A stretch of DNA of 64,000 nt from a virus, in IMG/VR virus record IMGVR_UViG_3300030107_007542, positions 30,967 through 94,966 of that record. The stretch is one strand, 5' to 3'. Within the stretch, counting starts at the first letter, position 1. Each line of letters opens with the position of its first letter. Positions 1-64,000 of this stretch are shown one piece after another. Position numbers and translations under genes: made by a program. A model generated the notes under the pieces. That model was not told the DNA's origin, made no database searches, and saw nothing but the letters and a program-made list of their open reading frames with translations.

Positions 1-1658
1 CCTTTGGCAAACCGGCCAGTTGCGGCGTCTCGGAAACGGCCGGAACGGGGATCGAACCACGGGCCTTTAGCCGAGCGAGCCATTGCACCACCGCCGGCTT
101 TGAGGCCAGCGGGGATTTTCGAAAGTGCATATGTGCCCAGGAGGCTACCGAGAACAACAAGCGCTTGATCCCTGCCAGGGAGGTCCTGGAACCAGTCGAG
201 CAATTTGCGCATGTGCTTTGCGACAATATCAACAGCGTTCTTAATCTTCTCCAACCAAGGCATCCAATTAAGGGCCATGCTCTCCACAAGGCTAAGCATC
301 TTTTCTTGAATATCTTGTCCCCGAGAAACGCGTGCGTCGAGGCGTGCCTTCTTCATACGCTCCAACTTCTGTTGTTCTGTCTCTCCACCCCCAAATAGCT
401 TTCGAGCTTGCTCCACGCCAACACCCATACTGGCAGCAATCATCTTTTGTTCATACTTGCCCATATCCTTGAAGTTCTTGCCAGCCTGTTTCATGGATCG
501 CTGCAGGATTTCAACCCTCTCTTCCTCCGACGCGTTCAGCATGTCGATAGAATTGAGATATGGGCCGCCCATAATGGCGTTTAACTTACCAACTGCTCGA
601 CCGGCGCCCTCAAATGTATCAAACTGTTCCACGAGGCCCAATAATTCATCCATGGAAAGGCCGGTCGCCTTGGCTTGTTTCGACAACTTCTTGAAAACGC
701 CCATTACGTTGGTGCCATAGAAAGCCAATTTTTTGGAAACGGTGGCAAAATTCTGCATGACCTTATCAAAGGGCTCATTCAAGCCGGCTGCAACGCCTCC
801 CACATCACGCAGCACCCCTTCCACCTGACCGAAGCCATATCCGAGGCTCCGAGTGGCTTCAGTTGCAATCTCGGCCTGGAGTTGGGCCGAAACTCCAAGC
901 TCCTGGAACTTGGCAACAGTTTGAGTTAATGATGCGCGCTGGGCGTTGCTGGCTTTAGTAAAATCAACAAACCCGCTGTAGAGTGAGCCGTACGCTTGCG
1001 CAACCTCATCTGCTCGAATACCAGTTCCGCGTAACGCATAGGAAAGACCAACGACTTCATTCTCAAACTGGCGCGCAGCGCCGGTGGCCTTCACAAACGA
1101 GGCGCGGGCTTTGTCCATATTGACTGCCATCATAACTGAGGCTTCGATCACCTTCGTCATGAATGAAATAAGAAGTTTAAATGGGTTTAAGAGCCCCGCC
1201 AGGCCCTTACCAAAAGCCTTCCAGCCATCGGTGGTACCCAACAGCTTCTTAGTGAAGGTGCCCAAATTGCCACTGATCCCCATAAGGGTGTTGGCAAAAG
1301 CTTCGCCGTCTTTATTTAATTCTTCCAGAGCCCTTTCATGCTCCTGAATGGACTTAACGGCCTTTTCCTCTTCCTCAGTTTTGAGCTTGAGAAACTTAAT
1401 CTGGTCGCGAAGAGTTAAAAGATGCTTTTTTTGATCTTCATCGAGATCATTGCTTCTTTCCTGCTGTCTCTCAAGAAGTCTTTCTTCTTTTTCAAGTTTG
1501 GCGATTAGATCTTGTTTTGACTCAATAGCCTTTTTATAATGGGCAGTTTGCTTATCTTCCATTTCGGCCATAAGATCTTTGGCCTGCTGTAACAGCTTAA
1601 TCTTTTGCTGAAGCTCTGGGCTGCTAGGTAATACTTGATGTTCGGGTTTATCGGCCAT
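1..1658 (-). CDS. Tail tape measure protein, N-terminal part (runs off left edge)
   Basis: The frame is open from an ATG at 1658 to the left edge, giving 552 residues with no stop, so the C-terminus lies outside the window. Residues 10-120 are rich in Lys, Glu, Gln and Leu in a coiled-coil pattern. The following part is alanine- and glycine-rich with hydrophobic helices, including a segment near residue 510 with the text VVLGSLLGTYALSKIP. A repeated motif, SGRFRDAATGRFAK, sits at the visible end and is of a kind often seen in phage tape measure proteins. Known tape measures set tail length inside the tail tube and contact the baseplate. Position supports the call: it follows sheath, tube and the gp26-family gene, as in many myophages. 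The assignment rests on order, coiled coil and size, not on a catalytic motif. It could be a different long tail or baseplate-hub protein, but tape measure is the simplest reading. Confidence 0.8.
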   Translation of the reverse strand, partial: MADKPEHQVLPSSPELQQKIKLLQQAKDLMAEMEDKQTAHYKKAIESKQDLIAKLEKEERLLERQQERSNDLDEDQKKHLLTLRDQIKFLKLKTEEEEKAVKSIQEHERALEELNKDGEAFANTLMGISGNLGTFTKKLLGTTDGWKAFGKGLAGLLNPFKLLISFMTKVIEASVMMAVNMDKARASFVKATGAARQFENEVVGLSYALRGTGIRADEVAQAYGSLYSGFVDFTKASNAQRASLTQTVAKFQELGVSAQLQAEIATEATRSLGYGFGQVEGVLRDVGGVAAGLNEPFDKVMQNFATVSKKLAFYGTNVMGVFKKLSKQAKATGLSMDELLGLVEQFDTFEGAGRAVGKLNAIMGGPYLNSIDMLNASEEERVEILQRSMKQAGKNFKDMGKYEQKMIAASMGVGVEQARKLFGGGETEQQKLERMKKARLDARVSRGQDIQEKMLSLVESMALNWMPWLEKIKNAVDIVAKHMRKLLDWFQDLPGRDQALVVLGSLLGTYALSKIPAGLKAGGGAMARSAKGPWFDPRSGRFRDAATGRFAK

Positions 1659-1669
1659 AATAAGTTACT

Positions 1670-1993
1670 CTAGCTCGTATACGGCCATCGCAACCCAGTC
1701 TCGCGTTCGAACTTAGAAACCGCACTGTTTAATTTAGCCCGATTGGAAAGGGTACGCTCATCATTAAGACCGTGTTTTAGATAAGCATCCATATATCGCT
1801 TTTCGCGGCCTAGGGCATTTGTGAAGGCCGACACTTGAAGGGGAGTACCACGAATTTTAGCGGGCGCAGAGGTTCCATTAAACATATACTTTAACAGTAA
1901 CTTTGTCAATCCCCCAAACGTAACCAAAAAGCTTTCGTCTATTTCGGCGGGATCAACATTTAAGTTAATTTCAATTGGAACCAAGTCATTCAT
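1670..1993 (-). CDS. Small unknown tail-module protein (107 aa)
   Basis: The product is not recognised. The preferred start is the ATG at 1993, because AGAGGG lies seven bases upstream; an earlier start at 2026 would add eleven residues overlapping a terminator-like hairpin and lacks a good ribosome site. The protein begins MNDLVPIEINLNVDPAEIDE, has a hydrophobic stretch (FLVTFGGLTKLLLKYMF) around residue 25, and ends in a basic helical part. It lies between the frameshift-encoded gp26 extension and the tape measure gene, eleven bases before the latter, so it is probably co-expressed with the tape measure. A role in tail assembly or as a tape-measure partner is inference from position only. 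A CTATTTA element lies 18 bases upstream of the start. Confidence 0.6.
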   Translation of the reverse strand: MNDLVPIEINLNVDPAEIDESFLVTFGGLTKLLLKYMFNGTSAPAKIRGTPLQVSAFTNALGREKRYMDAYLKHGLNDERTLSNRAKLNSAVSKFERETGLRWPYTS

Positions 1994-2010
1994 GATAAAC
2001 CCTCTTCTAA

Positions 2011-2017
2011 TAAATAG
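2011..2017 (-). promoter_or_regulatory. CTATTTA element upstream of the 107-aa gene
   Basis: On the coding strand the sequence reads AAACTATTTATTAG, 18 bases before the ATG at 1993 and just after a terminator-like hairpin. The same heptamer occurs before several other structural genes here. It may be a phage late promoter element or an RNA processing site; the sequence alone does not decide. Confidence 0.35.
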
Positions 2018-2027
2018 TTTAAACAAG

Positions 2028-2057
2028 AAAAGCCGCGCATTATTTGCTACGGCTTTT
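2028..2057 (-). terminator. Hairpin with U-run overlapping the end of the frameshifted frame
   Basis: On the coding strand AAAAGCCG pairs with CGGCTTTT across a 14-base loop, and the 3' arm ends in four Ts. It overlaps the stop codon of the 2040-2249 frame and precedes the CTATTTA element, the same order as at 9068-9097 and 14154-14185. The long loop makes it a weak terminator or attenuator. Confidence 0.45.
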
Positions 2058-2249
2058 CTTTGAGTTGTTTTCTGACTCTTTAGCCTGGTCTTCGAACTCT
2101 TTAACTAGTCGGTCAAGAAACCATCGTCTTAATTGAACCGGAAGATTGTATAATTCAAAAAAAGACCATCCACCGTGATGTTTTAAAACGAAGAATTCTT
2201 CATAAATGTGACGTTGGTACTCACTCGTCAGGCCAAAAAAAGTCGGCCG
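2040..2249 (-). CDS. gp26-family C-terminal extension reached by +1/-2 frameshift
   Basis: This frame is open from after a TAA at 2252-2250 to a TAA at 2042-2040, up to 69 residues. It contains no ATG, GTG or TTG codon, so it has no normal start. From 2222 it encodes a compact helical domain, EYQRHIYEEFFVLKHHGGWS followed by FFELYNLPVQLRRWFL and a charged Lys/Ser/Asn tail, 60 residues in all. It overlaps the last codons of the gp26-family gene, whose frame is one base different and which contains TTTTTTT at the overlap. A +1 or -2 shift there would join residue 282 of that protein to Gly-Leu-Thr-Ser and then this domain, giving a product of about 346 aa. Phage tail-assembly chaperones of the G/GT type are made by such shifts between tail tube and tape measure genes, the same position as here. 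That the shift occurs is inference; initiation at a rare CTG or ATT codon is the alternative. Confidence 0.7.
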   Translation of the reverse strand, partial: RPTFFGLTSEYQRHIYEEFFVLKHHGGWSFFELYNLPVQLRRWFLDRLVKEFEDQAKESENNSKKSRSK

Positions 2250-3081
2250 TTAAGGGCACTGGAATCCTCCCATCATGATCACACTCAGGGCATGTAAAGT
2301 CCTGATTAAGATCAACATTTGGCATCACTGCTTCATATGCCGCGCGGATTTCACGAGAGGCTCGTGTAGGACAAGCATCAATAAACTGAGAAATCAGAGA
2401 GCTTTCCGTACGACCATCTACGGCCGTAATAATAAGTCTCAACTGATCTGTAACATTGCTATCCGGAAGCTTGAGCTTCTTCTTTTTGTCCTTCTTTTCT
2501 GTCCAACGCTGCTCGTCAGCACCCGTTAACAACTTAAGTTGTACCGCAAAGTCAATTGAGTCAAGTGTAACGTTAAAAGTGCCGTTTTCATTTAGAGACA
2601 CATTTGTCGGAAGAGTTGCGTGATCCACAAGTTCTAACTCATCGAGGCGAAAAGAGTGGTCAACCGTCTGTCCACATGCAGGACATCCAATCTGCGTCCC
2701 ATAGTGGGGGCCAAAGCCAGTAATTCGAGACGCGACGATGAGTGCGTTCTTATCCCCAATTAACAAGTCGGTCACCTTGACCTCAGGATCAACCAAAACC
2801 GACTGAAGCATGCGATCCACCGCGAGGCCTCGACGTAAAAGTGCCTCAGATGTAAGGATATCCTCTTCTTTGGCTGTCATGTGTCGGATTTCCACCACTT
2901 CTGCCTGATGCAGAGGATGACTTTCCCCATAAAACTGCCCCTTACTGGGGAGTTCCACAAACTCAGTTGGAGTTACAAAGGAGAACTCAGAGGTCCCACC
3001 CTGAGTAGGTGCCGGACTACCTTGATCCGGCACGACTGGCTTGGCGCCGAGCGCTCGTTCCAGGTTATTTCGTTGTGACAT
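2221..3081 (-). CDS. gp26: T4 gp26-family baseplate/tail-assembly protein
   Basis: This 286-residue protein has features of the T4 base plate protein family (gp26 type). A Pro/Ser/Gly-rich N-terminal arm of about 35 residues is followed by the block TPTEFVELPSKGQFY (residues 37-51) and then MTAKEEDILTSEALLRRG (68-85). LLIGDKNALIVASRITGFG spans 106-124. Two cysteine pairs, CPAC at 133-136 and CPEC at 264-267, could form a zinc ribbon. T4 gp26 is needed for baseplate hub assembly, and its gene lies near the tape measure gene 29. Here the gene lies between tube and tape measure. AGGTGATGA just before the ATG at 3081 serves as ribosome site. The 3' end contains seven Ts and overlaps a start-less frame, so part of the product is probably extended by frameshifting. 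It may work as a tape-measure chaperone rather than a structural hub part. Confidence 0.8.
   Translation of the reverse strand: MSQRNNLERALGAKPVVPDQGSPAPTQGGTSEFSFVTPTEFVELPSKGQFYGESHPLHQAEVVEIRHMTAKEEDILTSEALLRRGLAVDRMLQSVLVDPEVKVTDLLIGDKNALIVASRITGFGPHYGTQIGCPACGQTVDHSFRLDELELVDHATLPTNVSLNENGTFNVTLDSIDFAVQLKLLTGADEQRWTEKKDKKKKLKLPDSNVTDQLRLIITAVDGRTESSLISQFIDACPTRASREIRAAYEAVMPNVDLNQDFTCPECDHDGRIPVPLTADFFWPDE
2235..2241 (-). promoter_or_regulatory. Candidate programmed frameshift site (T7 run)
   Basis: The coding strand reads GCC GAC TTT TTT TGG CCT GAC GAG TGA in the gp26 frame. A Phe tRNA on TTT can re-pair perfectly one base forward or two bases back within the seven Ts. Both moves enter the frame that encodes the GGWSFFELYNLP domain. 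A -1 shift would instead meet TGA after two codons, so +1 or -2 is required. Confidence 0.6.
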
Positions 3082-3103
3082 TCATCACCTTCTTTCTTGT
3101 GAT

Positions 3104-3664
3104 TTAGGCGCCCCCGTAGCTTCCTTGCGCAACGGCGCCCTTCTTACTTTCATATGCTGCCCAATCATACCGCATTCCGATCTCAATATTAAGTAATTCG
3201 TCACCAGCATAATCTAAGTCGCCAAAACTAGCCGACTTAATAAAGGCATTTTTGAGGGTCCACACCCCAACTTCATTGCCGTCACCGTCCAGTTCAGCAA
3301 TCTTCACCTCACCCAGTGCATCCAGGCTGTCTTCCTTGTTCACAGTACCGGGGCGGTTCTGAATAGCCTCGCCCTGGACATTGGGGAAGAGATAACCCGA
3401 CTGCTGGAGGGCTTCCAGAAGCAGGTTTTGTCCGTCGGGATCAATCGAGTTAACGATGGTGCAAGTCACCTCATTCCAAGTAACAGAACCGGGGTAATAA
3501 TAGGTATTCCCCAAAAACCGGTGCTCGGTCTCAGAAACCTCAAAACCAGGCTTTGTAAAAGACTTGGCCAGATAGGGCACAAACCCATTTTGTCCTAAAT
3601 CCATGTAAACCAAAAATCTATGTTGTCTTTTTGGCTCAGATGCTGCGTCGTTCCAAAATGCCAT
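3104..3664 (-). CDS. gp19: Tail tube protein (T4 gp19-like)
   Basis: The 186-residue product matches the T4 tail tube type in size (gp19 is 163 aa) and in features. It begins with a short polar arm, then HRFLVYMDLGQNGFVPYLAK (residues 16-35), then KPGFEVSETEHRFLGNTYYY, the typical strand pattern around the tube-forming beta barrel. The C-terminal half has KNAFIKSASFGDLDYAGDEL, the stretch that in tube proteins leads to the last strands. It polymerises into the inner tube through which DNA passes. It directly follows the sheath gene, the usual order in T4-like and other contractile tails. TAGGAGAC lies eight bases before the ATG at 3664. Confidence 0.92.
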   Translation of the reverse strand: MAFWNDAASEPKRQHRFLVYMDLGQNGFVPYLAKSFTKPGFEVSETEHRFLGNTYYYPGSVTWNEVTCTIVNSIDPDGQNLLLEALQQSGYLFPNVQGEAIQNRPGTVNKEDSLDALGEVKIAELDGDGNEVGVWTLKNAFIKSASFGDLDYAGDELLNIEIGMRYDWAAYESKKGAVAQGSYGGA

Positions 3665-3732
3665 TTTATAAGTCTCCTATAAAGTCTGTATTAACTAGAT
3701 TCCTTGACGGAAAAATCCTTTCTTTTATCATT

Positions 3733-6687
3733 TTAGTCATCGAAGGAAGCGCCCGTACGAGTGATGTTGAAATCGATAGCGATAAACTCAATTGCGCGAG
3801 TCGGCTTCAAGAAAATCTGTGCATACATAATGTTTCGATCCACAAGGTCCGGTGTCGTGGTGGTCTCGTCAAGCACCACCTTGAACTCACTCAGGCCAAA
3901 TCGGGTCTGGATGCTAGCCAAGAAGGGGTTAACCTTACTGAGGAAGCGGTTCCAAGTTACCTTCACATTGGGATCAAAGAGAAGCTGAGCGGCAATCTGC
4001 GAGATGCGCTTCTTCACAAAGATCATGAGTCGTCGAACGTTAATGCGATCCAGTGCCGACTGAGTTACCTGGAGGGTCTTCTGTCCGAAGATCACAATTC
4101 CTTCAGCAGGGAACTTAGCAATCGGATTAATATTGGCCGCGTACAGGTCATCTCGATCGAGGCGTCGCAGCTGATGCGAAACATCCACAACCGGGATACC
4201 AGCAGCACCCTCAGTCAGGCCACCGCGGTTGAAGCCGGCGGGGGCGAACCACACATCCGTCTTACGCTGTGAGCTTGAGAAAGTACCAATTGCAGCAATA
4301 GAGGGCGGGAGCCACACAAAGCTACCATTAATGGTGTCTCGCGAGCGGACCCAAGGATAGAAAGCACAACCGTACGAGGAGTTAATAGCTCGATCGCGCA
4401 GGTTGTTAATCACTGTCTTGAGGCTGCTAGCCGTGTTATTTCGGGCTACTGCTGTGCCGTCCTCTCGGGGCTGGAATCCACCCTTAAGATCGATCACCGC
4501 CAGAGCATCGGCACGGTCCTCACAAATCCCCATCAAGTGAGTTGTGAGGCCTTCATGTGTAAGTCCAGGCATTGAGGCGAGGTTCATTTCGACGACCTCT
4601 GGATCGGTTAGGGAGTCCATTGCGCGCTTAATCGACGCGAAGCTATAGCTCTTCTGGCCATTAATATCTGTAATGCCGTTCAAAAGACGACTGTTGAATG
4701 GATCCATCTCTTGAATGTCAAGTCCGTCGAATCCACCATACAGTGGCACGGTAAATCGGTCAAAGCCCTGATCCAGGACTCCGGAAATTGCACCATACTC
4801 ATTAGTAAGAGACGTACCGGCTGCATGCGAGCCCGAAAGCCACTTAACCATGCCCTTAGACCCGCTTGACGAGCCACTAAGGTCATCGAGCGTAAAATAC
4901 ATTGAGAGTTCGCGTACGTTGGTGGATGCGCCGGCAAACATATTGCCAACTATACCGCCGCGGGCCATCAACAGGTCAATTGTTGAGTCCTCGAAAGCGA
5001 CGCCACCGGTTGTCCGGGTGGTTTGCATTCCGAAGTAAGCATCCGTAGGATTGGCAAGGTTACCAGATCCTGCGCAAACGCGGAATTCGGGTGCAGGGTA
5101 AAGGACAGAAGCCGTGAGGTGCGATCCACTCACCACCAACACCGACTGGCCCTGGGCCTGGGTCATGTTGTTGAACACGGTACTAGCGGTGGCGAGGGAG
5201 CCAGTAAACCTACCGCGTGCAACGGTTGTTCCACTCACCCAGTTTGCCGAAAGCGAACCAGTACCAATAACTGTTGCATCTGCATACTTGACAATGCCCT
5301 TAAATCCAAATGGAAGGATTGTTGCATCAACTGCATAGTTTTCAACGTTGCTGGCCATTGCCACTCGAATATAATCGGAGCGATTATCGTAATTACCGGC
5401 AAGTCGATAGCGGCGCTCGGCTGCAACCCAAACTCGGTTCTTATCGCCAATGAGGCGCGCAACATAATTCAAGGAATCCGGGTTCAGACTGCAGTTTTCA
5501 AACTGCTCCACAATCTTGACCACATTATCACTATCATCGAGCTTACGAACGACCACACTGAAGGTACCATACGCGTCGGACTCGTTACTAGACGCCTTAA
5601 TATCCTGAATAGAGATCTTAAGGTTCTTGTTTGTCCAGGACCCGGGTTCGCCCAAAGCATGAACTGTAAACAGGGCCGGCAGCTGTTCAATGTCAAAGCC
5701 ATTGCTGCTGCCGTTTCCGCGAGCAACTGTATCGCAACCAATGATTTGGGGCGTTTGAGCGGCCTGAAGGGGGTCCTCATGGTCTCGCCCAGCAAGGGTA
5801 TTGGTGAGGCTGTACAGAGGAACAATTGCACCCCAGGTGGTACTTGCTGTGATGTTAGCCTTAATATGACGATCAAAGGTCTCACCCAACCAATAGTTAT
5901 CAACCAGTTCAGTGACTGTGCTATTGGTCTTTTGGGGGTTTGTATTGAAGACTTTACGGATATACTTGGAGTCAGCGCGATTAAAGTTACACGAAGATGT
6001 TAGAGCCTGAGAGCCAGAGGCATTTGAAATAACTACCTTAAACTCATAAGGAACGCCTGTGTCTTTAACGATCAGAGACGACGCGCAGGAATTGTGCCCA
6101 GAAGAAGCCGCGGTCGCTCCCTTCGTGCTGAGCATTGCACCCGAAAGCATCAGGTTAGTTGTGGCATCTGTTGTATAGAAAATCGCTCCGAGGGCGCCCT
6201 GCATGGAACCGGTGCCGCCATCTGTATAACTGCCGCTAGCGCCGGCCGGGCCCTTCCAGGCAGAACCACTTGCATACTGGGGCTCAAAAATTACGAGGCC
6301 CCAGGCCTTTCCAGCGGATGTCGCTCTCCAGCCGGCTTCTCCGCCGGCGGCGAGGTTGCCTTCGGCTTCGGTGCCGAGGAGACGAACATAAGTAAGAGGG
6401 GAGCTGTTTTTAAGATAAGCTTGTGCCGCATACGCACCATAAGTGGCAGCAGTAGTGTTCGCGCCGTTGCGCCACACATCTGAGCCTCCACGGCCCGGGG
6501 AAGGGGCACCGAAAACATTAACAAATTCTTCGAACGAATTAACTGTTACGGGCCGCAATGCAGGGCCCTTTTCGGCTCGCCCGATAATAACGGGGCCAAT
6601 TCCAGCAGGGGATGCAGGAATTTGGGAGCTATCGATCTCATCGACAAAAACCCCCGGTGAAACAAATCTAAAGTTTTTAACTGACAT
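3733..6687 (-). CDS. gp18: Contractile tail sheath protein (T4 gp18-like), enlarged
   Basis: The protein is 984 residues, much longer than T4 gp18 (659 aa). The N-terminus is typical for sheath proteins: FRFVSPGVFVDEIDSSQIP then GPVIIGRAEKGPALRPVTVN, with SFEEFVNVFGAP shortly after. The C-terminal 250 residues also match the family, with AAIGTFSSSQRKTDVWFAPA, then GQKTLQVTQSALDRINVRRL and a closing strand IEFIAIDFNITRTG. These ends form the inner, conserved domain that contacts the tube. The extra length lies in the middle (roughly residues 130-650), rich in Ser, Gly, Ala and Thr, and probably forms added surface domains. It sits just before the tube gene. AGGAGAG lies nine bases before the ATG at 6687. 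Confidence in function is high; the role of the insertion is unknown. Confidence 0.95.
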   Translation of the reverse strand: MSVKNFRFVSPGVFVDEIDSSQIPASPAGIGPVIIGRAEKGPALRPVTVNSFEEFVNVFGAPSPGRGGSDVWRNGANTTAATYGAYAAQAYLKNSSPLTYVRLLGTEAEGNLAAGGEAGWRATSAGKAWGLVIFEPQYASGSAWKGPAGASGSYTDGGTGSMQGALGAIFYTTDATTNLMLSGAMLSTKGATAASSGHNSCASSLIVKDTGVPYEFKVVISNASGSQALTSSCNFNRADSKYIRKVFNTNPQKTNSTVTELVDNYWLGETFDRHIKANITASTTWGAIVPLYSLTNTLAGRDHEDPLQAAQTPQIIGCDTVARGNGSSNGFDIEQLPALFTVHALGEPGSWTNKNLKISIQDIKASSNESDAYGTFSVVVRKLDDSDNVVKIVEQFENCSLNPDSLNYVARLIGDKNRVWVAAERRYRLAGNYDNRSDYIRVAMASNVENYAVDATILPFGFKGIVKYADATVIGTGSLSANWVSGTTVARGRFTGSLATASTVFNNMTQAQGQSVLVVSGSHLTASVLYPAPEFRVCAGSGNLANPTDAYFGMQTTRTTGGVAFEDSTIDLLMARGGIVGNMFAGASTNVRELSMYFTLDDLSGSSSGSKGMVKWLSGSHAAGTSLTNEYGAISGVLDQGFDRFTVPLYGGFDGLDIQEMDPFNSRLLNGITDINGQKSYSFASIKRAMDSLTDPEVVEMNLASMPGLTHEGLTTHLMGICEDRADALAVIDLKGGFQPREDGTAVARNNTASSLKTVINNLRDRAINSSYGCAFYPWVRSRDTINGSFVWLPPSIAAIGTFSSSQRKTDVWFAPAGFNRGGLTEGAAGIPVVDVSHQLRRLDRDDLYAANINPIAKFPAEGIVIFGQKTLQVTQSALDRINVRRLMIFVKKRISQIAAQLLFDPNVKVTWNRFLSKVNPFLASIQTRFGLSEFKVVLDETTTTPDLVDRNIMYAQIFLKPTRAIEFIAIDFNITRTGASFDD

Positions 6688-6701
6688 TAGTGTAGCTCTC
6701 C

Positions 6702-6727
6702 TAAGACTGAACGGTCTTATTAAATAG
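6702..6727 (-). promoter_or_regulatory. CTATTTA element and small hairpin upstream of the sheath gene
   Basis: On the coding strand CTATTTA at 6727-6721 is followed by a six-base-pair hairpin, TAAGAC/GTCTTA with loop CGTTCA (6719-6702), which ends directly before the AGGAGAG ribosome site of the sheath gene. The hairpin could protect the 5' end of the message or affect translation. The 109-bp gap (6688-6796) holds no gene. Confidence 0.35.
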
Positions 6728-6796
6728 TATCTTATCTCTGCAACAGACTTATTCTCTTTTTTTCAAAAACGATTTACCAAACTTAACAATACGCTG

Positions 6797-7756
6797 TTAC
6801 GATTTTCTGTACCACCCTTGGGGGATGGTATCGGGAATGTCCCCAAAAATGGTGCGCTCGCGGCCGAACTTAAACTCGACGGCATTCTGTCTTTTTACGA
6901 TGGCCGGGGGCTCTTGATTTTCGCCGGCGCCAATCAAATATCCCAATACTTCTACACTAATGATGGTTTCGTAGTTACGTTGTTCCATGCCTATAGCCAA
7001 CTGATTAGAGTTGTCGGCAAAATCGCCTGAAATGAACACTTCATAGGCATGACCGAGGGCCCGGATGCGCTTAGGGGTGCGTGAGTTGCCGGCAATTGTA
7101 AAAAATGGCCGCATCAATTCATTCATTTGTTGCTGATATTCCGTACGCAGAGCAATCTCATATCTAACAGTTACCCAGGTAGGAAGCGGAATTGTAATAG
7201 TATCATAGACTACTTTGGGTGGAGTCATGGCACGCTTACTGGCATTATAACGATGTGACCTGCTCCCGGGAAGTGGTCCATAAACCTTGTTAGCTAAAGC
7301 ATTCTCGTACTCAGCTGTTTTTTTCTGATTGATGCTCCTGGCGACGGTTATTGTGCCGCCTTTGGGATCGGGCTCAGGGAAAATGTTGGCATAGGGGACG
7401 CCGCGGCGGTCTGGTTCCTTATTAACACCCGTACGCGCCACGGTAATGAGAGGAAGCACAAGGGTCCCCTCTTTATCACGTAGTTCTTTATCGTCTTTTG
7501 TTTGAAAGGCGCGTTCGGCAGTAGTCCACAGAACTGGCACCTTCTTAAATCCATCGTTACCATTAAGAGAAAGGTCTAATTCCACATCCACCAAGTTCCA
7601 CATGGCCCGGTCAATGGTTTCAAGGCCCGATGGCTGAAAGGTTTGTTCCTCTAGCTTATTTTCAACCTCTTTATCGCCAACGTGAGCATACCTTTTCTCA
7701 CGCGACTTTTCCTGAATCTGCTGTTGAGTTCTTTTGCTCCGTGTTGAGCGCGCCAT
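6797..7756 (-). CDS. gp15: Tail terminator / sheath stabiliser (T4 gp15-like)
   Basis: The 319-residue protein resembles T4 gp15 (272 aa), which caps the contractile tail and joins it to the neck. The central part has the signature VVYDTITIPLPTWVTVRYEI followed by ALRTEYQQQMNELMRPFFTI, a strand-helix unit typical of tail terminator proteins. The first 45 residues are very basic and polar. A Pro/Asp-rich region around residues 120-150 (FPEPDPKGG) looks like a loop. The C-terminus, FGDIPDTIPQGWYRKS, is compact. It lies between the neck gene and the sheath gene, matching the T4 order 13-14-15-18. AGAGGGGATATC precedes the ATG at 7756. No separate gp14-like gene is visible. The assignment rests on motif resemblance and order. 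Confidence 0.75.
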   Translation of the reverse strand: MARSTRSKRTQQQIQEKSREKRYAHVGDKEVENKLEEQTFQPSGLETIDRAMWNLVDVELDLSLNGNDGFKKVPVLWTTAERAFQTKDDKELRDKEGTLVLPLITVARTGVNKEPDRRGVPYANIFPEPDPKGGTITVARSINQKKTAEYENALANKVYGPLPGSRSHRYNASKRAMTPPKVVYDTITIPLPTWVTVRYEIALRTEYQQQMNELMRPFFTIAGNSRTPKRIRALGHAYEVFISGDFADNSNQLAIGMEQRNYETIISVEVLGYLIGAGENQEPPAIVKRQNAVEFKFGRERTIFGDIPDTIPQGWYRKS

Positions 7757-7766
7757 GATATCCCCT

Positions 7767-9035
7767 CTAACCTACGTATATGCCGGCCGGCACATTTTGC
7801 AAAACCTTCTCCGCCGCATCCTGCATATTAGAGTCAGTAACTGCGAGTTTATCATATGTGACCTCATCCAGTAGGGCCTTAAGCTCATCACGTAAAGTCG
7901 TCTGCTCTTCTTTGGCCTGGGATAAAAGTTCTGATGCATTCAAAGTGATGCTTTCACCAGGAATTGGAACCTGAGCAAACTTGCCTCGTACTTGACCCAG
8001 CATTTCTTTTGTCAACGCCAGTGCGAAACGTCGGATCCATTGCTTCCCCATGGAGTTAATACTAGCATAAGGCAGGTTTTCAAAGGGTAACGTGTTAACA
8101 TTATTAATTCCCTTGAGGCCTTGAGATCCGCGGCCGCTTTCCTCCCATGGTTCATATTGATTATCAATAGTAAACTGTACCCAGAACTTTTGAGGGCTCG
8201 ATACAATGGGACATGGAAAAAGTCTTAGATTATTGTCTTTAATCTCATATGAATAGTGAGAAGTACGAGTCCATATAGCATCTTCGTACGCCATGGCTTG
8301 CAGTTTGTTCTGCCATACCGGAACAATATCAAAAGTTGAGTCGTCTGCGTATTGGCCATAGGTGCGCAAGTTGCCAACCACCGAGAAACCACCGTAGTAG
8401 CCATAAAACCTCCACATGGATCGAGGAGTCTTATAAAATACTTTACGAATGGTTATGCGCTTGTCACCAACTTGGCCATAATAGGGCAGCGCCGTGTCCG
8501 CGGATGCGGAAGATGAGATCAACGTCTGCAAGTCATAGTCTTGGCGCCCAGATTGAGCCGTGAAGGAGGCCGAATAAATAGGCGTCAGGCCTCCGAAGCC
8601 CGCCTCAGTGGACAACCCTTCCGAAATGCGCCTCACATACCCATAATCGAAGCGCGGATAGCGCAATTCAATGCTCGATCCTGAAAGGCCATCACCCGCA
8701 GTAATTTGCCCATCTTGATTGAAGGATGCGGTCTGTGCTCCTAGGAGGTCAGAAAGCGAATTCTTGCTCTGATGTAAATTAACAATATACGAGTACTCTA
8801 AAACAGCCTCTTCATAGGCAGCATACACGTTGCCTTGGTTTAATTCAATGTCAAGAACGTCACCACCTAACTTTTTATAAGTATATGCGACCTGGTCCAC
8901 TGCGCCGGACAAAAATGGTGCCGAATTAACATAAACTCCAAAGGGAAGCGCCCCTGATACATTAACAATTGCCCCCGTAACTGGTAAAATATTAGTATTA
9001 TTGGTGGAAATTGGGTTTAGATTAGGGATCGCCAT
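7767..9035 (-). CDS. gp13: Neck protein (T4 gp13-like head-tail adaptor)
   Basis: The 422-residue product is likely the neck or adaptor protein. An N-terminal segment (residues 45-95) with KLGGDVLDIELNQGNVYAAY and EEAVLEYSYIVNLHQSKN is a long amphipathic helix of the kind seen in gp13-like head-completion proteins. The middle is rich in Tyr, Arg and Phe (YYGGFSVVGNLRTYGQYADD), which suggests beta structure. The C-terminus returns to helix, with WIRRFALALTKEMLGQVRG and a charged Glu/Lys region. T4 gp13 is 309 aa and sits between portal and tail. Here it lies between the major capsid protein and the gp15-like gene, as in many T4-like cyanophages. A terminator-like hairpin and a CTATTTA element lie upstream, so it may start a separate neck and tail transcript. 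The exact T4 equivalent is less sure than the role. Confidence 0.72.
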   Translation of the reverse strand: MAIPNLNPISTNNTNILPVTGAIVNVSGALPFGVYVNSAPFLSGAVDQVAYTYKKLGGDVLDIELNQGNVYAAYEEAVLEYSYIVNLHQSKNSLSDLLGAQTASFNQDGQITAGDGLSGSSIELRYPRFDYGYVRRISEGLSTEAGFGGLTPIYSASFTAQSGRQDYDLQTLISSSASADTALPYYGQVGDKRITIRKVFYKTPRSMWRFYGYYGGFSVVGNLRTYGQYADDSTFDIVPVWQNKLQAMAYEDAIWTRTSHYSYEIKDNNLRLFPCPIVSSPQKFWVQFTIDNQYEPWEESGRGSQGLKGINNVNTLPFENLPYASINSMGKQWIRRFALALTKEMLGQVRGKFAQVPIPGESITLNASELLSQAKEEQTTLRDELKALLDEVTYDKLAVTDSNMQDAAEKVLQNVPAGIYVG

Positions 9036-9060
9036 GAACAGTACCTCTTTTATTCACTAC

Positions 9061-9067
9061 TAAATAG
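9061..9067 (-). promoter_or_regulatory. CTATTTA element upstream of the neck gene
   Basis: The coding strand reads TTTCTATTTAGTAGTG immediately after the hairpin at 9068-9097, 26 bases before the ATG at 9035. The order hairpin, CTATTTA, ribosome site repeats elsewhere in the window and suggests end of one transcript and start or processing of the next. Confidence 0.4.
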
Positions 9068-9097
9068 AAAGCCCCGGCTCTTTCGAGCCGAGGCTTT
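9068..9097 (-). terminator. Strong hairpin after the major capsid gene
   Basis: On the coding strand AAAGCCTCGGCTC pairs with GAGCCGGGGCTTT over 13 positions with one T-G pair, closed by a GAAA tetraloop. The 3' arm ends in three Ts. It lies about 30 bases after the major capsid stop codon. It is likely an intrinsic terminator, or a structure that stabilises the abundant capsid message. Confidence 0.8.
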
Positions 9098-9126
9098 CAT
9101 AAAAGTTGACCTAAGTCAGCTATTCG

Positions 9127-10995
9127 CTAGACTAGATCCTCGACAATCACGAGGCCGTACATATCAGGACGGACCATCTTCTTGGCGTATCGAGTCATGA
9201 CTCCCTTACGGGGCACGAAATCTTCAACACCAAAGATCGTCGGTGTAGTCTGCAGTGGCACGTACGGAGCGTAAACGTAGCCACTCTCAAGGAAACTACC
9301 TCCGCGTCGGCCAACGAGGACCAAGCTACGGGGGAAGTAAGGATCGACGTAGACGTCGAACTTCTTCGAGAGCGAACCAACCTTCACGGTTCCAATGTCA
9401 CCACGATCAGCATCAGCAGTCACGTTAGCTCGGAAACCAGCAGTGAACTCAAGGATGTTGGCAACTTCAGGTCCGCAGACGACGAAGTTGGCAGCACCGC
9501 GAAGAGTCTTGCGGTGAATCTGGGCCGAAACATCGTTGATTGTCTCAACGAGAGTCTCATACCACTCACTAACGTTACCAGTGAAGTCAGGCGTCGTAGA
9601 CGCACCGAGTTCGACACCAGTCTCGCGCTGGACGAATCGACCAGCTGCACGCGACCAGTAACGGACACCAGCAGTAGAGCCACGAACGAGGTCCTCAAGG
9701 ATCTCGCGATCAATCTCAAGAGCGATCTGCTCAGACAGAATCTGAGTAAGCTCGACTTCAGCGTCAAGGTTGTGGTAGGCGTTAAGATCTTGTCCTAACT
9801 CCGGGGTCCACTTGGCCTTGAGCTTCTTGGTAACCGCGGTGACGGCCACACTGTCGACCTTGATGTCGATCTCAGGAATGTTCGGGCTGTTTTCCAGACC
9901 CCACTCGGACTGACCGATGACAGAACCAAGAGCGGCAGAGCCACTAAAGTAATCTGTCTGAGGCCATGACCAACTGTTGTTGGCAGCGGGAGAACCAGTA
10001 AGAGCCTGAGCAAACGGGGTCTGTCCACCGTTCGGCTCGGGGCTGGCGTCAGCCGCTCCAGAGGTCAGTGTACCAAGCTCAGACGAAGCAAACGTAAACA
10101 GCAAGTTCGTCGAAGCACGATCGCCAGGAAGACCACCGTTGGACGAGGAGCCGAACTGAGTCAGTCGACGGACCAGGCGATAGTTACCGGAAACGGCGGT
10201 ACCGCTAGCGGCCAGCTGGTTCCAACCACCCTGTGCACCCAATGTACCCGAAACCTGGATGGCCACAAGGTCATCAAGATTAAGAGCGGTTGCAGCAGCA
10301 GTAAAGTTACTAAGCGCAAGCTCAGCAACAACAACAGCGGAACCGGACAGGTCCGGATCAAAATCAGTAAGACTACCAAGAGTCACGTGCTGATCATTGG
10401 TTGCAGTACCAGTGTTCGCATTGTTAAGACCGGCAACACCCGAAACAACAATACGGAAACCAGAGCCGGCGATGGTCGAAGAACCAGTCGGCGATGCGTA
10501 ACCGTTGTTGAGGGCGTAAGGGCCATTCTCCGGGAGCGAACCTGAAGACAGATTGACACCACCGGTGATCTGCGAACCAACCACGCCACCACCAAAGAGC
10601 GACGAAGAAGCTTCGTAACCCAGGCGGCCCGACATGGACGAGCGCTCTCCGATCTCACCAGAAATGGTAAAGTCGAGGAAGAAGATGAGGCCCGAGGGCA
10701 AGCTCATCGGCTGAACACTAACAAGATCGTTAGCGATCAGCGAGCCGAATACACGGCGAACGAGGGGGAATGCGACAGCCGCAAAGCCCTCAACGTCTCC
10801 GCCCGACATGGACGAAGCCTCACGGAGTAGCTCTTTTGCCTGGTTCTCAAGCAATCGAGCCATACCGTTCCGAACTGTATCATCACCAAGACCCTCAAGA
10901 AGACCGGTGCTCTCCCACTTATTAATGAGAGCGCTCCCTTCCTTCGCGAGGTCACGGTTAACGATACCTTCGGTTAATTTTTGTACGATAGACAT
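9127..10995 (-). CDS. gp23: Major capsid protein (T4 gp23-like)
   Basis: The 622-residue protein has the gp23 signature FPLVRRVFGSLIANDLVSVQ then PMSLPSGLIFFLDF (residues about 76-109), equivalent to the VQPM block of T4 gp23 (521 aa). The C-terminal half has FVVCGPEVANILEF, then DVYVDPYFPRSLVLVGRRGG and YAPYVPLQTTPTI, typical of the HK97-fold core of this family. The N-terminal 59 residues are helical and end in KELLREASSMSGG. The L-R-E before Ala59/60 fits the L/I-x-E rule of T4 prohead protease cleavage, so a propeptide of about 59 residues is probably removed. A Ser/Gly/Asn-rich stretch at about 115-360 is longer than in T4 and may be an inserted surface domain. A very good ribosome site, TAGGAGG, precedes the ATG, as expected for the most abundant virion protein. 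Scaffold lies directly upstream. Confidence 0.96.
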   Translation of the reverse strand: MSIVQKLTEGIVNRDLAKEGSALINKWESTGLLEGLGDDTVRNGMARLLENQAKELLREASSMSGGDVEGFAAVAFPLVRRVFGSLIANDLVSVQPMSLPSGLIFFLDFTISGEIGERSSMSGRLGYEASSSLFGGGVVGSQITGGVNLSSGSLPENGPYALNNGYASPTGSSTIAGSGFRIVVSGVAGLNNANTGTATNDQHVTLGSLTDFDPDLSGSAVVVAELALSNFTAAATALNLDDLVAIQVSGTLGAQGGWNQLAASGTAVSGNYRLVRRLTQFGSSSNGGLPGDRASTNLLFTFASSELGTLTSGAADASPEPNGGQTPFAQALTGSPAANNSWSWPQTDYFSGSAALGSVIGQSEWGLENSPNIPEIDIKVDSVAVTAVTKKLKAKWTPELGQDLNAYHNLDAEVELTQILSEQIALEIDREILEDLVRGSTAGVRYWSRAAGRFVQRETGVELGASTTPDFTGNVSEWYETLVETINDVSAQIHRKTLRGAANFVVCGPEVANILEFTAGFRANVTADADRGDIGTVKVGSLSKKFDVYVDPYFPRSLVLVGRRGGSFLESGYVYAPYVPLQTTPTIFGVEDFVPRKGVMTRYAKKMVRPDMYGLVIVEDLV

Positions 10996-11017
10996 TTTTT
11001 AACCTCCTAATATAGTT

Positions 11018-12166
11018 TTAGTCTAACCCTGCTAAACGCAGCATTCGATCCATTCTAGGATCTATAGTTGCCTTGTTGCTTTCTCTTTGGGAGCTAAGGA
11101 GCAGTGACGTGTGTTTTGAAACAGCTTCACGGAGTGTTTGTGGACGAGTACGATGATCGGTCGGAGTCCCCACTGCGTTTTGAATTGTGTCAAACACGAC
11201 TTTTGCTTCCTCAACAGAATTGGCACGACTAACAGCTTCGACAATTTGCATTTTTTGTCGCTCATTCAAGGAGGTGCTGCCTAATGCCTTGTTTTGGTAA
11301 ACAAGTTTGGCATTCGCCAAGTTCATCTTTCTAAGTTGAACTTTGGCCTCTTGTAACAAAGATTTTAACTCTTTAACAGAAACATTAAGATTCTTGATTT
11401 TCGCCTCGTAGAGTCCAGCATCATCCACAATATCTACTGTGTCTGCTTTTTCCTCTAGTTCTTCCTCTTCTTCGAGGTGAGCCGCTGAGGCTGCGGCCAT
11501 AGCGTCATTATTCGCCTGCTCAGTACTATTATAAGCAGAACCAAGGGATGACCACCCTTGCAATTCAGGTTGTATATCAACATTTAGAAGTTCATTAACA
11601 AGAGAGTCGATCATCTCCTCTGAGATTTCGATCTCTTCTTCGAGGCCCGCTTCGGGAGTCTCGTCATCGGTGCCCGTATCCGTAGTCTTCAACACCGCAG
11701 CATCTTCAGCGGAATCATCCTTAAGGTCGGTATCCGTAATAGGGCCGTCTTCCTGCAATTCCATGGCTACTTCCTCAGAACCCATGAGATCGTCGGGGGA
11801 GCCTGTTTCGCCGGCTGCCTCTTCTTCATCGAGCTTAGCCTTAAGTTGATCAAAGTCAATTTCTACTAACTCATCTTCGCCGGGGGCGTCCAGCTCTTCG
11901 TTTTGAAAAGCAAATGGCGTTTCATTTAAAAAGTCAGTATCAGCAGGGGTGGTGGCAGTTGCCGTCATATCTGGCGTGCCCATACCCATACCCATGTCCA
12001 TGGGGGCATCGGCCGCGAGGTCGCCTTCCTCTTGTTCCAATAAATGACCTAGGGCGCTCTTGACTTCCGAAGAATACTTCTCTAGGACAGCATCTTCGGC
12101 ATTTTTCAAGGCCGCCTCTTTAAGCGCTTTCGCGTCAACAATAGCTTCTTCTAACAATGAAGACAT
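11018..12166 (-). CDS. gp22: Prohead core scaffold protein (T4 gp22-like)
   Basis: The 382-residue product lies just before the major capsid gene, where T4 has gene 22. It is very acidic, rich in Asp, Glu, Ala, Met and Thr in residues 40-240, with a helical N-terminus (LLEEAIVDAKALKEAALKNA). The C-terminal part is a long coiled coil from about residue 255 (KIKNLNVSVKELKSLLQEAK) followed by LNERQKMQIVEAVSRANSVE, a block typical of T4-like scaffolds. T4 gp22 (269 aa) forms the inner core around which gp23 assembles and is then destroyed by the gp21 protease. Several L/I-x-E sites, including TLREAV near residue 345, could be cut by it. GGAG lies eight bases before the ATG at 12166. The assignment rests on composition, coiled coil and order. 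Confidence 0.82.
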   Translation of the reverse strand: MSSLLEEAIVDAKALKEAALKNAEDAVLEKYSSEVKSALGHLLEQEEGDLAADAPMDMGMGMGTPDMTATATTPADTDFLNETPFAFQNEELDAPGEDELVEIDFDQLKAKLDEEEAAGETGSPDDLMGSEEVAMELQEDGPITDTDLKDDSAEDAAVLKTTDTGTDDETPEAGLEEEIEISEEMIDSLVNELLNVDIQPELQGWSSLGSAYNSTEQANNDAMAAASAAHLEEEEELEEKADTVDIVDDAGLYEAKIKNLNVSVKELKSLLQEAKVQLRKMNLANAKLVYQNKALGSTSLNERQKMQIVEAVSRANSVEEAKVVFDTIQNAVGTPTDHRTRPQTLREAVSKHTSLLLSSQRESNKATIDPRMDRMLRLAGLD

Positions 12167-12199
12167 AGAATTAACTCCAATTCCGATAGGTAATCAAAA

Positions 12200-12206
12200 T
12201 AAATAG
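12200..12206 (-). promoter_or_regulatory. CTATTTA element upstream of the scaffold gene
   Basis: The coding strand reads GCACTATTTATTTTG, 34 bases before the scaffold ATG at 12166. The 86-bp gap to the upstream gene holds no reading frame of note and no clear hairpin. Confidence 0.35.
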
Positions 12207-12252
12207 TGCTTAGGATGACGAAATGACTAATAGATGTAATTTCTAACTCAAA

Positions 12253-14103
12253 TCAACCACAGTAAACATAACCATAAACACCGGTCGCTTGGCCGGCACT
12301 ATCAAACGTAACATCTTCCATGGCTTTCCCTACAGTATAGCTGCGCATAATATCGTCGGACTGCTTCATCAGGAATCCCGGGGTTGTACTTGTGCAAAGC
12401 AAATCGCCAGCAGAGATGTCTCCACCTTCGTTGCAGACTTTAAAGCCCGTCAGGGCTGTGGTTCCATAGTTGCTTTGGCGACTATCACCAATGGCAGCTA
12501 GTTTCCATAATGTCTGAAACTTTGCAGTAGGCACCCACTCGCCGCCGCTCTCTTCAGCCATATTACACTGAACACCCAGCGCATCTTCAGCAACTCGCGA
12601 AACTGTGTTATCGTCAAGGGTTAAGGGCCATGCGTCGTCGCCCGAAGGTCCGGGGTTTTGCAAATCGTCGAGTACACTATACCAAGCAATCCCCCCCACG
12701 TTCTTTTGCATCGGCGAAGAAGAGCGAACGATTTGACCATTTTCTAACACGCAGCAGTCGCCCACCGTGATGTTCGCGTCATTACTATAATAAGGGTGAC
12801 CCTCTGTAAAAAGTCCGGCTGTGGTTTTTACACCGTTGAGGGTTGTAATTGTATCGGAAGCGCCGGACTCATAGATGCGCATCACCTCGTTAGCATTTAC
12901 TGTAATATTAAATCTTTCGCTGTTAGTAAACTTATATTCAATGATTCCTTCGTCCACATCTGATGAATCTCCGAAGAAGATGCGCGCGCGGGTGGATCCA
13001 GCTAGCAAGCTGATGCCCGCGTGACCACCGGACTCCACTACTAACTGGGAACTGACGGGGGCGCTGGGAGTTCCCGAATCGCCATCAGTAACGTGGAGTT
13101 CCTTGCCCGACCATGGAGCTGAACCTATACCCACTGAGCTGCCGCTTACTACTAACACCTCGTCTCCTACTTCTAGGGGATAGGTGGGGGCGCTGTTGCT
13201 GATTCCAACGGCCCCCTTGTTGCCGAGGGCTGAGAATATCTCGTTTCCGTCGGTGTCGGTGATGCGAAAAGCTAAATCATTCTGGCCGTCGTTAATAACG
13301 ATCTCGCCGGCGCCTTCTTCCATCTTTATCATAGACTCGCCGCCGGCGACCAGCTCTATAGTGTCACTTGCGAACTTAAGGTATGTATCCGAGTCCCCAA
13401 TATGTTGAAGCTTCGAGGCGATTGCAATGTCCGCATCGCCCTCTGTAGTTCCTGAAACTGTTAAACACGCAGATGGAAGTGATGTAACTTTGCCAATTCC
13501 AACTCGCCCATCCCCTCTCACGCGGAAAAGCGTGGTTGATTGAGATTCTAAATCCAAAACGTTTGTGCCCGATCCATTACCATCAGTGGTGACCTTGAGG
13601 CCATGGGCATTCGATGAAGCATCGTTGTCGACAGTCGCCACGTATGCGCTAGCGGCGTCTGCATAGGCGTGCAAGGTTGTCGAAGGAGAACCAGTGCCAA
13701 TTCCAACTCTTCCTATAGCGCCTCCTGTCACACATAATATAGGAATATTGGCTCCAGGAACCGATCCCGAGGTAGCGTCGACCTGAAGCAGAATACCATC
13801 GCTTCCGGAAATATGGAACAGGCCACTGGGTGTCCCTGTGGCAATTCCCACCCGATCTTCCGCCGCAACCGTACGAATAAGGTTTGCGCTGGTTTCGCCA
13901 CCGACTTTCAAGTCAATGTCCACCGCTCCATGATTAATGATTACCTTATCTTGGCTTGCTTCTTCAAGTTTAATAAATCCTCGGCCGCCGGCATAAAAAA
14001 TAATAGAATCTTCACCCCAATCAATATAGGTATTTTGATCGACGTCATCCTCATTATAGATGTCTCCTCGCTCGACAGAGCCAGTTGTATATTTATAGGC
14101 CAT
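12253..14103 (-). CDS. Fibre-like or head-decoration structural protein (616 aa)
   Basis: The product is low in charge and rich in Gly, Ser, Thr, Val and Asp, with repeated short strands such as RVGIGTGSPSTTLHAY and GVGIGSAPWSGKELHV, a pattern common in trimeric phage fibre shafts. The N-terminus MAYKYTTGSVERGDIYNEDD may be an attachment part. The C-terminal 90 residues differ from the two neighbouring fibres and end in TGVYGYVYCG, with ISAGDLLCTSTTPGFLMKQS before it, a compact beta domain. It lies between two other fibre-like genes and the scaffold, so it may be a head fibre, a tail fibre or a tail-fibre partner. No enzyme motif or S74 chaperone is seen. GAGGGAG precedes the ATG at 14103. 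A single polypeptide function cannot be assigned from the sequence. Confidence 0.6.
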   Translation of the reverse strand: MAYKYTTGSVERGDIYNEDDVDQNTYIDWGEDSIIFYAGGRGFIKLEEASQDKVIINHGAVDIDLKVGGETSANLIRTVAAEDRVGIATGTPSGLFHISGSDGILLQVDATSGSVPGANIPILCVTGGAIGRVGIGTGSPSTTLHAYADAASAYVATVDNDASSNAHGLKVTTDGNGSGTNVLDLESQSTTLFRVRGDGRVGIGKVTSLPSACLTVSGTTEGDADIAIASKLQHIGDSDTYLKFASDTIELVAGGESMIKMEEGAGEIVINDGQNDLAFRITDTDGNEIFSALGNKGAVGISNSAPTYPLEVGDEVLVVSGSSVGIGSAPWSGKELHVTDGDSGTPSAPVSSQLVVESGGHAGISLLAGSTRARIFFGDSSDVDEGIIEYKFTNSERFNITVNANEVMRIYESGASDTITTLNGVKTTAGLFTEGHPYYSNDANITVGDCCVLENGQIVRSSSPMQKNVGGIAWYSVLDDLQNPGPSGDDAWPLTLDDNTVSRVAEDALGVQCNMAEESGGEWVPTAKFQTLWKLAAIGDSRQSNYGTTALTGFKVCNEGGDISAGDLLCTSTTPGFLMKQSDDIMRSYTVGKAMEDVTFDSAGQATGVYGYVYCG

Positions 14104-14131
14104 ATAATTTATCTCCCTCGATAGGTCGTAA

Positions 14132-14138
14132 TAAATAG
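14132..14138 (-). promoter_or_regulatory. CTATTTA element upstream of the 616-aa fibre gene
   Basis: The coding strand reads GGCCTATTTATTACG, 29 bases before the ATG at 14103 and shortly after the hairpin at 14154-14185. This is the same arrangement as at 9061 and 2011. Confidence 0.4.
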
Positions 14139-14153
14139 GCCCCTTCCATGCAA

Positions 14154-14185
14154 AAGGGCGTCTATCCCGAAAGATAGACGCCCTT
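14154..14185 (-). terminator. Strong hairpin after the 707-aa fibre gene
   Basis: On the coding strand AAGGGCGTCTATC pairs perfectly with GATAGACGCCCTT across a six-base loop, and the 3' arm runs into TTTTG. It lies 45 bases after the stop of the gene at 14230-16353 and is probably an intrinsic terminator. Confidence 0.8.
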
Positions 14186-14229
14186 GAGTTTTGTATCTAA
14201 GATTTAACTTAGAGGGTTTTATCTTCGGC

Positions 14230-16353
14230 TTAGAAGATGTTCCATTCCGAACCATCACTGATCAAGAAAACCGATGCGCCCGGGGAGTCAAGACTGATCC
14301 CGGATTCATTGTCGATCTTGTCGCCACCAACTGCATCGCCACCACTGCTAGTAATAGCAACGGCGCCGCTCATGCGAGAGTGACGCTTGATCATATAAGT
14401 GTATCCAGCCACGGCACTAGCAGACGGCAGGATCATCGTAATAGTAGCTGTACCACCACTGACAACCTGTATCATGCGCGCGCTCGAAGCAGTCAACTCA
14501 GTACTCGCAACAACGACCTGAGGCTTATTGACCTGACCAGCGTTAGCAGTCAGGATGCCCTTAGCCGTGATACCAGCATCGCAAGTAATGGCACCGGTGA
14601 CACCGAGAGTACCAACAAAGCGGGAATTGCCAACAATCTCAGCAGCATGCGAACTCGACAGTACAGCACCAGCATTCGTGATACCAGTGGTAGTCACAAG
14701 ACCAGCAGTGCTAACAACGAATTCGTTACCGTTTGTCTTAATGGAATCAACAATCACGTCGCCGCTAGCATCAACCGAGAAGACAGAAGGTCCAGTAATG
14801 CTACCAACCGTCAGGTCTCCACTTGCATCGATTGTAGTCGCGCCAGCAATTGAACCAGCAGCAGTAATGCCACCACTCTGGAGGGCCAAAGAAGTACCAG
14901 TAAGGGCTTCAAAGTTTCCAGCTGCACCCGAAATGGCGCCTGTAACATTCAATGTCAGCGACATTTTTGCAGCACCACCAATCTGGAGTTCTCCTGAACC
15001 GGAAACTTTACCGTTGTCGCCATCGACATGGAAAACCACATCGCCGTCGGCGTCGGGAAGCACACCAAATTGTCTACCAATTGCCTGAACACCGGCCTGG
15101 TCATGTTGACCACCATAAAGTACCAGACCGCCGGCGTGAGACGACGAAATGTCAATTGCGGCCTCGGCCTTGATCTCGAAGATGTTGTCGCTCATCTCGC
15201 TATCGTAGCTGTACTTCATCGTGCCACTCTCAGCAAACTGAATTTGAGTGGTACGATAACCGCCCACATTACCCGACAGTTCAAGCATCGCACCCGCCGA
15301 TCCACTCGCCTGGTTAAAGGAGAGGTAGTTCGCCGAGTTAGCGACTGCTAAGCCGAGGCTACCATTCGACTGTGCTGCTTCTGTGAAGACAATGGGGTAC
15401 TTCTTGTCAGCTGCAGCCGAAGCTGTGACATCCACAGCATCAGAAGTGATGCCAGTAATGCCTGCGCCGCCACCATAGAATTGCGTCGCATGGACATTCG
15501 CAGCTTTCACATCAGCCGAAGCTGTCACAGATCGGAAACCATCAGCATCCTTGTTCGCATCGACGACGACAGCCTTAGAGGCCGCAACCGTACCATTAGT
15601 AATACCATCGAGCTTCTCCATGTCGACTTCGTTCAAGTCGGCAGAACCGATGATGAACGAACTGCCAGCGGTGATGGAGCCGGACGAAGCCCAGTTGCCA
15701 ATGCCCTTCAGTGTTCCAACAACTTCCAGTGTAGAGCCACCGGAAATAGCACCGGTAACCTCTATATGGTCGGCAAATTCGGCTTCGCCGCGAATCATCA
15801 TCTTAGCGGAACTAGAGAGTAGGCCACTAAGGGTTGCAGTACGAGCAGTAAGATCACCACCGGTGATTCCAACAGCGCCTGAAATAGCACCGGTAACATC
15901 CAACTTAGCACCCATCGCAACGTTGCCGATGATATTGGCTTTCGCTGAACTAGACAGCAGACCAGTTAAAGTAGCTGTACGAGCAGTGAGATCACCACCC
16001 TTCACACCAACTGCGCCTGAAATCTCACCCGCGGCAGACAGCTTACCAGTTTGTGCATTCATGGTAAGGCGATCTGCAGCAGTGTCCATGGTGGTGAGGG
16101 AAACCCCATCACCAGATGCAGCGACACCGACGAGTCGGAATTCACTGTTAGCGCTAGAATCTGCAACGTCAACGGAATCAGAACTAATGTTTGTTAGTTT
16201 TGAACCATTACCGTAGATGAAAGTTCCCACGTGCATAGCGCCTGAAACAGCTACATCACCAGAAGATGACATAGATGTTTTAAGTCTAAGTACTCCGGAG
16301 CTAGAAATCGCACCATCTAGGTTCGCTAGCCCTTCTTGAAATTTATATGCCAT
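14230..16353 (-). CDS. Fibre-like structural protein with internal repeats (707 aa)
   Basis: The protein is built from short Gly/Ser/Ala/Thr-rich units. A clear repeat is GGDLTARTATLTGLLSSSAK, present again with small changes about 43 residues later, each followed by a variant of DVTGAISGAVGITG. The N-terminus MAYKFQEGLANLDGAISSSG may anchor the fibre. The last 95 residues form a domain shared with the 1425-aa protein: QVVSGGTATITMILPSAS, then IKRHSRMSGAVAITSSGG and FLISDGSEWNIF. A shared tip on two different shafts suggests a common folding or binding domain. Repeats of this kind are usual in trimeric phage fibres; whether this one sits on the head or tail is not known. TAGGAGG precedes the ATG at 16353, so strong expression is likely. 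A terminator follows the gene. Confidence 0.65.
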   Translation of the reverse strand: MAYKFQEGLANLDGAISSSGVLRLKTSMSSSGDVAVSGAMHVGTFIYGNGSKLTNISSDSVDVADSSANSEFRLVGVAASGDGVSLTTMDTAADRLTMNAQTGKLSAAGEISGAVGVKGGDLTARTATLTGLLSSSAKANIIGNVAMGAKLDVTGAISGAVGITGGDLTARTATLSGLLSSSAKMMIRGEAEFADHIEVTGAISGGSTLEVVGTLKGIGNWASSGSITAGSSFIIGSADLNEVDMEKLDGITNGTVAASKAVVVDANKDADGFRSVTASADVKAANVHATQFYGGGAGITGITSDAVDVTASAAADKKYPIVFTEAAQSNGSLGLAVANSANYLSFNQASGSAGAMLELSGNVGGYRTTQIQFAESGTMKYSYDSEMSDNIFEIKAEAAIDISSSHAGGLVLYGGQHDQAGVQAIGRQFGVLPDADGDVVFHVDGDNGKVSGSGELQIGGAAKMSLTLNVTGAISGAAGNFEALTGTSLALQSGGITAAGSIAGATTIDASGDLTVGSITGPSVFSVDASGDVIVDSIKTNGNEFVVSTAGLVTTTGITNAGAVLSSSHAAEIVGNSRFVGTLGVTGAITCDAGITAKGILTANAGQVNKPQVVVASTELTASSARMIQVVSGGTATITMILPSASAVAGYTYMIKRHSRMSGAVAITSSGGDAVGGDKIDNESGISLDSPGASVFLISDGSEWNIF

Positions 16354-16540
16354 TGTTTAATTCCTCCTATAGGTTAATGACAAAACGGGTGATGTAATAA
16401 AAATGTTGTTCGCGAACACTCATCGGAGGAGTAGTAAATAATTTTTGGGATATCCACATCCGTTTTCTATAACATATAGTCAGCCAGTTTTCAAAAGACT
16501 CGATTATATAAGAATTATTTGTGAACCTGGTACCTGGGGT
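16354..16540. other. Gap between two fibre genes with palindromes
   Basis: No convincing gene was found in this 187-bp stretch. It contains a perfect 12-base palindrome, TGTTCGCGAACA, at 16407-16418, and an inverted repeat CTATA-ACA-TATAG at 16467-16479. A variant of the CTATTTA element, TTATTTA on the coding strand, lies at 16435-16441, 82 bases from the next ATG. These could be operator or processing sites, but nothing here proves it. Confidence 0.4.
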
Positions 16541-19500
16541 CTAGAAGATATTCCATTGGTTGCCGTCACTTATCAAAAACAACGAGGCGCCCGGGGATGT
16601 TAAGGTCACATTAGCATTGCCATCAATTACGTTACTGTGGTCTGATCCTGTAATAACCACGCTTCCACTCATAAGCGCATGACGTTTAATAGCATACTGA
16701 TAGTTGTTTGCTACACTGGCCGAAGGCAGTATCATGGTAATGGTAGCAGTACCCCCGCTGACTACCTGATACATGGTTGCATTGGAGGCGGTCAGATGGG
16801 TATTACTCGTGACAGTGGTCACTTGGTATTGTACACCACCGCTGACGGCCATCTGACCGCCGAAGACAGTGTTACCCACAGCTTGCAACACACCAGACCC
16901 AGACACAGCGCCGGCGATGGTTAGTGTATGAGAGGGAGTTTGTGTTCCTATACCTACTCGGTCGGTAGAACCCTCTGCGAAGATAGTATAATCATTATTA
17001 AGAGTAGCTACCTGAAAATCAATGTCCACCCCGTCTGGATTAATCCGCGCGATGTCAAGTCCATTTTCATCAAATTCCAGGAAGTTAAGTCCCCCGGCGC
17101 GGAACTGCATTGAATCGGAGCCGGCATGGCCGAAGCGAATCCAAGTGTCCGCATCATCATTGATCATAATGTAGGCGCCGCCGGATCTTCCTATACTAAT
17201 ATAGCCATTAACATCTAAAGCGTACTGAGGGTCATTCGTGCCAATCCCCAGGGAGGCGCCTGCGGCGCCGTCTGCACCCCGTGAACCAGTTAACAAGAGC
17301 CATGTTCCCGTATTGCCCGTACCAGTTGGAAGGCCGTCAACTCGGAATAAGACTTCTTTTTGCGCACCCGAGACATGCAGCTGCGCACTGGGAGATGTAG
17401 TTCCCACACTCGCCGAAGTTGCTATGATCGTATTTCCACTAACATTCAGTGTGCTTCCGAGCGTAGTAGCCCCAACAGCCTGCAGTGTACTAGAGCCCGA
17501 TATCGATCCAGTGGCCACAACCGATGAAACCGATGCAGTTGCTGCTAATGTTGTTGCTCCCGAAACCGCCAATGTGCCGCCGAAGACGGACGGCCCCACG
17601 GCTTGTACCCCCGCCGAACTAGAAACAACAGCATCATTAGGGTTATAAACAAGAGCCGTATTTCCCCCTAAGCCCAAAGTTCCATTAGTCTGGAATCCCT
17701 CCGTAAATACAATGGGATAGTTAATATCGCCTGTCGAACTTGTAACATCAATCTTATCGGCCGAAATGTTTGTCAGACCAGAGCCGTTGCCGTAAAAGGC
17801 TGCGCCATGTACATTCCCTGTGACTGCTAGGTCACCCGAGGAAGACACAGAACCACCGAACCGTGCTGTGCCCGAACCAGATAGACTTCCGGTCATATTA
17901 ACTGACGAAAAGGAGCCCGTGCCGGCAAAAGTAACTGAGCCGGATGCCTTCAGGTAACCAGATGTTTCCATGCCTGTTGACGAATATTGTCGTGCTGTGC
18001 CAGAAACAGCATCGACGCCAGTCAAGTTAGAGCCATCCCCATAATAAGTTGTGGCGTGAACATTGCCAGTCACAGCCACATCGCCAGACGAAGATATCGA
18101 AGATCCAAACACAGCTATATGACTAGCCGATAAAGTACCAGTCATGTTTACAGAAGAGACTGATGCAGTTGCTGCTAATGTTGTGGCTCCCGACACAGAC
18201 ACTGTGCCACCGAAGACGGACGCGCCGAGGGCCTGTAATCCAGCCGAACTAGAAATAACAGCATCATTAGGGTTGTAAACCAGAGCAGCATTGCCACCCA
18301 AACCTAAAGTCCCGTTGGTCTGAAAACCCTCTGTAAACACAATAGAATAGTTGACATCGCCTGTTGAGCTAGTGACATCAACTCGATCAGCAGAAATCCC
18401 AGTAAGGTTTGAGCCGTTGCCATAATAAGATGCAGCGTGAACATTTCCAGTCACAGCCACATCGCCCGAGGAAGACACAGAGCCACCGAACCGTGCTGTA
18501 CCCGAACCAGATAGGCTACCAGTCATGTTAACTGATGAAAAAGACCCTGTGCCAGCGAATGTAACGGAGCCTGATGCCTTCAGATAACCTGATGTTTCCA
18601 TGCCTGTCGAGGAATATTGGCGTGCTGTGCCAGAAACCGCATCAACACCGGTCAAGTTGGACCCATCACCATAGTAAGTGGTAGCATGAACATTGCCAGT
18701 CACAGCCACGTCGCCGGAAGACGAAATGGACGAACCAAAAACGGCCGTATGACTAGCGGATAAAGTGCCAGTCATATTTATGGAGGATGCCGATGCAGTT
18801 GCTGCTAGGGTCGTTGCTCCTGATATTCCCACCGTGCCGCCAAAAACAGAATTACCGACAAATTGGGCCCCAGCAGAACTGGACAAGAGACTCCCATTAA
18901 AGGTGAGCGCTGAACTTCCCTCCATAGTATTAGCATCAGTCCAAACACCAACTTGGTTATCAGCAGGAGTTCCGGTAGCATCAACAAGAGTAGCACCCCA
19001 AACTCGACTATCGATACTGTCGGTTTTTATTAGATCGGAACCATCAAGAACGAGAACAGTGTTGGATGTGCCGGCCGCCACACCATTAAGAGTCACAGTG
19101 TCGGCGCTGCTATCGCCTAAAATAGTGTTACCATATATCCTTAAATTGGCTCCCACATGAACTAGGCTTCCATTATAGGTAAAGTTAGCATCACCCCCGA
19201 GGGCACCAGCGTTATTAAACTGAACATAAGAGTTTGCACCGCCGGGGAGTCCGGTCAGATTTGAGCCATCACCATACAAAGCAGCCGCATGGACATTGCC
19301 AGTAACTGCTAAATCCCCCGAAGAAGAAATGGAGCCAACAAAGCGCGAGGTCCCGGAGCCAGATAGGCTGCCGGTCATGTTAACTGACGAGAAAGAGCCC
19401 GTTCCAGCAAAAGTAACCGAACCCGAGGCCTTCAAGTACCCGGATGTTTCCATTCCGGTTGATGAGTATTGGCGTGCAGAGCCGGAAACAGAATCTACGC

Positions 19501-20818
19501 CAGTCAGATTTGATCCATCACCATAGTAAGTGGTAGCGTGAATATTTCCAGTCACCGCAACATCGCCGGATGAAGATACCGAAGATCCAAAGACAGCTGT
19601 CGAAGATCCTGAAAGGCTCCCTGTCATCTTAACTGACGAGACCGAGGCTGTGGCTGCCAAAGTGGTGGAGCCACTCACCTTAAGATATCCCGAAGTTTCA
19701 AAGCCCGTGGTTGAGTAATGGCGCGCTGAACCTGAGGTTCCCACATTTGTTAGGTTGGCGCCATCTCCATAGTAGGCCGTCGCGTGCACATTGCCGGTAA
19801 CAGCTAAGTCTCCGGATGAAGAAACGGAGCTTCCAAACCGCGCAGTCGAGGAGCCCGACAACGTACCAGTCATGTTAATGGAGGAAAGAGACCCGGTTGC
19901 TGCAAGCGTCAGTGCGCCCGTCACATTAAGCGTACTTCCAAGTGTGGTTGCCCCCACAACGATAAGGGCTCCCGAGCCAGATATCGAACCGGGCACGGTG
20001 ACAGTGTGAGTCGGTGTGGCAGAAGAGCCAAGCGTTACACTACTGGTAGTATAAGCCCTGGTTGAGTTGACTTGTGTAAAGATTCCGCCGGCGGTTCCCA
20101 CTGCTGTGGATGCAATGGTAATGGCGCCCCCGGCTCCACCATCGGTAAGAGTAATACCAGATCCCGCGGTAAGGACGCGCTCTTGTGTAAGATTGGCATC
20201 AGTACTTAAAACTATATACTGTGCATTGCTGGGGGCAAACGGTACCGCAGGGGGCGGCGATGGTAGCGGAAGCGCAGCCGAGGCGGTTGTAATGGTGCCC
20301 AGCTCAAGCTGTTTGGTCATCTCTCCACGTACGCGGAAAGTTCCCTTACGTGCTTTTACACACTCAGCGCTAATCTGAAACTTGTGCTCTACCTGGCCAA
20401 AGTAATATCGGGTATCATTATAGGTTCGAACAATTTCATAAAACTCATCCCCGTATTGAAGGAAATCCCCTACTCGAACAAAAAGGTTTTGATCGTCGGT
20501 GATTCTTTTACGATTAAAGTTAACAGTGAGCTTTGTCTGGTATTCATACCCGTACCGCTCGTTGGTTTGCTCGTTCTCTACGGTAACATATGCGTAGACT
20601 CGTACGGGCGGCAGAGTAACCTTATCAACCGCTTCACCATATAAAGGATGGTAATTGGAATCTTCTAAACTAACCGGATAATACGCAACTGTTTGGCCTA
20701 CAACGCGTTCGGCTAATTCATCATTAACCTGCTTAACAAGGTCACGCTCCTTCTTCCCAAAGAACATGGGAGGAGGAGCGGATTCAGGTTGATTCCATTT
20801 ATTTACCGGTTCCGACAT
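16541..20818 (-). CDS. Long repetitive tail or head fibre protein (1425 aa)
   Basis: The N-terminal 190 residues are different from the rest (VVGQTVAYYPVSLEDSNYHP, RVGDFLQYGDEFYEIVRTYN) and probably form the virion attachment domain. From about residue 230 the protein is a shaft of Gly/Ser/Thr/Ala-rich repeats, with units such as SSSGDVAVTGNVHATTYYGD and GDGSNLTGVDAVSGTARQYS. A 210-residue block is present twice in tandem (17581-18840). The C-terminal 90 residues match the tip of the 707-aa fibre next to it, with TATITMILPSASVANNYQYA and LISDGNQWNIF. An extra part at about 1185-1310 (DVNGYISIGRSGGAYIMIND) resembles fibre strands in the 616-aa proteins. There is no S74 chaperone at the end. 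Such proteins usually bind the host surface; the binding target is unknown. The ribosome site AGCGGGGTAAC is moderate. Confidence 0.72.
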   Translation of the reverse strand: MSEPVNKWNQPESAPPPMFFGKKERDLVKQVNDELAERVVGQTVAYYPVSLEDSNYHPLYGEAVDKVTLPPVRVYAYVTVENEQTNERYGYEYQTKLTVNFNRKRITDDQNLFVRVGDFLQYGDEFYEIVRTYNDTRYYFGQVEHKFQISAECVKARKGTFRVRGEMTKQLELGTITTASAALPLPSPPPAVPFAPSNAQYIVLSTDANLTQERVLTAGSGITLTDGGAGGAITIASTAVGTAGGIFTQVNSTRAYTTSSVTLGSSATPTHTVTVPGSISGSGALIVVGATTLGSTLNVTGALTLAATGSLSSINMTGTLSGSSTARFGSSVSSSGDLAVTGNVHATAYYGDGANLTNVGTSGSARHYSTTGFETSGYLKVSGSTTLAATASVSSVKMTGSLSGSSTAVFGSSVSSSGDVAVTGNIHATTYYGDGSNLTGVDSVSGSARQYSSTGMETSGYLKASGSVTFAGTGSFSSVNMTGSLSGSGTSRFVGSISSSGDLAVTGNVHAAALYGDGSNLTGLPGGANSYVQFNNAGALGGDANFTYNGSLVHVGANLRIYGNTILGDSSADTVTLNGVAAGTSNTVLVLDGSDLIKTDSIDSRVWGATLVDATGTPADNQVGVWTDANTMEGSSALTFNGSLLSSSAGAQFVGNSVFGGTVGISGATTLAATASASSINMTGTLSASHTAVFGSSISSSGDVAVTGNVHATTYYGDGSNLTGVDAVSGTARQYSSTGMETSGYLKASGSVTFAGTGSFSSVNMTGSLSGSGTARFGGSVSSSGDVAVTGNVHAASYYGNGSNLTGISADRVDVTSSTGDVNYSIVFTEGFQTNGTLGLGGNAALVYNPNDAVISSSAGLQALGASVFGGTVSVSGATTLAATASVSSVNMTGTLSASHIAVFGSSISSSGDVAVTGNVHATTYYGDGSNLTGVDAVSGTARQYSSTGMETSGYLKASGSVTFAGTGSFSSVNMTGSLSGSGTARFGGSVSSSGDLAVTGNVHGAAFYGNGSGLTNISADKIDVTSSTGDINYPIVFTEGFQTNGTLGLGGNTALVYNPNDAVVSSSAGVQAVGPSVFGGTLAVSGATTLAATASVSSVVATGSISGSSTLQAVGATTLGSTLNVSGNTIIATSASVGTTSPSAQLHVSGAQKEVLFRVDGLPTGTGNTGTWLLLTGSRGADGAAGASLGIGTNDPQYALDVNGYISIGRSGGAYIMINDDADTWIRFGHAGSDSMQFRAGGLNFLEFDENGLDIARINPDGVDIDFQVATLNNDYTIFAEGSTDRVGIGTQTPSHTLTIAGAVSGSGVLQAVGNTVFGGQMAVSGGVQYQVTTVTSNTHLTASNATMYQVVSGGTATITMILPSASVANNYQYAIKRHALMSGSVVITGSDHSNVIDGNANVTLTSPGASLFLISDGNQWNIF
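17581..18840 (-). repeat. Tandem in-frame duplication, two copies of 630 bp
   Basis: Copy one is 18211-18840 and copy two 17581-18210. Matching landmarks (the end of GTGCCGC at 18840, 18210 and 17580; the block GGTTATAAAC or GGTTGTAAAC at 17641 and 18271) are exactly 630 bases apart, or 210 codons. The encoded blocks differ at few residues, while many third codon positions differ, so the duplication is not recent or has been under selection. It lengthens the fibre shaft. Confidence 0.85.
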
Positions 20819-20986
20819 TTAGTTACCCCGCTTATAAGCTTGCTGCCTATTGAATAAAGCTCATGGTAACTAGATAGTCTGCCGAGTATCTTACTCCTAG
20901 AATTGTTGCTCTTACTTCCACCGAAACGCTTGAGTGTTAACAGGGGTGAGTTGCATACCATCTTTTACCATAGCCTCTCCGTCCCG

Positions 20987-21433
20987 TTAGTCGTTAATGC
21001 CTGCGGATCCGGACCAGTTTCTACCAGCTGGAGAGTTGTTCACCTGGAAGTCAATGTTTCCGGAAGCAATACCAGTAAGGCCTGCGACAACCGAAACATT
21101 GTCAGAGCCACTTAAAAAGAGTTGAGTAAGCTTAAGATCGAGGCGTACGGGGCCAGAACCACTAGACATCGGTATCTCGATAAACCGGTTTCCATGACCG
21201 GTCGCTGCCGGCTGTCCTGCGACGCCGCCGCTGCTAAAGCCAACACGCACGCTATTCCCGGCGCTATCAAGATTTGAAATCATGACCCAAGAGGTTACAT
21301 TGCCAAAGTCAAGTTGTGCGATCGGCTCTGCATCTTTTCTACAGTTGATGCTTCCAGATGCCCAAGGCTTGCCACTCACCTGATAGGATCCTACATTTTG
21401 AAGGCCTACCGTATATTTCGTAAAATTTGCCAT
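20987..21433 (-). CDS. Unknown beta-rich protein (148 aa) next to fibre genes
   Basis: The protein is not recognised. It is rich in Ser, Gly, Val and Asn, with alternating hydrophobic residues (RLDLKLTQLFLSGSDNVSVV, NIDFQVNNSPAGRNWSGSAG), suggesting a small beta sandwich. There is no signal peptide or membrane helix. It has a close ribosome site (CGGAGAGAA) before the ATG at 21433 and lies between bS21 and the 1425-aa fibre. It may be a head decoration protein or a fibre-base adaptor; this is inference from neighbours and composition. The 168-bp gap downstream (20819-20986) has only a possible 19-codon frame. Confidence 0.6.
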   Translation of the reverse strand: MANFTKYTVGLQNVGSYQVSGKPWASGSINCRKDAEPIAQLDFGNVTSWVMISNLDSAGNSVRVGFSSGGVAGQPAATGHGNRFIEIPMSSGSGPVRLDLKLTQLFLSGSDNVSVVAGLTGIASGNIDFQVNNSPAGRNWSGSAGIND

Positions 21434-21447
21434 TACATTTCTCTCCG

Positions 21448-21454
21448 TAAATAA
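21448..21454 (-). promoter_or_regulatory. Variant TTATTTA element upstream of the 148-aa gene
   Basis: The coding strand reads CTAATTATTTACGGAGAG, with TTATTTA 15 bases before the ATG at 21433. It is a one-base variant of the element seen before other structural genes. If it is a promoter, the leader would be very short. Confidence 0.25.
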
Positions 21455-21488
21455 TTAGTTCCCAAATTTGGGTTTAACAAAACATTTT

Positions 21489-21695
21489 TCAACGCTTACG
21501 CCTTTCAAGCTTCTGTCGGGCCCGGATGGCCTTCTTTCTTTTTATCTTTCGTTTAACCGAAGGTTTGATATAATAGCCCGTTCTTTCCTTATAGGTCTCT
21601 AAGATTTTATCATTCTTTACTTTTCGGGTGAACCGGCGAATAAGCTTTTCGCTAGATTCTCCGCGCCTCAGCTCAACACTAACATTTGTGGCCAC
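21489..21695 (-). CDS. rpsU: Phage-encoded ribosomal protein bS21
   Basis: The 68-residue product is very basic and matches bS21 in size (71 aa in E. coli) and pattern. It has VELRRGESSEKLIRRFTRKV near the start, then RTGYYIKPSVKRKIKRKKAI and a C-terminus of Arg/Lys residues. Bacterial bS21 sits on the 30S platform near the anti-Shine-Dalgarno end of 16S rRNA and helps initiation. Phage copies are known from marine phages and can be incorporated into host ribosomes. The start is GTG at 21695 with AGTAGG upstream. The gene lies inside the head operon, eight bases after the stop of the 146-aa gene. A role in favouring late phage mRNA is inference. No frameshift or missing part is visible. Confidence 0.9.
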   Translation of the reverse strand: MATNVSVELRRGESSEKLIRRFTRKVKNDKILETYKERTGYYIKPSVKRKIKRKKAIRARQKLERRKR

Positions 21696-21702
21696 AGTCT
21701 AC

Positions 21703-22143
21703 CTACTTTCTATCTTTTACATCGCTCATGTGTGCAGTCCAATTGCGACCAACCGCGCCGAACAAACCATCAATACTCACGCCAGCGTCGCTTGGGTCAA
21801 CATTGGCGAGGGGAGCTGCCTGCTGGCTCATCTCACGTTGGGCGGGTGCCGGGGTGGTTCCCTCAAAGAGATCGATTCCATTATAAGCTTCTTGGCCAAT
21901 CGCCGACATAAGCTGCTTCTTGTGCTCCCTGAGTTTATCTGATGCTTTGTTTCCAAAAGCGTTTTGATTCATTCTTTCCAAAACAGGATTTGGTTTTGGC
22001 TTGGGCACCTCAGTGGTTGCAGTGCTCATCCCCCGAGCGACTTCGCTAATTATTCCCGAGAGCACGCCATCTTCAAACATCACTTCTTTTATACACTCTG
22101 TGATCAATGGTTTTAAGATTTTCTTTAACTCTGATTTTTTCAT
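21703..22143 (-). CDS. Unknown head-module protein (146 aa)
   Basis: The function is not recognised. The start is the ATG at 22143, which overlaps the stop of the upstream gene as ATGA, so translation is probably coupled. An upstream start at 22167 would add eight residues inside the preceding gene. The N-terminal helix MKKSELKKILKPLITECIKE resembles the short N-termini of several small proteins in this window and contains L-I-T-E and I-K-E, possible gp21-type cleavage sites. The rest is rich in Pro, Ala, Gln and Asn with helices between 60 and 100 (KASDKLREHKKQLMSAIGQE). It may be an internal head protein cut during maturation; that is inference from the N-terminus and its location near the prohead protease gene. 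Confidence 0.6.
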   Translation of the reverse strand: MKKSELKKILKPLITECIKEVMFEDGVLSGIISEVARGMSTATTEVPKPKPNPVLERMNQNAFGNKASDKLREHKKQLMSAIGQEAYNGIDLFEGTTPAPAQREMSQQAAPLANVDPSDAGVSIDGLFGAVGRNWTAHMSDVKDRK

Positions 22144-22910
22144 GTAATACCTGATAATTCCTTCCATCGAGCCTGTTCTATGATTCGTGTCGCCTCAAGG
22201 GCGCGCTCATCAAGCATACGAACAATATTGTTTTCGATTTCTTCTGTAACCTTAAGGGAGTGCGACTTTGCCCAGCGCGTGATGGCATTAAGTAGCTTTC
22301 CCAGTTTTTCCTTTTCGATGCCAGTGGCGCCGCCGGAGCGTAACTGCTGGAGGGCACCGTTTAAACTGTGCTCTTTCCCATCGGGGTGATTGTAGATCGC
22401 GACGTTAGCTTCATCTAAAAAGTTAATAAACTCCTCTGCTATCATCTGATGAGCCTGATTGACATGCTCCTCTTCCATGATCTTAACACCCTGCTTCGTA
22501 AGTTGTTGGGCTACATGCTTTAAGATTGTAGAACGAACAACTCCCTTGATCTCTGGATCAGTGCCTCCCATTTTATCAACGAAACTCTGAAGGCTGACGC
22601 CTCGCTTGCCTTTCAATATAGGAATGGCCTTGTCTTCGGAGCCAGTGGAGGGACCGGTTGTTGGAGGGGTATCTGTCGGAGGTTCCCCAACCGGGGTGCC
22701 GCCTGGCTTTTCTGTGGATTTTGCTCCTGGCCTATGATAGATAACAGGTGCCGTATCCTTAATTTTGGCTGGCTTTCCTCCTCGCAACTGGCTCATAGCG
22801 CGCTGGAGTGTTGTCGCACCAGGAATACCAGAAAGGTTCAACTCATTCATTTCACTCTGAATGGTTTCTACCAACTCCTGATATATTTCCTCCTGCGTAA
22901 CAGTGGGCAC
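22140..22910 (-). CDS. Unknown head-module protein (256 aa)
   Basis: The product is not recognised. It starts at GTG 22910 with GGAGTAAGTC upstream, just four bases after the stop of the large internal protein. The first 40 residues are helical (EEIYQELVETIQSEMNELNL). A Pro/Thr/Gly-rich linker follows at about 62-95 (GGTPVGEPPTDTPPTTGPST). The second half is mostly helical, with KRGVSLQSFVDKMGGTDPEI, then LTKQGVKIMEEEHVNQAHQM and a C-terminal LDERALEATRIIEQARWKEL. It has no membrane segment or cysteine motif. The C-terminal phrase ending WKELSGIT resembles the last residues WKVLAGIKSE of the protein encoded directly upstream, so the two neighbours may share a short C-terminal signal. The place in the head operon suggests a virion or assembly role. 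Confidence 0.6.
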   Translation of the reverse strand: MPTVTQEEIYQELVETIQSEMNELNLSGIPGATTLQRAMSQLRGGKPAKIKDTAPVIYHRPGAKSTEKPGGTPVGEPPTDTPPTTGPSTGSEDKAIPILKGKRGVSLQSFVDKMGGTDPEIKGVVRSTILKHVAQQLTKQGVKIMEEEHVNQAHQMIAEEFINFLDEANVAIYNHPDGKEHSLNGALQQLRSGGATGIEKEKLGKLLNAITRWAKSHSLKVTEEIENNIVRMLDERALEATRIIEQARWKELSGIT

Positions 22911-22913
22911 GAC

Positions 22914-24851
22914 TTACTCCGATTTAATTCCAGCCAAGACCTTCCAGCGATCAAGACTACGGGACTCAGAAAGTTGCTGAGCCTCCTGCTGTTGCTGCTG
23001 CTGTTGCTGCGAAACCTGAGCGCCCTGTTGGGTGAGATCAGCTTTCATGGCTTTCACGATCTTACGAATAAGTTGTTTCTTTTGCTTATCTGATACATCT
23101 GGTTTAAAGATTGGTTCTGACTGGGCAGAGAGCATGGCGCGCTTGAGATGCCAGTTAAGGCTCCGATGGCGCGCTCCTCTGCCTTGTGAGGCGCCGACAT
23201 TAATAAGATTGCCCTTCTTAGATTTATAGCGGCGCCGCGGCTTTTGGGTGGTACCGGCTACGCGTTGAGCCAACTTGTCTTCAGGGTTGCGGGAGATATT
23301 ACCCTCAGAAAGGCCAGCATAGTCCTTCGACGTATCTAGATCAAAATAGTCGGCGCCCTTGATGGCTTGCCCCGGAACCCATTCGTCTTCAAGTCGAATC
23401 AGGAGGGTCTCAAGTGCAGCTTCATCAATTTCGACATTGTTCTCAGAGGCAAATTCCCTGAACATTTTTTCAACGATATCGTTAACTTTTATCTCATACG
23501 GGCCATCAAAATCTGGTGGTGGCGGATCCTCTCCCGGGCCTTCTTTGCAGTCCACAGGATTGAGAGTGTTCATCAAATCGTTCAAAGCCTGCGCACGAGA
23601 AGACTTGAGTCCCTTTATTCGAATTGCCTTTACAGCTGCTGCAGAGGCCAGCAGTCCGATACCCAATACACCGGTGGCCCAACTGGCTGCTGCAGCGGTG
23701 GCCGCACCAGCAGCGGCTGCGGAACCTCCGCCTTGAGCCATAGTCTTGACAACCGTCTTGCCGATATCAACGCCGGCGCCGGCTGCGGTTGGGTCCCAAG
23801 CGAGACCTTTGATGGCATCAGGTCCAAAAAACTGACCCAAGGTCTGAGATCCCGCTTCGGGACTGGCCATCATTTGATTCCAGTTCTTTAACCAGGATGC
23901 AGGATTGCGACCCAACTTGGCCATGGCTTCGGGTCCGATGCCTGCGGCTTGCATGTCTTGTAACATGGTAGCCACAGGAACATCCGCGCCATAATGGCCC
24001 GGGTTAGCCTGAAGCAGTCGGCCCAGCATCTGAGTGGGGCCTTCGCCAGGCTTAACATTTAATACCTTACTGAGGGTTTGGGTTATAACTTTGGGGTTCG
24101 CGCCCTTCTTTGTCACAAGCTCTAAGAACCATGGCTGATTGACCAAAATGTGACCCATACCGGCGGCGGCTCCACCCAAAGCCAAAAGTGCAGGAAGCAG
24201 ATTAGACTTGAGGCCCTTAATAGTAGAAGAGTCTTTTCCGGTTAAACGCGGGGATGCCTTCTTTTCTGCGGGGTCATCTTCGCCCGCAGCAATTGCGGCC
24301 CATCGTTCTTCGCGAGAGGGGCGACCAAAAAGCTCATTTAATTCCTCTTTTTCTTGCTCCGTAAGATGCTTATAAACATCTGACAGATCGTAATCTAGTG
24401 TTTTTTGCACCACCTTTCGAAGGTCATCAATAATAGCATTGGCGATCTGACATGGAAGATATCCCTCTTCTCCTTCCTTCTTAGCGGCCGCGAAATGCAG
24501 CGAAGCAAAGAAAGCCCCTATCTCCTGCTGCGCCCTAATAAAATCTTCCTGACTTTCTTGATTAGGGTATTCGGGGTGCTCTTCTTTGAGTCTATCGAAA
24601 AACCCCTTGAGAGTCGCGTTCTCGGCCTTGTCCATAATAGCCTGGAGTTCTGCGCTGGCTTCTTCAGAGGCTTTGCCTCGGCCAAGGATCTTGCCTCCTT
24701 TTTCCAGGCTGCCCAGCTTGCCCAGCTTATACTTAATTTTTTGCCAAAGGCCGGCTTCGTTGAGATATCCAGCCTCGTACATTTCATCCCAAACAATAAT
24801 TTCTCGAATTAAGTTACGAGCCTGGGCTTCAGTTAAAAGTTTCCTCTCCAT
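22914..24851 (-). CDS. Large putative internal head protein with hydrophobic segments (645 aa)
   Basis: The product is not recognised by name. The start is the ATG at 24851, seven bases after GGAG; an earlier start at 24914 would read back into the protease gene. Its N-terminus, MERKLLTEAQARNLIREI, is like the short N-termini of other proteins here and holds L-I-R-E, a possible gp21 cleavage site. Two hydrophobic stretches follow, LLPALLALGGAAAGMGHILV (about 220-240) and an Ala/Gly-rich part near 385-420. Charged helices fill the rest. Near the C-terminus is a run of eight to nine Gln encoded by CAG/CAA triplets (about 22990-23010). It directly follows the protease gene. A head-packaged protein that is ejected with DNA and contacts membrane would fit these features, but this is inference. 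Confidence 0.6.
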   Translation of the reverse strand: MERKLLTEAQARNLIREIIVWDEMYEAGYLNEAGLWQKIKYKLGKLGSLEKGGKILGRGKASEEASAELQAIMDKAENATLKGFFDRLKEEHPEYPNQESQEDFIRAQQEIGAFFASLHFAAAKKEGEEGYLPCQIANAIIDDLRKVVQKTLDYDLSDVYKHLTEQEKEELNELFGRPSREERWAAIAAGEDDPAEKKASPRLTGKDSSTIKGLKSNLLPALLALGGAAAGMGHILVNQPWFLELVTKKGANPKVITQTLSKVLNVKPGEGPTQMLGRLLQANPGHYGADVPVATMLQDMQAAGIGPEAMAKLGRNPASWLKNWNQMMASPEAGSQTLGQFFGPDAIKGLAWDPTAAGAGVDIGKTVVKTMAQGGGSAAAAGAATAAAASWATGVLGIGLLASAAAVKAIRIKGLKSSRAQALNDLMNTLNPVDCKEGPGEDPPPPDFDGPYEIKVNDIVEKMFREFASENNVEIDEAALETLLIRLEDEWVPGQAIKGADYFDLDTSKDYAGLSEGNISRNPEDKLAQRVAGTTQKPRRRYKSKKGNLINVGASQGRGARHRSLNWHLKRAMLSAQSEPIFKPDVSDKQKKQLIRKIVKAMKADLTQQGAQVSQQQQQQQQEAQQLSESRSLDRWKVLAGIKSE

Positions 24852-24855
24852 CTCA

Positions 24856-25452
24856 TTACTCCAATATGCTATCAAGCATCTGTACAATTTTGTTTTTGCG
24901 CTGAACGTTTTCATTCATCAGCTTGCTTTCCTGTAGAGACATAAAAGCGTTAGGGGTTGATGGCTCCGATACAATGTCAAAGCAGATTAACTGAAAATCA
25001 TCTTCTACGATCGTCTTGCCCTGCTGCTCTGTGACCGAGCCCATGCCTCGCGACGAGATTCCGATCTTAACTCCTGACTCCACAAGCGAGCGGAGGATTT
25101 GACCAGAGGGAGTGTTAAGAACTTTGCACTTGCCCATGACATTCGCGCCTTCCATCCAGACCTTGGTAACCATATGTGACACATTGGCAAGGTTGATAAT
25201 AGAAGACTCAGGATGATCAAGTTCTCCCAAGGCGCGATTATCTTCCACGATGCTGGCGTACTTCTTTACTTCGCGAGTAAGAATAGGACCTGGGTAAATG
25301 CGCCCGTTGCCATTTTGGCAATCGGCTTCTTGAAGTTTTCCAGTAAGCATCATGCCACCTTCTGCGACAAAACGCTTCTCAGCCTCTGTCAGCAAGTCCT
25401 GGCATATACCGCCTTCGCATAGTTCATAATATTCTCGTAATAGTTTGGCCAT
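24856..25452 (-). CDS. gp21: Prohead core protease (T4 gp21-like)
   Basis: The 198-residue protein shows the pattern of the T4 gp21 serine protease family (herpes assemblin-like fold). GNGRIYPGPILTREVKKY spans residues 48-65, ALGELDHPESSIINLANVSH has the probable catalytic His80, and VKIGISSRGMGSV has the catalytic Ser at 133 or 134. T4 gp21 (212 aa) cuts scaffold, capsid and internal proteins after L/I-x-E, and then itself. Such sites are visible in the capsid and scaffold proteins of this window and in several small proteins. It sits between the portal module and the head proteins, as in T4. The C-terminal helix (MNENVQRKNKIVQMLDSILE) overlaps the next gene region. The ribosome site before the ATG at 25452 is weak. 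Confidence 0.93.
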   Translation of the reverse strand: MAKLLREYYELCEGGICQDLLTEAEKRFVAEGGMMLTGKLQEADCQNGNGRIYPGPILTREVKKYASIVEDNRALGELDHPESSIINLANVSHMVTKVWMEGANVMGKCKVLNTPSGQILRSLVESGVKIGISSRGMGSVTEQQGKTIVEDDFQLICFDIVSEPSTPNAFMSLQESKLMNENVQRKNKIVQMLDSILE

Positions 25453-25502
25453 GGTTGTTCTCTCACTTTAACGTGGTGCCTTTCAGCCCCACAGATATTC
25501 AG

Positions 25503-25865
25503 CTACCCTTGCAGCAGCGTCGGACAGGCTGTAGTTTCCATTTCTGCATTGTCCTTACCTCCTTTATGAATCAAGCTGATTCCCTCATCATCTACAATCG
25601 CGCTGAGAAAGTACGAAGTACCCGCACTAATACAGCCGCAAATGAACGCATTTACGATCGTATAATCAAAATTAAATAGTTCTGTATATGGACTTACGCC
25701 CCAAAGAAACACACCGACCCAAAATCCCATGCATAAAGTACAGTGGAATAACTTACCTAATCCCCAGTACGTACCACATTTTGGACGTACGCGACTAAAG
25801 ATTGAGCCGTATACAAGCATAAAGGTCATGCCGTAAGCGGCAAGCACAAAATAAAGCAATTCCAT
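25503..25865 (-). CDS. Small membrane protein with Cys pair (120 aa)
   Basis: The start is the ATG at 25865, one base from the stop of the upstream gene; longer versions overlap that gene. It has an N-terminal membrane helix (MELLYFVLAAYGMTFMLVYG), a basic loop, a second helix with KLFHCTLCMGFWVGVFLWGV, and a third around residues 72-95 (IVNAFICGCISAGTSYFLSA). The C-x2-C pair at the start of helix two is notable, as similar membrane proteins with CxxCMGFW occur in aquatic T4-like phages, from memory of those genomes. Its function is unknown. Its place between unknown portal-side genes and the protease may mean a link with membrane-bound prohead assembly, but this is inference. Confidence 0.7.
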   Translation of the reverse strand: MELLYFVLAAYGMTFMLVYGSIFSRVRPKCGTYWGLGKLFHCTLCMGFWVGVFLWGVSPYTELFNFDYTIVNAFICGCISAGTSYFLSAIVDDEGISLIHKGGKDNAEMETTACPTLLQG

Positions 25866-25866
25866 T

Positions 25867-26373
25867 TTAGTAACGATAACGGAGTGGGTAATAATAATAC
25901 CCGGGCCGCATTGAGCCTTTCTCCGAATACTGTGGCACTTCGCCGTATTCGGTGGAGTTCCGGTCGTCTGGGTGAGTGTACATATTTTCGAGTTCTTTCT
26001 CGTAGTCGTCGGCCACTTGCTCTGCGCTAGACTCATGTTGAATGAACTCCGCAATCACATAAACAGCCGCTTGGAGTGAATTAATCTGTTCGCTGGAGTG
26101 TACAACACCTTCTAGAGAACGAAAGATGTTTCCGCCCTGAATAGTTGCTCGATCTAAAATACCCTTATCCGCTAGCATTTCTAGAAGACGGTTCTGATAA
26201 TCATATACATCTTCTGTCGCTGTAGTCTTTGGGAAAGTTACCACTTTCATCTGTTCTGGCATTACCGCAATATCAATCTTGTTGTGATCCATAATAAGAA
26301 GAGACCCATCAAGCGCCTTGCGCGCTTTGAGTTCAACTGTCGCCTGCGGGCCTCCAATCTTAATATTAATCAT
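25867..26373 (-). CDS. Unknown conserved-type protein (168 aa)
   Basis: Not recognised. The start chosen is ATG 26373, ten bases after GGAG; the TTG at 26382 is too close to that site. The gene begins before the stop of its upstream neighbour, so the two overlap by eight bases. The first part forms strands (INIKIGGPQATVELKARKAL), then KIDIAVMPEQMKVVTFPKTT and a helical middle (INSLQAAVYVIAEFIQHESS). The tail is acidic and then Tyr-rich, ending YYYYPLRYRY. There is no membrane segment. In T4 the genes between portal and protease encode small prohead core proteins (gp67, gp68); this gene and its upstream neighbour hold that position but share no visible sequence with them. Confidence 0.6.
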   Translation of the reverse strand: MINIKIGGPQATVELKARKALDGSLLIMDHNKIDIAVMPEQMKVVTFPKTTATEDVYDYQNRLLEMLADKGILDRATIQGGNIFRSLEGVVHSSEQINSLQAAVYVIAEFIQHESSAEQVADDYEKELENMYTHPDDRNSTEYGEVPQYSEKGSMRPGYYYYPLRYRY

Positions 26374-27175
26374 GAGCGGCAAGCTCCTGGACCAATTCCT
26401 GGGTTTTTAAGACCTTGTTGAGATCTGTCTCTGTAAATTCTCTCTTTCGAAATCCTTCCAGATATTCCACCACATTCTCGACCTTTTGTGAGATGAGAGG
26501 CTCTAACTCAGTCTCTCCAGCTTCTTTGAGCAACGCCATCAACCTGGTCAATTCTTCATTGAGGTAGAGCCGCAACTCAAAGCCGTCATCGGCAAAGCTT
26601 GTGATATAACGATTTAGTAAATCCTTCTGCTCTTGGAGAAGATCTCCGTACTTGTTATTAAACTTATTAATAAAAGAGCGATAAGTAAGATTGTCAATCG
26701 ACTTAAGATTGTCCGATTCAGTGATAACCTTCTGTGACATCCTATCAACGATGGCCTCTTCAAAGAGGACCTTTTGTTTAACCGGGGCCTTTTTATTAAA
26801 AATAGAGCTTATAGAAGCTAACGTTTTAAAGTTGGGAACAAAATTAGCCCACACATGCTGGCCAAGATTTTTATTGATCGCCGCAATAACCTGCGATTGG
26901 GCATCAAAAATATTCTCTTCGCTTAAGCCTGCGCGTGCAGATTTAATCTCTTGCAACATTCTCTCAGCAACGTTGCGCTGAACGTTTCTAGTTTCTAATA
27001 ATGCAGAATACAGCTGCATCTCGGCATGGAGAAGAGTCCCCCTGCTAAAGTGCTCCTTGAGAATATCCATAATTGCAGTGCTGCGATTCTGATTTTTCTC
27101 CACCGTAGCCTTGGTAAGTTCTTTAACCAGTGCCTCATAGATAAAAGCTGTATTACGTTTCTTGTTGTGTTTCAT
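26366..27175 (-). CDS. Unknown helical protein downstream of portal (269 aa)
   Basis: The protein is almost all helix, with KRNTAFIYEALVKELTKATV at the start, RNVAERMLQEIKSARAGLSE in the middle and FRKREFTETDLNKVLKTQEL near the end. The start ATG at 27175 lies within the last codons of the portal gene, with GGAGAAGG just before it, so translation is probably coupled to portal. It has no cysteine motif or membrane helix. By position it could be a prohead core or portal-associated assembly factor, as T4 gp67 and gp68 follow the portal gene. No direct sequence tie to those small proteins can be seen, and 269 aa is larger than either. Function remains unknown. Confidence 0.65.
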   Translation of the reverse strand: MKHNKKRNTAFIYEALVKELTKATVEKNQNRSTAIMDILKEHFSRGTLLHAEMQLYSALLETRNVQRNVAERMLQEIKSARAGLSEENIFDAQSQVIAAINKNLGQHVWANFVPNFKTLASISSIFNKKAPVKQKVLFEEAIVDRMSQKVITESDNLKSIDNLTYRSFINKFNNKYGDLLQEQKDLLNRYITSFADDGFELRLYLNEELTRLMALLKEAGETELEPLISQKVENVVEYLEGFRKREFTETDLNKVLKTQELVQELAAHD

Positions 27176-29141
27176 CCTTCTCCGCCTCTTTCTCCTCTAA
27201 TTGAGTTATAAGTTTGCGTATATTTGTTGTATTTTCTAGCAACAATACTTCGTCCCTAGTATAAATAGATCCCTTATTCTCTTCCAGACTAACTAACGCG
27301 CTAAGATCGGGAATGCCTACGCGACCGACAGAGTGACCGACGCGGGAACGATCGTCGCTTCGGTATGTAATATTTTCCGGTGCAACCTGACTACGAATAC
27401 TACGTCGGAGTCGGCCAGAGCCTTGACGGCCGTCAGCCCGCCCGTCCTTGCGTTCGTATTTGCGGCCCTTTTTATAACGGCTCACATGACCATCGTCTTT
27501 GCGCGCCGGCGCGGCAAGAAGGGGACTCTCGTCTTCACCTCCTGCGGGCTCTTCGCCGCCTAGGTCTTCTCCACCAAGGTCACCACCAAGGTCACCTCCA
27601 AGATCGCCGCCAAGGTCGCCGCCACCAAGGTCGCCACCTAAGTCGCCACCCAAGGCGCCGCCCATCTCGTCGGCTGCGGCCTGCTCTTGAACACCCTCAA
27701 GTGCCTGCTGATACTTTTTATCATAGAAGGTCTCACGCTGATTGCGCAAGAACTCTTGGTCCGACATACCCAAGATATTCTTAGAAAGCCAACGCTTGCT
27801 ATAAACACCTTCAGGCACAGCATTCGCAATATCAAACTTTGTACGCATATATTCAAGTTGCTGCAGCTCAGCCAATCGTGAAGGATTGTTGAGAGACAGT
27901 TTAAAGCTAACGAGATCTTCGCCGCGGAAACCAATTGTGTACAAATGAACAACAGCGATCTTTTCCAGCTCAGACAACAGTGAGCGCTGTAGACGCTGAA
28001 TTGTACGGGCAAACCGAATGTCCTTCTGGGCGAGAGTTGTCTTGTCTTCGTTGTCCCCATCAAGATTTGTTAAATACGATTGGGGAACCTTAAGTGCAGA
28101 AAACATCTTGTCTCGCAAATACTTAACATCTTCAATATCATCGAGGGACTTGGCGCCGGGCAGAGAAACAATTTCCGACCCCACGCCGCCACGCATAGGA
28201 ATGAAATAGTCTTCTTCCAGAGAGAGTGGGTTATAACGCAAGTCGACTCGGCCAGATGTTGGTGTCACCAATTGGTTACGCTTCATCTCGGTTTTCACTT
28301 TTTCCATGTACTGTGGGACGTCCTGCGGTGGGATGTTTCCTACGTCGATCTTAAAAACCCGGCGCTCTGGGGCGCGGACAACTCGGTAAGCAATCATCGC
28401 GTCTTCAAGCAGCACAAGCTGGCGCCAGATCCGGCGCGCTGGGTCCAGAATAGATGTTCCATAGGGACTATACTTGTCGTTGCCAAGAATACGGAAGTGG
28501 GCTACCTGCCAATCCTCGAAGGTCATGCCGGCGCCATTCCACTGGAACTGAACATAATTTGGATTGGAGGGGTCTTGGCCCTCAAGTCTCTCTAGTTCTT
28601 CGCCGGGGAGACCAATCACCGATTTAACACCCAAGTTCTCTTCAACATCCAAATACAAGAAGAAGTCGCCGAACTTAACCATAGATCGAGCCCAGCCAAA
28701 TGCATTGAACTCAATATTCAGAGCATCATAAAACAGGCTATCAAGAATAGTCTTGATTTCAAGATTAAGACAATCAACTGTTAAGAGACGATCGAACTCA
28801 TTTGATGTGGTCATCTCGTCGGCATAAATATCAATAGCGGACGCAATCTCGGGCATGTACTCCATCTGCTCAAAATCCTGATAGCGCTCGCCGCGGTTTT
28901 GGTTGCGCATCGCGTGGGACGAAAGAAGATTGTAATTCTGAGAAAGGTTGTCGGTTGCTCGCTTAAACTCCTGCCCACTGAGGGATCGGAACCTATACCG
29001 ATATTTGTCAAGTTCGTTCCGTCGTTCTTGCCGCGCAATCTGCGCACGGTAATTTACAATAGGGCCCGAAAATAATCTAGTTAATCTCTTGAATAATGGA
29101 GAATTTGGGTTTCGAGTATTGTTTCCTTTGTTGCGTGCCAT
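27153..29141 (-). CDS. gp20: Portal protein (T4 gp20-like)
   Basis: The 662-residue protein matches the T4 portal type (gp20, 524 aa). Visible blocks include FEQMEYMPEIASAIDIYADE (residues about 90-110), then WARSMVKFGDFFLYLDVEEN, the block FRILGNDKYSPYGTSILDPA, RRIWRQLVLLEDAMIAYRVV, and DIEDVKYLRDKMFSALKVPQ followed by SYLTNLDGDNEDKTTLAQKD. These belong to the stem, wing and crown regions of T4-like portals. The last 160 residues are extra: a Gly/Asp/Leu repeat (27555-27662) and an Arg/Lys/Asp-rich tail. The portal ring starts prohead assembly and is the DNA channel and terminase docking site. It lies three bases after the terminase gene, the opposite order of T4 where sheath and tube genes lie between. 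TAAGGG precedes the ATG. Confidence 0.93.
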   Translation of the reverse strand: MARNKGNNTRNPNSPLFKRLTRLFSGPIVNYRAQIARQERRNELDKYRYRFRSLSGQEFKRATDNLSQNYNLLSSHAMRNQNRGERYQDFEQMEYMPEIASAIDIYADEMTTSNEFDRLLTVDCLNLEIKTILDSLFYDALNIEFNAFGWARSMVKFGDFFLYLDVEENLGVKSVIGLPGEELERLEGQDPSNPNYVQFQWNGAGMTFEDWQVAHFRILGNDKYSPYGTSILDPARRIWRQLVLLEDAMIAYRVVRAPERRVFKIDVGNIPPQDVPQYMEKVKTEMKRNQLVTPTSGRVDLRYNPLSLEEDYFIPMRGGVGSEIVSLPGAKSLDDIEDVKYLRDKMFSALKVPQSYLTNLDGDNEDKTTLAQKDIRFARTIQRLQRSLLSELEKIAVVHLYTIGFRGEDLVSFKLSLNNPSRLAELQQLEYMRTKFDIANAVPEGVYSKRWLSKNILGMSDQEFLRNQRETFYDKKYQQALEGVQEQAAADEMGGALGGDLGGDLGGGDLGGDLGGDLGGDLGGEDLGGEEPAGGEDESPLLAAPARKDDGHVSRYKKGRKYERKDGRADGRQGSGRLRRSIRSQVAPENITYRSDDRSRVGHSVGRVGIPDLSALVSLEENKGSIYTRDEVLLLENTTNIRKLITQLEEKEAEKDETQQET
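27555..27662 (-). repeat. Gly-Gly-Asp-Leu repeat in the portal C-terminal region
   Basis: The codons here repeat GGDL or GGGDL about seven times within some 36 residues (GGDLGGDLGGGDLGGDLGGD is part of it). The DNA is a minisatellite with 12- and 15-base units rich in GGT GGC GAC CTT. Slippage could vary its length. A flexible acidic linker is the likely protein effect. Confidence 0.8.
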
Positions 29142-29144
29142 ATG

Positions 29145-30731
29145 TTATCCCTTAATCAGAGCATAATACTGTTCATTAAGTTGAACTGCTTTGGTGCCCT
29201 TGTCTGCTTCTGTGGTCATTTTGTGACCTGTCATGCCTGGTATTGTGGTAGAAATGTTAGTCTGGGACGTAGAAATAGAAGAAAGGAACTGCTTACTATA
29301 TTCTACATTCTTATGACTTTCTACAATCACTGTGTCCCTCACCCAACATCCAATCGCGAATGACATAACCAAATCATCGTTATAGCTTCGCATTGCCTCC
29401 GGTCGTCCATGGTTCCAGATAAACGTTTTCATTTCCGACAAAAGACGATTAGAGTTAATCTTAATTAGTTTGTTCCTCATAAACTCTTCCATCTTCGCCA
29501 CAATCAAGGGGCGCGTCTTAGACGAAGTAGTGAACCCTGGAATTGCATTTGTTTGCCATTGTGCAGTTAGCGGATCAACGTACTGATGATTTCCCTTTGT
29601 CGAATGATATAGATTAGGATACCCTTTATCAATCAATTTTTTAAGTACTGCGAACCCTATATTGTTGTTTTCTACAACTAACATGGGATTACCGTATTCG
29701 CCTGCCACATTATACAAGATATCGGCAAAGTCATCCGGCGTAGGCTTCCCTATATATTCGGCCACAATCTCCATTGTCTCAAGCTCAAAAATATGAAACG
29801 CACTATTATCTTTGCCATCGCCGCGAGCAACATCAGCCACAATCAAGTGAGGCTTTTCTGGGTCGTATCGTTTCCAAATCCAATAGTTACGATCAAAGCC
29901 TGTGCGGTATTCTGGTGTTACTGCTCTCTCTAGATACCATTGTAGATCGTCTGGATGTACCACAGTCTCTCCCGAAACATTGAAGTTGCATTCTAGTTCT
30001 TGAGCGATCTGCCGGCGAGACATGTTCATGGTCTCTTTTTCAAACCACTTCTTGTCTCGATCTGGGTGCACGTCCCACAGAAGAGTGGTTATATAAAAAT
30101 CATTGACGCCGCTTTCTGCTTCCACACAAGTTTGATGAAACCAATTTCCCACACCGTTAGGAGTGGACAGTGCAATGCAGCGCCCACCAGTAGACAGAGT
30201 AGGATACAACGCTGTCCACAATTCTCCTAGCTTCTCAACATGAGCAGCCTCATCAATAACAAGTAATGACAACGCTTCGGAACGACCCACATCGCCAGAC
30301 GTTGAGGCAGCTTTAATCTGAGATCCGTTTCCTAATTCAAAGGACGTGCGGTTATCTACTGAGATGGGTGAAATTTGCATCCATGGTGGAAGGTTCTTAA
30401 TAATCGCTTTAACTTTGCGCACCAAGTTGGTGGCAGTTTGAAGTTTCGTTGCAACCACAAGAATGTTTTTATCACGATGAAAAAGCATAAGCCACCCAAT
30501 GTAGGCGGCCGTAATGGTAGAAATGCCTAACTGTCGTGCCTTGAGAATAACATTAAATCGATAATCGTTGTAATCTTTTAAAAGTTGTTGCTGATAGTCA
30601 AATGCTTTGAAAGGAATCAAGCCCTTCTGTGGGTGGGAAATACGACAATAGTTAGTCGTAAAATGAACCGGGTTTTTACCCGCTTTAACGACTTCCTTTA
30701 GTATTTCCTCTTTTGTAAGGGCATTGGACAT
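29145..30731 (-). CDS. gp17: Terminase large subunit (T4 gp17-like)
   Basis: The 528-residue protein carries both terminase activities. The ATPase has an adenine/Q-type region (FDYQQQLLKDY), Walker A ARQLGIST at 65-72, Walker B LLVIDEAAH at 156-164 and the coupling motif STPNG at 189-193. The C-terminal RNase H-like nuclease has Asp300 in LIVADVARGDGKDN, Glu354 in LVVENNNIG and a later Asp pair in YNDDLVMSFAIG. It drives DNA into the prohead and cuts the concatemer. T4 gp17 is 610 aa. AGGGG precedes the ATG at 30731. A small terminase subunit is not clearly recognised; the gene upstream is a candidate only by position. The portal follows directly, so packaging genes are together. Confidence 0.96.
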   Translation of the reverse strand: MSNALTKEEILKEVVKAGKNPVHFTTNYCRISHPQKGLIPFKAFDYQQQLLKDYNDYRFNVILKARQLGISTITAAYIGWLMLFHRDKNILVVATKLQTATNLVRKVKAIIKNLPPWMQISPISVDNRTSFELGNGSQIKAASTSGDVGRSEALSLLVIDEAAHVEKLGELWTALYPTLSTGGRCIALSTPNGVGNWFHQTCVEAESGVNDFYITTLLWDVHPDRDKKWFEKETMNMSRRQIAQELECNFNVSGETVVHPDDLQWYLERAVTPEYRTGFDRNYWIWKRYDPEKPHLIVADVARGDGKDNSAFHIFELETMEIVAEYIGKPTPDDFADILYNVAGEYGNPMLVVENNNIGFAVLKKLIDKGYPNLYHSTKGNHQYVDPLTAQWQTNAIPGFTTSSKTRPLIVAKMEEFMRNKLIKINSNRLLSEMKTFIWNHGRPEAMRSYNDDLVMSFAIGCWVRDTVIVESHKNVEYSKQFLSSISTSQTNISTTIPGMTGHKMTTEADKGTKAVQLNEQYYALIKG

Positions 30732-30739
30732 ATCACCCC

Positions 30740-31258
30740 TTAACTACCCTTGCGAGTGTCGTTTGATGGGCGCTTCTTTCCTGGACCAAGTTCGAGCCAA
30801 GCGCGGATAGACTTATCCAAGTTCTCTTCAGGAGTGCCGGGATCAACCTCATCACAATCCTTCATGCCGCCAATCTTATAATCACACTGAGCTTGAATAT
30901 CAGTGCGATAGTTAGACATACGCTGAACAAGGATCTGGTGTTCCCCTTCTTTGGTCAGGGTCAAAGTGTCGCCCGTAATGGACTTGTACTCTTTCTTAAG
31001 AAACTTAACAATGTCTGCCAACTTAGAAAGAATAGAATCTTCGAAATCCTTTTCTTTCACATCCCGCAGTCGAGCTTCGGACTGATAGCTAACGCGCAGA
31101 ATAGGCCCCATGATTCGAACTTTAAAACCGTCGATAACTCGACGATCCAAAATCAAGTCTCCCTGCTCTCGGTTAAGTCCCACCTTAGCATCTGAACCAT
31201 CGTAAGCATTAGCTGCCGCCTGATTGATTCCTTTAACTATATCGTATACTGTTGCCAT
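30740..31258 (-). CDS. Unknown protein upstream of terminase (172 aa)
   Basis: The product begins MATVYDIVKGINQAAANAYD, has a strand-rich middle (GFKVRIMGPILRVSYQSEAR) and helices from 80 to 110 (ILSKLADIVKFLKKEYKSIT). It closes with a Pro/Lys/Arg/Asp tail. Cys residues occur in QCDYKIGGMKDCDEVDPG, too few and too far apart for a clear zinc site. Proteins with a similar start occur next to terminase in aquatic T4-like phages, as far as I recall, without known role. T4 has the small terminase gene 16 in this place, but no helix-turn-helix or typical coiled-coil is evident, so TerS is only a positional guess. AGAGGAAT precedes the ATG at 31258. Confidence 0.6.
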   Translation of the reverse strand: MATVYDIVKGINQAAANAYDGSDAKVGLNREQGDLILDRRVIDGFKVRIMGPILRVSYQSEARLRDVKEKDFEDSILSKLADIVKFLKKEYKSITGDTLTLTKEGEHQILVQRMSNYRTDIQAQCDYKIGGMKDCDEVDPGTPEENLDKSIRAWLELGPGKKRPSNDTRKGS

Positions 31259-31299
31259 TTTTTATTCCTCTCCCGCTGATTGGGCGGTACTTGTGATTT

Positions 31300-31554
31300 T
31301 CATCTTTCGCTCCTGTACGCATACTCTTGTGCGATGGCTGCAATTTTGGCTATCTGCTCAGCTGCCTTATCATGAGCTACCGACCCCGGCTCAGAGGTTT
31401 CCTTTTGTGCTAGCAGATGTTTCAAAACCTTTTCAAGGTGTACCAATGAGGTAGCAATTTCTTGGGCGGAGCGCATGCGCATCTTTGAGGTACCAATTGA
31501 TTCCTCCAGCTCTTCGCGAATAATCTTACGCAATTTAGTTTTGCTAATTCTCAC
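31300..31554 (-). CDS. Small protein with capsid-targeting-like N-terminus (84 aa)
   Basis: The start is GTG 31554, seven bases after GGAGG, inside the last codons of the upstream gene (11-base overlap). The longer frame upstream has no fitting ribosome site. The N-terminus MRISKTKLRKIIREELEE belongs to the same family as the small proteins at 38854-40021 in this window. I-R-E within it fits the L/I-x-E rule of the prohead protease. The rest is one helical stretch (LVHLEKVLKHLLAQKETSEP) with a charged end. It could be an internal head protein or a small packaging factor; it lies two genes upstream of terminase. Its stop overlaps a 13-codon frame starting MKITS. Confidence 0.6.
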   Translation of the reverse strand: MRISKTKLRKIIREELEESIGTSKMRMRSAQEIATSLVHLEKVLKHLLAQKETSEPGSVAHDKAAEQIAKIAAIAQEYAYRSER

Positions 31555-31927
31555 CTTTTGGCCTCCAGCCTTCAAGCCATCTTTCCTCTCGTCCTTCAAC
31601 CCATGTAATGTAACAAGCTCGACAACATTCAAACTTATTCATATACAAATCATCTTGGGGACGAAAAGAATATGTATTACAAACAGGACAGGTCCGATTT
31701 GCATCTCTAGTAAGTAGTTTTTTGTTTATTAAAAATCCATCTTGTTCTACTTTGTCCTGAGTTTCGGCCATCTTGGAAAATTTGCGCTGCTCCTCTTGGG
31801 ACTGAGCGATGTATTCTTTCTCTCTTGTCTCGTCCCATGCAGCGTGAGGATTATCAATAGTTTCCGAACCATACTTCTGCGTGATGGCTCGTTCTAGTTT
31901 GACTATATAATCTTGATCTTTACTCAT
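31544..31927 (-). CDS. Putative zinc-ribbon protein (127 aa)
   Basis: This protein has an N-terminal helical part with acidic and Gln-rich text (YIAQSQEEQRKFSKMAETQD) and a C-terminal Cys motif: CPVCNTYSF, then 14 residues on, ECCRACYITWVEG. Two C-x2-C pairs in this spacing suggest a zinc ribbon that may bind nucleic acid or protein. The function is not known. It starts four bases after the stop of the S74 fibre gene and overlaps the next gene by 11 bases, so it is part of the same tightly packed operon leading to terminase. A DNA-packaging or regulatory role is possible but unproven. Confidence 0.65.
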   Translation of the reverse strand: MSKDQDYIVKLERAITQKYGSETIDNPHAAWDETREKEYIAQSQEEQRKFSKMAETQDKVEQDGFLINKKLLTRDANRTCPVCNTYSFRPQDDLYMNKFECCRACYITWVEGREERWLEGWRPKGEN

Positions 31928-31930
31928 GGT

Positions 31931-33781
31931 TTATGCATTTTCTAATTGTTCAACACGATGAAGGAGGGCATCGTTCTCCGCTTTGAGTTCTTGTATTGCC
32001 TTAATCAAGGTTATTATCACGGGCCGATCTTGAATGTCGGCTGGAACTGAATTGTCACTAAGGACTGCTTTTTCCTTTACAATTTCACCCGTGTCCTCGT
32101 CGGTATAGATGTTTCTTTTAATTTGTCCGCTTTCATCATAATCATAATCCGAATCCATAATCACCAATTGTGGATCAACCTCGTGTACCTCTTCCGCTAT
32201 CAGCCCTAGCTGTAAGTGTCCTGGTCTTGACTTTAGCTCGTACTGAACGGGACGCAAGGTTAGAATTTTATCCAAACATGGGGCATCGTAAGTTTGGATG
32301 TTCTTTTTAATCTTGCGCGTAGAGGAAGATCGCTCAAGGCGATCGTTGCTTGTATCGAGGTACACCGTAAAGCCGCCACCGGTATTCATTCCCAACGCGT
32401 ATAGATTGTCCCCAGCAACAAGATCGTCGGAACAACGCAGGTCGTTTGTTGCGCGGACGGTGCCGGCAACGTCAAGCTCATATGAAGGCGTGGAATCCAT
32501 GAGGCCGACGCGGCCAGCGCTTTCATCAAAATAGATCCCGGTTGTGGTATTGTTTCCATGGATATGGAGATCGCGCGATTGAGTGTCAATATTGTTGATG
32601 CCAGAGTACGCCCCGATAGACATGTAAGCAGCTGGGACAGCAGAGGTACCAAAGTACACGCGAGGGCCCGCTTCACCGAGCAGCTGTACTTGATAGTTGG
32701 ATGTGGTGTCTTTAACCGAGAGAGTCGCGGCGCTGTCACTAACAAGAAGATCGGCGCCGTTAAACGTTAAGCCAGCATCACCCTCAACGGAATTGGAGTC
32801 TGTGAAAATTGCAATCTCATTGTTAGTGCCATTGGTTCCATCTAGTAGCGTGGTTCCCCAAACGCGAGAGTCGATTTCGTCTCTCACAATCTCGTTGGAA
32901 CTATTGATAATAAGAACGGTATTGTCAGTATCCGCAGCCGGTGCAACATCAAAAGTAACAACTCCGGCAGCATCAATTGAGAGGACATCTCCGACGTCCG
33001 TCTTCAGCGACAACGTTTTGTCGTCAGCGGCCGAACCAATGGTCACCTTATTAGACGTATAGTGGGCAACTGCAGTGCCGCCGATTCTCAGATAATTATT
33101 GTCCGCAATATTAGTGTCCTTGGCAAAGTATGCACCCTCAGAGGCTGTGAGTTGTGAGGTAACAGTGGTTACGTCTGCGGCAGCGTCACCCAGATATGCA
33201 TTCCCTTGTGCCCTGAACGTTCCGCCGACATCCAAGGTATACGAAGGAGAAGTGTCCATGATCCCTACTTTTTGGTCCCCTTGGATGTATAAAATATCCT
33301 GGCCGGTGCCGTCACCATCAGCATCAGCATACCAAAATCTTAGTGACGCTTCATCTTGGGAACCCTGTGCTGCTGGATCTCCATAGATAGTCCAGTCCCA
33401 CGAATTTCCGTACGGACCGTTGGTGTCTGCCGTATTGGTGAAACTGAGTCTGCCACCGGAATTTTGGTCCTCGTGTAGAACAAGCTGAGCATCATCTCCG
33501 GCGCTATTTTTAGAAACATGAACAGCCCCAGTTACCACAAGCTCATGACCCGGGGTTGCAGTAGAGCCAATATTAACACTGCTTGTAGTGTAAATGGCCG
33601 AGCCATTAATTTCTATAAAAGGTCCTGTGGTGTCCTCTGCTCCTGCAAGAACCAATTCGGAATTCGAGTTTATGGCAATATAGCCATTGGCCGCAGGAGT
33701 GCCGCTATCAATTTCTTGTCCCAGATTGTCGACAAGAAAACGAAGAAGTCTTCCTCTAGATTGTGCCTGCGAAAAACTCAT
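31931..33781 (-). CDS. Tail fibre with C-terminal S74 intramolecular chaperone (616 aa)
   Basis: The first 480 residues are fibre-like, with repeated strand phrases such as KVGIMDTSPSYTLDVGGTFR and RVGLMDSTPSYELDVAGTVR. The C-terminus is a peptidase S74 chaperone: SSSTRKIKKNIQTYDAPCLD, with Ser and the Lys residues of the self-cleavage site, then KILTLRPVQYELKSRPGHLQ, LGLIAEEVHEVDPQLVI and a closing coiled coil ending LLHRVEQLENA. S74 domains fold trimeric fibres and then cut themselves off. Cleavage probably occurs within the SSS around residue 490. The start overlaps the upstream stop as ATGA. Unlike the three fibres of the head module, this one has a known release domain and is the best candidate for a receptor-binding fibre. 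Host target unknown. Confidence 0.85.
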   Translation of the reverse strand: MSFSQAQSRGRLLRFLVDNLGQEIDSGTPAANGYIAINSNSELVLAGAEDTTGPFIEINGSAIYTTSSVNIGSTATPGHELVVTGAVHVSKNSAGDDAQLVLHEDQNSGGRLSFTNTADTNGPYGNSWDWTIYGDPAAQGSQDEASLRFWYADADGDGTGQDILYIQGDQKVGIMDTSPSYTLDVGGTFRAQGNAYLGDAAADVTTVTSQLTASEGAYFAKDTNIADNNYLRIGGTAVAHYTSNKVTIGSAADDKTLSLKTDVGDVLSIDAAGVVTFDVAPAADTDNTVLIINSSNEIVRDEIDSRVWGTTLLDGTNGTNNEIAIFTDSNSVEGDAGLTFNGADLLVSDSAATLSVKDTTSNYQVQLLGEAGPRVYFGTSAVPAAYMSIGAYSGINNIDTQSRDLHIHGNNTTTGIYFDESAGRVGLMDSTPSYELDVAGTVRATNDLRCSDDLVAGDNLYALGMNTGGGFTVYLDTSNDRLERSSSTRKIKKNIQTYDAPCLDKILTLRPVQYELKSRPGHLQLGLIAEEVHEVDPQLVIMDSDYDYDESGQIKRNIYTDEDTGEIVKEKAVLSDNSVPADIQDRPVIITLIKAIQELKAENDALLHRVEQLENA

Positions 33782-34239
33782 TTAACTATTTCGGTTGATA
33801 AAGCAAATATACCCAACGATGTAAGAGTTCCAATTCCAAAACCTAAAGCCACCAAAAACGGATCCTTGCCAGGCTTCTGTTGAACAACCAGATCCATAAG
33901 TCGGTCGTTCTCGGCAGTCTTCAAAATCATCATCGACTCATATTTGTCTTTCCAAGAAGCAATCTCAATATCTTTATAATCTAATTGCAACTGGTATCTT
34001 TCTCCTTGTACATGAAGCTCGTAACTAATTCGAAGATCACACTCGGCATCTTCAAACTTCTTTTCGGTGGCAATCTTTGCCGCGGCATCAAGGGACAAAA
34101 GCACCCCATCAAATGGCACCACATCGCCTGCCTCTACTGGCAGCACAGTGTACTCTGGTGATGGATCCTCCTCCGCAAAAGCCATTGCGGGACATGCCAA
34201 AAAGGTTATTAAGTAAAGTGACAATATTTTCTTAATCAT
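33778..34239 (-). CDS. Exported membrane protein with signal peptide (153 aa)
   Basis: The N-terminus MIKKILSLYLITFLACPAMA is a clear signal peptide, with likely signal peptidase I cleavage near AMAFA-EE. The Cys at 16 lacks a standard lipobox. A periplasmic part of about 100 residues follows with a coiled helix (DYKDIEIASWKDKYESMMIL), then a C-terminal membrane helix (LVALGFGIGTLTSLGIFALS). This topology, with the next two membrane proteins upstream, could mean a lysis or spanin-like group, but no lysis motif is certain. Its start overlaps the upstream stop (TAATG) and its stop overlaps the fibre start (ATGA), so translation is coupled. Function is not known. Confidence 0.7.
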   Translation of the reverse strand: MIKKILSLYLITFLACPAMAFAEEDPSPEYTVLPVEAGDVVPFDGVLLSLDAAAKIATEKKFEDAECDLRISYELHVQGERYQLQLDYKDIEIASWKDKYESMMILKTAENDRLMDLVVQQKPGKDPFLVALGFGIGTLTSLGIFALSTEIVK

Positions 34240-34652
34240 TATTTTAATCCAAATGCCTCTGCTAACTCTTTGGCTAGCTTCTCAGGGTCATTATAACTCT
34301 CATCAATTAGTCTTTTAAGTTCAGCCTCTTTTTGCTTATCCAGAGTCTCTCCTCTTTTAGCAAACTCCTCCTCTATTTGTGCCCTTCTCTTAAGATGTTC
34401 TTCTAGGCGCGCATTCTTCTCGGATATTTCTGTGTCATGTATGCGTGTCAGAGTTTCCATCTCTTTATCGTGCGCCTCTCTTTTCGTCTCTAGGAGATCG
34501 AGAACGGCGGCGAAGAGCACTCCATTTCTAGTTATCGCGCCGATTAATGCAGCGCACAGAAATAGCAACCCTATAACAATAATCCACCAAAACTTTTTAC
34601 ACCAGAGCCAAGCTTTTTTTAAAGCTGTTTTAATTTTTATTGGTGCTATCAT
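34239..34652 (-). CDS. Membrane-anchored coiled-coil protein (137 aa)
   Basis: A basic N-terminus is followed by one membrane helix (WWIIVIGLLFLCAALIGAIT, residues 22-41) and then a long charged coiled coil (REAHDKEMETLTRIHDTEIS and onward to about 120). This is an N-in, single-pass shape like inner-membrane spanins, which also have one helix and a coiled coil, but no partner outer-membrane lipoprotein is recognised. The start at 34652 overlaps the stop of the upstream small membrane gene as ATGA. It is one of three membrane genes in a row. Proposed roles are inner-membrane spanin, holin accessory or superinfection factor; none is proved. Confidence 0.65.
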   Translation of the reverse strand: MIAPIKIKTALKKAWLWCKKFWWIIVIGLLFLCAALIGAITRNGVLFAAVLDLLETKREAHDKEMETLTRIHDTEISEKNARLEEHLKRRAQIEEEFAKRGETLDKQKEAELKRLIDESYNDPEKLAKELAEAFGLK

Positions 34653-34834
34653 TTATAGCCCTTCAACTTTGCAACAGCATCAATAATCGTTTGTCCTCCG
34701 ATATAAACCGTGGTAATGATTACCCAATCGCTGGATGCCAAGTCTGCGAAAAGGAGCAAACAAGTGGCCGTTGCCCACGCCATCAGCTTTCGGGAAACTA
34801 GCTTCTCCAAGCCTTTATCTATAATATGTCTCAT
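34649..34834 (-). CDS. Small one-helix membrane protein, possible holin (61 aa)
   Basis: The start is the ATG at 34834, six bases after AAGGAG; a longer reading upstream would run antisense through the divergent J-domain gene and was not used. The protein has a basic N-terminus (MRHIIDKGLEKLVSRKLMAW) and one membrane segment or a hairpin of two short ones (ATATCLLLFADLASSDWVII, then TTVYIGGQTIIDAVAKL). Small size, basic ends and context beside two membrane genes suggest a holin-like role; no direct motif shows this. It is the first gene of the minus-strand operon leading to terminase, and its start lies 40 bases from that of the divergent plus-strand gene. Confidence 0.6.
   Translation of the reverse strand: MRHIIDKGLEKLVSRKLMAWATATCLLLFADLASSDWVIITTVYIGGQTIIDAVAKLKGYK
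34820..34825 (+). promoter_or_regulatory. Possible -10 box for the J-domain gene
   Basis: TATAAT lies 49 bases before the plus-strand ATG at 34874. No good -35 box is visible 16-18 bases upstream. It lies inside the divergent membrane gene. It is the only promoter-like site seen for this gene. Confidence 0.3.
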
Positions 34835-34873
34835 GGTCATCTCCTTCTTACTAATTAGAAAGGAATCAAATGT

Positions 34874-35575
34874 ATGTCTAAACAACTTAAATACAAGCTC
34901 AAAAAAACCCTTAAAAATGCAGAGTTTGTGCACGCTGATCTGGAGTACCACCAACAGCTCTCTCAAGAGGCCATGCGTGAATTTACAGAAGAGGTCAATA
35001 AGCTGCTTGCGAAGTTGTCCCCAGAAGATCAACAGAAAATACAAGACTTTTTAAATTCGAGAATGCCGCCGATACCGGTACGGCCTCCAGAAGATCTTGC
35101 AGAACAAGCAGAAGAAGAAATTGAACAGGAGGACGACTCCTCAACCGAGATAGTCCCTACCGACATCGAGCCAGAAAACGAGAGTTCACCTCCCAAAGTC
35201 GATAAAGATGCCGAACTTAAAAAACTATTCCGACGTATTGCAGAACATACTCATCCCGATAAAGCTAAAGCCAATGGATTTTCGGACCGAGAAGTCAGTC
35301 GAATGCTCAATCTTTTCATTCGAGCAAAGGAGGCGCAAGAAAGCGGCAATTGGTATATCCTTTATTCCATAGCCATCGAATTGGGTCTTGAGATAGATGA
35401 CCCAACTGAAGAAGAGATTGAATGGATCGAAGAAGATATCAAGGGAACACTTGCGCAGATTGCCAATCTGGCTAATCTCACAGCATGGCACTGGTATCTG
35501 GGGGATGAAGGGGCAAAAAAAATGGCTTTAAAATTTTACTTCCTGGAAGCCTTTGGATTTGATTACCCTCTTTGA
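34874..35575 (+). CDS. J-domain-like protein (233 aa), only plus-strand gene
   Basis: This is the one convincing plus-strand gene. The ATG at 34874 has AAAGGA seven bases upstream; an ATG at 34870 meets a stop after three codons. A helical N-terminus (residues 1-60) is followed by a Glu/Pro-rich linker (about 70-110). Then comes LKKLFRRIAEHTHPDKAKAN, with the His-Pro-Asp of J-domains, and a further helix (REVSRMLNLFIRAKEAQESG). J-domains stimulate the ATPase of DnaK chaperones. The order helix II, HPD loop, helix III fits, but the fold is divergent. The C-terminal 80 residues are acidic and aromatic and unknown. The gene converges on the gp47-gp46 gene (52-bp gap, no clear terminator). It probably recruits host DnaK for assembly or replication, which is inference. 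Confidence 0.8.
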   Translation: MSKQLKYKLKKTLKNAEFVHADLEYHQQLSQEAMREFTEEVNKLLAKLSPEDQQKIQDFLNSRMPPIPVRPPEDLAEQAEEEIEQEDDSSTEIVPTDIEPENESSPPKVDKDAELKKLFRRIAEHTHPDKAKANGFSDREVSRMLNLFIRAKEAQESGNWYILYSIAIELGLEIDDPTEEEIEWIEEDIKGTLAQIANLANLTAWHWYLGDEGAKKMALKFYFLEAFGFDYPL

Positions 35576-35627
35576 TTCTTTTTCTTGAACTTTAAGCCAC
35601 TCAGTAGCGCGTTCCAAAATGCTGTGT

Positions 35628-38600
35628 TCATTGATTTACCCTCGCAAAGCCGTCTTTCTTATCAATTGTAATCTCTAAGTCCACGATATCCTTAAGTGAA
35701 TCAACGTGGGAGATTAATATAACTGTTTTGAAATACATCTTAATTAGCTGGAGAATACGAATGAACCCCTCCATGTTTTCAGCATCAAGGGCGGTTCCGG
35801 GTTCGTCGAGGATAAAAACATTACCCTTGGGAAGCGACGAGACCGAAAGGAGAGCCAAGCGAATGGCCATAGCTGCGACAGTCTTCTCCGCACCGGAGCC
35901 CATCTCGATAGGTCGAGGCTCATGCTTTGGGTGCTTAATCAGAATATCTAACTTCCGGCCGTCCTCCTGAAAGAAGGCGTCGAAATCTACAATATTAGAA
36001 AGTACCTTAGCTATCTCCCCATTAATGACTGGCAACCGCTTCTTAATAATATCATAAGCAATCCCATTAGAATGAGTGCATCGCATGAACAAATCATAAG
36101 CCGCATATTCCTCTCGTATTTCGTTAATCTCTTGTTTCTTATCTTTTAGATCTTCGACTCTTTGTTCCATCGAGCCAAGCTGGCGGTGATGGAGGTTGAT
36201 AGATTCTTCGACTTCGGTAATATCGGCCTGAAATTCAGCAATCTTTTTGTCGACGGCAGTGCGTGAGTTAATAAGCTTCTCAATGTTTTTAATCAGATCT
36301 TTCTTCTCTTCATACAAATCAATCTTGTCGTTAGTAGCACGCAAGCCGTCGCGATAGCCTTTAATCTTTGCATAAAGCTTTTCAATAGATACCTTGTTAT
36401 CTCTCTTCTCAATCTCAATATTGTTCTTGTAAATGATGGTATTATTATAATTGTCAATAAGATTAATCATCTCCGCCGAATTTACTGATACAACTCGTGC
36501 CTTGTAATCCTTGGCTTCCTCGATCTTATTAACTATTTCCACCTCTAGTGATGGCAAGTCCACCGCTGCTACATTTGCATCATGAATGAACTGGCACGTG
36601 GGGTACTTGTTGCCACAAGGTACCTCATCTAGCAAGTCTAACTTCTTGCTCATGGTCTTATAATTATTATCCAGAAGGCGGGCCCTGTTGACAGTATCCT
36701 CATACTTCTGTTTAAAGTCATCATAATCCTTTTTTTGGGCCAATAAATCCTCGATGTCGATAGTTGTCAAAAAATCATCATAATCTTTCAGCTTTTCATT
36801 ATAGTGAGTATTTTCTTCTTTCAACTCTACAATATTCACATCCGTATCTGCTATCTTCTTTTCCAAGGCAGAGCGCGTCTCTAGCAAATTCTTGATATCA
36901 AGACGTTCGGCAGGGATAGAATCAATCTGTTCTGTTAGGTCTGCTTGTTTTTGCAACGCCACAGAGAGATCGAGGCGTAACTGATCGCAGCTTTCAACTT
37001 CCTTATCGAGTGCTTTTTGTGCTTCCTCATGCTGAACCTCGGCAAGTGCAATATCATTATTATAATCTGTATCTCCGATACGCCGAATCACCGCTTTTAG
37101 GTCCGAACTATCCTCATGAGCCAACTTAAACTTTTTCTCAAAGATATCTAAATCCAAGAACTTAGCAAGGATTTCCTTCCGACGAGTAGAGCCTTCCTTA
37201 ATAAACGACAAACTGTCGAGCTGGCTGGACATAGAGGTCAGCAAAAAGTCTTCCACTGTTCCAAAACGCTTGCGAATATGTGCATCCGTCTCGTTACGTG
37301 TAGTTCCATTGAGGCTCGTCTGCTCGCCGACTGCTGGGTCGAGGCCGCTGAACTCCAGAAAAGTGCGAGCCTCATTGGTCACTTCGCCCTTGAGCTTCTT
37401 CACATACTTCTCGGACTTACGTTCAATATTATACGTCTTGTCACCAACTTGTAGTTCCAAACGACCTACGCAGTCTTTCTTGTTTTGATTGATAATGTTA
37501 TAATTTTTACGCTCGTTCTTAGACGTTGTGTTGAACATGGTATAAAGGAAGCCATCAATAATGCTTGACTTCCCTGAGAAGTTCTTTCCGAAGATGCCAA
37601 CAATGCCATTCAAGTTGGTGAAGTCAACGCTGTTGCCCTCGCCGTAGTTGAAGAGATTGTCCCACTCAAACTTATTGAGATTCCAATTAACGTTTCGTGC
37701 AACCTCTTCGGTTTCCTCAATCTTCGAGTTATACTTTCGATTAAGCTCAAAGACTCGCTCTAACATTTGCTCGCTGGGCTGATAGTCAACCAAATACTCA
37801 CGGATGAGATCTTCCTGGACTCCTTTATCTCTGAGATTTTCGACCTTGAAGCCAGAGCCGACCTCGACGGTGCCACGCTCACCAGCAGCACGATTTAGAA
37901 ACGTGATACTCTCGGGCTTGAAACGGTGCTTGGCAATCTCCACGGCCTTACGCATAACGTCAAGGGGAAGATTATTGTTGCTCACAAGACGCAAGCGTGA
38001 GGTCGGGGGAATCTTGGTGCCCTTTGGCATCCGCCCTTTTGGCGTGAGTTCGATTGTTACGAATGGTTTTGGATTAAGCAAAACATGGTGACTCACGCGA
38101 AATTCGTTTTTGTCTTCAATTTCCCAAATGAGAAATCCCTTATCATTTGTCTCGCCATGATTCTGTTGAACGGTACTACCGCAATACCTCACGCGACCTT
38201 CTGTATCCAGAATTTGATTTGTTTTGTGGATGTCACCCAACATTGCAAAGTCGTGGCCGGCGAAGACACCAACATCATGATCTCCATGATCCATCACCCA
38301 GCCGGTGTCAGTTTTAACGCCAGACACAGAACCATGATAAAGCGCAATGTTGATGCGTGAGTTGTCGCTTGGAGCAACCCAATTCTCCTCGTCAAAAACA
38401 GATAGCACGTTGAGGGCGAGATCCGGCTCTAGAACGGTCTCACCGGCATTCTTTAGCAGGTGTAGGTTCGGCAAATCCAAAGCCTTTACAATCGGCGACA
38501 GCGCGTCCTGGCGGGTGCTGTTCTTCAGGTTGCCATCGTGGTTGCCCAAGATAATGTAGGTTGGTGCGATTTTCGCTAGATTTGCAAAAAAGTCGGAGCA

Positions 38601-38780
38601 AAGCTCAACGAACTCTGGTGAAATCTGTGTCTTAGTGTGGGCGATGTCGCCGCAGTGAACGATGTAGTCCACGCTCTCTTTCCGAAGAATCTCGTAAAGC
38701 TGTTCGAATACCTTCTTATATTCGTAATGAAATTTTAAGTTTTTTATATGCGTGTCCGCAAGATGCGCTATTTTATACAC
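35628..38780 (-). CDS. gp47-gp46: Fused gp47-gp46 recombination nuclease/ATPase (SbcD-SbcC type)
   Basis: One uninterrupted 1050-residue frame joins two T4 proteins that are separate in T4. Residues 1-330 are the gp47/SbcD/Mre11 phosphoesterase: Asp9 and His11 (LADTH), Asp45 (CGDIAH), Asn80-His81-Asp82 (GNHDG), His149 (YHGS), and His176 and His185 (AGHD, GDIH). Residues about 370 to 1050 are the gp46/SbcC/Rad50 ATPase. Walker A GIFGKNFSGKSS lies near 397, a long coiled coil is broken at about 720 by CGNKYPTC, the signature GSGAEKTVAAMAIR is near 955, and Walker B is FILDEPGTALD near 990. T4 gp46/47 resect DNA ends for recombination-dependent replication. The hook has C-x6-C instead of the usual C-x2-C. 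The start is GTG 38780 with AGGGG upstream and a strong sigma70-type promoter. All key residues are present. Confidence 0.93.
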   Translation of the reverse strand: MYKIAHLADTHIKNLKFHYEYKKVFEQLYEILRKESVDYIVHCGDIAHTKTQISPEFVELCSDFFANLAKIAPTYIILGNHDGNLKNSTRQDALSPIVKALDLPNLHLLKNAGETVLEPDLALNVLSVFDEENWVAPSDNSRINIALYHGSVSGVKTDTGWVMDHGDHDVGVFAGHDFAMLGDIHKTNQILDTEGRVRYCGSTVQQNHGETNDKGFLIWEIEDKNEFRVSHHVLLNPKPFVTIELTPKGRMPKGTKIPPTSRLRLVSNNNLPLDVMRKAVEIAKHRFKPESITFLNRAAGERGTVEVGSGFKVENLRDKGVQEDLIREYLVDYQPSEQMLERVFELNRKYNSKIEETEEVARNVNWNLNKFEWDNLFNYGEGNSVDFTNLNGIVGIFGKNFSGKSSIIDGFLYTMFNTTSKNERKNYNIINQNKKDCVGRLELQVGDKTYNIERKSEKYVKKLKGEVTNEARTFLEFSGLDPAVGEQTSLNGTTRNETDAHIRKRFGTVEDFLLTSMSSQLDSLSFIKEGSTRRKEILAKFLDLDIFEKKFKLAHEDSSDLKAVIRRIGDTDYNNDIALAEVQHEEAQKALDKEVESCDQLRLDLSVALQKQADLTEQIDSIPAERLDIKNLLETRSALEKKIADTDVNIVELKEENTHYNEKLKDYDDFLTTIDIEDLLAQKKDYDDFKQKYEDTVNRARLLDNNYKTMSKKLDLLDEVPCGNKYPTCQFIHDANVAAVDLPSLEVEIVNKIEEAKDYKARVVSVNSAEMINLIDNYNNTIIYKNNIEIEKRDNKVSIEKLYAKIKGYRDGLRATNDKIDLYEEKKDLIKNIEKLINSRTAVDKKIAEFQADITEVEESINLHHRQLGSMEQRVEDLKDKKQEINEIREEYAAYDLFMRCTHSNGIAYDIIKKRLPVINGEIAKVLSNIVDFDAFFQEDGRKLDILIKHPKHEPRPIEMGSGAEKTVAAMAIRLALLSVSSLPKGNVFILDEPGTALDAENMEGFIRILQLIKMYFKTVILISHVDSLKDIVDLEITIDKKDGFARVNQ

Positions 38781-38806
38781 GTAGTTATCCCCTAGTCTAT
38801 GATACT

Positions 38807-38834
38807 AGTATACAGGATGGGTAGGTGGTGTCAA
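38807..38834 (-). promoter_or_regulatory. Sigma70-type promoter for the gp47-gp46 gene
   Basis: On the minus strand a perfect -35 box TTGACA (38834-38829) is followed after 16 bases by TATACT (38812-38807). Transcription would begin near 38800, about 20 bases before the GTG start. It lies in a 73-bp gap, the only one with so good a host-type promoter, and suggests early or middle expression of recombination genes by host polymerase. Confidence 0.8.
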
Positions 38835-38853
38835 GGATTATTTTTGACTTTTA

Positions 38854-39291
38854 TTAGTAATAGCCGCCGCCCTTGGGCTTATTGCGGTCACGGCTAGTGT
38901 CACTCGAAGGTCGTGCTGGTTTCTCGCGATCCTTTTTAGACTGGCCGCCGGTGCCCGTGGAACGATACTCCTCCATCGGAGCGTACATCGGGTTGGCGAG
39001 GAGGTGGCGAAGTTCAGCAACCATGTCGGCGTCTAAACTCATGGCGAAGTCTTTCAACTCTTCCCTGCTCATTGCCGCAAGAAGCTCTCTTGCTTTAATA
39101 CGCCTAATCATTTGCTCTTTGGGTGTACCGCCAGTGAACTTTTCGTCCGATTGGAGGTCTCCCAGGCTCGGGGCATCGTCGCCATAGGCTGCACTGTGTG
39201 CCGCGCGGCCTGTCATATCGGGCGGAAAGCGATTCGCTTCATTAAGTTCTTCTCTAATAATCTCTTTGAGTCTTTGTTTGGTGATTTTCAT
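38854..39291 (-). CDS. Small protein with capsid-targeting-like N-terminus (145 aa)
   Basis: The start is ATG 39291 with GGAGAG upstream; it overlaps the stop of the upstream gene as ATGA. The N-terminus MKITKQRLKEIIREELNE is nearly the same as that of the next gene upstream, while the rest differs. It goes on with a polar part, helices (RIKARELLAAMSREELKDFA, then MVAELRHLLANPM) and a C-terminus rich in Lys, Arg, Asp and Gly (RDREKPARP-like, ending KGGGYY). I-R-E in the N-terminus could be a prohead protease site. No enzyme motif is seen. The repeated N-terminus with varied bodies suggests a shared sorting signal, possibly for packaging into the head. It is the last gene before the gp47-gp46 promoter. 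Confidence 0.6.
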   Translation of the reverse strand: MKITKQRLKEIIREELNEANRFPPDMTGRAAHSAAYGDDAPSLGDLQSDEKFTGGTPKEQMIRRIKARELLAAMSREELKDFAMSLDADMVAELRHLLANPMYAPMEEYRSTGTGGQSKKDREKPARPSSDTSRDRNKPKGGGYY

Positions 39292-39608
39292 CGGTCTCTC
39301 CATCTCCCTGTTCTCGCTCCGTAAGCAAGTCTATCAATTTCCCGCTGTGACGGGTTGCCGCTCAGTTCCATAGCCGGGGTTCGGTGCTCTTCGATGAATT
39401 CCTGAATCTTCAGAAGCTCTTCAAGAACATCAATATCTTCGCCAGCAGGTGAACTAACTACGACGGGGCGCCCTTGGCGCTCTTCGTGCTGTAGGCGATT
39501 AATCAAATTAAAGACGAGGCTAGCTGCATCGTCTAGTGCCGTGCGCTCTTCTGCTTCATTAAGCTCTTCCTTAATAATCTCTTTTAGTCTTGCTTTGGTG
39601 ATTTTCAT
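39288..39608 (-). CDS. Small protein with capsid-targeting-like N-terminus (106 aa)
   Basis: It begins MKITKARLKEIIKEELNE, differing in only two residues from the next gene downstream over this part. After that it has no resemblance: DDAASLVFNLINRLQHEERQ is a helix, and DIDVLEELLKIQEFIEEHRT another. The C-terminus is basic (DRLAYGARTGRWRDR). Start and stop both overlap neighbours as ATGA, so all genes of this group are translationally coupled. I-K-E is the possible protease site. Function is unknown; an internal head protein is one possibility, a small regulatory protein another. Confidence 0.6.
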   Translation of the reverse strand: MKITKARLKEIIKEELNEAEERTALDDAASLVFNLINRLQHEERQGRPVVVSSPAGEDIDVLEELLKIQEFIEEHRTPAMELSGNPSQREIDRLAYGARTGRWRDR

Positions 39609-40021
39609 CTTGGTTCTCCGGGTCGATCGACGGTTACTAGCATTCCCAACGCCTCGGCCAACTCCCTCTGTGCTTGATCCATTTGGTCGGCGGCTGCGCT
39701 AAAGAGTGCTTGGATAGCTAGGTCAACAAAACCTTCGGGGGCTCCCAACTCTTGAGCGGCCGCGGTGATTTCGCGGTCCCAGCGCATTCGGCCGGCTTCC
39801 TTCATCGGTCCTGTGCACATTTCTTTGGCCTCAGGCTGGGATAGTCCCTTGGGTCGGTCGGCGTCTTCATCAGCCATTGCGCACATGTAGTTGCGCTGCT
39901 TTTCAGAGTGTACCTCTTTCAGCCTGTCCTCTCCCATATAGCGAATCTCATAGATCATCACAGCTCTCTTGTATAGCTCTTCTTGGATGATCTCTGTTAG
40001 TCGGGCGCGAGATATTTTCAT
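39605..40021 (-). CDS. Small protein with capsid-targeting-like N-terminus (138 aa)
   Basis: The N-terminus MKISRARLTEIIQEELYK is the third version of the shared motif in tandem. The body begins VMIYEIRYMGEDRLKEVHSE and has CysAla and Cys-Thr in polar surroundings (NYMCAMADEDADRPKG, KEMCTGPMKEAGRM), which do not form a standard zinc site. The C-terminal part is helical (FVDLAIQALFSAAADQMDQA). I-Q-E is a possible prohead protease site. The start lies two bases after the stop of the 116-aa gene. Not recognised beyond the N-terminal family. Confidence 0.6.
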   Translation of the reverse strand: MKISRARLTEIIQEELYKRAVMIYEIRYMGEDRLKEVHSEKQRNYMCAMADEDADRPKGLSQPEAKEMCTGPMKEAGRMRWDREITAAAQELGAPEGFVDLAIQALFSAAADQMDQAQRELAEALGMLVTVDRPGEPR

Positions 40022-40023
40022 TA

Positions 40024-40374
40024 CTAATCCAAATCCGTAGACATTAGTCGTACTTCTTCAATAGCCGCGCGAACTTCGTCCATGAAGCCCATTCGAGTTC
40101 TACGATAATCTTCCGGGTCCTCTTCTGTGTTAACACCCAAGCCTTTGAGATCTGCAATTTTATCATAGATCTGGCTCATGAGATTATCCAATTCTTCATT
40201 GGCCACCTCAGAGTCGGCCACCATTTGAGCCAATTGGCTACTCAAATCATCAACATCATCGGCGGGCTCGCTTGAATCAGACGGGCCCAGACCTGGGAGA
40301 TCCAGCTGTGCCGGCGCTGGTGATTCCTGAGCTTCTGTCAGGAACTTCTTCCATTGTCCGGACACGAAGGTCAT
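40024..40374 (-). CDS. Small acidic protein with T4-CTS-like start (116 aa)
   Basis: The first residues MTFVSGQWKKFLTEAQES resemble the capsid-targeting sequence of T4 internal proteins (a short helix ending in F-I-A-E-A). Here the end is F-L-T-E-A, which fits cleavage after L-T-E. The rest is acidic and helical: DDVDDLSSQLAQMVADSEVA then ANEELDNLMSQIYDKIADLK. It has no cysteine. Its start is four bases after the stop of the 46-aa gene and the gene runs into the first MKIS-type gene. Packaging inside the prohead is the best hypothesis, resting on the N-terminus only. Confidence 0.6.
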   Translation of the reverse strand: MTFVSGQWKKFLTEAQESPAPAQLDLPGLGPSDSSEPADDVDDLSSQLAQMVADSEVANEELDNLMSQIYDKIADLKGLGVNTEEDPEDYRRTRMGFMDEVRAAIEEVRLMSTDLD

Positions 40375-40377
40375 GGC

Positions 40378-40518
40378 CTAGCAAAGCCCTGCGAGAACAA
40401 GACCAGCGACGACGCCGGCAGCACCCTGAAGTGCCATGAGCACATAAACTTCTCGGGATCCCTGAAGAAGTGCAAGCTGTTTTGCAAGTGTTAAAGTATC
40501 TTTCATAAGTTGCTTCAT
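40378..40518 (-). CDS. 46-aa hydrophobic peptide gene
   Basis: A short frame starts at ATG 40518 with GAGGAG nine bases upstream and ends with TAG at 40380. It encodes a helical first half (MKQLMKDTLTLAKQLALLQG) and a hydrophobic second half (VYVLMALQGAAGVVAGLVLA), probably one membrane helix. It fills the gap between the primase and the 116-aa gene, with 14 and 3 bases on either side, so it belongs to the same transcript. Its function is unknown. Confidence 0.6.
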   Translation of the reverse strand: MKQLMKDTLTLAKQLALLQGSREVYVLMALQGAAGVVAGLVLAGLC

Positions 40519-40532
40519 TTTGATATACTCCT

Positions 40533-41468
40533 CTATAATGACATTGTAAGTGTCAACAATAAATAGTTGTCAGGTGTAATAAGGGTCGCTTTTTGCAGGC
40601 ATTTTTGGAATTGCTCCCTGCTCATTGATCCAACATCTTCATTATCGCCAATATCAACCTTCCAAACCTCGATATCAAACTCCAGTAAAGTCTTGATAAT
40701 CTCAAGTTCTTTTTTCTTTGCATCCGGGTCGAGAGCGACGTAAACTCCTGCATCCTCTTTTACGATCTTGCGCAACAAAACAGAGTTCTGGCTTAACGTA
40801 GAGCCAAGAATAGGTACGGCATTCCGGCCTGCGGTGATCGCATCAAAAACTCCTTCAACCAAAACGATATCGGAAGTCCAATCCACGAAGAGATCGTTAA
40901 AGATAATGTTTTTACTCGCGGGAGGATTTTTGTATTTAGGGTAAAACTTGCGATCATATGAGCGGGAAACAAAATAATTCAAATCACCGTCTTCATCGAA
41001 CGAAGGAATAATGATACGACCTTCATACTCGCCGCTGGCACAGTATCCCATTTTCCACCATATAATATCCTGCTTGTCGGTACCGCGCTTTCGCAAATAA
41101 TTACGCGCTGCGAACCCGGTAGGTGGAACATCCCGGTTAGCCAAAGACACGAACCCCGGGGGCATTTCAAGTACTTGCTTTTCTTCTACTTTTTCCGAAA
41201 AAAAGTCTTCGAGCTTGTCGTACTCAACAACATCCGTAAACTCTCGCCACTGCGCTTTATCATGTACGGAACCAAAGCGGCGAACAACACGATAGATATT
41301 TTTACCACGCGTGTCGCATACCCAGCACTTGTAGTAGCCCTTAGCCACATTAACAGAAAATTTACGCTTATGATGCTCGCAATAAGGACAAGTAAATAAA
41401 TATTCATTATTGGATCTATAAAAAGGTCCAAGAACATTAGTTAGAATTCTGAGTTTCTTGTCTTTCAC
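40533..41468 (-). CDS. gp61: DNA primase (T4 gp61-like)
   Basis: The product has an N-terminal zinc-binding domain, CPYCEHHKRKFSVNVAKG then YYKCWVC, typical of primases. A TOPRIM catalytic domain follows, with the Glu of IVLVEGVFDAI and the Asp-x-Asp of VYVALDPDA. It makes RNA primers for lagging-strand synthesis together with a replicative helicase, which is not in this window. T4 gp61 is 342 aa; this one is 311 from the GTG at 41468. A TTG at 41489 is another possible start, adding seven residues; neither has a strong ribosome site. The 5' end overlaps the RuvC-like gene in another frame, so translation may be coupled. Confidence 0.88.
   Translation of the reverse strand: MKDKKLRILTNVLGPFYRSNNEYLFTCPYCEHHKRKFSVNVAKGYYKCWVCDTRGKNIYRVVRRFGSVHDKAQWREFTDVVEYDKLEDFFSEKVEEKQVLEMPPGFVSLANRDVPPTGFAARNYLRKRGTDKQDIIWWKMGYCASGEYEGRIIIPSFDEDGDLNYFVSRSYDRKFYPKYKNPPASKNIIFNDLFVDWTSDIVLVEGVFDAITAGRNAVPILGSTLSQNSVLLRKIVKEDAGVYVALDPDAKKKELEIIKTLLEFDIEVWKVDIGDNEDVGSMSREQFQKCLQKATLITPDNYLLLTLTMSL
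40560..40566 (-). promoter_or_regulatory. CTATTTA element before the 46-aa gene
   Basis: The coding strand reads ACAACTATTTATTGTT, 42 bases before the ATG at 40518. It lies inside the last codons of the primase gene. It is the only copy of the element found in a non-structural context near a gene start, which fits either a real signal for the small-protein group or chance. Confidence 0.25.
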
Positions 41469-41970
41469 GTATCCAGCCTGCCCTAGCAATCACATAGCTA
41501 TCCGACCGGTCAGCGTAACCAGGTCTTGGATTTCCATGCCTAGTGTATTCTACCTCAAAGTCAGGAACGTTGTCAACAACAAATTGCAAAGAAACGGCTT
41601 TTGCTTTCTGTCCCTTGGGAACTTTAATCCCACACAACTTGCGAGCAGAAGTGGCTGCAACAAACTGAGGTTCTGCTCCAAAAAGATTATAGCATATCCA
41701 TGACACAATGCCATTAATTTTTGATAACAGCGACAAAGTCTGCGCGGAAGAAAACCCCGAACGAAAAGACTGCAAGGATTGCTCCACATAAACATGTTCT
41801 ATAAAATATGTGTTACGGATCCTGGCAAGGTGACCCTCAATGGAAGCACATTTTTGAAAAAAATTCTTCTCTTTTCGTAAGTCGATGTGGTCACACTCTA
41901 CGATTTGACCATCATTGTCCACAATAGTATATCCCGTAATACTTGTGGATATATCGAGTCCTAAAATCAT
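41437..41970 (-). CDS. RuvC-like Holliday junction resolvase
   Basis: The 177-residue protein has the RNase H fold pattern of RuvC. Asp6 is in ILGLDISTSITGYTI, Glu63 in EHVYVEQSLQSFRSG, and Asp154 or Asp157 in GYADRSDSYVIA, which together give the acidic metal-binding set. A helix-rich middle (SAQTLSLLSKINGIVSWICY) matches RuvC dimer helices. It would cut branched DNA before or during packaging; T4 uses endonuclease VII (gp49) instead, so this is an alternative resolvase. The start overlaps the stop of the upstream structural gene (TAATG), and its 3' end overlaps the primase gene. It is likely that it replaces gp49, which is not seen here. Confidence 0.85.
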   Translation of the reverse strand: MILGLDISTSITGYTIVDNDGQIVECDHIDLRKEKNFFQKCASIEGHLARIRNTYFIEHVYVEQSLQSFRSGFSSAQTLSLLSKINGIVSWICYNLFGAEPQFVAATSARKLCGIKVPKGQKAKAVSLQFVVDNVPDFEVEYTRHGNPRPGYADRSDSYVIARAGWIRERQETQNSN

Positions 41971-43268
41971 TAAATATCGATTTTGAGTTTGAACGTAAAA
42001 TCTCTTGCCGCAGTCTTCTTGACTGGAGTGGCAGGCTTTGCAATTGCAATTAGATTTTCGTTCTCGTCATAAATCCCAATCTTCGAAACATAGGTTGTCT
42101 TTTCAAACGAACCTGTGGGATCATTATATGACGATGAGACAATATTTTTAATGGCTCTTTTCGTATCTTGCAAATAAGAAGTCGATCCGGTCAACACATG
42201 ACTGGCTGTAGAGAACTGAAGATATGTAGGGTTATTGGAGTGATTCAGCTGTCCTTTGGGAAGTGTGGCGAACATGGTTAGAGATTGAATTGGCTGAGTG
42301 CCACTCATCTCTATTGTAAAAGAACTCTTCGGGGGCGCAACTCCGGTCTCCTGGGCACCTGCTGCAAAATAAGTCCAGGCAGGACTCAGGGCGGCGCCGC
42401 CAGTATAAGTATCAGTGCACGCATCGCCGCCAGTTCCTGCATCCGGGGCAAGGTTGTAAGCGCCTGTTAAAATTAACATCCCTTCGTTATAAAGTGCAAG
42501 ACCAATAACCGTACCGGTTCGAGGGCCAGACGTTTCATACAGCAAACCATTTTGTGCAGTATCTTGGGCTCGGGCAATCAAAGTCCCTGTAAAATAGAAC
42601 TTAAGATCGATTGTTCCCTTTTTGATGTTCTTTCCATAAAAAATGCTGGGAACACTTATGAGGCCAAGGTCTATACTGTTAAAGTTTCGAGAGCTATTAG
42701 AGTAAGCGAATTCCGGACTTATATAGTTATAATAATTTATAGTGTTTTTAAGTGCTAAAATACGCGTCACTGAGGCTGCGGCGTTCACCGCGATTCCAGT
42801 GCCGGATGTCTTTTCAAAGGTAGCTTCTGTATAGCGTGCGGTGGCCGCGGCATAATAAGTCTTTTTGATGGACGCGGTCAAAGGATACGACCCATACATA
42901 ATGTCACCAGGGCTTGTGCTATTAAAATTAGCCTTAGTGGTAGTGCGGAAACTCATGCGCGAGCCGTCTTTGGAAATCCATGGACGAATCAACTTATTAT
43001 TTAAAACATCGTTCGGACCAAAAGTGCGAGGCGTCGGGTCAGCATCAGGGTCGGCCGAACTGCTCTCTTGACGATCAACATTCAACTCATAGAGGCTTAC
43101 ACCACCTGAACTGAGAAGATTGAGCGAACTTGTGAGTGAACCGAAAGCATTGGGGGCATCATTATAGAATGCGCCACCATCAAATATCGTAAATTTTACT
43201 TCAGGATAAGTCTTGATCGTGTTGACGTATACATCATTTGATTTAAACTTATGAAAAAAGAGGGCCAT
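41970..43268 (-). CDS. Structural-type protein, paralogue of its neighbour (432 aa)
   Basis: Not recognised as a T4 protein. It is rich in Ser, Thr, Ala, Tyr and Gly with many short strands. It shares blocks with the 382-aa protein encoded directly upstream: IKKGTIDLKFYFTGT corresponds to IKKGSFTLELGVSAS, LNHSNNPTYLQFSTAS to FNYSSNPTYLSASKL, and a closing IGIYDENENLIAIAKPATPV to VGLYSPDNELLAVAKLSEPM. Both end in a strand with alternating charged and hydrophobic residues. They are tandem paralogues. A role in tail or surface structure is inferred from size, composition and the run of large genes. The stop overlaps the RuvC start. Confidence 0.7.
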   Translation of the reverse strand: MALFFHKFKSNDVYVNTIKTYPEVKFTIFDGGAFYNDAPNAFGSLTSSLNLLSSGGVSLYELNVDRQESSSADPDADPTPRTFGPNDVLNNKLIRPWISKDGSRMSFRTTTKANFNSTSPGDIMYGSYPLTASIKKTYYAAATARYTEATFEKTSGTGIAVNAAASVTRILALKNTINYYNYISPEFAYSNSSRNFNSIDLGLISVPSIFYGKNIKKGTIDLKFYFTGTLIARAQDTAQNGLLYETSGPRTGTVIGLALYNEGMLILTGAYNLAPDAGTGGDACTDTYTGGAALSPAWTYFAAGAQETGVAPPKSSFTIEMSGTQPIQSLTMFATLPKGQLNHSNNPTYLQFSTASHVLTGSTSYLQDTKRAIKNIVSSSYNDPTGSFEKTTYVSKIGIYDENENLIAIAKPATPVKKTAARDFTFKLKIDI

Positions 43269-43276
43269 CCCATGTC

Positions 43277-44425
43277 CTAGTAATCCAAACGCACCCTAAC
43301 CGTAAATTCATTCGACGGGTCCTTCTTCATTGGCTCTGAAAGCTTGGCAACAGCCAACAGTTCATTGTCGGGCGAATACAGGCCTACAGAGGTTGCATAT
43401 GATACCGGGGTATCTTGAGAGTTGTTCTTCACAACCAACTTACTTGCGCTCAAGTAGGTGGGGTTGGAAGAGTAGTTAAACTCGTTATGATTGGCCCGGC
43501 AGAAATAAATAGTAGAATTCAGCTCGGTTGTGTTGTTGAACTGAATGTTATAAATACGATGACGGAAGATGTCACACGCACCTGAAATTGCCGATGCACT
43601 AAGAGCCCCTGTAATATCGTTTGACGCGCTTACCATCGGAAGGAGCGGCCCGGCGCCATTAGGCGACAACTGTGTTCCCGAGATGGACGATGATAAAAGG
43701 CCTAGACCGCTGTTGTTAAAGTTGGTCTTGGGAAGGGTATCGTAAGATCCAGAAAAGATAGAGGCCGTTACAACGACAATACCAGCCTGGTAAAAAATCA
43801 GGCCCGCTTTGGTCTGCATGTTTGTGTCAGCATTCTTGAGCGGTGTTCCCGAAGAATTGTTGGCATAAAGGATGCCATACTCGCCCGCTGGGGAGTTCAC
43901 CTTATACTGCGTAGCTCCACTAATGTCTTGAAGTGTAATGCGTGTACCGAATGGATTTGCGACCGAAGCGCTAACACCAAGTTCCAAGGTAAAGCTTCCC
44001 TTTTTGATTTCATCCTTCTGAAGCAATCTGGTGAAATTCAGGAAGAATCCCGCGGTGATCTTTGTACCTCCGGTGAGGTCTCCGTCTTCGTCAAATTGTC
44101 GAACCGATCCTGTTTCATCGAAACCAACAACAACCTGAGCCAACTCGTTGTAAATATTTTGCTTTTTAGCGTTGTTGAGGAATCCAGACCCAGAAAGATT
44201 CGAGCCGGAAGCAAAACCAAATGTTAGATCCATGATATGATTTGCCGATGAACTTAAGTAAGGGTAATCATAAACTGATTGGAATATTCCATGAGAATAA
44301 TTCTTAATATTGAGGTCATTATACGTGCCAGAGACAATTGTTCCTGTCACAGGGATTGCTTCGTGAAGCATGGTTCTAGTTGAAACAACGTCTTTGGAGC
44401 GTAAAGTCTTAAATGTAGTAGCCAT
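43277..44425 (-). CDS. Structural-type protein, paralogue of its neighbour (382 aa)
   Basis: Not recognised. It begins MATTFKTLRSKDVVSTRTML, where the downstream paralogue begins MALFFHKFKSNDVYVNTIKT, so the two share an N-terminal pattern F-K-S/T-x-D-V. After a Ser/Gly-rich part it has IKKGSFTLELGVSASVANPF and a strand pattern with GIVVVTASIFSGS. The C-terminus FTVRVRLDY is like FTFKLKIDI of the paralogue. Duplication followed by divergence made the pair. Such proteins could form alternating parts of a ring or fibre. It is twelve bases from the next structural gene upstream. No domain gives the exact role. Confidence 0.7.
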   Translation of the reverse strand: MATTFKTLRSKDVVSTRTMLHEAIPVTGTIVSGTYNDLNIKNYSHGIFQSVYDYPYLSSSANHIMDLTFGFASGSNLSGSGFLNNAKKQNIYNELAQVVVGFDETGSVRQFDEDGDLTGGTKITAGFFLNFTRLLQKDEIKKGSFTLELGVSASVANPFGTRITLQDISGATQYKVNSPAGEYGILYANNSSGTPLKNADTNMQTKAGLIFYQAGIVVVTASIFSGSYDTLPKTNFNNSGLGLLSSSISGTQLSPNGAGPLLPMVSASNDITGALSASAISGACDIFRHRIYNIQFNNTTELNSTIYFCRANHNEFNYSSNPTYLSASKLVVKNNSQDTPVSYATSVGLYSPDNELLAVAKLSEPMKKDPSNEFTVRVRLDY

Positions 44426-44437
44426 CTTTTATCCTTC

Positions 44438-45391
44438 TTAGGTCGATCTCACGAATCGAATGGGAATGTCAATTCGGTAGCCTGTGTTAACACCCGTCAC
44501 TCGAACTGTCGTGTCAATGAAACGATATGCGCCGGATGAAAGGTTTGTCCCGGCATCGTTCGACAAGGCTGCAGTTGCAAGCGTACCCAGCTGTGTGAAT
44601 AAATAGTCGCTGGTGCGAAGTTCGAGACTCGACATGATTCTAAGTCCCAACTTGGTGCCGCGAGGGCCGGCGATGGAAGAATCTTCCGTTCCTCCCAAAT
44701 TGGCCACGAAGCCGTTCGTATTGCGCAATGTAAAGTAGTACGAAGCAATATTGTCATCATCGATAAAGGAAGGCGTGGCGGCCGGAGTCTGAGTATCGGT
44801 CTCCAGAACCGTGTTTGAAACGCCTCCCGGCGGAGGGAAGATTGCGCCGAAGCGATTATCGATTTCAACAATATATGCTGTTTCCACCAGATCTCGGGCA
44901 AGAGGCTCTTCGTTCGAAAGTTCTGTAGTGTCAAGACCCTGATGGACTTCAACACGAGAAACGTCATCGTTCGGCTTAAAACCGTTCAGAATACCTGTAC
45001 CAGGAGTGACCAGGGTATCTACAGTGTTCTTATCAACCGCCACGTTGAAGGCGCCATTAGCATTCTTGGCCGAGCCTTTTCCGGCGGTGGTGTAAAGTTC
45101 AAGAACCGGAAGGTATAAAATATCATTACGATTGATCGATATCAATTTCGACTTCATGGTTGAAGTATTATTAGTGAAGGCCTCTAAAATGGGAGTCTGA
45201 AGCACGGTCAAATCGTAGTACGCAGACCCACTAGTATTATTTTTATCATATAGCCCGTAGTCAATTTCATCGTCGCCCAAGGCGAACTTGGAAATCTTGA
45301 AACTGCCGTCTCCCTTGGCTAGTCTCATCCTTCCGGTATCAGTTAAAACGGCATCAAGTATGATGTCGCCATCGTTTTGCAAGAATCCCAT
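44438..45391 (-). CDS. Structural-type protein (317 aa), N-terminal relative of the 346-aa protein
   Basis: The N-terminus reads GDIILDAVLTDTGRMRLAKG then FKISKFALGDDEIDYGLYDK. The 346-aa protein at 52536-53576 has EVLDVQLTEYGKYLLSQGRL then PAFYAFYDEEILYDVAKV in the same place. This shared block (D-x-x-L-T-x-x-G, then F/Y-A-x-x-D-E-I/E) marks a family, though the rest differs. The body has strands and loops rich in Asn, Asp and Thr; it ends YRIDIPIRFVRST. Its function is not recognised. It lies among large structural genes. A CTATTTA element lies 18 bases before its ATG, the only such site in the right half next to a start. Confidence 0.65.
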   Translation of the reverse strand: MGFLQNDGDIILDAVLTDTGRMRLAKGDGSFKISKFALGDDEIDYGLYDKNNTSGSAYYDLTVLQTPILEAFTNNTSTMKSKLISINRNDILYLPVLELYTTAGKGSAKNANGAFNVAVDKNTVDTLVTPGTGILNGFKPNDDVSRVEVHQGLDTTELSNEEPLARDLVETAYIVEIDNRFGAIFPPPGGVSNTVLETDTQTPAATPSFIDDDNIASYYFTLRNTNGFVANLGGTEDSSIAGPRGTKLGLRIMSSLELRTSDYLFTQLGTLATAALSNDAGTNLSSGAYRFIDTTVRVTGVNTGYRIDIPIRFVRST

Positions 45392-45408
45392 ATCTTTTCC
45401 TCTCCTAT

Positions 45409-45415
45409 TAAATAG
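45409..45415 (-). promoter_or_regulatory. CTATTTA element upstream of the 317-aa gene
   Basis: The coding strand reads GTAACTATTTAATAGGAGAGG, with the heptamer 18 bases before the ATG at 45391 and directly followed by the ribosome site. The same layout is seen before the 107-aa gene at 2011. Confidence 0.4.
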
Positions 45416-45435
45416 TTACGAAATACTAATTGTTC

Positions 45436-46767
45436 CTATGGATTAGTAACTCCCGTATTTTTCACAGTGATGTTCAAATCAAACTTCTTTCCAGTTTTAG
45501 CGCTGGTCACTCTAATTTTAAATTTCTTTTGCCAGACAGACTCTCCGTCTTCTTCTAGATATCCTAACACATTTGAAGGCGGTAAATTAGTTAATTTTAT
45601 ATTTTGTGGCCTATCTTGTACCTCATTTGATCCATTAAACGCAGTCCTATTAAAGACTGACTGTTGCAAGGCGGGGGCAACATAAAGAAAGCGGCGCCCG
45701 GGCAGCACAACATTTTTTGGTGGAGGAGTGTCCATATTTACCACCTTAAGTGTATAAGATATTTGACCATTATTGTCAATCATCTCAAGTTGAAAAACTT
45801 CAGTTGGATTTGAAATGTTTCCATGAATATCAATCCCTCTGATGCAATAGTAATATTTTACATTTGGCTGAATTGTACTAACATACGCCGCTGGTGTCGC
45901 CGGCTTACCGGGGGCGATAAGCTCACTGACCGTGGCAATAGGATTTGGGCCAACATTAAAATCCTTATAAGAAGTTGGTTTTGTAGTAGTCCTAAAAATT
46001 TGGTATGTGGCCACTGGGTCATCACTTTTATAATTTAAGGTGACAGGATTTTCTTCAATATAGGTTCGTACATCTTGCTGGGCCACAGACAATTTAAGCT
46101 GTGAATAAAGCTCTTCTGCTAAAAAGGCTGTATCGGTATCTTTAATTATAATCGGCGCGAGGTCCAAATCACCCATGTTTCCATCGAGCAAGAGAAGCAC
46201 TTTATTGCTGATTCCCATGAAGGGTACAAAAACAACGTCCGGAGCAATAGGGGGTTTATCCGTAACCATTGCCGTGCTTGACCAATACGGAAGGGTGGTG
46301 GCCTTCACATTACTATCATTTGTGTAAGTAATAGTGGCTGCCGGGTAACTGGGCATTTCAGGCTGGAATGTCTTTGAGCCATGTGGGCCCGTGCGAAGTG
46401 CAATTCTAAATGTATGTGAAGGCACTTCTTCAAGTGGATAGATAGGATAAGTCCGACGAAATTCAAACCGAATAACGGCCTGGCCGGCGGTGGGGGCGCT
46501 GTACGTTTCGGAAGAAGGAATTAAGGTAGGGACCACCTCATAGAGATTCTTCGCATCTCCGTCGCCGTTGGCCCATGATTCTTCGAAAAGATTATTTATC
46601 TCGTCTACCATGGCCTGTAAGGTCATATAGTTGCCTGTGGTCTGACTATCGGACCAACTGCGATGGTCCCATGAGCGCGCCAAAGGACCCGCAGAAAACG
46701 AGTTATAAAGAACACCATCAAAATACTCTTCTATATCAAGATACCAGTTAATTGATTTAATTGCCAT
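45436..46767 (-). CDS. Structural-type protein with FnIII-like region (443 aa)
   Basis: Not recognised as a whole. The first 130 residues include NWYLDIEEYFDGVLYNSFSA and a strand pattern with RFEFRRTYPIYPLEEVP. From about residue 265 there is a fibronectin-type-III-like stretch, ATYQIFRTTTKPTSYKDFN then VKYYYCIRGIDIHGNISNPT, the usual Y-x-C/V-R-G-x-D-x-x-G-N-x-S pattern of such domains. The last 60 residues (ESVWQKKFKIRVTSAKTGKK) form another strand-rich part. Such Ig-like domains are common in virion surface proteins and bind carbohydrate or other proteins. The gene lies six bases from the 906-aa gene upstream. It may be a tail or baseplate attachment protein. Confidence 0.65.
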   Translation of the reverse strand: MAIKSINWYLDIEEYFDGVLYNSFSAGPLARSWDHRSWSDSQTTGNYMTLQAMVDEINNLFEESWANGDGDAKNLYEVVPTLIPSSETYSAPTAGQAVIRFEFRRTYPIYPLEEVPSHTFRIALRTGPHGSKTFQPEMPSYPAATITYTNDSNVKATTLPYWSSTAMVTDKPPIAPDVVFVPFMGISNKVLLLLDGNMGDLDLAPIIIKDTDTAFLAEELYSQLKLSVAQQDVRTYIEENPVTLNYKSDDPVATYQIFRTTTKPTSYKDFNVGPNPIATVSELIAPGKPATPAAYVSTIQPNVKYYYCIRGIDIHGNISNPTEVFQLEMIDNNGQISYTLKVVNMDTPPPKNVVLPGRRFLYVAPALQQSVFNRTAFNGSNEVQDRPQNIKLTNLPPSNVLGYLEEDGESVWQKKFKIRVTSAKTGKKFDLNITVKNTGVTNP

Positions 46768-46773
46768 TTCTAA

Positions 46774-49494
46774 TTACTTTCCAAACCGCATATTCAAACC
46801 CGTTGCCCCCTTGGGGCCCGCAAAGTTGGTAGCAGTGCTGGACTGTTCTTGCGGGGTGGGAGGACCGAGGACCTCTTTAAGTAGCGGATTCATTAGGTTT
46901 GTTGCATCTGTTTCACGCGGCTCAGCTACAACGGAGTCTAACATCTCCCTTACTTGAGTGTCCACTGTATTGTAAATACTGCGCGCAGCTAGTGAACGAC
47001 TATCTGTTGTGGCAACCGATGACCCCAGAGTCGTCCCGGGGGCTACTGATCTGGCTCTCTCGCGTACGCGGCGGAGTTCTGCCAAAAGCCCATTTGCTCT
47101 AGCGCGATCGCCGCTTTCGAGAATATTCTCAAAATTATTCACTATTTGATTAATAGTAGAGTCCAGTGCAGCCTGGCCGCCCGGGGATTCTCCCACTAGA
47201 ATATCAATAGCCTGGCGATATAAAGTAACAGGAGACTGTGATTCTTCGGCTTCTGCCTCGAAGCCGGGGGCCATGGTCGGGCTGAGTGAGTCCTCTGTGA
47301 CCGGGATTTCAATATTATACCCTGTCATGCCCCCATCTAGGCTACCGTCAGTGCCGAAGCCCGCATGAAGGTGAACAATTAAACCTGATAAATCGGCTTT
47401 GCCAGCTCGGATAGCCTGATAGTATTTGCCAAGTGGAGAATTCGGCGCCGAAGCCCGGTTTGCTGGCAATTGATTCTTAACTCTCAGCATCTGTGACATC
47501 GGAGCCGGCAATTTAAAGACAAAATGCCCGTGCTGTACGGTGGCGGGCTTTTGCTCTTGTCCGGGGCTTAAGTACTCATATTCTTGAGACGGGTCAAGTC
47601 CGTTGACTGTTATCGGGGCGCCGAGGACATCCTTTGTAAGATTATAGAACCCTAGGGCATTCCCGAGGGCCCTTCCTTCGCCGATCTTTTTGGCGCCGAA
47701 ATCAAAATTAACCCCATCATAAGTGTAGCTGTTTCCAAAGATCATACGTACTTGCTTAACACGGTACTCATATCGCACCCCGTAACGAACTTGGGTATCA
47801 AGGTAACGAATAAGATCCCGATGGACCACATCTTTAGAAACCATAATGGTTTGAAGTACTTCTCCCGGGGAGTCACGATCTGTGCGCACTTCGCGCTTTT
47901 CGATAAGATACATTAAAGTCTCGCCGGGTGCTTCCTGGTTTTCGAACACTTCCTTCAAGGATCGACGTCGGTCTTCTAAAGCATCCTCAAGCTCTTGACT
48001 ATTGGCTACCTTAATCGCATCTTTCACGTTTAGTTTAAACAACTCCTCCTTTTCCCATTCCCGAAGAAGTGTATAGTTAGACCCATCTGCCAATTCCTCT
48101 TTAGATTCGTTGTACACATCAAGCAAATAATCCAGCTCTCGATTCCTTAGCGCTTCTAGAAAAAGATCTAAATCACAAACGACTTCGCTATCCTGAGCCA
48201 TTGAGACAAATTCAGATTTTGTGTCTCCGTTGACTCCGGTGGCTTGAGTAACTAGGCCATCATATGAAGTGGACTCTACAGCTCCAGAGCGCATATTCTC
48301 CATAATGTAAAGTTGCATAAAAACAATAAAACTGCGCACATGATCGGCGTTGAGCTTTGAAGCAAAAAGAGAAGTAAAAAAGGAGTGAGCGGCAGGCTTG
48401 GCCCCAATTCCAAATACGTCATCTCGATCGAATCCAATGATCACTTCATTATAAAAAGGATAAAAGGCAGTAGACTTAAGATCATCCGACGTGTCGTTGG
48501 GGGTGCCCCGATCATCTCGAACATTATATTTTTTCAAAATATCCAAATCAGGATAAAGAATTGCGATGTTTTTAAATCGGCTTTCAAAATCCTCTTTAAT
48601 GGAAGTAATATCTCCACTTTGAACCACAGCATCCATGGCTTCAGAAAACTGCTGGTAATATGCTTTTCCAGATTCAGGACTTGTTTGGGTTTGATCCAAA
48701 AACCACACATCGAGTTCGGGCCCATCATAAAATTCTCCCGCTTTATTGAGAGTAAGCTGATCTGTGTAATTTACACTGGCCGTATTGATCATGTCCGATT
48801 CTAGCATATAGAGGTTGGGAAGTAGCAGCTCGCTGCCGCGGCCGGCGGATTCTACCACGGCTTCGTATGGCGGCATCGTATCCAAGTAAAAATTATAAAA
48901 AGAGTTGACGGCAACATTATAGTTGCTCCTCTCTAGAGCGCTAGCGTCGGTTGGAGGCATGCGATATAAAGTTACATGATCAGTAAACTCCGATGCCATC
49001 TCCAGGAGCGGAAGGACCGCAAGCCTCTGCTTCCGTTCACGCAAATAATACTTTTTATAATATGATGTTTGGCCAAGATTTCCCGCCAAATAGTGATAAA
49101 AATTGGGATCTCCACTAATAGCTTTAGTTGCCGGCTTGGCCAGATAGTTACGTAACTTCGCTTTATTAGCCTTGATTGCTTCATTCCAATTTTCATTGTC
49201 AAAATAAACTGTAAAAGAAGAATTAGTAAACCTATGATCACCAGCCAGCTTTAAAGGTCGATAAATCTGCTTAGACCAATAAGGATGAAGACTATAATTA
49301 ATCAGATTGTCACCGCCATCCTGAGAGCTTTTTGCTGTATAGTATCCTTGGGCTCCTCGAAAATTGTCTACGGTGCCCCACTCAGATCGTGCCAGAGGAT
49401 GAAGATAGTAGTCTGTTTCTTTCTTGGTCTTGCGATCCAGGATCCCTCTGGCTCCCGCATCAACTAAGAAGATAGAATTCTGATATGCGCCCAT
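46774..49494 (-). CDS. Large structural-type protein (906 aa), unknown
   Basis: Not recognised. It begins MGAYQNSIFLVDAGARGILD, has an aromatic and basic first part (KLRNYLAKPATKAISGDPNF, GQTSYYKKYYLRERKQRLAV), and a helical middle (RNRELDYLLDVYNESKEELA, EDALEDRRRSLKEVFENQEA). Around residue 555-585 comes DLIRYLDTQVRYGVRYEYRV, a phrase like the edge of an Ig or FnIII domain. A Ser/Ala-rich linker and a helical region near 760-810 follow (QIVNNFENILESGDRARANG). The size, lack of enzyme motifs and place in the cluster suggest a baseplate or tail protein. The ATG at 49494 is next to the stop of the 1013-aa gene. Confidence 0.65.
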   Translation of the reverse strand: MGAYQNSIFLVDAGARGILDRKTKKETDYYLHPLARSEWGTVDNFRGAQGYYTAKSSQDGGDNLINYSLHPYWSKQIYRPLKLAGDHRFTNSSFTVYFDNENWNEAIKANKAKLRNYLAKPATKAISGDPNFYHYLAGNLGQTSYYKKYYLRERKQRLAVLPLLEMASEFTDHVTLYRMPPTDASALERSNYNVAVNSFYNFYLDTMPPYEAVVESAGRGSELLLPNLYMLESDMINTASVNYTDQLTLNKAGEFYDGPELDVWFLDQTQTSPESGKAYYQQFSEAMDAVVQSGDITSIKEDFESRFKNIAILYPDLDILKKYNVRDDRGTPNDTSDDLKSTAFYPFYNEVIIGFDRDDVFGIGAKPAAHSFFTSLFASKLNADHVRSFIVFMQLYIMENMRSGAVESTSYDGLVTQATGVNGDTKSEFVSMAQDSEVVCDLDLFLEALRNRELDYLLDVYNESKEELADGSNYTLLREWEKEELFKLNVKDAIKVANSQELEDALEDRRRSLKEVFENQEAPGETLMYLIEKREVRTDRDSPGEVLQTIMVSKDVVHRDLIRYLDTQVRYGVRYEYRVKQVRMIFGNSYTYDGVNFDFGAKKIGEGRALGNALGFYNLTKDVLGAPITVNGLDPSQEYEYLSPGQEQKPATVQHGHFVFKLPAPMSQMLRVKNQLPANRASAPNSPLGKYYQAIRAGKADLSGLIVHLHAGFGTDGSLDGGMTGYNIEIPVTEDSLSPTMAPGFEAEAEESQSPVTLYRQAIDILVGESPGGQAALDSTINQIVNNFENILESGDRARANGLLAELRRVRERARSVAPGTTLGSSVATTDSRSLAARSIYNTVDTQVREMLDSVVAEPRETDATNLMNPLLKEVLGPPTPQEQSSTATNFAGPKGATGLNMRFGK

Positions 49495-52400
49495 TTAATA
49501 ATCTCCTCCGGGGGGACTCAGTGATGGAGTCTCGGGCGCCATGAATGTTTCCGCTGTCGGCCTAGGGCCATGTATTCGGACGAATCTACGCAAAGCGCGA
49601 GAAGCGCGCCAATTCCAGCCGCGGCCGCGCCAGGCCTTTTTCTTCGCATCCCATTCATTTTGAGCAATTTGAAGTGCAGTTAGGGGTGGCGCACCGGGCT
49701 CCCTAATTCTAAATATCATACCACTTGAGCTATAATACTCAGATCCATAATTGGCTGCCGGGATGTTGATATTAGTCGCCATGCTTTTATCCAAACGAAG
49801 CAGTTTCCTAACATAGTTGTTATAGCGAGCACGATACGTGGGTTTGATGAGCTGGGCACTTTCAAAAATATTATCCCCTATGGTAAACAAATAATTAAAA
49901 GGACTTAAATGATACGTGCGACCAGGAGACGTCATAGTCGGACACCTTTTAATACGGCATAAAACTGTACTTCCTTCACCTTTCATTTCGTTCAGTCGTC
50001 CTTCGGAAAGGATAGACCAACGCGGTCGACGAATATCATTTCTTTCATACCCATCCAAAAATTCTATCTTTCTTAAAGAATTGTAGTTTATATCTCTCTC
50101 AAAAGAATTAAGATCTAAAAACTCATCCACATTCTGGCGCACCCGGGCCAAAGCTAGTGATCCCTCAATAAACTGTGTGCGACGAATTTTGGGAGGGGTA
50201 AAATCTTGTGATACTCCGTCCAAAAGTTTTTCAGAAAGTGGTCCTTCTAGGGCCCGAATAGTAGCTAGATCTACCTGCAGATTGGAGACCACAATATCTG
50301 CACTACCGCTGATGCGATCCTCCTTATCGGTTATTTCTTCCGGAAATCCTCCTGGTGCAAAGTAGTCAAGCGACGAAGCAAGCTTTTGCTCCTTGGCGGG
50401 TCGCTTTCGCATTTCAACAAAAGAAGAGAGCCCTTCGCGCAGAGGTGACATGGTAATGCCTGCAGATCCTTGGATTCCCTGCATTTTTGAAATTTTAACA
50501 TCCAAATCAGCTACGGCGCCGTCGGCGGCAAAAAGATTAATTCCCGGATTGACTTTATTGTCCAATATTACCAACCCATCTGATAACTCCAGGCCTGAGC
50601 GTGAAACGCTTTGCACCTCATAAGGAGTGTAAAGATTATAGGGCGATAAGTACCCAAACTTATTAATCTCCGGGACATTGGGATTCCCTACTTGATATTT
50701 ACGTAGCTCTCGATTTAATCGCTTTATCAAGCTGTCATAGTCAAATGTGGCAAATCCATTGGGTGATTCTTGAACGTGTGACCCAACACCCAAGTAATCA
50801 AACCCTACATTGTTTTCAGAGTGTTTTTTGACACGACGCGGCTTATGAACATACTTAATTCTTTTTACCATGCCTCGTTGAGCACCTATCTTTGAGCGCT
50901 TACTAGATGCAGCTTCGCTGCGGCCCACAGGTGACGCGGAGATCAGGTAGCGTAAATCATTAATATATTCACTTATAATCTCCGCAAACTTACGCATCGA
51001 CTCTTCAGTAGCGCTCATCGGGTTTACCATGGTGGTCAGATTTTTCTTCCATAACATGGGAGATTGATCTCCAAACCCGGAGGATCCAAACAGAAACCAC
51101 ACAGAAGCCAAAAACTCATTAATTAAATCAAGCCATGAATCATCGCTCTTAATTACTTTAGCATTAACCCTTAAATATTCTCCTACATCAAAGTTCTTTT
51201 TTCCAAGGCCTTCAAAGTTAGACATAAATGACTGAAATGCTGTAAAATCGTCTGTTAGTCTAGATACAGTTTGTTGAATGGCCAGAGCAGTGTAATCTAC
51301 AAATTCAAAATTCAGAGTATATTCGTAAATATTTGTTTCATCCTCCTTCATTTGAAGGTCATTAATTAAAAAGTTCACAAAATTATCGTTAGCTGTATCA
51401 AAAGGAATAATGTTTCCTTTCTTAAGGTCCGCGATGAGGACAGGCATCTCTAGGTTTTTTGTCTGGCTTTCGGCAGTTAATTGGCTAGCCAGCTTTGATC
51501 CTTCGTCAGGCCTCGCTCGTTTCTGCCTAAACACTGTAACGTTGCTCACTCTATAGCATGAACGCAAGGAGGCCTTATTTGTAAACACTTCCGCGAGGCG
51601 ACAATGATCATTGATAAAGGCGTCATAATCCATAGCTAACCAAAGCTTGAATTCTCCTCCAGTATTGCGCGCATAGAACAAGCGCGAAAAATATCTTTTT
51701 CCAACAGTAGAGCGGACTCTTTCAAAATGACGCATGTTAGTCTTGTTAATGTTAGTTGCAGTGACTACAAAATTATCTAAGTTAAAGTTCTCAATGTCTT
51801 TTAAAAGACGCAAGTCTCGAACCTTTTGATTGCTAACTTTTACCCTTTTAAGCACACAACTAGGGTGGATTCCGGGGCGTTGGCCGGCGAAATATGTCGA
51901 TCCCTGCATATGTACGGGGCCGACCCAAGCTTCGCCTTTTTGCCCCACGCTATCCACGGTCTCATCTAACATAAACAAAGAAGTAACGGAACTAGGCTTA
52001 CCCCCCTTCATGATAGTCTCTACAACAGGAGGACCAATTTCAAACTTTTTATTTTGAGGAACTCCTGCTTTGTTCATCTCCGAGGCTTCGCTATCTAATT
52101 CATACGCCACGCAATAAAGCCAAAGGTTCTGACCCTGTGTGAGATAAACATCAACATCTAACGGCACTTCTCGGGTTATAACACCGATACCGGAGTCTTT
52201 ATTAATCACATGCTTGATCTTGCCCTCTGTAACAAAGTCTTCGATGCCAATATATTTCTTTACCATAGCGCTTTTTGTGGTGGCTGTCTTTTTGTTCGAG
52301 ATTTCGTAACGCAGAGCGCTCTCTTTTTCTTTTAGGTTTTCTAGGGTCTTCGCATCATTTATGAGTGCTACAAACAACCCAAATGAGCGACCCTCTTCAA

Positions 52401-52536
52401 TCTTAGACACCTGCAGGCTCAAATCTATTTTAAGATTTGTCATATTAGGGTCTTCGTCGGAAATCATGATTTCTACGCTCTTAACCAAAGGAAGAGGAAT
52501 CGGGCGCTCAAATGCTGAGGCTGCTATATTTCCCAT
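49495..52536 (-). CDS. Large structural-type protein (1013 aa), unknown
   Basis: Not recognised. The start chosen is ATG 52536, eight bases after GGAG, overlapping the upstream stop (TAATG); a GTG two codons earlier is possible. The first 170 residues form strands (VKSVEIMISDEDPNMTNLKI, REVPLDVDVYLTQGQNLWLY). The middle has basic strands (RHFERVRSTVGKRYFSRLFY, GGEFKLWLAMDYDAFINDHC) and a helix with WLDLINEFLASVWFLFGSSG. A very basic patch (SSKRSKIGAQRGMVKRIKYV, then HKPRRVKKHSEN) lies near 560-590. The C-terminus is Arg/Trp-rich and then Pro-rich (WRGRGWNWRASRALRRFVRI). It is one of three giant genes in a row and probably part of the tail apparatus. Confidence 0.65.
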   Translation of the reverse strand: MGNIAASAFERPIPLPLVKSVEIMISDEDPNMTNLKIDLSLQVSKIEEGRSFGLFVALINDAKTLENLKEKESALRYEISNKKTATTKSAMVKKYIGIEDFVTEGKIKHVINKDSGIGVITREVPLDVDVYLTQGQNLWLYCVAYELDSEASEMNKAGVPQNKKFEIGPPVVETIMKGGKPSSVTSLFMLDETVDSVGQKGEAWVGPVHMQGSTYFAGQRPGIHPSCVLKRVKVSNQKVRDLRLLKDIENFNLDNFVVTATNINKTNMRHFERVRSTVGKRYFSRLFYARNTGGEFKLWLAMDYDAFINDHCRLAEVFTNKASLRSCYRVSNVTVFRQKRARPDEGSKLASQLTAESQTKNLEMPVLIADLKKGNIIPFDTANDNFVNFLINDLQMKEDETNIYEYTLNFEFVDYTALAIQQTVSRLTDDFTAFQSFMSNFEGLGKKNFDVGEYLRVNAKVIKSDDSWLDLINEFLASVWFLFGSSGFGDQSPMLWKKNLTTMVNPMSATEESMRKFAEIISEYINDLRYLISASPVGRSEAASSKRSKIGAQRGMVKRIKYVHKPRRVKKHSENNVGFDYLGVGSHVQESPNGFATFDYDSLIKRLNRELRKYQVGNPNVPEINKFGYLSPYNLYTPYEVQSVSRSGLELSDGLVILDNKVNPGINLFAADGAVADLDVKISKMQGIQGSAGITMSPLREGLSSFVEMRKRPAKEQKLASSLDYFAPGGFPEEITDKEDRISGSADIVVSNLQVDLATIRALEGPLSEKLLDGVSQDFTPPKIRRTQFIEGSLALARVRQNVDEFLDLNSFERDINYNSLRKIEFLDGYERNDIRRPRWSILSEGRLNEMKGEGSTVLCRIKRCPTMTSPGRTYHLSPFNYLFTIGDNIFESAQLIKPTYRARYNNYVRKLLRLDKSMATNINIPAANYGSEYYSSSGMIFRIREPGAPPLTALQIAQNEWDAKKKAWRGRGWNWRASRALRRFVRIHGPRPTAETFMAPETPSLSPPGGDY

Positions 52537-53576
52537 TAGCACGGCTCCTCATCGTCGGCAGCAATACCGAGAAAGTCACCCTGCTGGTCGTCCGGGGCTC
52601 TTTCGACATCAACGCGTCGGCTACCATAAAGATCACCCTCTAGATCAATGCGATCGTCAGTCACGCCAGGTGTCAAACCTTCATTGTGAGTAATGGCTCT
52701 TTCATTAATGCCATACACAACCGCCGTATCCATGGGAATGTCAAAGTCGCATAAGAAATTTAAAAAATATTCCACATCGTCTTGAGTGGGGGCCGACAAG
52801 CGCTGATCCTGATAATTGAGTTGTCGCAATCCTTCGTCTGCGCCTGAAACGTACACTTCGCAATAAAAATTTTCCTTCTCGTACAGCGTGTTTTCTTCTT
52901 GCAGATCGATTAATATGTAATCCTCTTTGACTGCAATATTTATCCCCTTCTCGTTCGCGTTTGTTACAACCTTAAATTTATTTTTACTTCGAGAATCTGT
53001 CGTATAAAACATGCTATAATCCATAACAATATCAATTTGAGGAATCTCTCTAATCACGCCATTATTGGTAGTGGCCGCACTGCTTGTTAGGTTAACTGTA
53101 TAATAGTCTTGGCTTGCAGAAATCTCGTTACTAAGCATGGTGACGCCCCATGCTGGCGCATATTGAGAAGTAAGAGCGCTGGTTCCGATTGGATCGGTTG
53201 CAACAAAAAATTTCTGATCAAAGTGGGGTACCGAGTCAAAAGCATCTGCAAAATTAATCGAATTAAGTGATAAGCCTTTTTTATTGATATTGGATTCCAC
53301 AGCCTTTTGAAACTGGCGCACCCTGGTTTCGACGCCGGTTGTGTTTGACTGGGGCTTTAGATTCGGTGTTTCGTAGCGGATTCGACGGTCAGCATCTTTA
53401 GGTTCTTCTACTCTGACTCCTTCGTTGGAAGACTCAACTTTAGCGACGTCGTAAAGTATCTCTTCATCATAAAAAGCATAAAATGCAGGCTTTAAGCGTC
53501 CTTGTGAAAGTAGGTATTTACCATACTCGGTCAACTGAACGTCTAACACTTCTTCTTTTTTGTTAAAAAACTCCAT
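52536..53576 (-). CDS. Structural-type protein (346 aa), N-terminal relative of the 317-aa protein
   Basis: The N-terminus MEFFNKKEEVLDVQLTEYGK then YLLSQGRLKPAFYAFYDEEI matches the pattern of the 317-aa protein. From about residue 75 there is a helix (ETRVRQFQKAVESNINKKGL) and then strands (DYYTVNLTSSAATTNNGVIR, KFKVVTNANEKGINIAVKED). The C-terminus is acidic with Arg (GDLYGSRRVDVERAPDDQQG). The gene lies between the giant LamG protein (nine bases) and the 1013-aa gene (TAATG overlap), so these three are one translation unit. Function unknown; it could be an adaptor that links a fibre or spike to the tail. Confidence 0.65.
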   Translation of the reverse strand: MEFFNKKEEVLDVQLTEYGKYLLSQGRLKPAFYAFYDEEILYDVAKVESSNEGVRVEEPKDADRRIRYETPNLKPQSNTTGVETRVRQFQKAVESNINKKGLSLNSINFADAFDSVPHFDQKFFVATDPIGTSALTSQYAPAWGVTMLSNEISASQDYYTVNLTSSAATTNNGVIREIPQIDIVMDYSMFYTTDSRSKNKFKVVTNANEKGINIAVKEDYILIDLQEENTLYEKENFYCEVYVSGADEGLRQLNYQDQRLSAPTQDDVEYFLNFLCDFDIPMDTAVVYGINERAITHNEGLTPGVTDDRIDLEGDLYGSRRVDVERAPDDQQGDFLGIAADDEEPC

Positions 53577-53584
53577 TACCCTTC

Positions 53585-56500
53585 TCAGTCTTCCTGGTTA
53601 TTGTTTAGATCGTTTAGGATCGCTGTTGCTTCTGCCTCCGTATAATCTCCAACGAACCGAGATTGTCCAGTAGGGTCCGAACCGGGCGAGGCGGCGAGTC
53701 TCGGTGCCGGCGGGGGATCCTCCCACGGGGCGGTATCGAGTCCCTTGGACACATACTCCACATTCTCGTCAATTTTAAGTAGTTCTACTAGTGAGAAATA
53801 ATCATACGGCCAGTTGAAGCTATAGGGAGATTCAATGGACGCAGGCACCAGAGGCCTATCCTTTGTCAGACCTCGCTTAGAAAGGATATCATAATCCTTG
53901 GTAGCACGTTGCTTGACCTTAAATACCAACCACTGTATATCGCCTGTGCCGAAAATTCGATCCGTGAAGAAATCCGATATATTAACAGTGCTACTTTGCT
54001 TTTGCATCTTCTGGATGCTCTCAGGGGGCAGGTTTTGCCACATGTTTTGCAAATCCTTTTTAGAGAATGTTTGTGTGAATTCGAAAGCATCGAAAAAGAC
54101 CGGTCGGACTGATCTATTGATAAGGAAATCAAGCGTGGGAGGTACAATGTACCGCTCTAAAATCTCAATTTGTCGATTGTAACGGCTGAGTTGTTCTTCC
54201 CAATAATTAACCGAAGCGGTGCGGCCGCTTTCTCTGGCTCTTTGAGCAAACTCAGCGGAGCGCTGGAGGTGGATAGTTCGCGGGAGTCTTATGAATTCCC
54301 TCTCTCCTCGCACAGATCGGAACGGAACCACAAGCACAGCTTCTCGCACTGTCTTACTAGTAGAAAGTTCACCGACCCTTTTGCTCCTACTATTGCCAAA
54401 GCCCACAACCTGACGCAAGGATTCAACCTCAATTGCACCATGTTTTTCTGAGTGATACTTCTTTGGTAGATCCTCAATCCCTAGGAACACTCCCTTGTCT
54501 GGCTCTGGCACCCGGCCATATTGGTGCCACATGCCTCGAATTTGGAACGGTGCTGTGGAAGAAGTCACATCAATTGGGGCTGCAGCACCGCCTCCAACAA
54601 TTGATGAGGTGGGATGTGGCAAGCAAGGGGTGTCATAAAAATCAAACATGGGGGTTTCAAACTTCGTTTGCACAACCCACTGGACTTTCTGCTGGCTGGT
54701 TCCTTCAGGGATTGCCAAGATCTTATCAAAAATATTAACACTCGCACTCAATTGCATCTGAACATAGTCGTAATCCCTCTTTAGATCAGATCCCGTGACG
54801 TACCCAATACAACTCGCACTCAAGTTGGTGGAGGAACTTAACTGCAAATTATTCTCGATCCGGCGGCTATAAACAACATCGGCGGTGGAAACAATGTCTT
54901 GCAGTGTTGGACGATCATTATAAGGAGCTTGGAATACAATGTCCGCATAAGCCAATCCATTATAATAAGGAGGCGTCAGGTGTGCGAAGGTAATGCCGGA
55001 TCCACGACTTCCCGAAAGTGCCAACGGAGTTCCAAAGGCGCTAGCGCGACTATACATGCCAAAAGTTGGATTTCCAATATCATCCGAAGATCTCTCAAGT
55101 AAAACCCGCATGCCATAATACTTGTTTTTCTGGACGGGCCGGAATGCATCTTCTTCCTTCGACACGTAACTAGTCAAACCATCTTGGAAAAAGTTAACTG
55201 TCTCGCATAAGAAATTATCAATTGCCAGCTCATACATAGGATTAACCACGTTCCCATCCCAGCGAATCTTATTCTGACTTTGATTACCGAGTGTTCCGTA
55301 GCTGACAACGTCCACAATTGACCCGGATCCATCGTAACCATTAGTCCCCTCACCGGAGAAAGAGAAGACGGAGGAGTTCACACCGCGGACAGATGCAGCT
55401 ATGCTCGAACTCATCGACACTCCTGTATCATATAACCATCCAGCGCCGAGGCCCCCTTCGGGCTCGGCGGCTGCTGCCGAAGCCGTGTTCACAAGAACGC
55501 CAGCTGACCAACTGGGTGGTGGCACCACTTCAGATCCAGAAGACAACGCCTTCGCAGACATATAATCCTGGGGTCGACGAATTGCCTCAAATGGTATCTT
55601 TTGCAGATAATACCCAAAACGAGAACCTGTCGCAGCTGTATAGATGGTGTTATAGGTATCGGCAGCTACCTGCCGGAATCTGATCGGCATCCAGGCTTTA
55701 ATTCCGGCGCTGGAGCTATGGCCCACGTTAAGGCAAGCAAAGGAAGCCGAGTTAACCGACGACGACTGATATGACGCCGACGAATTAAAATTGAACTCCG
55801 AGTATCCTTCGAGGGGGGCCCAGTGCTGGTTATTTGTCGCATCGCCGGCGGCTTCCCAAGCAGAAGCAGACGCTGCTGCAGCACCGTAAACCTGACTGCC
55901 GGGGCGTTTTGCAGCGATACCAAGGGCACCGAGTTGATCGAAATCATAAGAGTCGCAATATTCTCCCTGTTTCAAATCGCCCGGGTTGGAGGCGGTATTG
56001 CGAATAATATAGTTCCCCACCGCCAATCCGGACTTTATGGTATTAAAAAGAATTCCTGGTGAGAACAGTGGTTCAAGCAGAATTCGAGAGAGCGTCTGAT
56101 TCGGAGTGGCTGCTGGACTCTCTACACCGCCATTAATGGCGAATGAGGGTGCACTTCTTGTGCCTGGTAAGAATGAGCCCATGGATTGAGAGAAATATGA
56201 AGCAAGCTTAACAGTTCTTTCCGCAGGATAGAAGCCCTTATATGGCAGGAAAGATGTAAAAGCAGTTGCCTGCAGTGTGGTTCCATGGCGAACAATGTTA
56301 TCATCTTCTGTGGTTCCACGTGGGCCGCGTAGTTCATCGTCGACCACCTTAAACAACTCTAAGAAATCTGTGGTGGCATACACGCTATAGAAATCTTTAG
56401 TCGTCGAGTCGAGAGAGGATCCAGTTAAGTCAAGCAAATTTCCTAACTTTGCCAAGAAACCATCAGAAGCGGGCTCAGTGGTCTCGTTACCCAAGTAAGT

Positions 56501-59500
56501 TTCTAAATGTTCGCTAATTCTATACTCGGGCACAATCGAACAATCTTTTCCAGCAAGTCGAAGATTCTCCGAGTAGTCCACATAGGGCTGGTACGGATCA
56601 AGGTTTTCTTGATACTGGGCCACCCAAGGATGGAACCCCATCAATGTATGATTGGCTGGAACGAGTTGCGCGGCTTTGTAGGGATAACCTCCCTGAACTC
56701 GGGCGGGTGTTTCAGGAAGAGGTCGAATATAACTGCACGCAGGGCGGCAGGAATTAGATATAACAGTGAGGATCGTCGCGGCGTTGCCGGCACTAAAGAA
56801 ATAGCTGTATGTGTTTTGAAGCTCGCCGGCACCAGACCCGGTTCCAGCCCCTATCAGGTTCTGGAATAAAGAGCGAACCCCATTACCGAGCTGGTCTTCT
56901 CCCGAGAACAGAGCGAATGGTACCGCTCCTGTGACAATGGCTGCAAGGCCGCCCGAGACCTTTTGCGCAATAGATGCCGTATTCTGAATTGCATACCCAG
57001 TGGAATTGTAAGATCCACTATTGGCAAGACCTATCGAGGAGGTTATAAGGGTATATTTCTGTGGAGCATCAAGGGGCCACGGAGAGGCATCCAAAGAATT
57101 TACTGATTGTAGTTTAGCGCCGATACCGAAGAAGAATTCCGACGGGTCGACAGCATACGACGGAACGGCGCCAGTGGGAGCCTGGGGCGTTGGGACAAAA
57201 TCATCCATCCCTTGTGAATTTAAAAACTTGCCAGTACGGAGGGGCCGATCTTTATTCCAAATGTTTTCTATAGAATAGTTTGGTCGTGTGCGCACACGCG
57301 TCTGGTATACATTTACAGATCGTGGGTAGACGCGCTCGCCGTATGATGCATACACGGCCATGTCTGCATCCCCAGTTTTGTCAATATAATCTTGAACTTC
57401 ATTAAACGCCTGATTGTTTCTGACGTCCGGACGCAAGTCTAATCTGTTGTTAAGACCATTATTCGAAAAATAACCCATATTATTGCCATAAGAAACCTGA
57501 AGCGACACATCATTGCCGCGGTCGGGGTTTTCTGACATGTCCTCAAAGGCGGCTACAAAGGGCTTGTACCTACTATCTATAGGCTGCTCAACATAGTCTA
57601 TGGTTGCATTAGGAGACTTTCCGCGGAGGAAGTTGATAGCGTCTGTTCCGCCCTCTACAAACTGTGGTATCATAGCGGGTGGCTCCGCTATAGAAATCAG
57701 GTTGGCGTGTCGCAGGGCTCGCGCAACTGGGTGCTCCCCCGTTCGCACTTGCTTCCAGGAGGGGTGTTGATATGGGCCATTAAGATTTAACATGGCATGA
57801 TTAAAGGTAACAAAAGAGTCGCTTAATCGGGAGCCGGAAATGTAACGATATTCATTTGAACCAGAAGCGTATTTACCCGCCCAGGCACCGGTGACGGGGT
57901 GGGCCCATACTTGTCGGTAAGAGGAACTTTCGTGCGCGGCGAGGCCTGGAGTAGTGGAACCCGTATGGATGCGGTATTCTGATATAACTTCGGACGCAGG
58001 ATTGACCTCAGATGACCCTGTGGTGCCAGTATTAATAGCATGTGCATCACCCACTACATCCTCAATGAATTGGTTTGTGGCACGTGAGCCCCCATTACCC
58101 ATTCGATACCAATTGGTTAGATTGGCCTTGGGCTCCCAGTTATCCAAAATATTGCCACGACGCTCAAAAAGTTCCCCAACTTCAGGCGCGCTTAAAACTT
58201 TATTGTAAACTTGAAATTCATTAATTAAACCAAGGAAGGGATATCCTATGGTAGGCAAACCTATATTGCCCAATGCGATGGAGCCCTGACCGCCAGGTGC
58301 CGGGTAAGTTAACCCTTGAGAGGCACTGCTGTTGTTGAAGATGGTTCCAGAGGTAACTTGGCCTTTGCCATCCATGGAGACACCGTTAACATACATTTTT
58401 ATAGCATCATAGTCGCGGTCCTTACCACCCGCATGAAGTACACAAGATGGGTCCGTGCCATTATAGCTAACTGCCAAGTGGTACCATGTGTTCGGCATGA
58501 ACACACCGCCGCGGCCGGTGGTCAAATTCCAGGCAGAACTTGTTATCCACATGCTGGCCTTTGAAGGGGAGCTTGTAATGCTCGTGCCTGTGGAAGATGA
58601 AAGGTCGCCAGCGCCTCCCGAAATTATTAATTCAGGGACCCAGCAAGCAACCGATGAAGAGTTATTTTGGCCGACCTGGACACGGGGCCACATGTATAAT
58701 TGGACTGGAGCATCGGTGTAGACAACCCCGGAACCAGCCGGCTTTGTCCAGCTGAACAGTGTCATGACCATGGCTTCCCGATAGGCAGCGTCCATTGAGC
58801 CGGAGCCGGGCCAATTCTCCCCGCTCCCAGCGACAAGGGTCGAGCCTGTATTGGCTATAGCATTGATGAAAGAACCGCTATAATCAATCTTAAACCACGT
58901 AGCTATGGTCCACGCTGAATTTGGTCCCACTGAGTTTCCGCGACCAGTGGCCGAGGCACTATAGGCAATCGGTGCAGCATATTGGACCCAGTCGCTCGCG
59001 GCGCCACATAAAAAGTTTGGACCCTGTCCGCCGGCGGGGCCGTTTATGGAAATGCCGTGACCAGAGCCACTTATTCTCAGGGACTTGTTGTTCTCCTGAA
59101 GCGCAGGAGGTTCCAGCACATGTGTATCCAAATTCGCATAACGCATTACTTGCGGACTATAAGCAAAGCCAGCAATATTAACACTTGCGCTAGTGACTAG
59201 TGATGTCCAGTTCGGTTCCCAAAGCTGATTCATGGAAGTGGCAGCATCGTCCGCGGTGCCATAGGTGCCGGAGGGACGTCCCTGGAAAGGATAGCGGCCA
59301 GGGAAGTAATTACCTGAGGGGCTTGTTAGGCCTCGCTCAACGTATGCAGAAATTTCAGAGATCTTTGGAGCCGTAGTCGCGCCGTCTGGGGGGACGATCT
59401 GCTGATCAAACCCATAAAACGGAACATCTGCTTCCAGAGATGCTGTAACCCACGCGTAGTTTCGCTCAGCATTGGGAACACCATGTTGTTCATACAGGTT

Positions 59501-62500
59501 GTCATACACAGAACCCGTAATGATTGGCCAATCGGAGGGACTGCTTGGAATCAAAGATTGATAGGTGCCGTAGCCATCAAAACCGTTGGCCGCTATGAGA
59601 TCGCAACCGAAGCCGGCATTAAAGAACTCCGCCGCCTTCGGTGCCACGTTATATATGTTAAAGGAATCCCGATGATTCATCACGCCATCGTCTGGTTTTT
59701 TCCATATGCTGCTGTCGGAGAATCGCCACCAAACCGCAAGATTATCAATTTTCATTTTGGCCAAATCATACAGTTGGTGATGATTATAGATTCGTGATAC
59801 TTCAGCGGCACTTAGCTCAACATTCCATATTCCCATGTTACTTAGATTGCCGGCAAACTGGCCAGAAGCAGCGACTGGATTAAGGGTATTAGCAAAATAC
59901 CCCAGCCATATATTGCCGGTGGTTCCGGTATATATATCCGTGGGACTATTAAGTTGTTGTACAACAGTGGTATCTAGGACTCCATCAATGTATATTTTCA
60001 TATAGTTGGCAGTATTGCTCCCACCAGGATCCCCACCCGCAAAAGTACAAACTACGTGAATCCACGACCCGGCTGCGACTACCCCGGAACTTTTCACGAC
60101 GCCGTCCTGGGTGCCCTCTATGCCAAAGCGAAGGGTGTTATCACTATTTTGTATGTATATACCACGCTTAACATTACCACCAGAGGAGCCGTCACTAAAA
60201 ATCCCCTGGCCGGTGCTGCCAGCTCCGAGTACGCCTTCGTTCATCCAAAAGGAAATACTAAAGGCTTTAGCGTTCGAGCCGGCGCCGCCGATAAGATTAC
60301 TCCAAGCTGTACTGTCCCACGCTCCTAGGCTGAGCCGGTCGCCGTCGTCGGGGTAGAAATGTATTGATCGAGTTTCCCGGGCAAGTTTGAGCCTCTTTTT
60401 TGTATTCCTTTGTGTCTTGTGAAAACTAGCAGAAGTAACAATGCCATCGCCAAGGATGCCATCGCTGTTGCCAACCTGAGAAGCTGACAAAGTTAGCTCG
60501 CCAAATGCTGAGTCGGCGCCGAAAGGACCACAATGAAGTGTCGAAAGCTGATTTAACCCACGTGGGTGGTCAATCTGATCCAAGGGAGCAACGATAGATG
60601 CTGAGGCTGGGGCGCTGGCGCTCGTGGGTATGCCATAGTCAATGACAGTCCGATTGCGATAAGGAAGTGCGTTATAAACCGAGAACTCTTCATGCGCGGG
60701 ATCCATGTAACCTTGAGATCTTACGTCATAGCCGCCTGGAGCACTGAATCGATTAACAATTACCGTTTGGTTTGAGTTGGAGCCTGTTCGAATTGGGAGT
60801 GCATAATCAAGGGTGCCGCTTGGGTTTGTTGTTGGCCCCCAGCCGCCAACCATGGGACTATCTGTCGTTATCGCAGTCGACGCCAAGTTGGTCGCCGTAC
60901 CGTCCCATGAAGAAGAGTTGGCGCTGTGAATTGTGCCGTTATATGTATCGACAGCATCCCCAAGGATTGCTTTTCCGTCGCCCAGAGGCCACCAAGAAAC
61001 AAGGCCATCGCCTACCAGTTCTACGATGTTAATACGGCGCCCTTCTCCATACAATGTGGTAACTTCTGCCGCACTTAGCTCTCGACCCCAGACGGCCGCA
61101 TCACACATATATTGCTCGCCTTCGACCGCGCCCAAGCCGCCACCGTTTGCCGCAAGAGTAAAACCATAAGTGGAAAGAGCGACGCCTGGGGTGGAATTCG
61201 CGGTTGCGGTTGACGCCAACGTCCCATCCACATAAATTTGAGGTACCGCGGTTGCGCCGCCAGCAAACGTAACAACTACGTGGTGCCATGTATCTAGAGC
61301 GACCACATTAGAAGTCGTATAGGCGTAGTTGCCCGTCCCGGTCCCGCACATTAACTTCCCGGTGGTACCATAATATACAAAGCGGCGGAAGCCGGTGGCG
61401 TAGACGCCGAAAGTCCAAATGTATTCATAATTCACAAAGGCAGTAGTTGGTTTAATCCACGTTGAAACAGTAAAAGGCTTTTGGTTGCCACTAGCGCCGC
61501 CGACGATCGGGTCCCAGGCTGCCGCGGTGCCAAAGCTGGCATAGTCATCCGACCCATCGAAATATATACTCTTGGTAGGCGGATCCATAAGAACAGTGCG
61601 GCCGCGGGTGGCAGGAGTTTCCGGATTGGGAGCAAACGTAAATGTCCCCTCACGGAAATAAGGATCGTTCTGCGATCTTCCCGCGGTTTGAATGACTTCG
61701 TAGTTCTTCGTATAGTTGCCAATTCGATTATGATCGATTGTCCCGGACATGGACTGACTCAAAGACGCCGTCGTCATGAGAATGTTCTTGATGTTTACGG
61801 GGCGCTTGGCATGCTCTCCGCGCGGCAGGTTTGCTTTGGGTCTGTCATAGAGGTTTGTAGTGCCGCCGGCTGTGTCCAACTCAGGATACTGCGGCGAGAC
61901 CACCTGTAGATGGCCCGAGGATGCCTTCCAGGGGCTTCCGGAGTTGGAGCCCGTGAACTCGTGACCCATCTGCACTCGGAAGCCTTCAGGGCGATTCACA
62001 CGGCTGTCAAGGCCATTGAAGTTATTGGCCATGGTGAGCGGATCGGAAATACTGTCGGGGGATCCAGATTGGTTCAGCTCAATATGACGGTGCTGTCGGC
62101 CTCCAACAAACTTCTCAGTAAAGGGCCCCTGCATTGGAACATCTGTCTGATCTGAGGCAAGGTCAGCATGCATGTTGGTGATGATTGTGCTGCCAGTAAA
62201 GTTCGACATCTCGCTTGATAGAGCATCACTAATAGATGAGCTGTACAGACTAAAGGGTGCAACCGTGGCACCGTCGGCGTCTCTCTCGTACACTTCATAA
62301 CTTGCCGACTGGACTCCCATTCCAAATCCATAACGAACTTTCTGAGCTGGGAAATATTCATCTGAGGAACTGATCAGGCTTTCTACATCAGCAGACTTTG
62401 CCACCATGATGTTGCTCGGTACAGCACCATAGGTTCCCTGACCCACTGTGGGGCCGGCTGGTGCCGTCGCCTCATACACCACACCCTTGCGCTGACTTGG

Positions 62501-64000
62501 GTGTCTGGCGACGCCTCCGAGGACCACAGAGCCTCCTCCGCTAAATCGGTATGGCCGGCCTAGGGTTCGGTTATTGGAAGACTTGATGGCGTTAAGAAGG
62601 ACCTGGCGGTCAGCCAAAGCACCAGAAGGCATGCCTCCGGTGGCATTCAAGACCATGAGTTCAGCGTCACCGCCTCGATCGGCACGGTTTTGCCACCAGG
62701 CCAAAGAGCCCGAGTCCTGTTGTGGTCGGGCCCCGGCGGCCCAAGAAGCCGTGGGAAGGGGGGCGTGGTCATACTTCCAGTTGTTTAGGTTGGAAATATT
62801 TGGCATTCCCGTAACGCGCTTTGTCGGGGCTTGCGCAGATTCAAATCCTGTTCCCTGTGCATCATTGATAATAGAATTAACAGCAATTGGTGTAGCGATA
62901 GTTCCAATAGATCCTGTTATATCCGGGTCGGACTGTGCCAAAAATGGGAACTTGTTCTGATACTTGCTGCGCTCAAGAATGTGGCTCTCAATTAGCGTAC
63001 GTATATTGGGATCAAAATCAAGAGAAACCGGAGCGAGTTGACCAAGGAGGACGCCAAGGGTCCCGTCGATCCACTTATAATATTCAAAGAACTTCTCAAA
63101 ATCTATTTCTTCATTAGAAACACTTTCAAAGAAACGCTGACGTAAGAACTTAAGTCCCTTATATTCGCTACGATATCGATTAACCGGAGCGCCGATGAGG
63201 GTGTTAAGGTCACTTAAAGTAGCAAAGTAGTTGATCATCTGATCAGAGATCGCCTGTTGCATACTCTTCTCAAACGTTAAGAAGTAATTTTGAGGCCTAG
63301 ATGTGCGTGAGAACTCAACGTCGTCCTGTTGAGACAAGACTGTTATCATGTCTGCGGATTCGAGGGATTCAGGCAGATTCTGCTTCGAGGCCACCACATA
63401 GTCTTTGTCGAGAACGGTACTGGTGCTAGCCGAGAAGTTTGAGCCAGAGCCAGGATGCTGGTAGTAAAGAATATTGCCGAGCCAACTATTCTGAGTAGAA
63501 GCCTTGGTGGCGGAACCAGAGGACAAGTCAGCAACTCTAAATCCACCGTTAGCATCAGAACCAGTATTCTGGTTGAAATCCCAGTTCAGCATGAGTGTAT
63601 TGATACGCGGGAGATCACCATAACTGGCTGTGGCCTGGAACGGGAAGGCATACAGTCCCGTGTCTGCCACACCATAATTGGTAGGATCAAGGGCGTGAGC
63701 CTTAATTGTCTCCTGACTGAGTTTATCGAGCCACAGCCTGCATGCACCAATCTTGGCATCGCAGCGCTGGAGGATGGTGCCTGTCATGTTGGTGCGGTGG
63801 GCGCCGACAAAGGCGCGGCGGGAGCCAGTTATGAAAGCAGCGCCCGGGGCAGTGGCGGTCCCTGTCACATTAAAGCTGTTAACAATCACGCCAGCGTCGA
63901 CATTTACTCCTTGGAATTCAATATCATAGTTCGCTATTGGCGCGGTAGGAACATAAGCTGTCCATGGGTAGCGAGAGGGACTAATCTTAACGGCAAAGTT
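53585..64000 (-). CDS. Giant structural protein with three LamG-type domains (at least 3471 aa, N-terminus beyond right edge)
   Basis: The frame is open through the right edge, so the gene starts outside the window. A GTG at 63889 is in frame but lacks a ribosome site, and 37 more codons upstream are open with like composition. Three concanavalin/LamG-type domains are visible (about residues 813-987, 1240-1410, 1690-1950 counting from the edge). Each has a W/F-I/F-x-x strand (FTVSTWIKPTT, FSISFWMNEGV, WTIATWFKID), the W-x-H-V/L block (DTWHHVVVTFAGG, GSWIHVVCTFAGG, NTWYHLAVSYNG), a D-G or N-G turn (YVDGTLAS, YIDGVLDT, YVNGVSMD) and a closing ELSAAEV helix. Between them is Ser/Gly/Thr/Pro-rich sequence. 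The C-terminal 500 residues are more helical (RYNRQIEILERYIVPPTLDF). LamG domains often bind sugars, so host attachment or surface binding is likely, but unproven. Confidence 0.85.
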   Translation of the reverse strand, partial: NFAVKISPSRYPWTAYVPTAPIANYDIEFQGVNVDAGVIVNSFNVTGTATAPGAAFITGSRRAFVGAHRTNMTGTILQRCDAKIGACRLWLDKLSQETIKAHALDPTNYGVADTGLYAFPFQATASYGDLPRINTLMLNWDFNQNTGSDANGGFRVADLSSGSATKASTQNSWLGNILYYQHPGSGSNFSASTSTVLDKDYVVASKQNLPESLESADMITVLSQQDDVEFSRTSRPQNYFLTFEKSMQQAISDQMINYFATLSDLNTLIGAPVNRYRSEYKGLKFLRQRFFESVSNEEIDFEKFFEYYKWIDGTLGVLLGQLAPVSLDFDPNIRTLIESHILERSKYQNKFPFLAQSDPDITGSIGTIATPIAVNSIINDAQGTGFESAQAPTKRVTGMPNISNLNNWKYDHAPLPTASWAAGARPQQDSGSLAWWQNRADRGGDAELMVLNATGGMPSGALADRQVLLNAIKSSNNRTLGRPYRFSGGGSVVLGGVARHPSQRKGVVYEATAPAGPTVGQGTYGAVPSNIMVAKSADVESLISSSDEYFPAQKVRYGFGMGVQSASYEVYERDADGATVAPFSLYSSSISDALSSEMSNFTGSTIITNMHADLASDQTDVPMQGPFTEKFVGGRQHRHIELNQSGSPDSISDPLTMANNFNGLDSRVNRPEGFRVQMGHEFTGSNSGSPWKASSGHLQVVSPQYPELDTAGGTTNLYDRPKANLPRGEHAKRPVNIKNILMTTASLSQSMSGTIDHNRIGNYTKNYEVIQTAGRSQNDPYFREGTFTFAPNPETPATRGRTVLMDPPTKSIYFDGSDDYASFGTAAAWDPIVGGASGNQKPFTVSTWIKPTTAFVNYEYIWTFGVYATGFRRFVYYGTTGKLMCGTGTGNYAYTTSNVVALDTWHHVVVTFAGGATAVPQIYVDGTLASTATANSTPGVALSTYGFTLAANGGGLGAVEGEQYMCDAAVWGRELSAAEVTTLYGEGRRINIVELVGDGLVSWWPLGDGKAILGDAVDTYNGTIHSANSSSWDGTATNLASTAITTDSPMVGGWGPTTNPSGTLDYALPIRTGSNSNQTVIVNRFSAPGGYDVRSQGYMDPAHEEFSVYNALPYRNRTVIDYGIPTSASAPASASIVAPLDQIDHPRGLNQLSTLHCGPFGADSAFGELTLSASQVGNSDGILGDGIVTSASFHKTQRNTKKRLKLARETRSIHFYPDDGDRLSLGAWDSTAWSNLIGGAGSNAKAFSISFWMNEGVLGAGSTGQGIFSDGSSGGNVKRGIYIQNSDNTLRFGIEGTQDGVVKSSGVVAAGSWIHVVCTFAGGDPGGSNTANYMKIYIDGVLDTTVVQQLNSPTDIYTGTTGNIWLGYFANTLNPVAASGQFAGNLSNMGIWNVELSAAEVSRIYNHHQLYDLAKMKIDNLAVWWRFSDSSIWKKPDDGVMNHRDSFNIYNVAPKAAEFFNAGFGCDLIAANGFDGYGTYQSLIPSSPSDWPIITGSVYDNLYEQHGVPNAERNYAWVTASLEADVPFYGFDQQIVPPDGATTAPKISEISAYVERGLTSPSGNYFPGRYPFQGRPSGTYGTADDAATSMNQLWEPNWTSLVTSASVNIAGFAYSPQVMRYANLDTHVLEPPALQENNKSLRISGSGHGISINGPAGGQGPNFLCGAASDWVQYAAPIAYSASATGRGNSVGPNSAWTIATWFKIDYSGSFINAIANTGSTLVAGSGENWPGSGSMDAAYREAMVMTLFSWTKPAGSGVVYTDAPVQLYMWPRVQVGQNNSSSVACWVPELIISGGAGDLSSSTGTSITSSPSKASMWITSSAWNLTTGRGGVFMPNTWYHLAVSYNGTDPSCVLHAGGKDRDYDAIKMYVNGVSMDGKGQVTSGTIFNNSSASQGLTYPAPGGQGSIALGNIGLPTIGYPFLGLINEFQVYNKVLSAPEVGELFERRGNILDNWEPKANLTNWYRMGNGGSRATNQFIEDVVGDAHAINTGTTGSSEVNPASEVISEYRIHTGSTTPGLAAHESSSYRQVWAHPVTGAWAGKYASGSNEYRYISGSRLSDSFVTFNHAMLNLNGPYQHPSWKQVRTGEHPVARALRHANLISIAEPPAMIPQFVEGGTDAINFLRGKSPNATIDYVEQPIDSRYKPFVAAFEDMSENPDRGNDVSLQVSYGNNMGYFSNNGLNNRLDLRPDVRNNQAFNEVQDYIDKTGDADMAVYASYGERVYPRSVNVYQTRVRTRPNYSIENIWNKDRPLRTGKFLNSQGMDDFVPTPQAPTGAVPSYAVDPSEFFFGIGAKLQSVNSLDASPWPLDAPQKYTLITSSIGLANSGSYNSTGYAIQNTASIAQKVSGGLAAIVTGAVPFALFSGEDQLGNGVRSLFQNLIGAGTGSGAGELQNTYSYFFSAGNAATILTVISNSCRPACSYIRPLPETPARVQGGYPYKAAQLVPANHTLMGFHPWVAQYQENLDPYQPYVDYSENLRLAGKDCSIVPEYRISEHLETYLGNETTEPASDGFLAKLGNLLDLTGSSLDSTTKDFYSVYATTDFLELFKVVDDELRGPRGTTEDDNIVRHGTTLQATAFTSFLPYKGFYPAERTVKLASYFSQSMGSFLPGTRSAPSFAINGGVESPAATPNQTLSRILLEPLFSPGILFNTIKSGLAVGNYIIRNTASNPGDLKQGEYCDSYDFDQLGALGIAAKRPGSQVYGAAAASASAWEAAGDATNNQHWAPLEGYSEFNFNSSASYQSSSVNSASFACLNVGHSSSAGIKAWMPIRFRQVAADTYNTIYTAATGSRFGYYLQKIPFEAIRRPQDYMSAKALSSGSEVVPPPSWSAGVLVNTASAAAAEPEGGLGAGWLYDTGVSMSSSIAASVRGVNSSVFSFSGEGTNGYDGSGSIVDVVSYGTLGNQSQNKIRWDGNVVNPMYELAIDNFLCETVNFFQDGLTSYVSKEEDAFRPVQKNKYYGMRVLLERSSDDIGNPTFGMYSRASAFGTPLALSGSRGSGITFAHLTPPYYNGLAYADIVFQAPYNDRPTLQDIVSTADVVYSRRIENNLQLSSSTNLSASCIGYVTGSDLKRDYDYVQMQLSASVNIFDKILAIPEGTSQQKVQWVVQTKFETPMFDFYDTPCLPHPTSSIVGGGAAAPIDVTSSTAPFQIRGMWHQYGRVPEPDKGVFLGIEDLPKKYHSEKHGAIEVESLRQVVGFGNSRSKRVGELSTSKTVREAVLVVPFRSVRGEREFIRLPRTIHLQRSAEFAQRARESGRTASVNYWEEQLSRYNRQIEILERYIVPPTLDFLINRSVRPVFFDAFEFTQTFSKKDLQNMWQNLPPESIQKMQKQSSTVNISDFFTDRIFGTGDIQWLVFKVKQRATKDYDILSKRGLTKDRPLVPASIESPYSFNWPYDYFSLVELLKIDENVEYVSKGLDTAPWEDPPPAPRLAASPGSDPTGQSRFVGDYTEAEATAILNDLNNNQED

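Follow-up and report, generated by a model that had tools for sequence, protein, structure and literature searches.

Analysis of a 64,000-nucleotide stretch of viral DNA, referred to below as the window and part of a 193,778-base virus record, indicates that a gp26-family gene and a reading frame without a start codon at its 3′ end very probably constitute one gene for a tail assembly chaperone (TAC) pair, TAC-N and TAC-NC, joined by a +1 frameshift. The genes of the region lie on the minus strand, in the order sheath (3733-6687, assigned by size and place), tail tube (gp19-like, 3104..3664; PHROG 4542, E 6e-24), gp26-family gene (2221..3081), start-less frame, a 118-aa ORF (1670-2026, with a possible ATG at 1993) and the tail length tape measure gene (3..1658, running off the window; PHROG 58, E 7e-13). 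For the 118-aa ORF, no family match was obtained. The gp26-family gene follows the tail tube gene and precedes the tape measure gene, the place expected of a TAC gene and the one given in the preliminary description, and the PHROG matches of both neighbours bear this out. Only one PF12322 gene was found in the whole genome record, so there is no sign of a second gene in the style of T4.

The gp26-family gene (Pfam PF12322, T4_baseplate) starts at ATG 3081 and encodes in frame 0 the proposed short chaperone TAC-N of 286 aa. Its 3′ end reads ACG GCC GAC TTT TTT TGG CCT GAC GAG TGA, and the frame-0 stop TGA lies closely 3′ of the slip codon in the seven-T slip site TTT TTT_T(GG) (2235..2241). In the +1 frame, a TAA at 2252-2250, directly upstream, limits the entry point, and no ATG, GTG or TTG follows until the TAA at 2042-2040. 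The preliminary description had proposed such a start-less frame overlapping the last codons of the gp26-family gene at seven Ts, with the upstream TAA and a joined product of 346 aa; inspection of the frames and translation with the shift gave the same result (TAC-NC, 2043..3081, +1 at 2235). Its statement that a -1 shift would stop at once is also correct, as this shift reads TTG GCC TGA. The frame had been placed at 2040-2249, where it is indeed present and start-less, but the conserved part of the extension starts only at Gly283 (2234), and the real extent of the C-terminal extension (TAC-C) is thus 2043..2234 (64 aa, GLTSEYQRHIYEEFFVLKHHGGWSFFELYNLPVQLRRWFL...).

Relatives were collected from two IMG/VR scans, ten contigs of metagenome-assembled genomes (MAGs) and phage records. 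The 3′ end is visible in 171 gp26-family loci. Three of these run into a contig end, up to or near which their +1 frame remains open; in all of the other 168 the +1 frame and its protein are kept, although the IMG/VR loci partly overlap and relatedness means that these are not 168 independent events. Flavobacterium phage immuto (L081) and Microcystis phage Mel-JY01 (L082), both isolates, are among them. A separate scan seeded with the small frame gave the same picture. Homopolymer runs are prone to errors, and errors of sequencing or assembly, or decay of the gene, might have been suspected; an identical layout in 168 loci from many metagenomes and isolate genomes, with both frames conserved, has already refuted that explanation. 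Judged by these sequences, the start-less +1 frame is no artefact. A tail module of this phage type is also present in a bacterial MAG chromosome (L180, WOR-3, 2.8 Mb), where it would represent either a prophage or mis-binning.

The point at which one frame gives way to the other was located using 125 representatives (<88% identical), which were chosen to contain the site motif and are thus no test of the site itself. The open length after the site was 45-97 codons (median 65) in the +1 frame, against a median of 1 in the -1 frame and 4 in frame 0. Entropy at frame-0 codon positions 1-3 was 1.25, 0.97 and 1.70 bits upstream of the T run, as for frame-0 coding, and 1.53, 0.91 and 0.63 bits downstream, as for +1 coding. 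The position of highest entropy moves from frame-0 position 3 (1.70) to frame-0 position 1 (1.53), which is position 3 of the +1 frame; evidently, the pattern of variability among codon positions is displaced at the T run, by exactly one base. Frame-0 protein conservation ends with Trp-Pro and +1 conservation begins with Gly-Leu, which also places the hand-over at the T run. The second Phe in frame 0 is encoded by TTT in 43/43 representatives, versus 78% elsewhere in the gene, and the Pro by CCT in 43/43, versus 23%. The sequences themselves show that the frames are joined, at which site and in the +1 direction, and that this layout is deeply conserved.

The same alignments bear on whether the small frame might be a separate gene, translated by re-initiation or from a non-AUG start after the frame-0 stop. 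Start codons in the +1 frame are absent or scattered, with none before the conserved YEE motif in 52/67 representatives, and CTG as an alternative start is also not kept (TGGCCTA/G/C and TGGACTC variants). In 39/67 representatives, the nearest stop that precedes the slip site in the +1 frame is 9 nt away from it, at the same place as the TAA of the window, and +1 conservation starts exactly where frame-0 conservation ends, which an internal start would not demand. Normal overlapping starts do occur in distant systems: in the huge phage LR756511 (L087), a distant relative with a different solution, the small domain starts at an ATG that overlaps the stop of the gp26-family gene (TAATG), and the bacterial system L354 possibly has such a start as well (TGATG). 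The preliminary description had held that such a homologue would refute the frameshift; it shows an alternative mode of expression and does not refute the shift in this clade. In the alignment that had been suggested as a check, the T run and overlap are conserved while starts are missing. With no start conserved in this clade, a separate gene is improbable, and a +1 frameshift is by far the preferred reading.

The motif TT[T/C]TTTTGGCCT is present in 155/168 loci, as TTTTTTTGGCCT in 148 and as TTCTTTTGGCCT in 7. Among the other 13, five have CTT_T (TTTCTTTGGCCT in L081, L292, L307, L337 and L340), six have seven Ts (T7) or TTCTTTT followed by a changed codon (L278, L294, L312, L324, L329 and L344), and L187 and L086 have TTTTTTTTCCCT and TTTCTATTCCCT, respectively. 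In nearly all loci, YUU forms the second codon of the run and has a U after it. T7 itself occurs in 115/125 representatives and may be long enough for some slippage of RNA polymerase, by which some mRNAs would be one U shorter and give the long form by normal translation. However, relatives with TTCTTTT (a run of 4) or TTTCTTT (a run of 3) keep the +1 layout, and runs of this length are normally too short to support such slippage, which makes this source of the long form very improbable. The preliminary description had allowed either a +1 or a -2 ribosomal shift, the latter of the Mu type, leading to the same frame and feasible on T7. Only the former holds up: the +1 layout persists in relatives with TTC TTT_T and TTT CTT_T, which cannot re-pair at -2, so that a -2 shift is to be excluded with hardly any doubt and the predicted direction is +1. 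The canonical -1 heptamer X_XXY_YYZ does not apply either, the extension being in the +1 frame in 168/168 loci.

The likely mechanism is P-site +1 slippage on YUU_U with UGG in the A site. Most ribosomes would end at TGA 2223-2221 and produce the gp26-family protein TAC-N (286 aa). A minority would slip by +1 with tRNA-Phe on the P-site UUU and the Trp codon UGG waiting in the A site, the tRNA moving from 2238-2236 to 2237-2235 and re-pairing from UUU_UGG to U_UUU_GGC, and would produce TAC-NC (346 aa) with the 64-aa three-helix extension. As far as sequence can tell, the long form is made by joining a downstream frame that has no start of its own. If the pair works like lambda G/GT, TAC-N would coat the tape measure protein, and tail tube subunits would be recruited by the extension. 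The shift in cells, its efficiency and the chaperone function are inferred.

The slip site of the E. coli RF2 +1 frameshift is CUU_UGA. The sites found here resemble it in that a P-site YUU slips to UUU, with re-pairing at +1 possible on TTT_T or, in five loci, on CTT_T, and some relatives carry exactly CUU_U. They differ from it in having the sense codon UGG in the A site, not a stop codon, and in lacking an upstream Shine-Dalgarno sequence; a Shine-Dalgarno-like 4-mer in -14..-1 was absent in 113/125 representatives. Most known bacterial +1 sites have a stop codon, and that UGG does not fit this pattern counts against the proposed mechanism. It also counts against it that no conserved stimulator was found among Shine-Dalgarno-like 4-mers and RNA structures, conserved RNA structure being without support (consensus -4.1 kcal/mol, one compensatory pair, window z -1.1). 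A GGCC/GGCC palindrome around the T run of the window was rejected as a candidate, since it is not shared in full by most aligned relatives.

The gp26-family protein of the window matches Pfam PF12322 (E 8e-14) and the baseplate hub family PHROG 150 (E 1e-15). The TAC-N part and the extension were folded separately using AlphaFold2. In BFVD, the TAC-N model (pLDDT 88) matched proteins of the baseplate hub from SP-15 and from T4-like phages, and the extension was predicted to form three helices (pLDDT 93). Foldseek comparison of the extension with viral models gave nothing significant; for TAC-N against the PDB, the HK97 tail assembly chaperone 2OB9 came first with E 1.3, which is not significant and was not used as evidence. 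Matches of the small frame to iSTAND and other Pfam families were weak and shared by few members, and were discarded.

Residues 1-201 of T4 gp51 match PF12322 (E 4e-52), and PHROG 150 is matched by T4 gp26 at positions 14-235 and by T4 gp51 at positions 13-280; T4 gp51 thus has a C-terminal domain in addition to the gp26-like one. One family, PHROG 634 ('baseplate hub assembly catalyst'), has matches in T4 gp51 as well as in the start-less frame of cyanophages. Using hhalign, the window extension and T4 gp51 were each aligned with the gp51-like domain of cyanophages, at a probability of 89% (P 2.5e-6) for the extension and of 96% (P 1.7e-9) for T4 gp51; aligned directly with each other, the two gave no significant result, and the link goes through the cyanophage intermediate. 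By this route the window extension appears related to the C-terminal domain of T4 gp51. Gene order, together with the composition of T4 gp51 as gp26 plus a related C-terminal domain, makes the assignment of the gp26 family as G/GT-type tape measure chaperones, put forward in the preliminary description and already published, well supported.

In Kyanoviridae (S-CAM8 and 80 IMG/VR loci), the same protein pair is found at the same place, with a T run at the junction and a start-less small frame. However, gp26 and the gp51-like frame are joined there by -1 at T_TTT_TTC in 80/80 IMG/VR loci, with AGT TTT TTC or TCT TTT TTC at the junction, versus +1 at TTT_TTT_T here; one junction is thus used in two directions. 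The baseplate hub chaperones gp26 and gp51 of T4, for which the roles of TAC-N and TAC-NC have been proposed, likewise comprise the gp26-family domain alone and with a C-terminal domain, within the hub/tape measure module, but they are encoded by two full genes on opposite strands, in contrast to one recoded gene and one PF12322 copy here. T4 genes 26 and 51 are reportedly named in the abstract of the 2022 study by Vladimirov and colleagues. According to papers that cite it (PMC10885494, PRFect; PMC12846349, the Adele paper), Vladimirov, Gautam and Davidson (Virology 2022, 566:9-15) identified the TACs of T4-like phages, among them cases with T-rich -1 sites and cases with separate genes for the short and the long form. 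In phage AM101, gp26 and gp51 are already annotated as 'tape measure protein assembly chaperone'. The TAC-N/TAC-NC pairs of Vandenendeviridae and Andersonviridae also have a T-rich site at the end of TAC-N and an extension not annotated within the gene, but with -1 at GTTTTT (PMC12846349) and not +1. Lambda G/GT and SPP1 17.5/17.5* (-1 at UUUUUUC; PMC6316719) share with the window the place before the tape measure gene and a short form with a frameshift-extended long form; they differ in the -1 direction, and no sequence similarity to the window proteins is shown.

Several other phages have a small frame at this place. In Serratia phage Kevin (L092) and Pseudomonas phage Cygsa01 (L093), a gp51-like small frame is in -1 at GTTTTC or ATTTTC, and Cygsa01 has an overlapping ATG too (TAATG). 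Bacillus phage SP-15 (L085), Listeria phage LIS04 (L084) and Streptococcus phage GXN1 (L083) have a +1 open frame of related place and size after the gp26-family gene; their shared junction is NCC_CGA, not a T run, possibly a different +1 site, and these frames mostly lack an annotation or are annotated only from an internal ATG onwards. In the deposited annotations of phage immuto (3833-3943 of L081) and SP-15 (3809-3928 of L085), the frameshift extension is replaced by nothing more than short ORFs that start at internal ATGs.

The extension also matches Pfam DUF6760, a domain of unknown function, in 68/95 cases at E<=0.1, although these matches are weak (best 6.6e-5); that of the window scored 14.6 bits, below the gathering cut-off of 27. 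DUF6760 was not found in five MAGs holding relatives, and the search was extended to the phyla of three MAGs holding relatives. In the bacterial contractile system L352, PF12322 (2e-9) and DUF6760 (1e-6) are matched in one ordinary ORF directly after a gp19 tube gene, and the arrangement in L359 is similar, again with one ORF. Two bacterial genomes, L351 and L360, have the DUF6760 frame 3′ of a short gp26-like gene, in -1 (on GGGGG) and start-less at the junction, which reads CGGGGGAA or TGGGGGAA; further upstream, start codons are present in the DUF6760 frame of L360. These gp26-like genes encode about 123 aa and are placed in PF12322 by position and motif only, a Pfam search with that of L351 giving no PF12322 match. 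The DUF6760 frame is likewise in -1 in L353, and in L354 in -1 with an overlapping ATG. Taken together, we consider it rather likely that recoding at this homologous junction of T4-type contractile tails has changed direction between lineages, with +1 at YUU_UGG here, -1 at T_TTT_TTC in cyanophages and, in some contractile systems of bacteria, apparently -1 on GGGGG. On the same reading, a second gene would take the place of recoding in T4, and an in-frame fusion would do so in further bacterial systems; DUF6760 would be the C-terminal domain of the tail chaperone in the contractile injection systems of bacteria.

Pairs of a short and a long protein encoded by one gene in this way have been described in many phages. 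That gp26 and gp51 of T4-like phages are TACs, with frameshifting in related groups, is already known from Vladimirov et al. (2022), as cited in later papers. What is new is the +1 direction in a large clade and the evidence that DUF6760 is the same C-terminal domain. No description of the +1 site of this clade was found in the literature, with Vladimirov et al. (2022) considered through citing papers. For hundreds of phage genomes in which the extension is missing or mis-annotated, the analysis supplies the complete tail chaperone, and it provides a candidate function for DUF6760. It also adds, in phages that infect marine and other bacteria, a natural, deeply conserved +1 site (YUU_UGG) that has neither a Shine-Dalgarno sequence nor a stop codon. 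With the +1 set described here and the matched -1 set of cyanophages, the choice of direction by the ribosome on a near-identical T run becomes directly testable.
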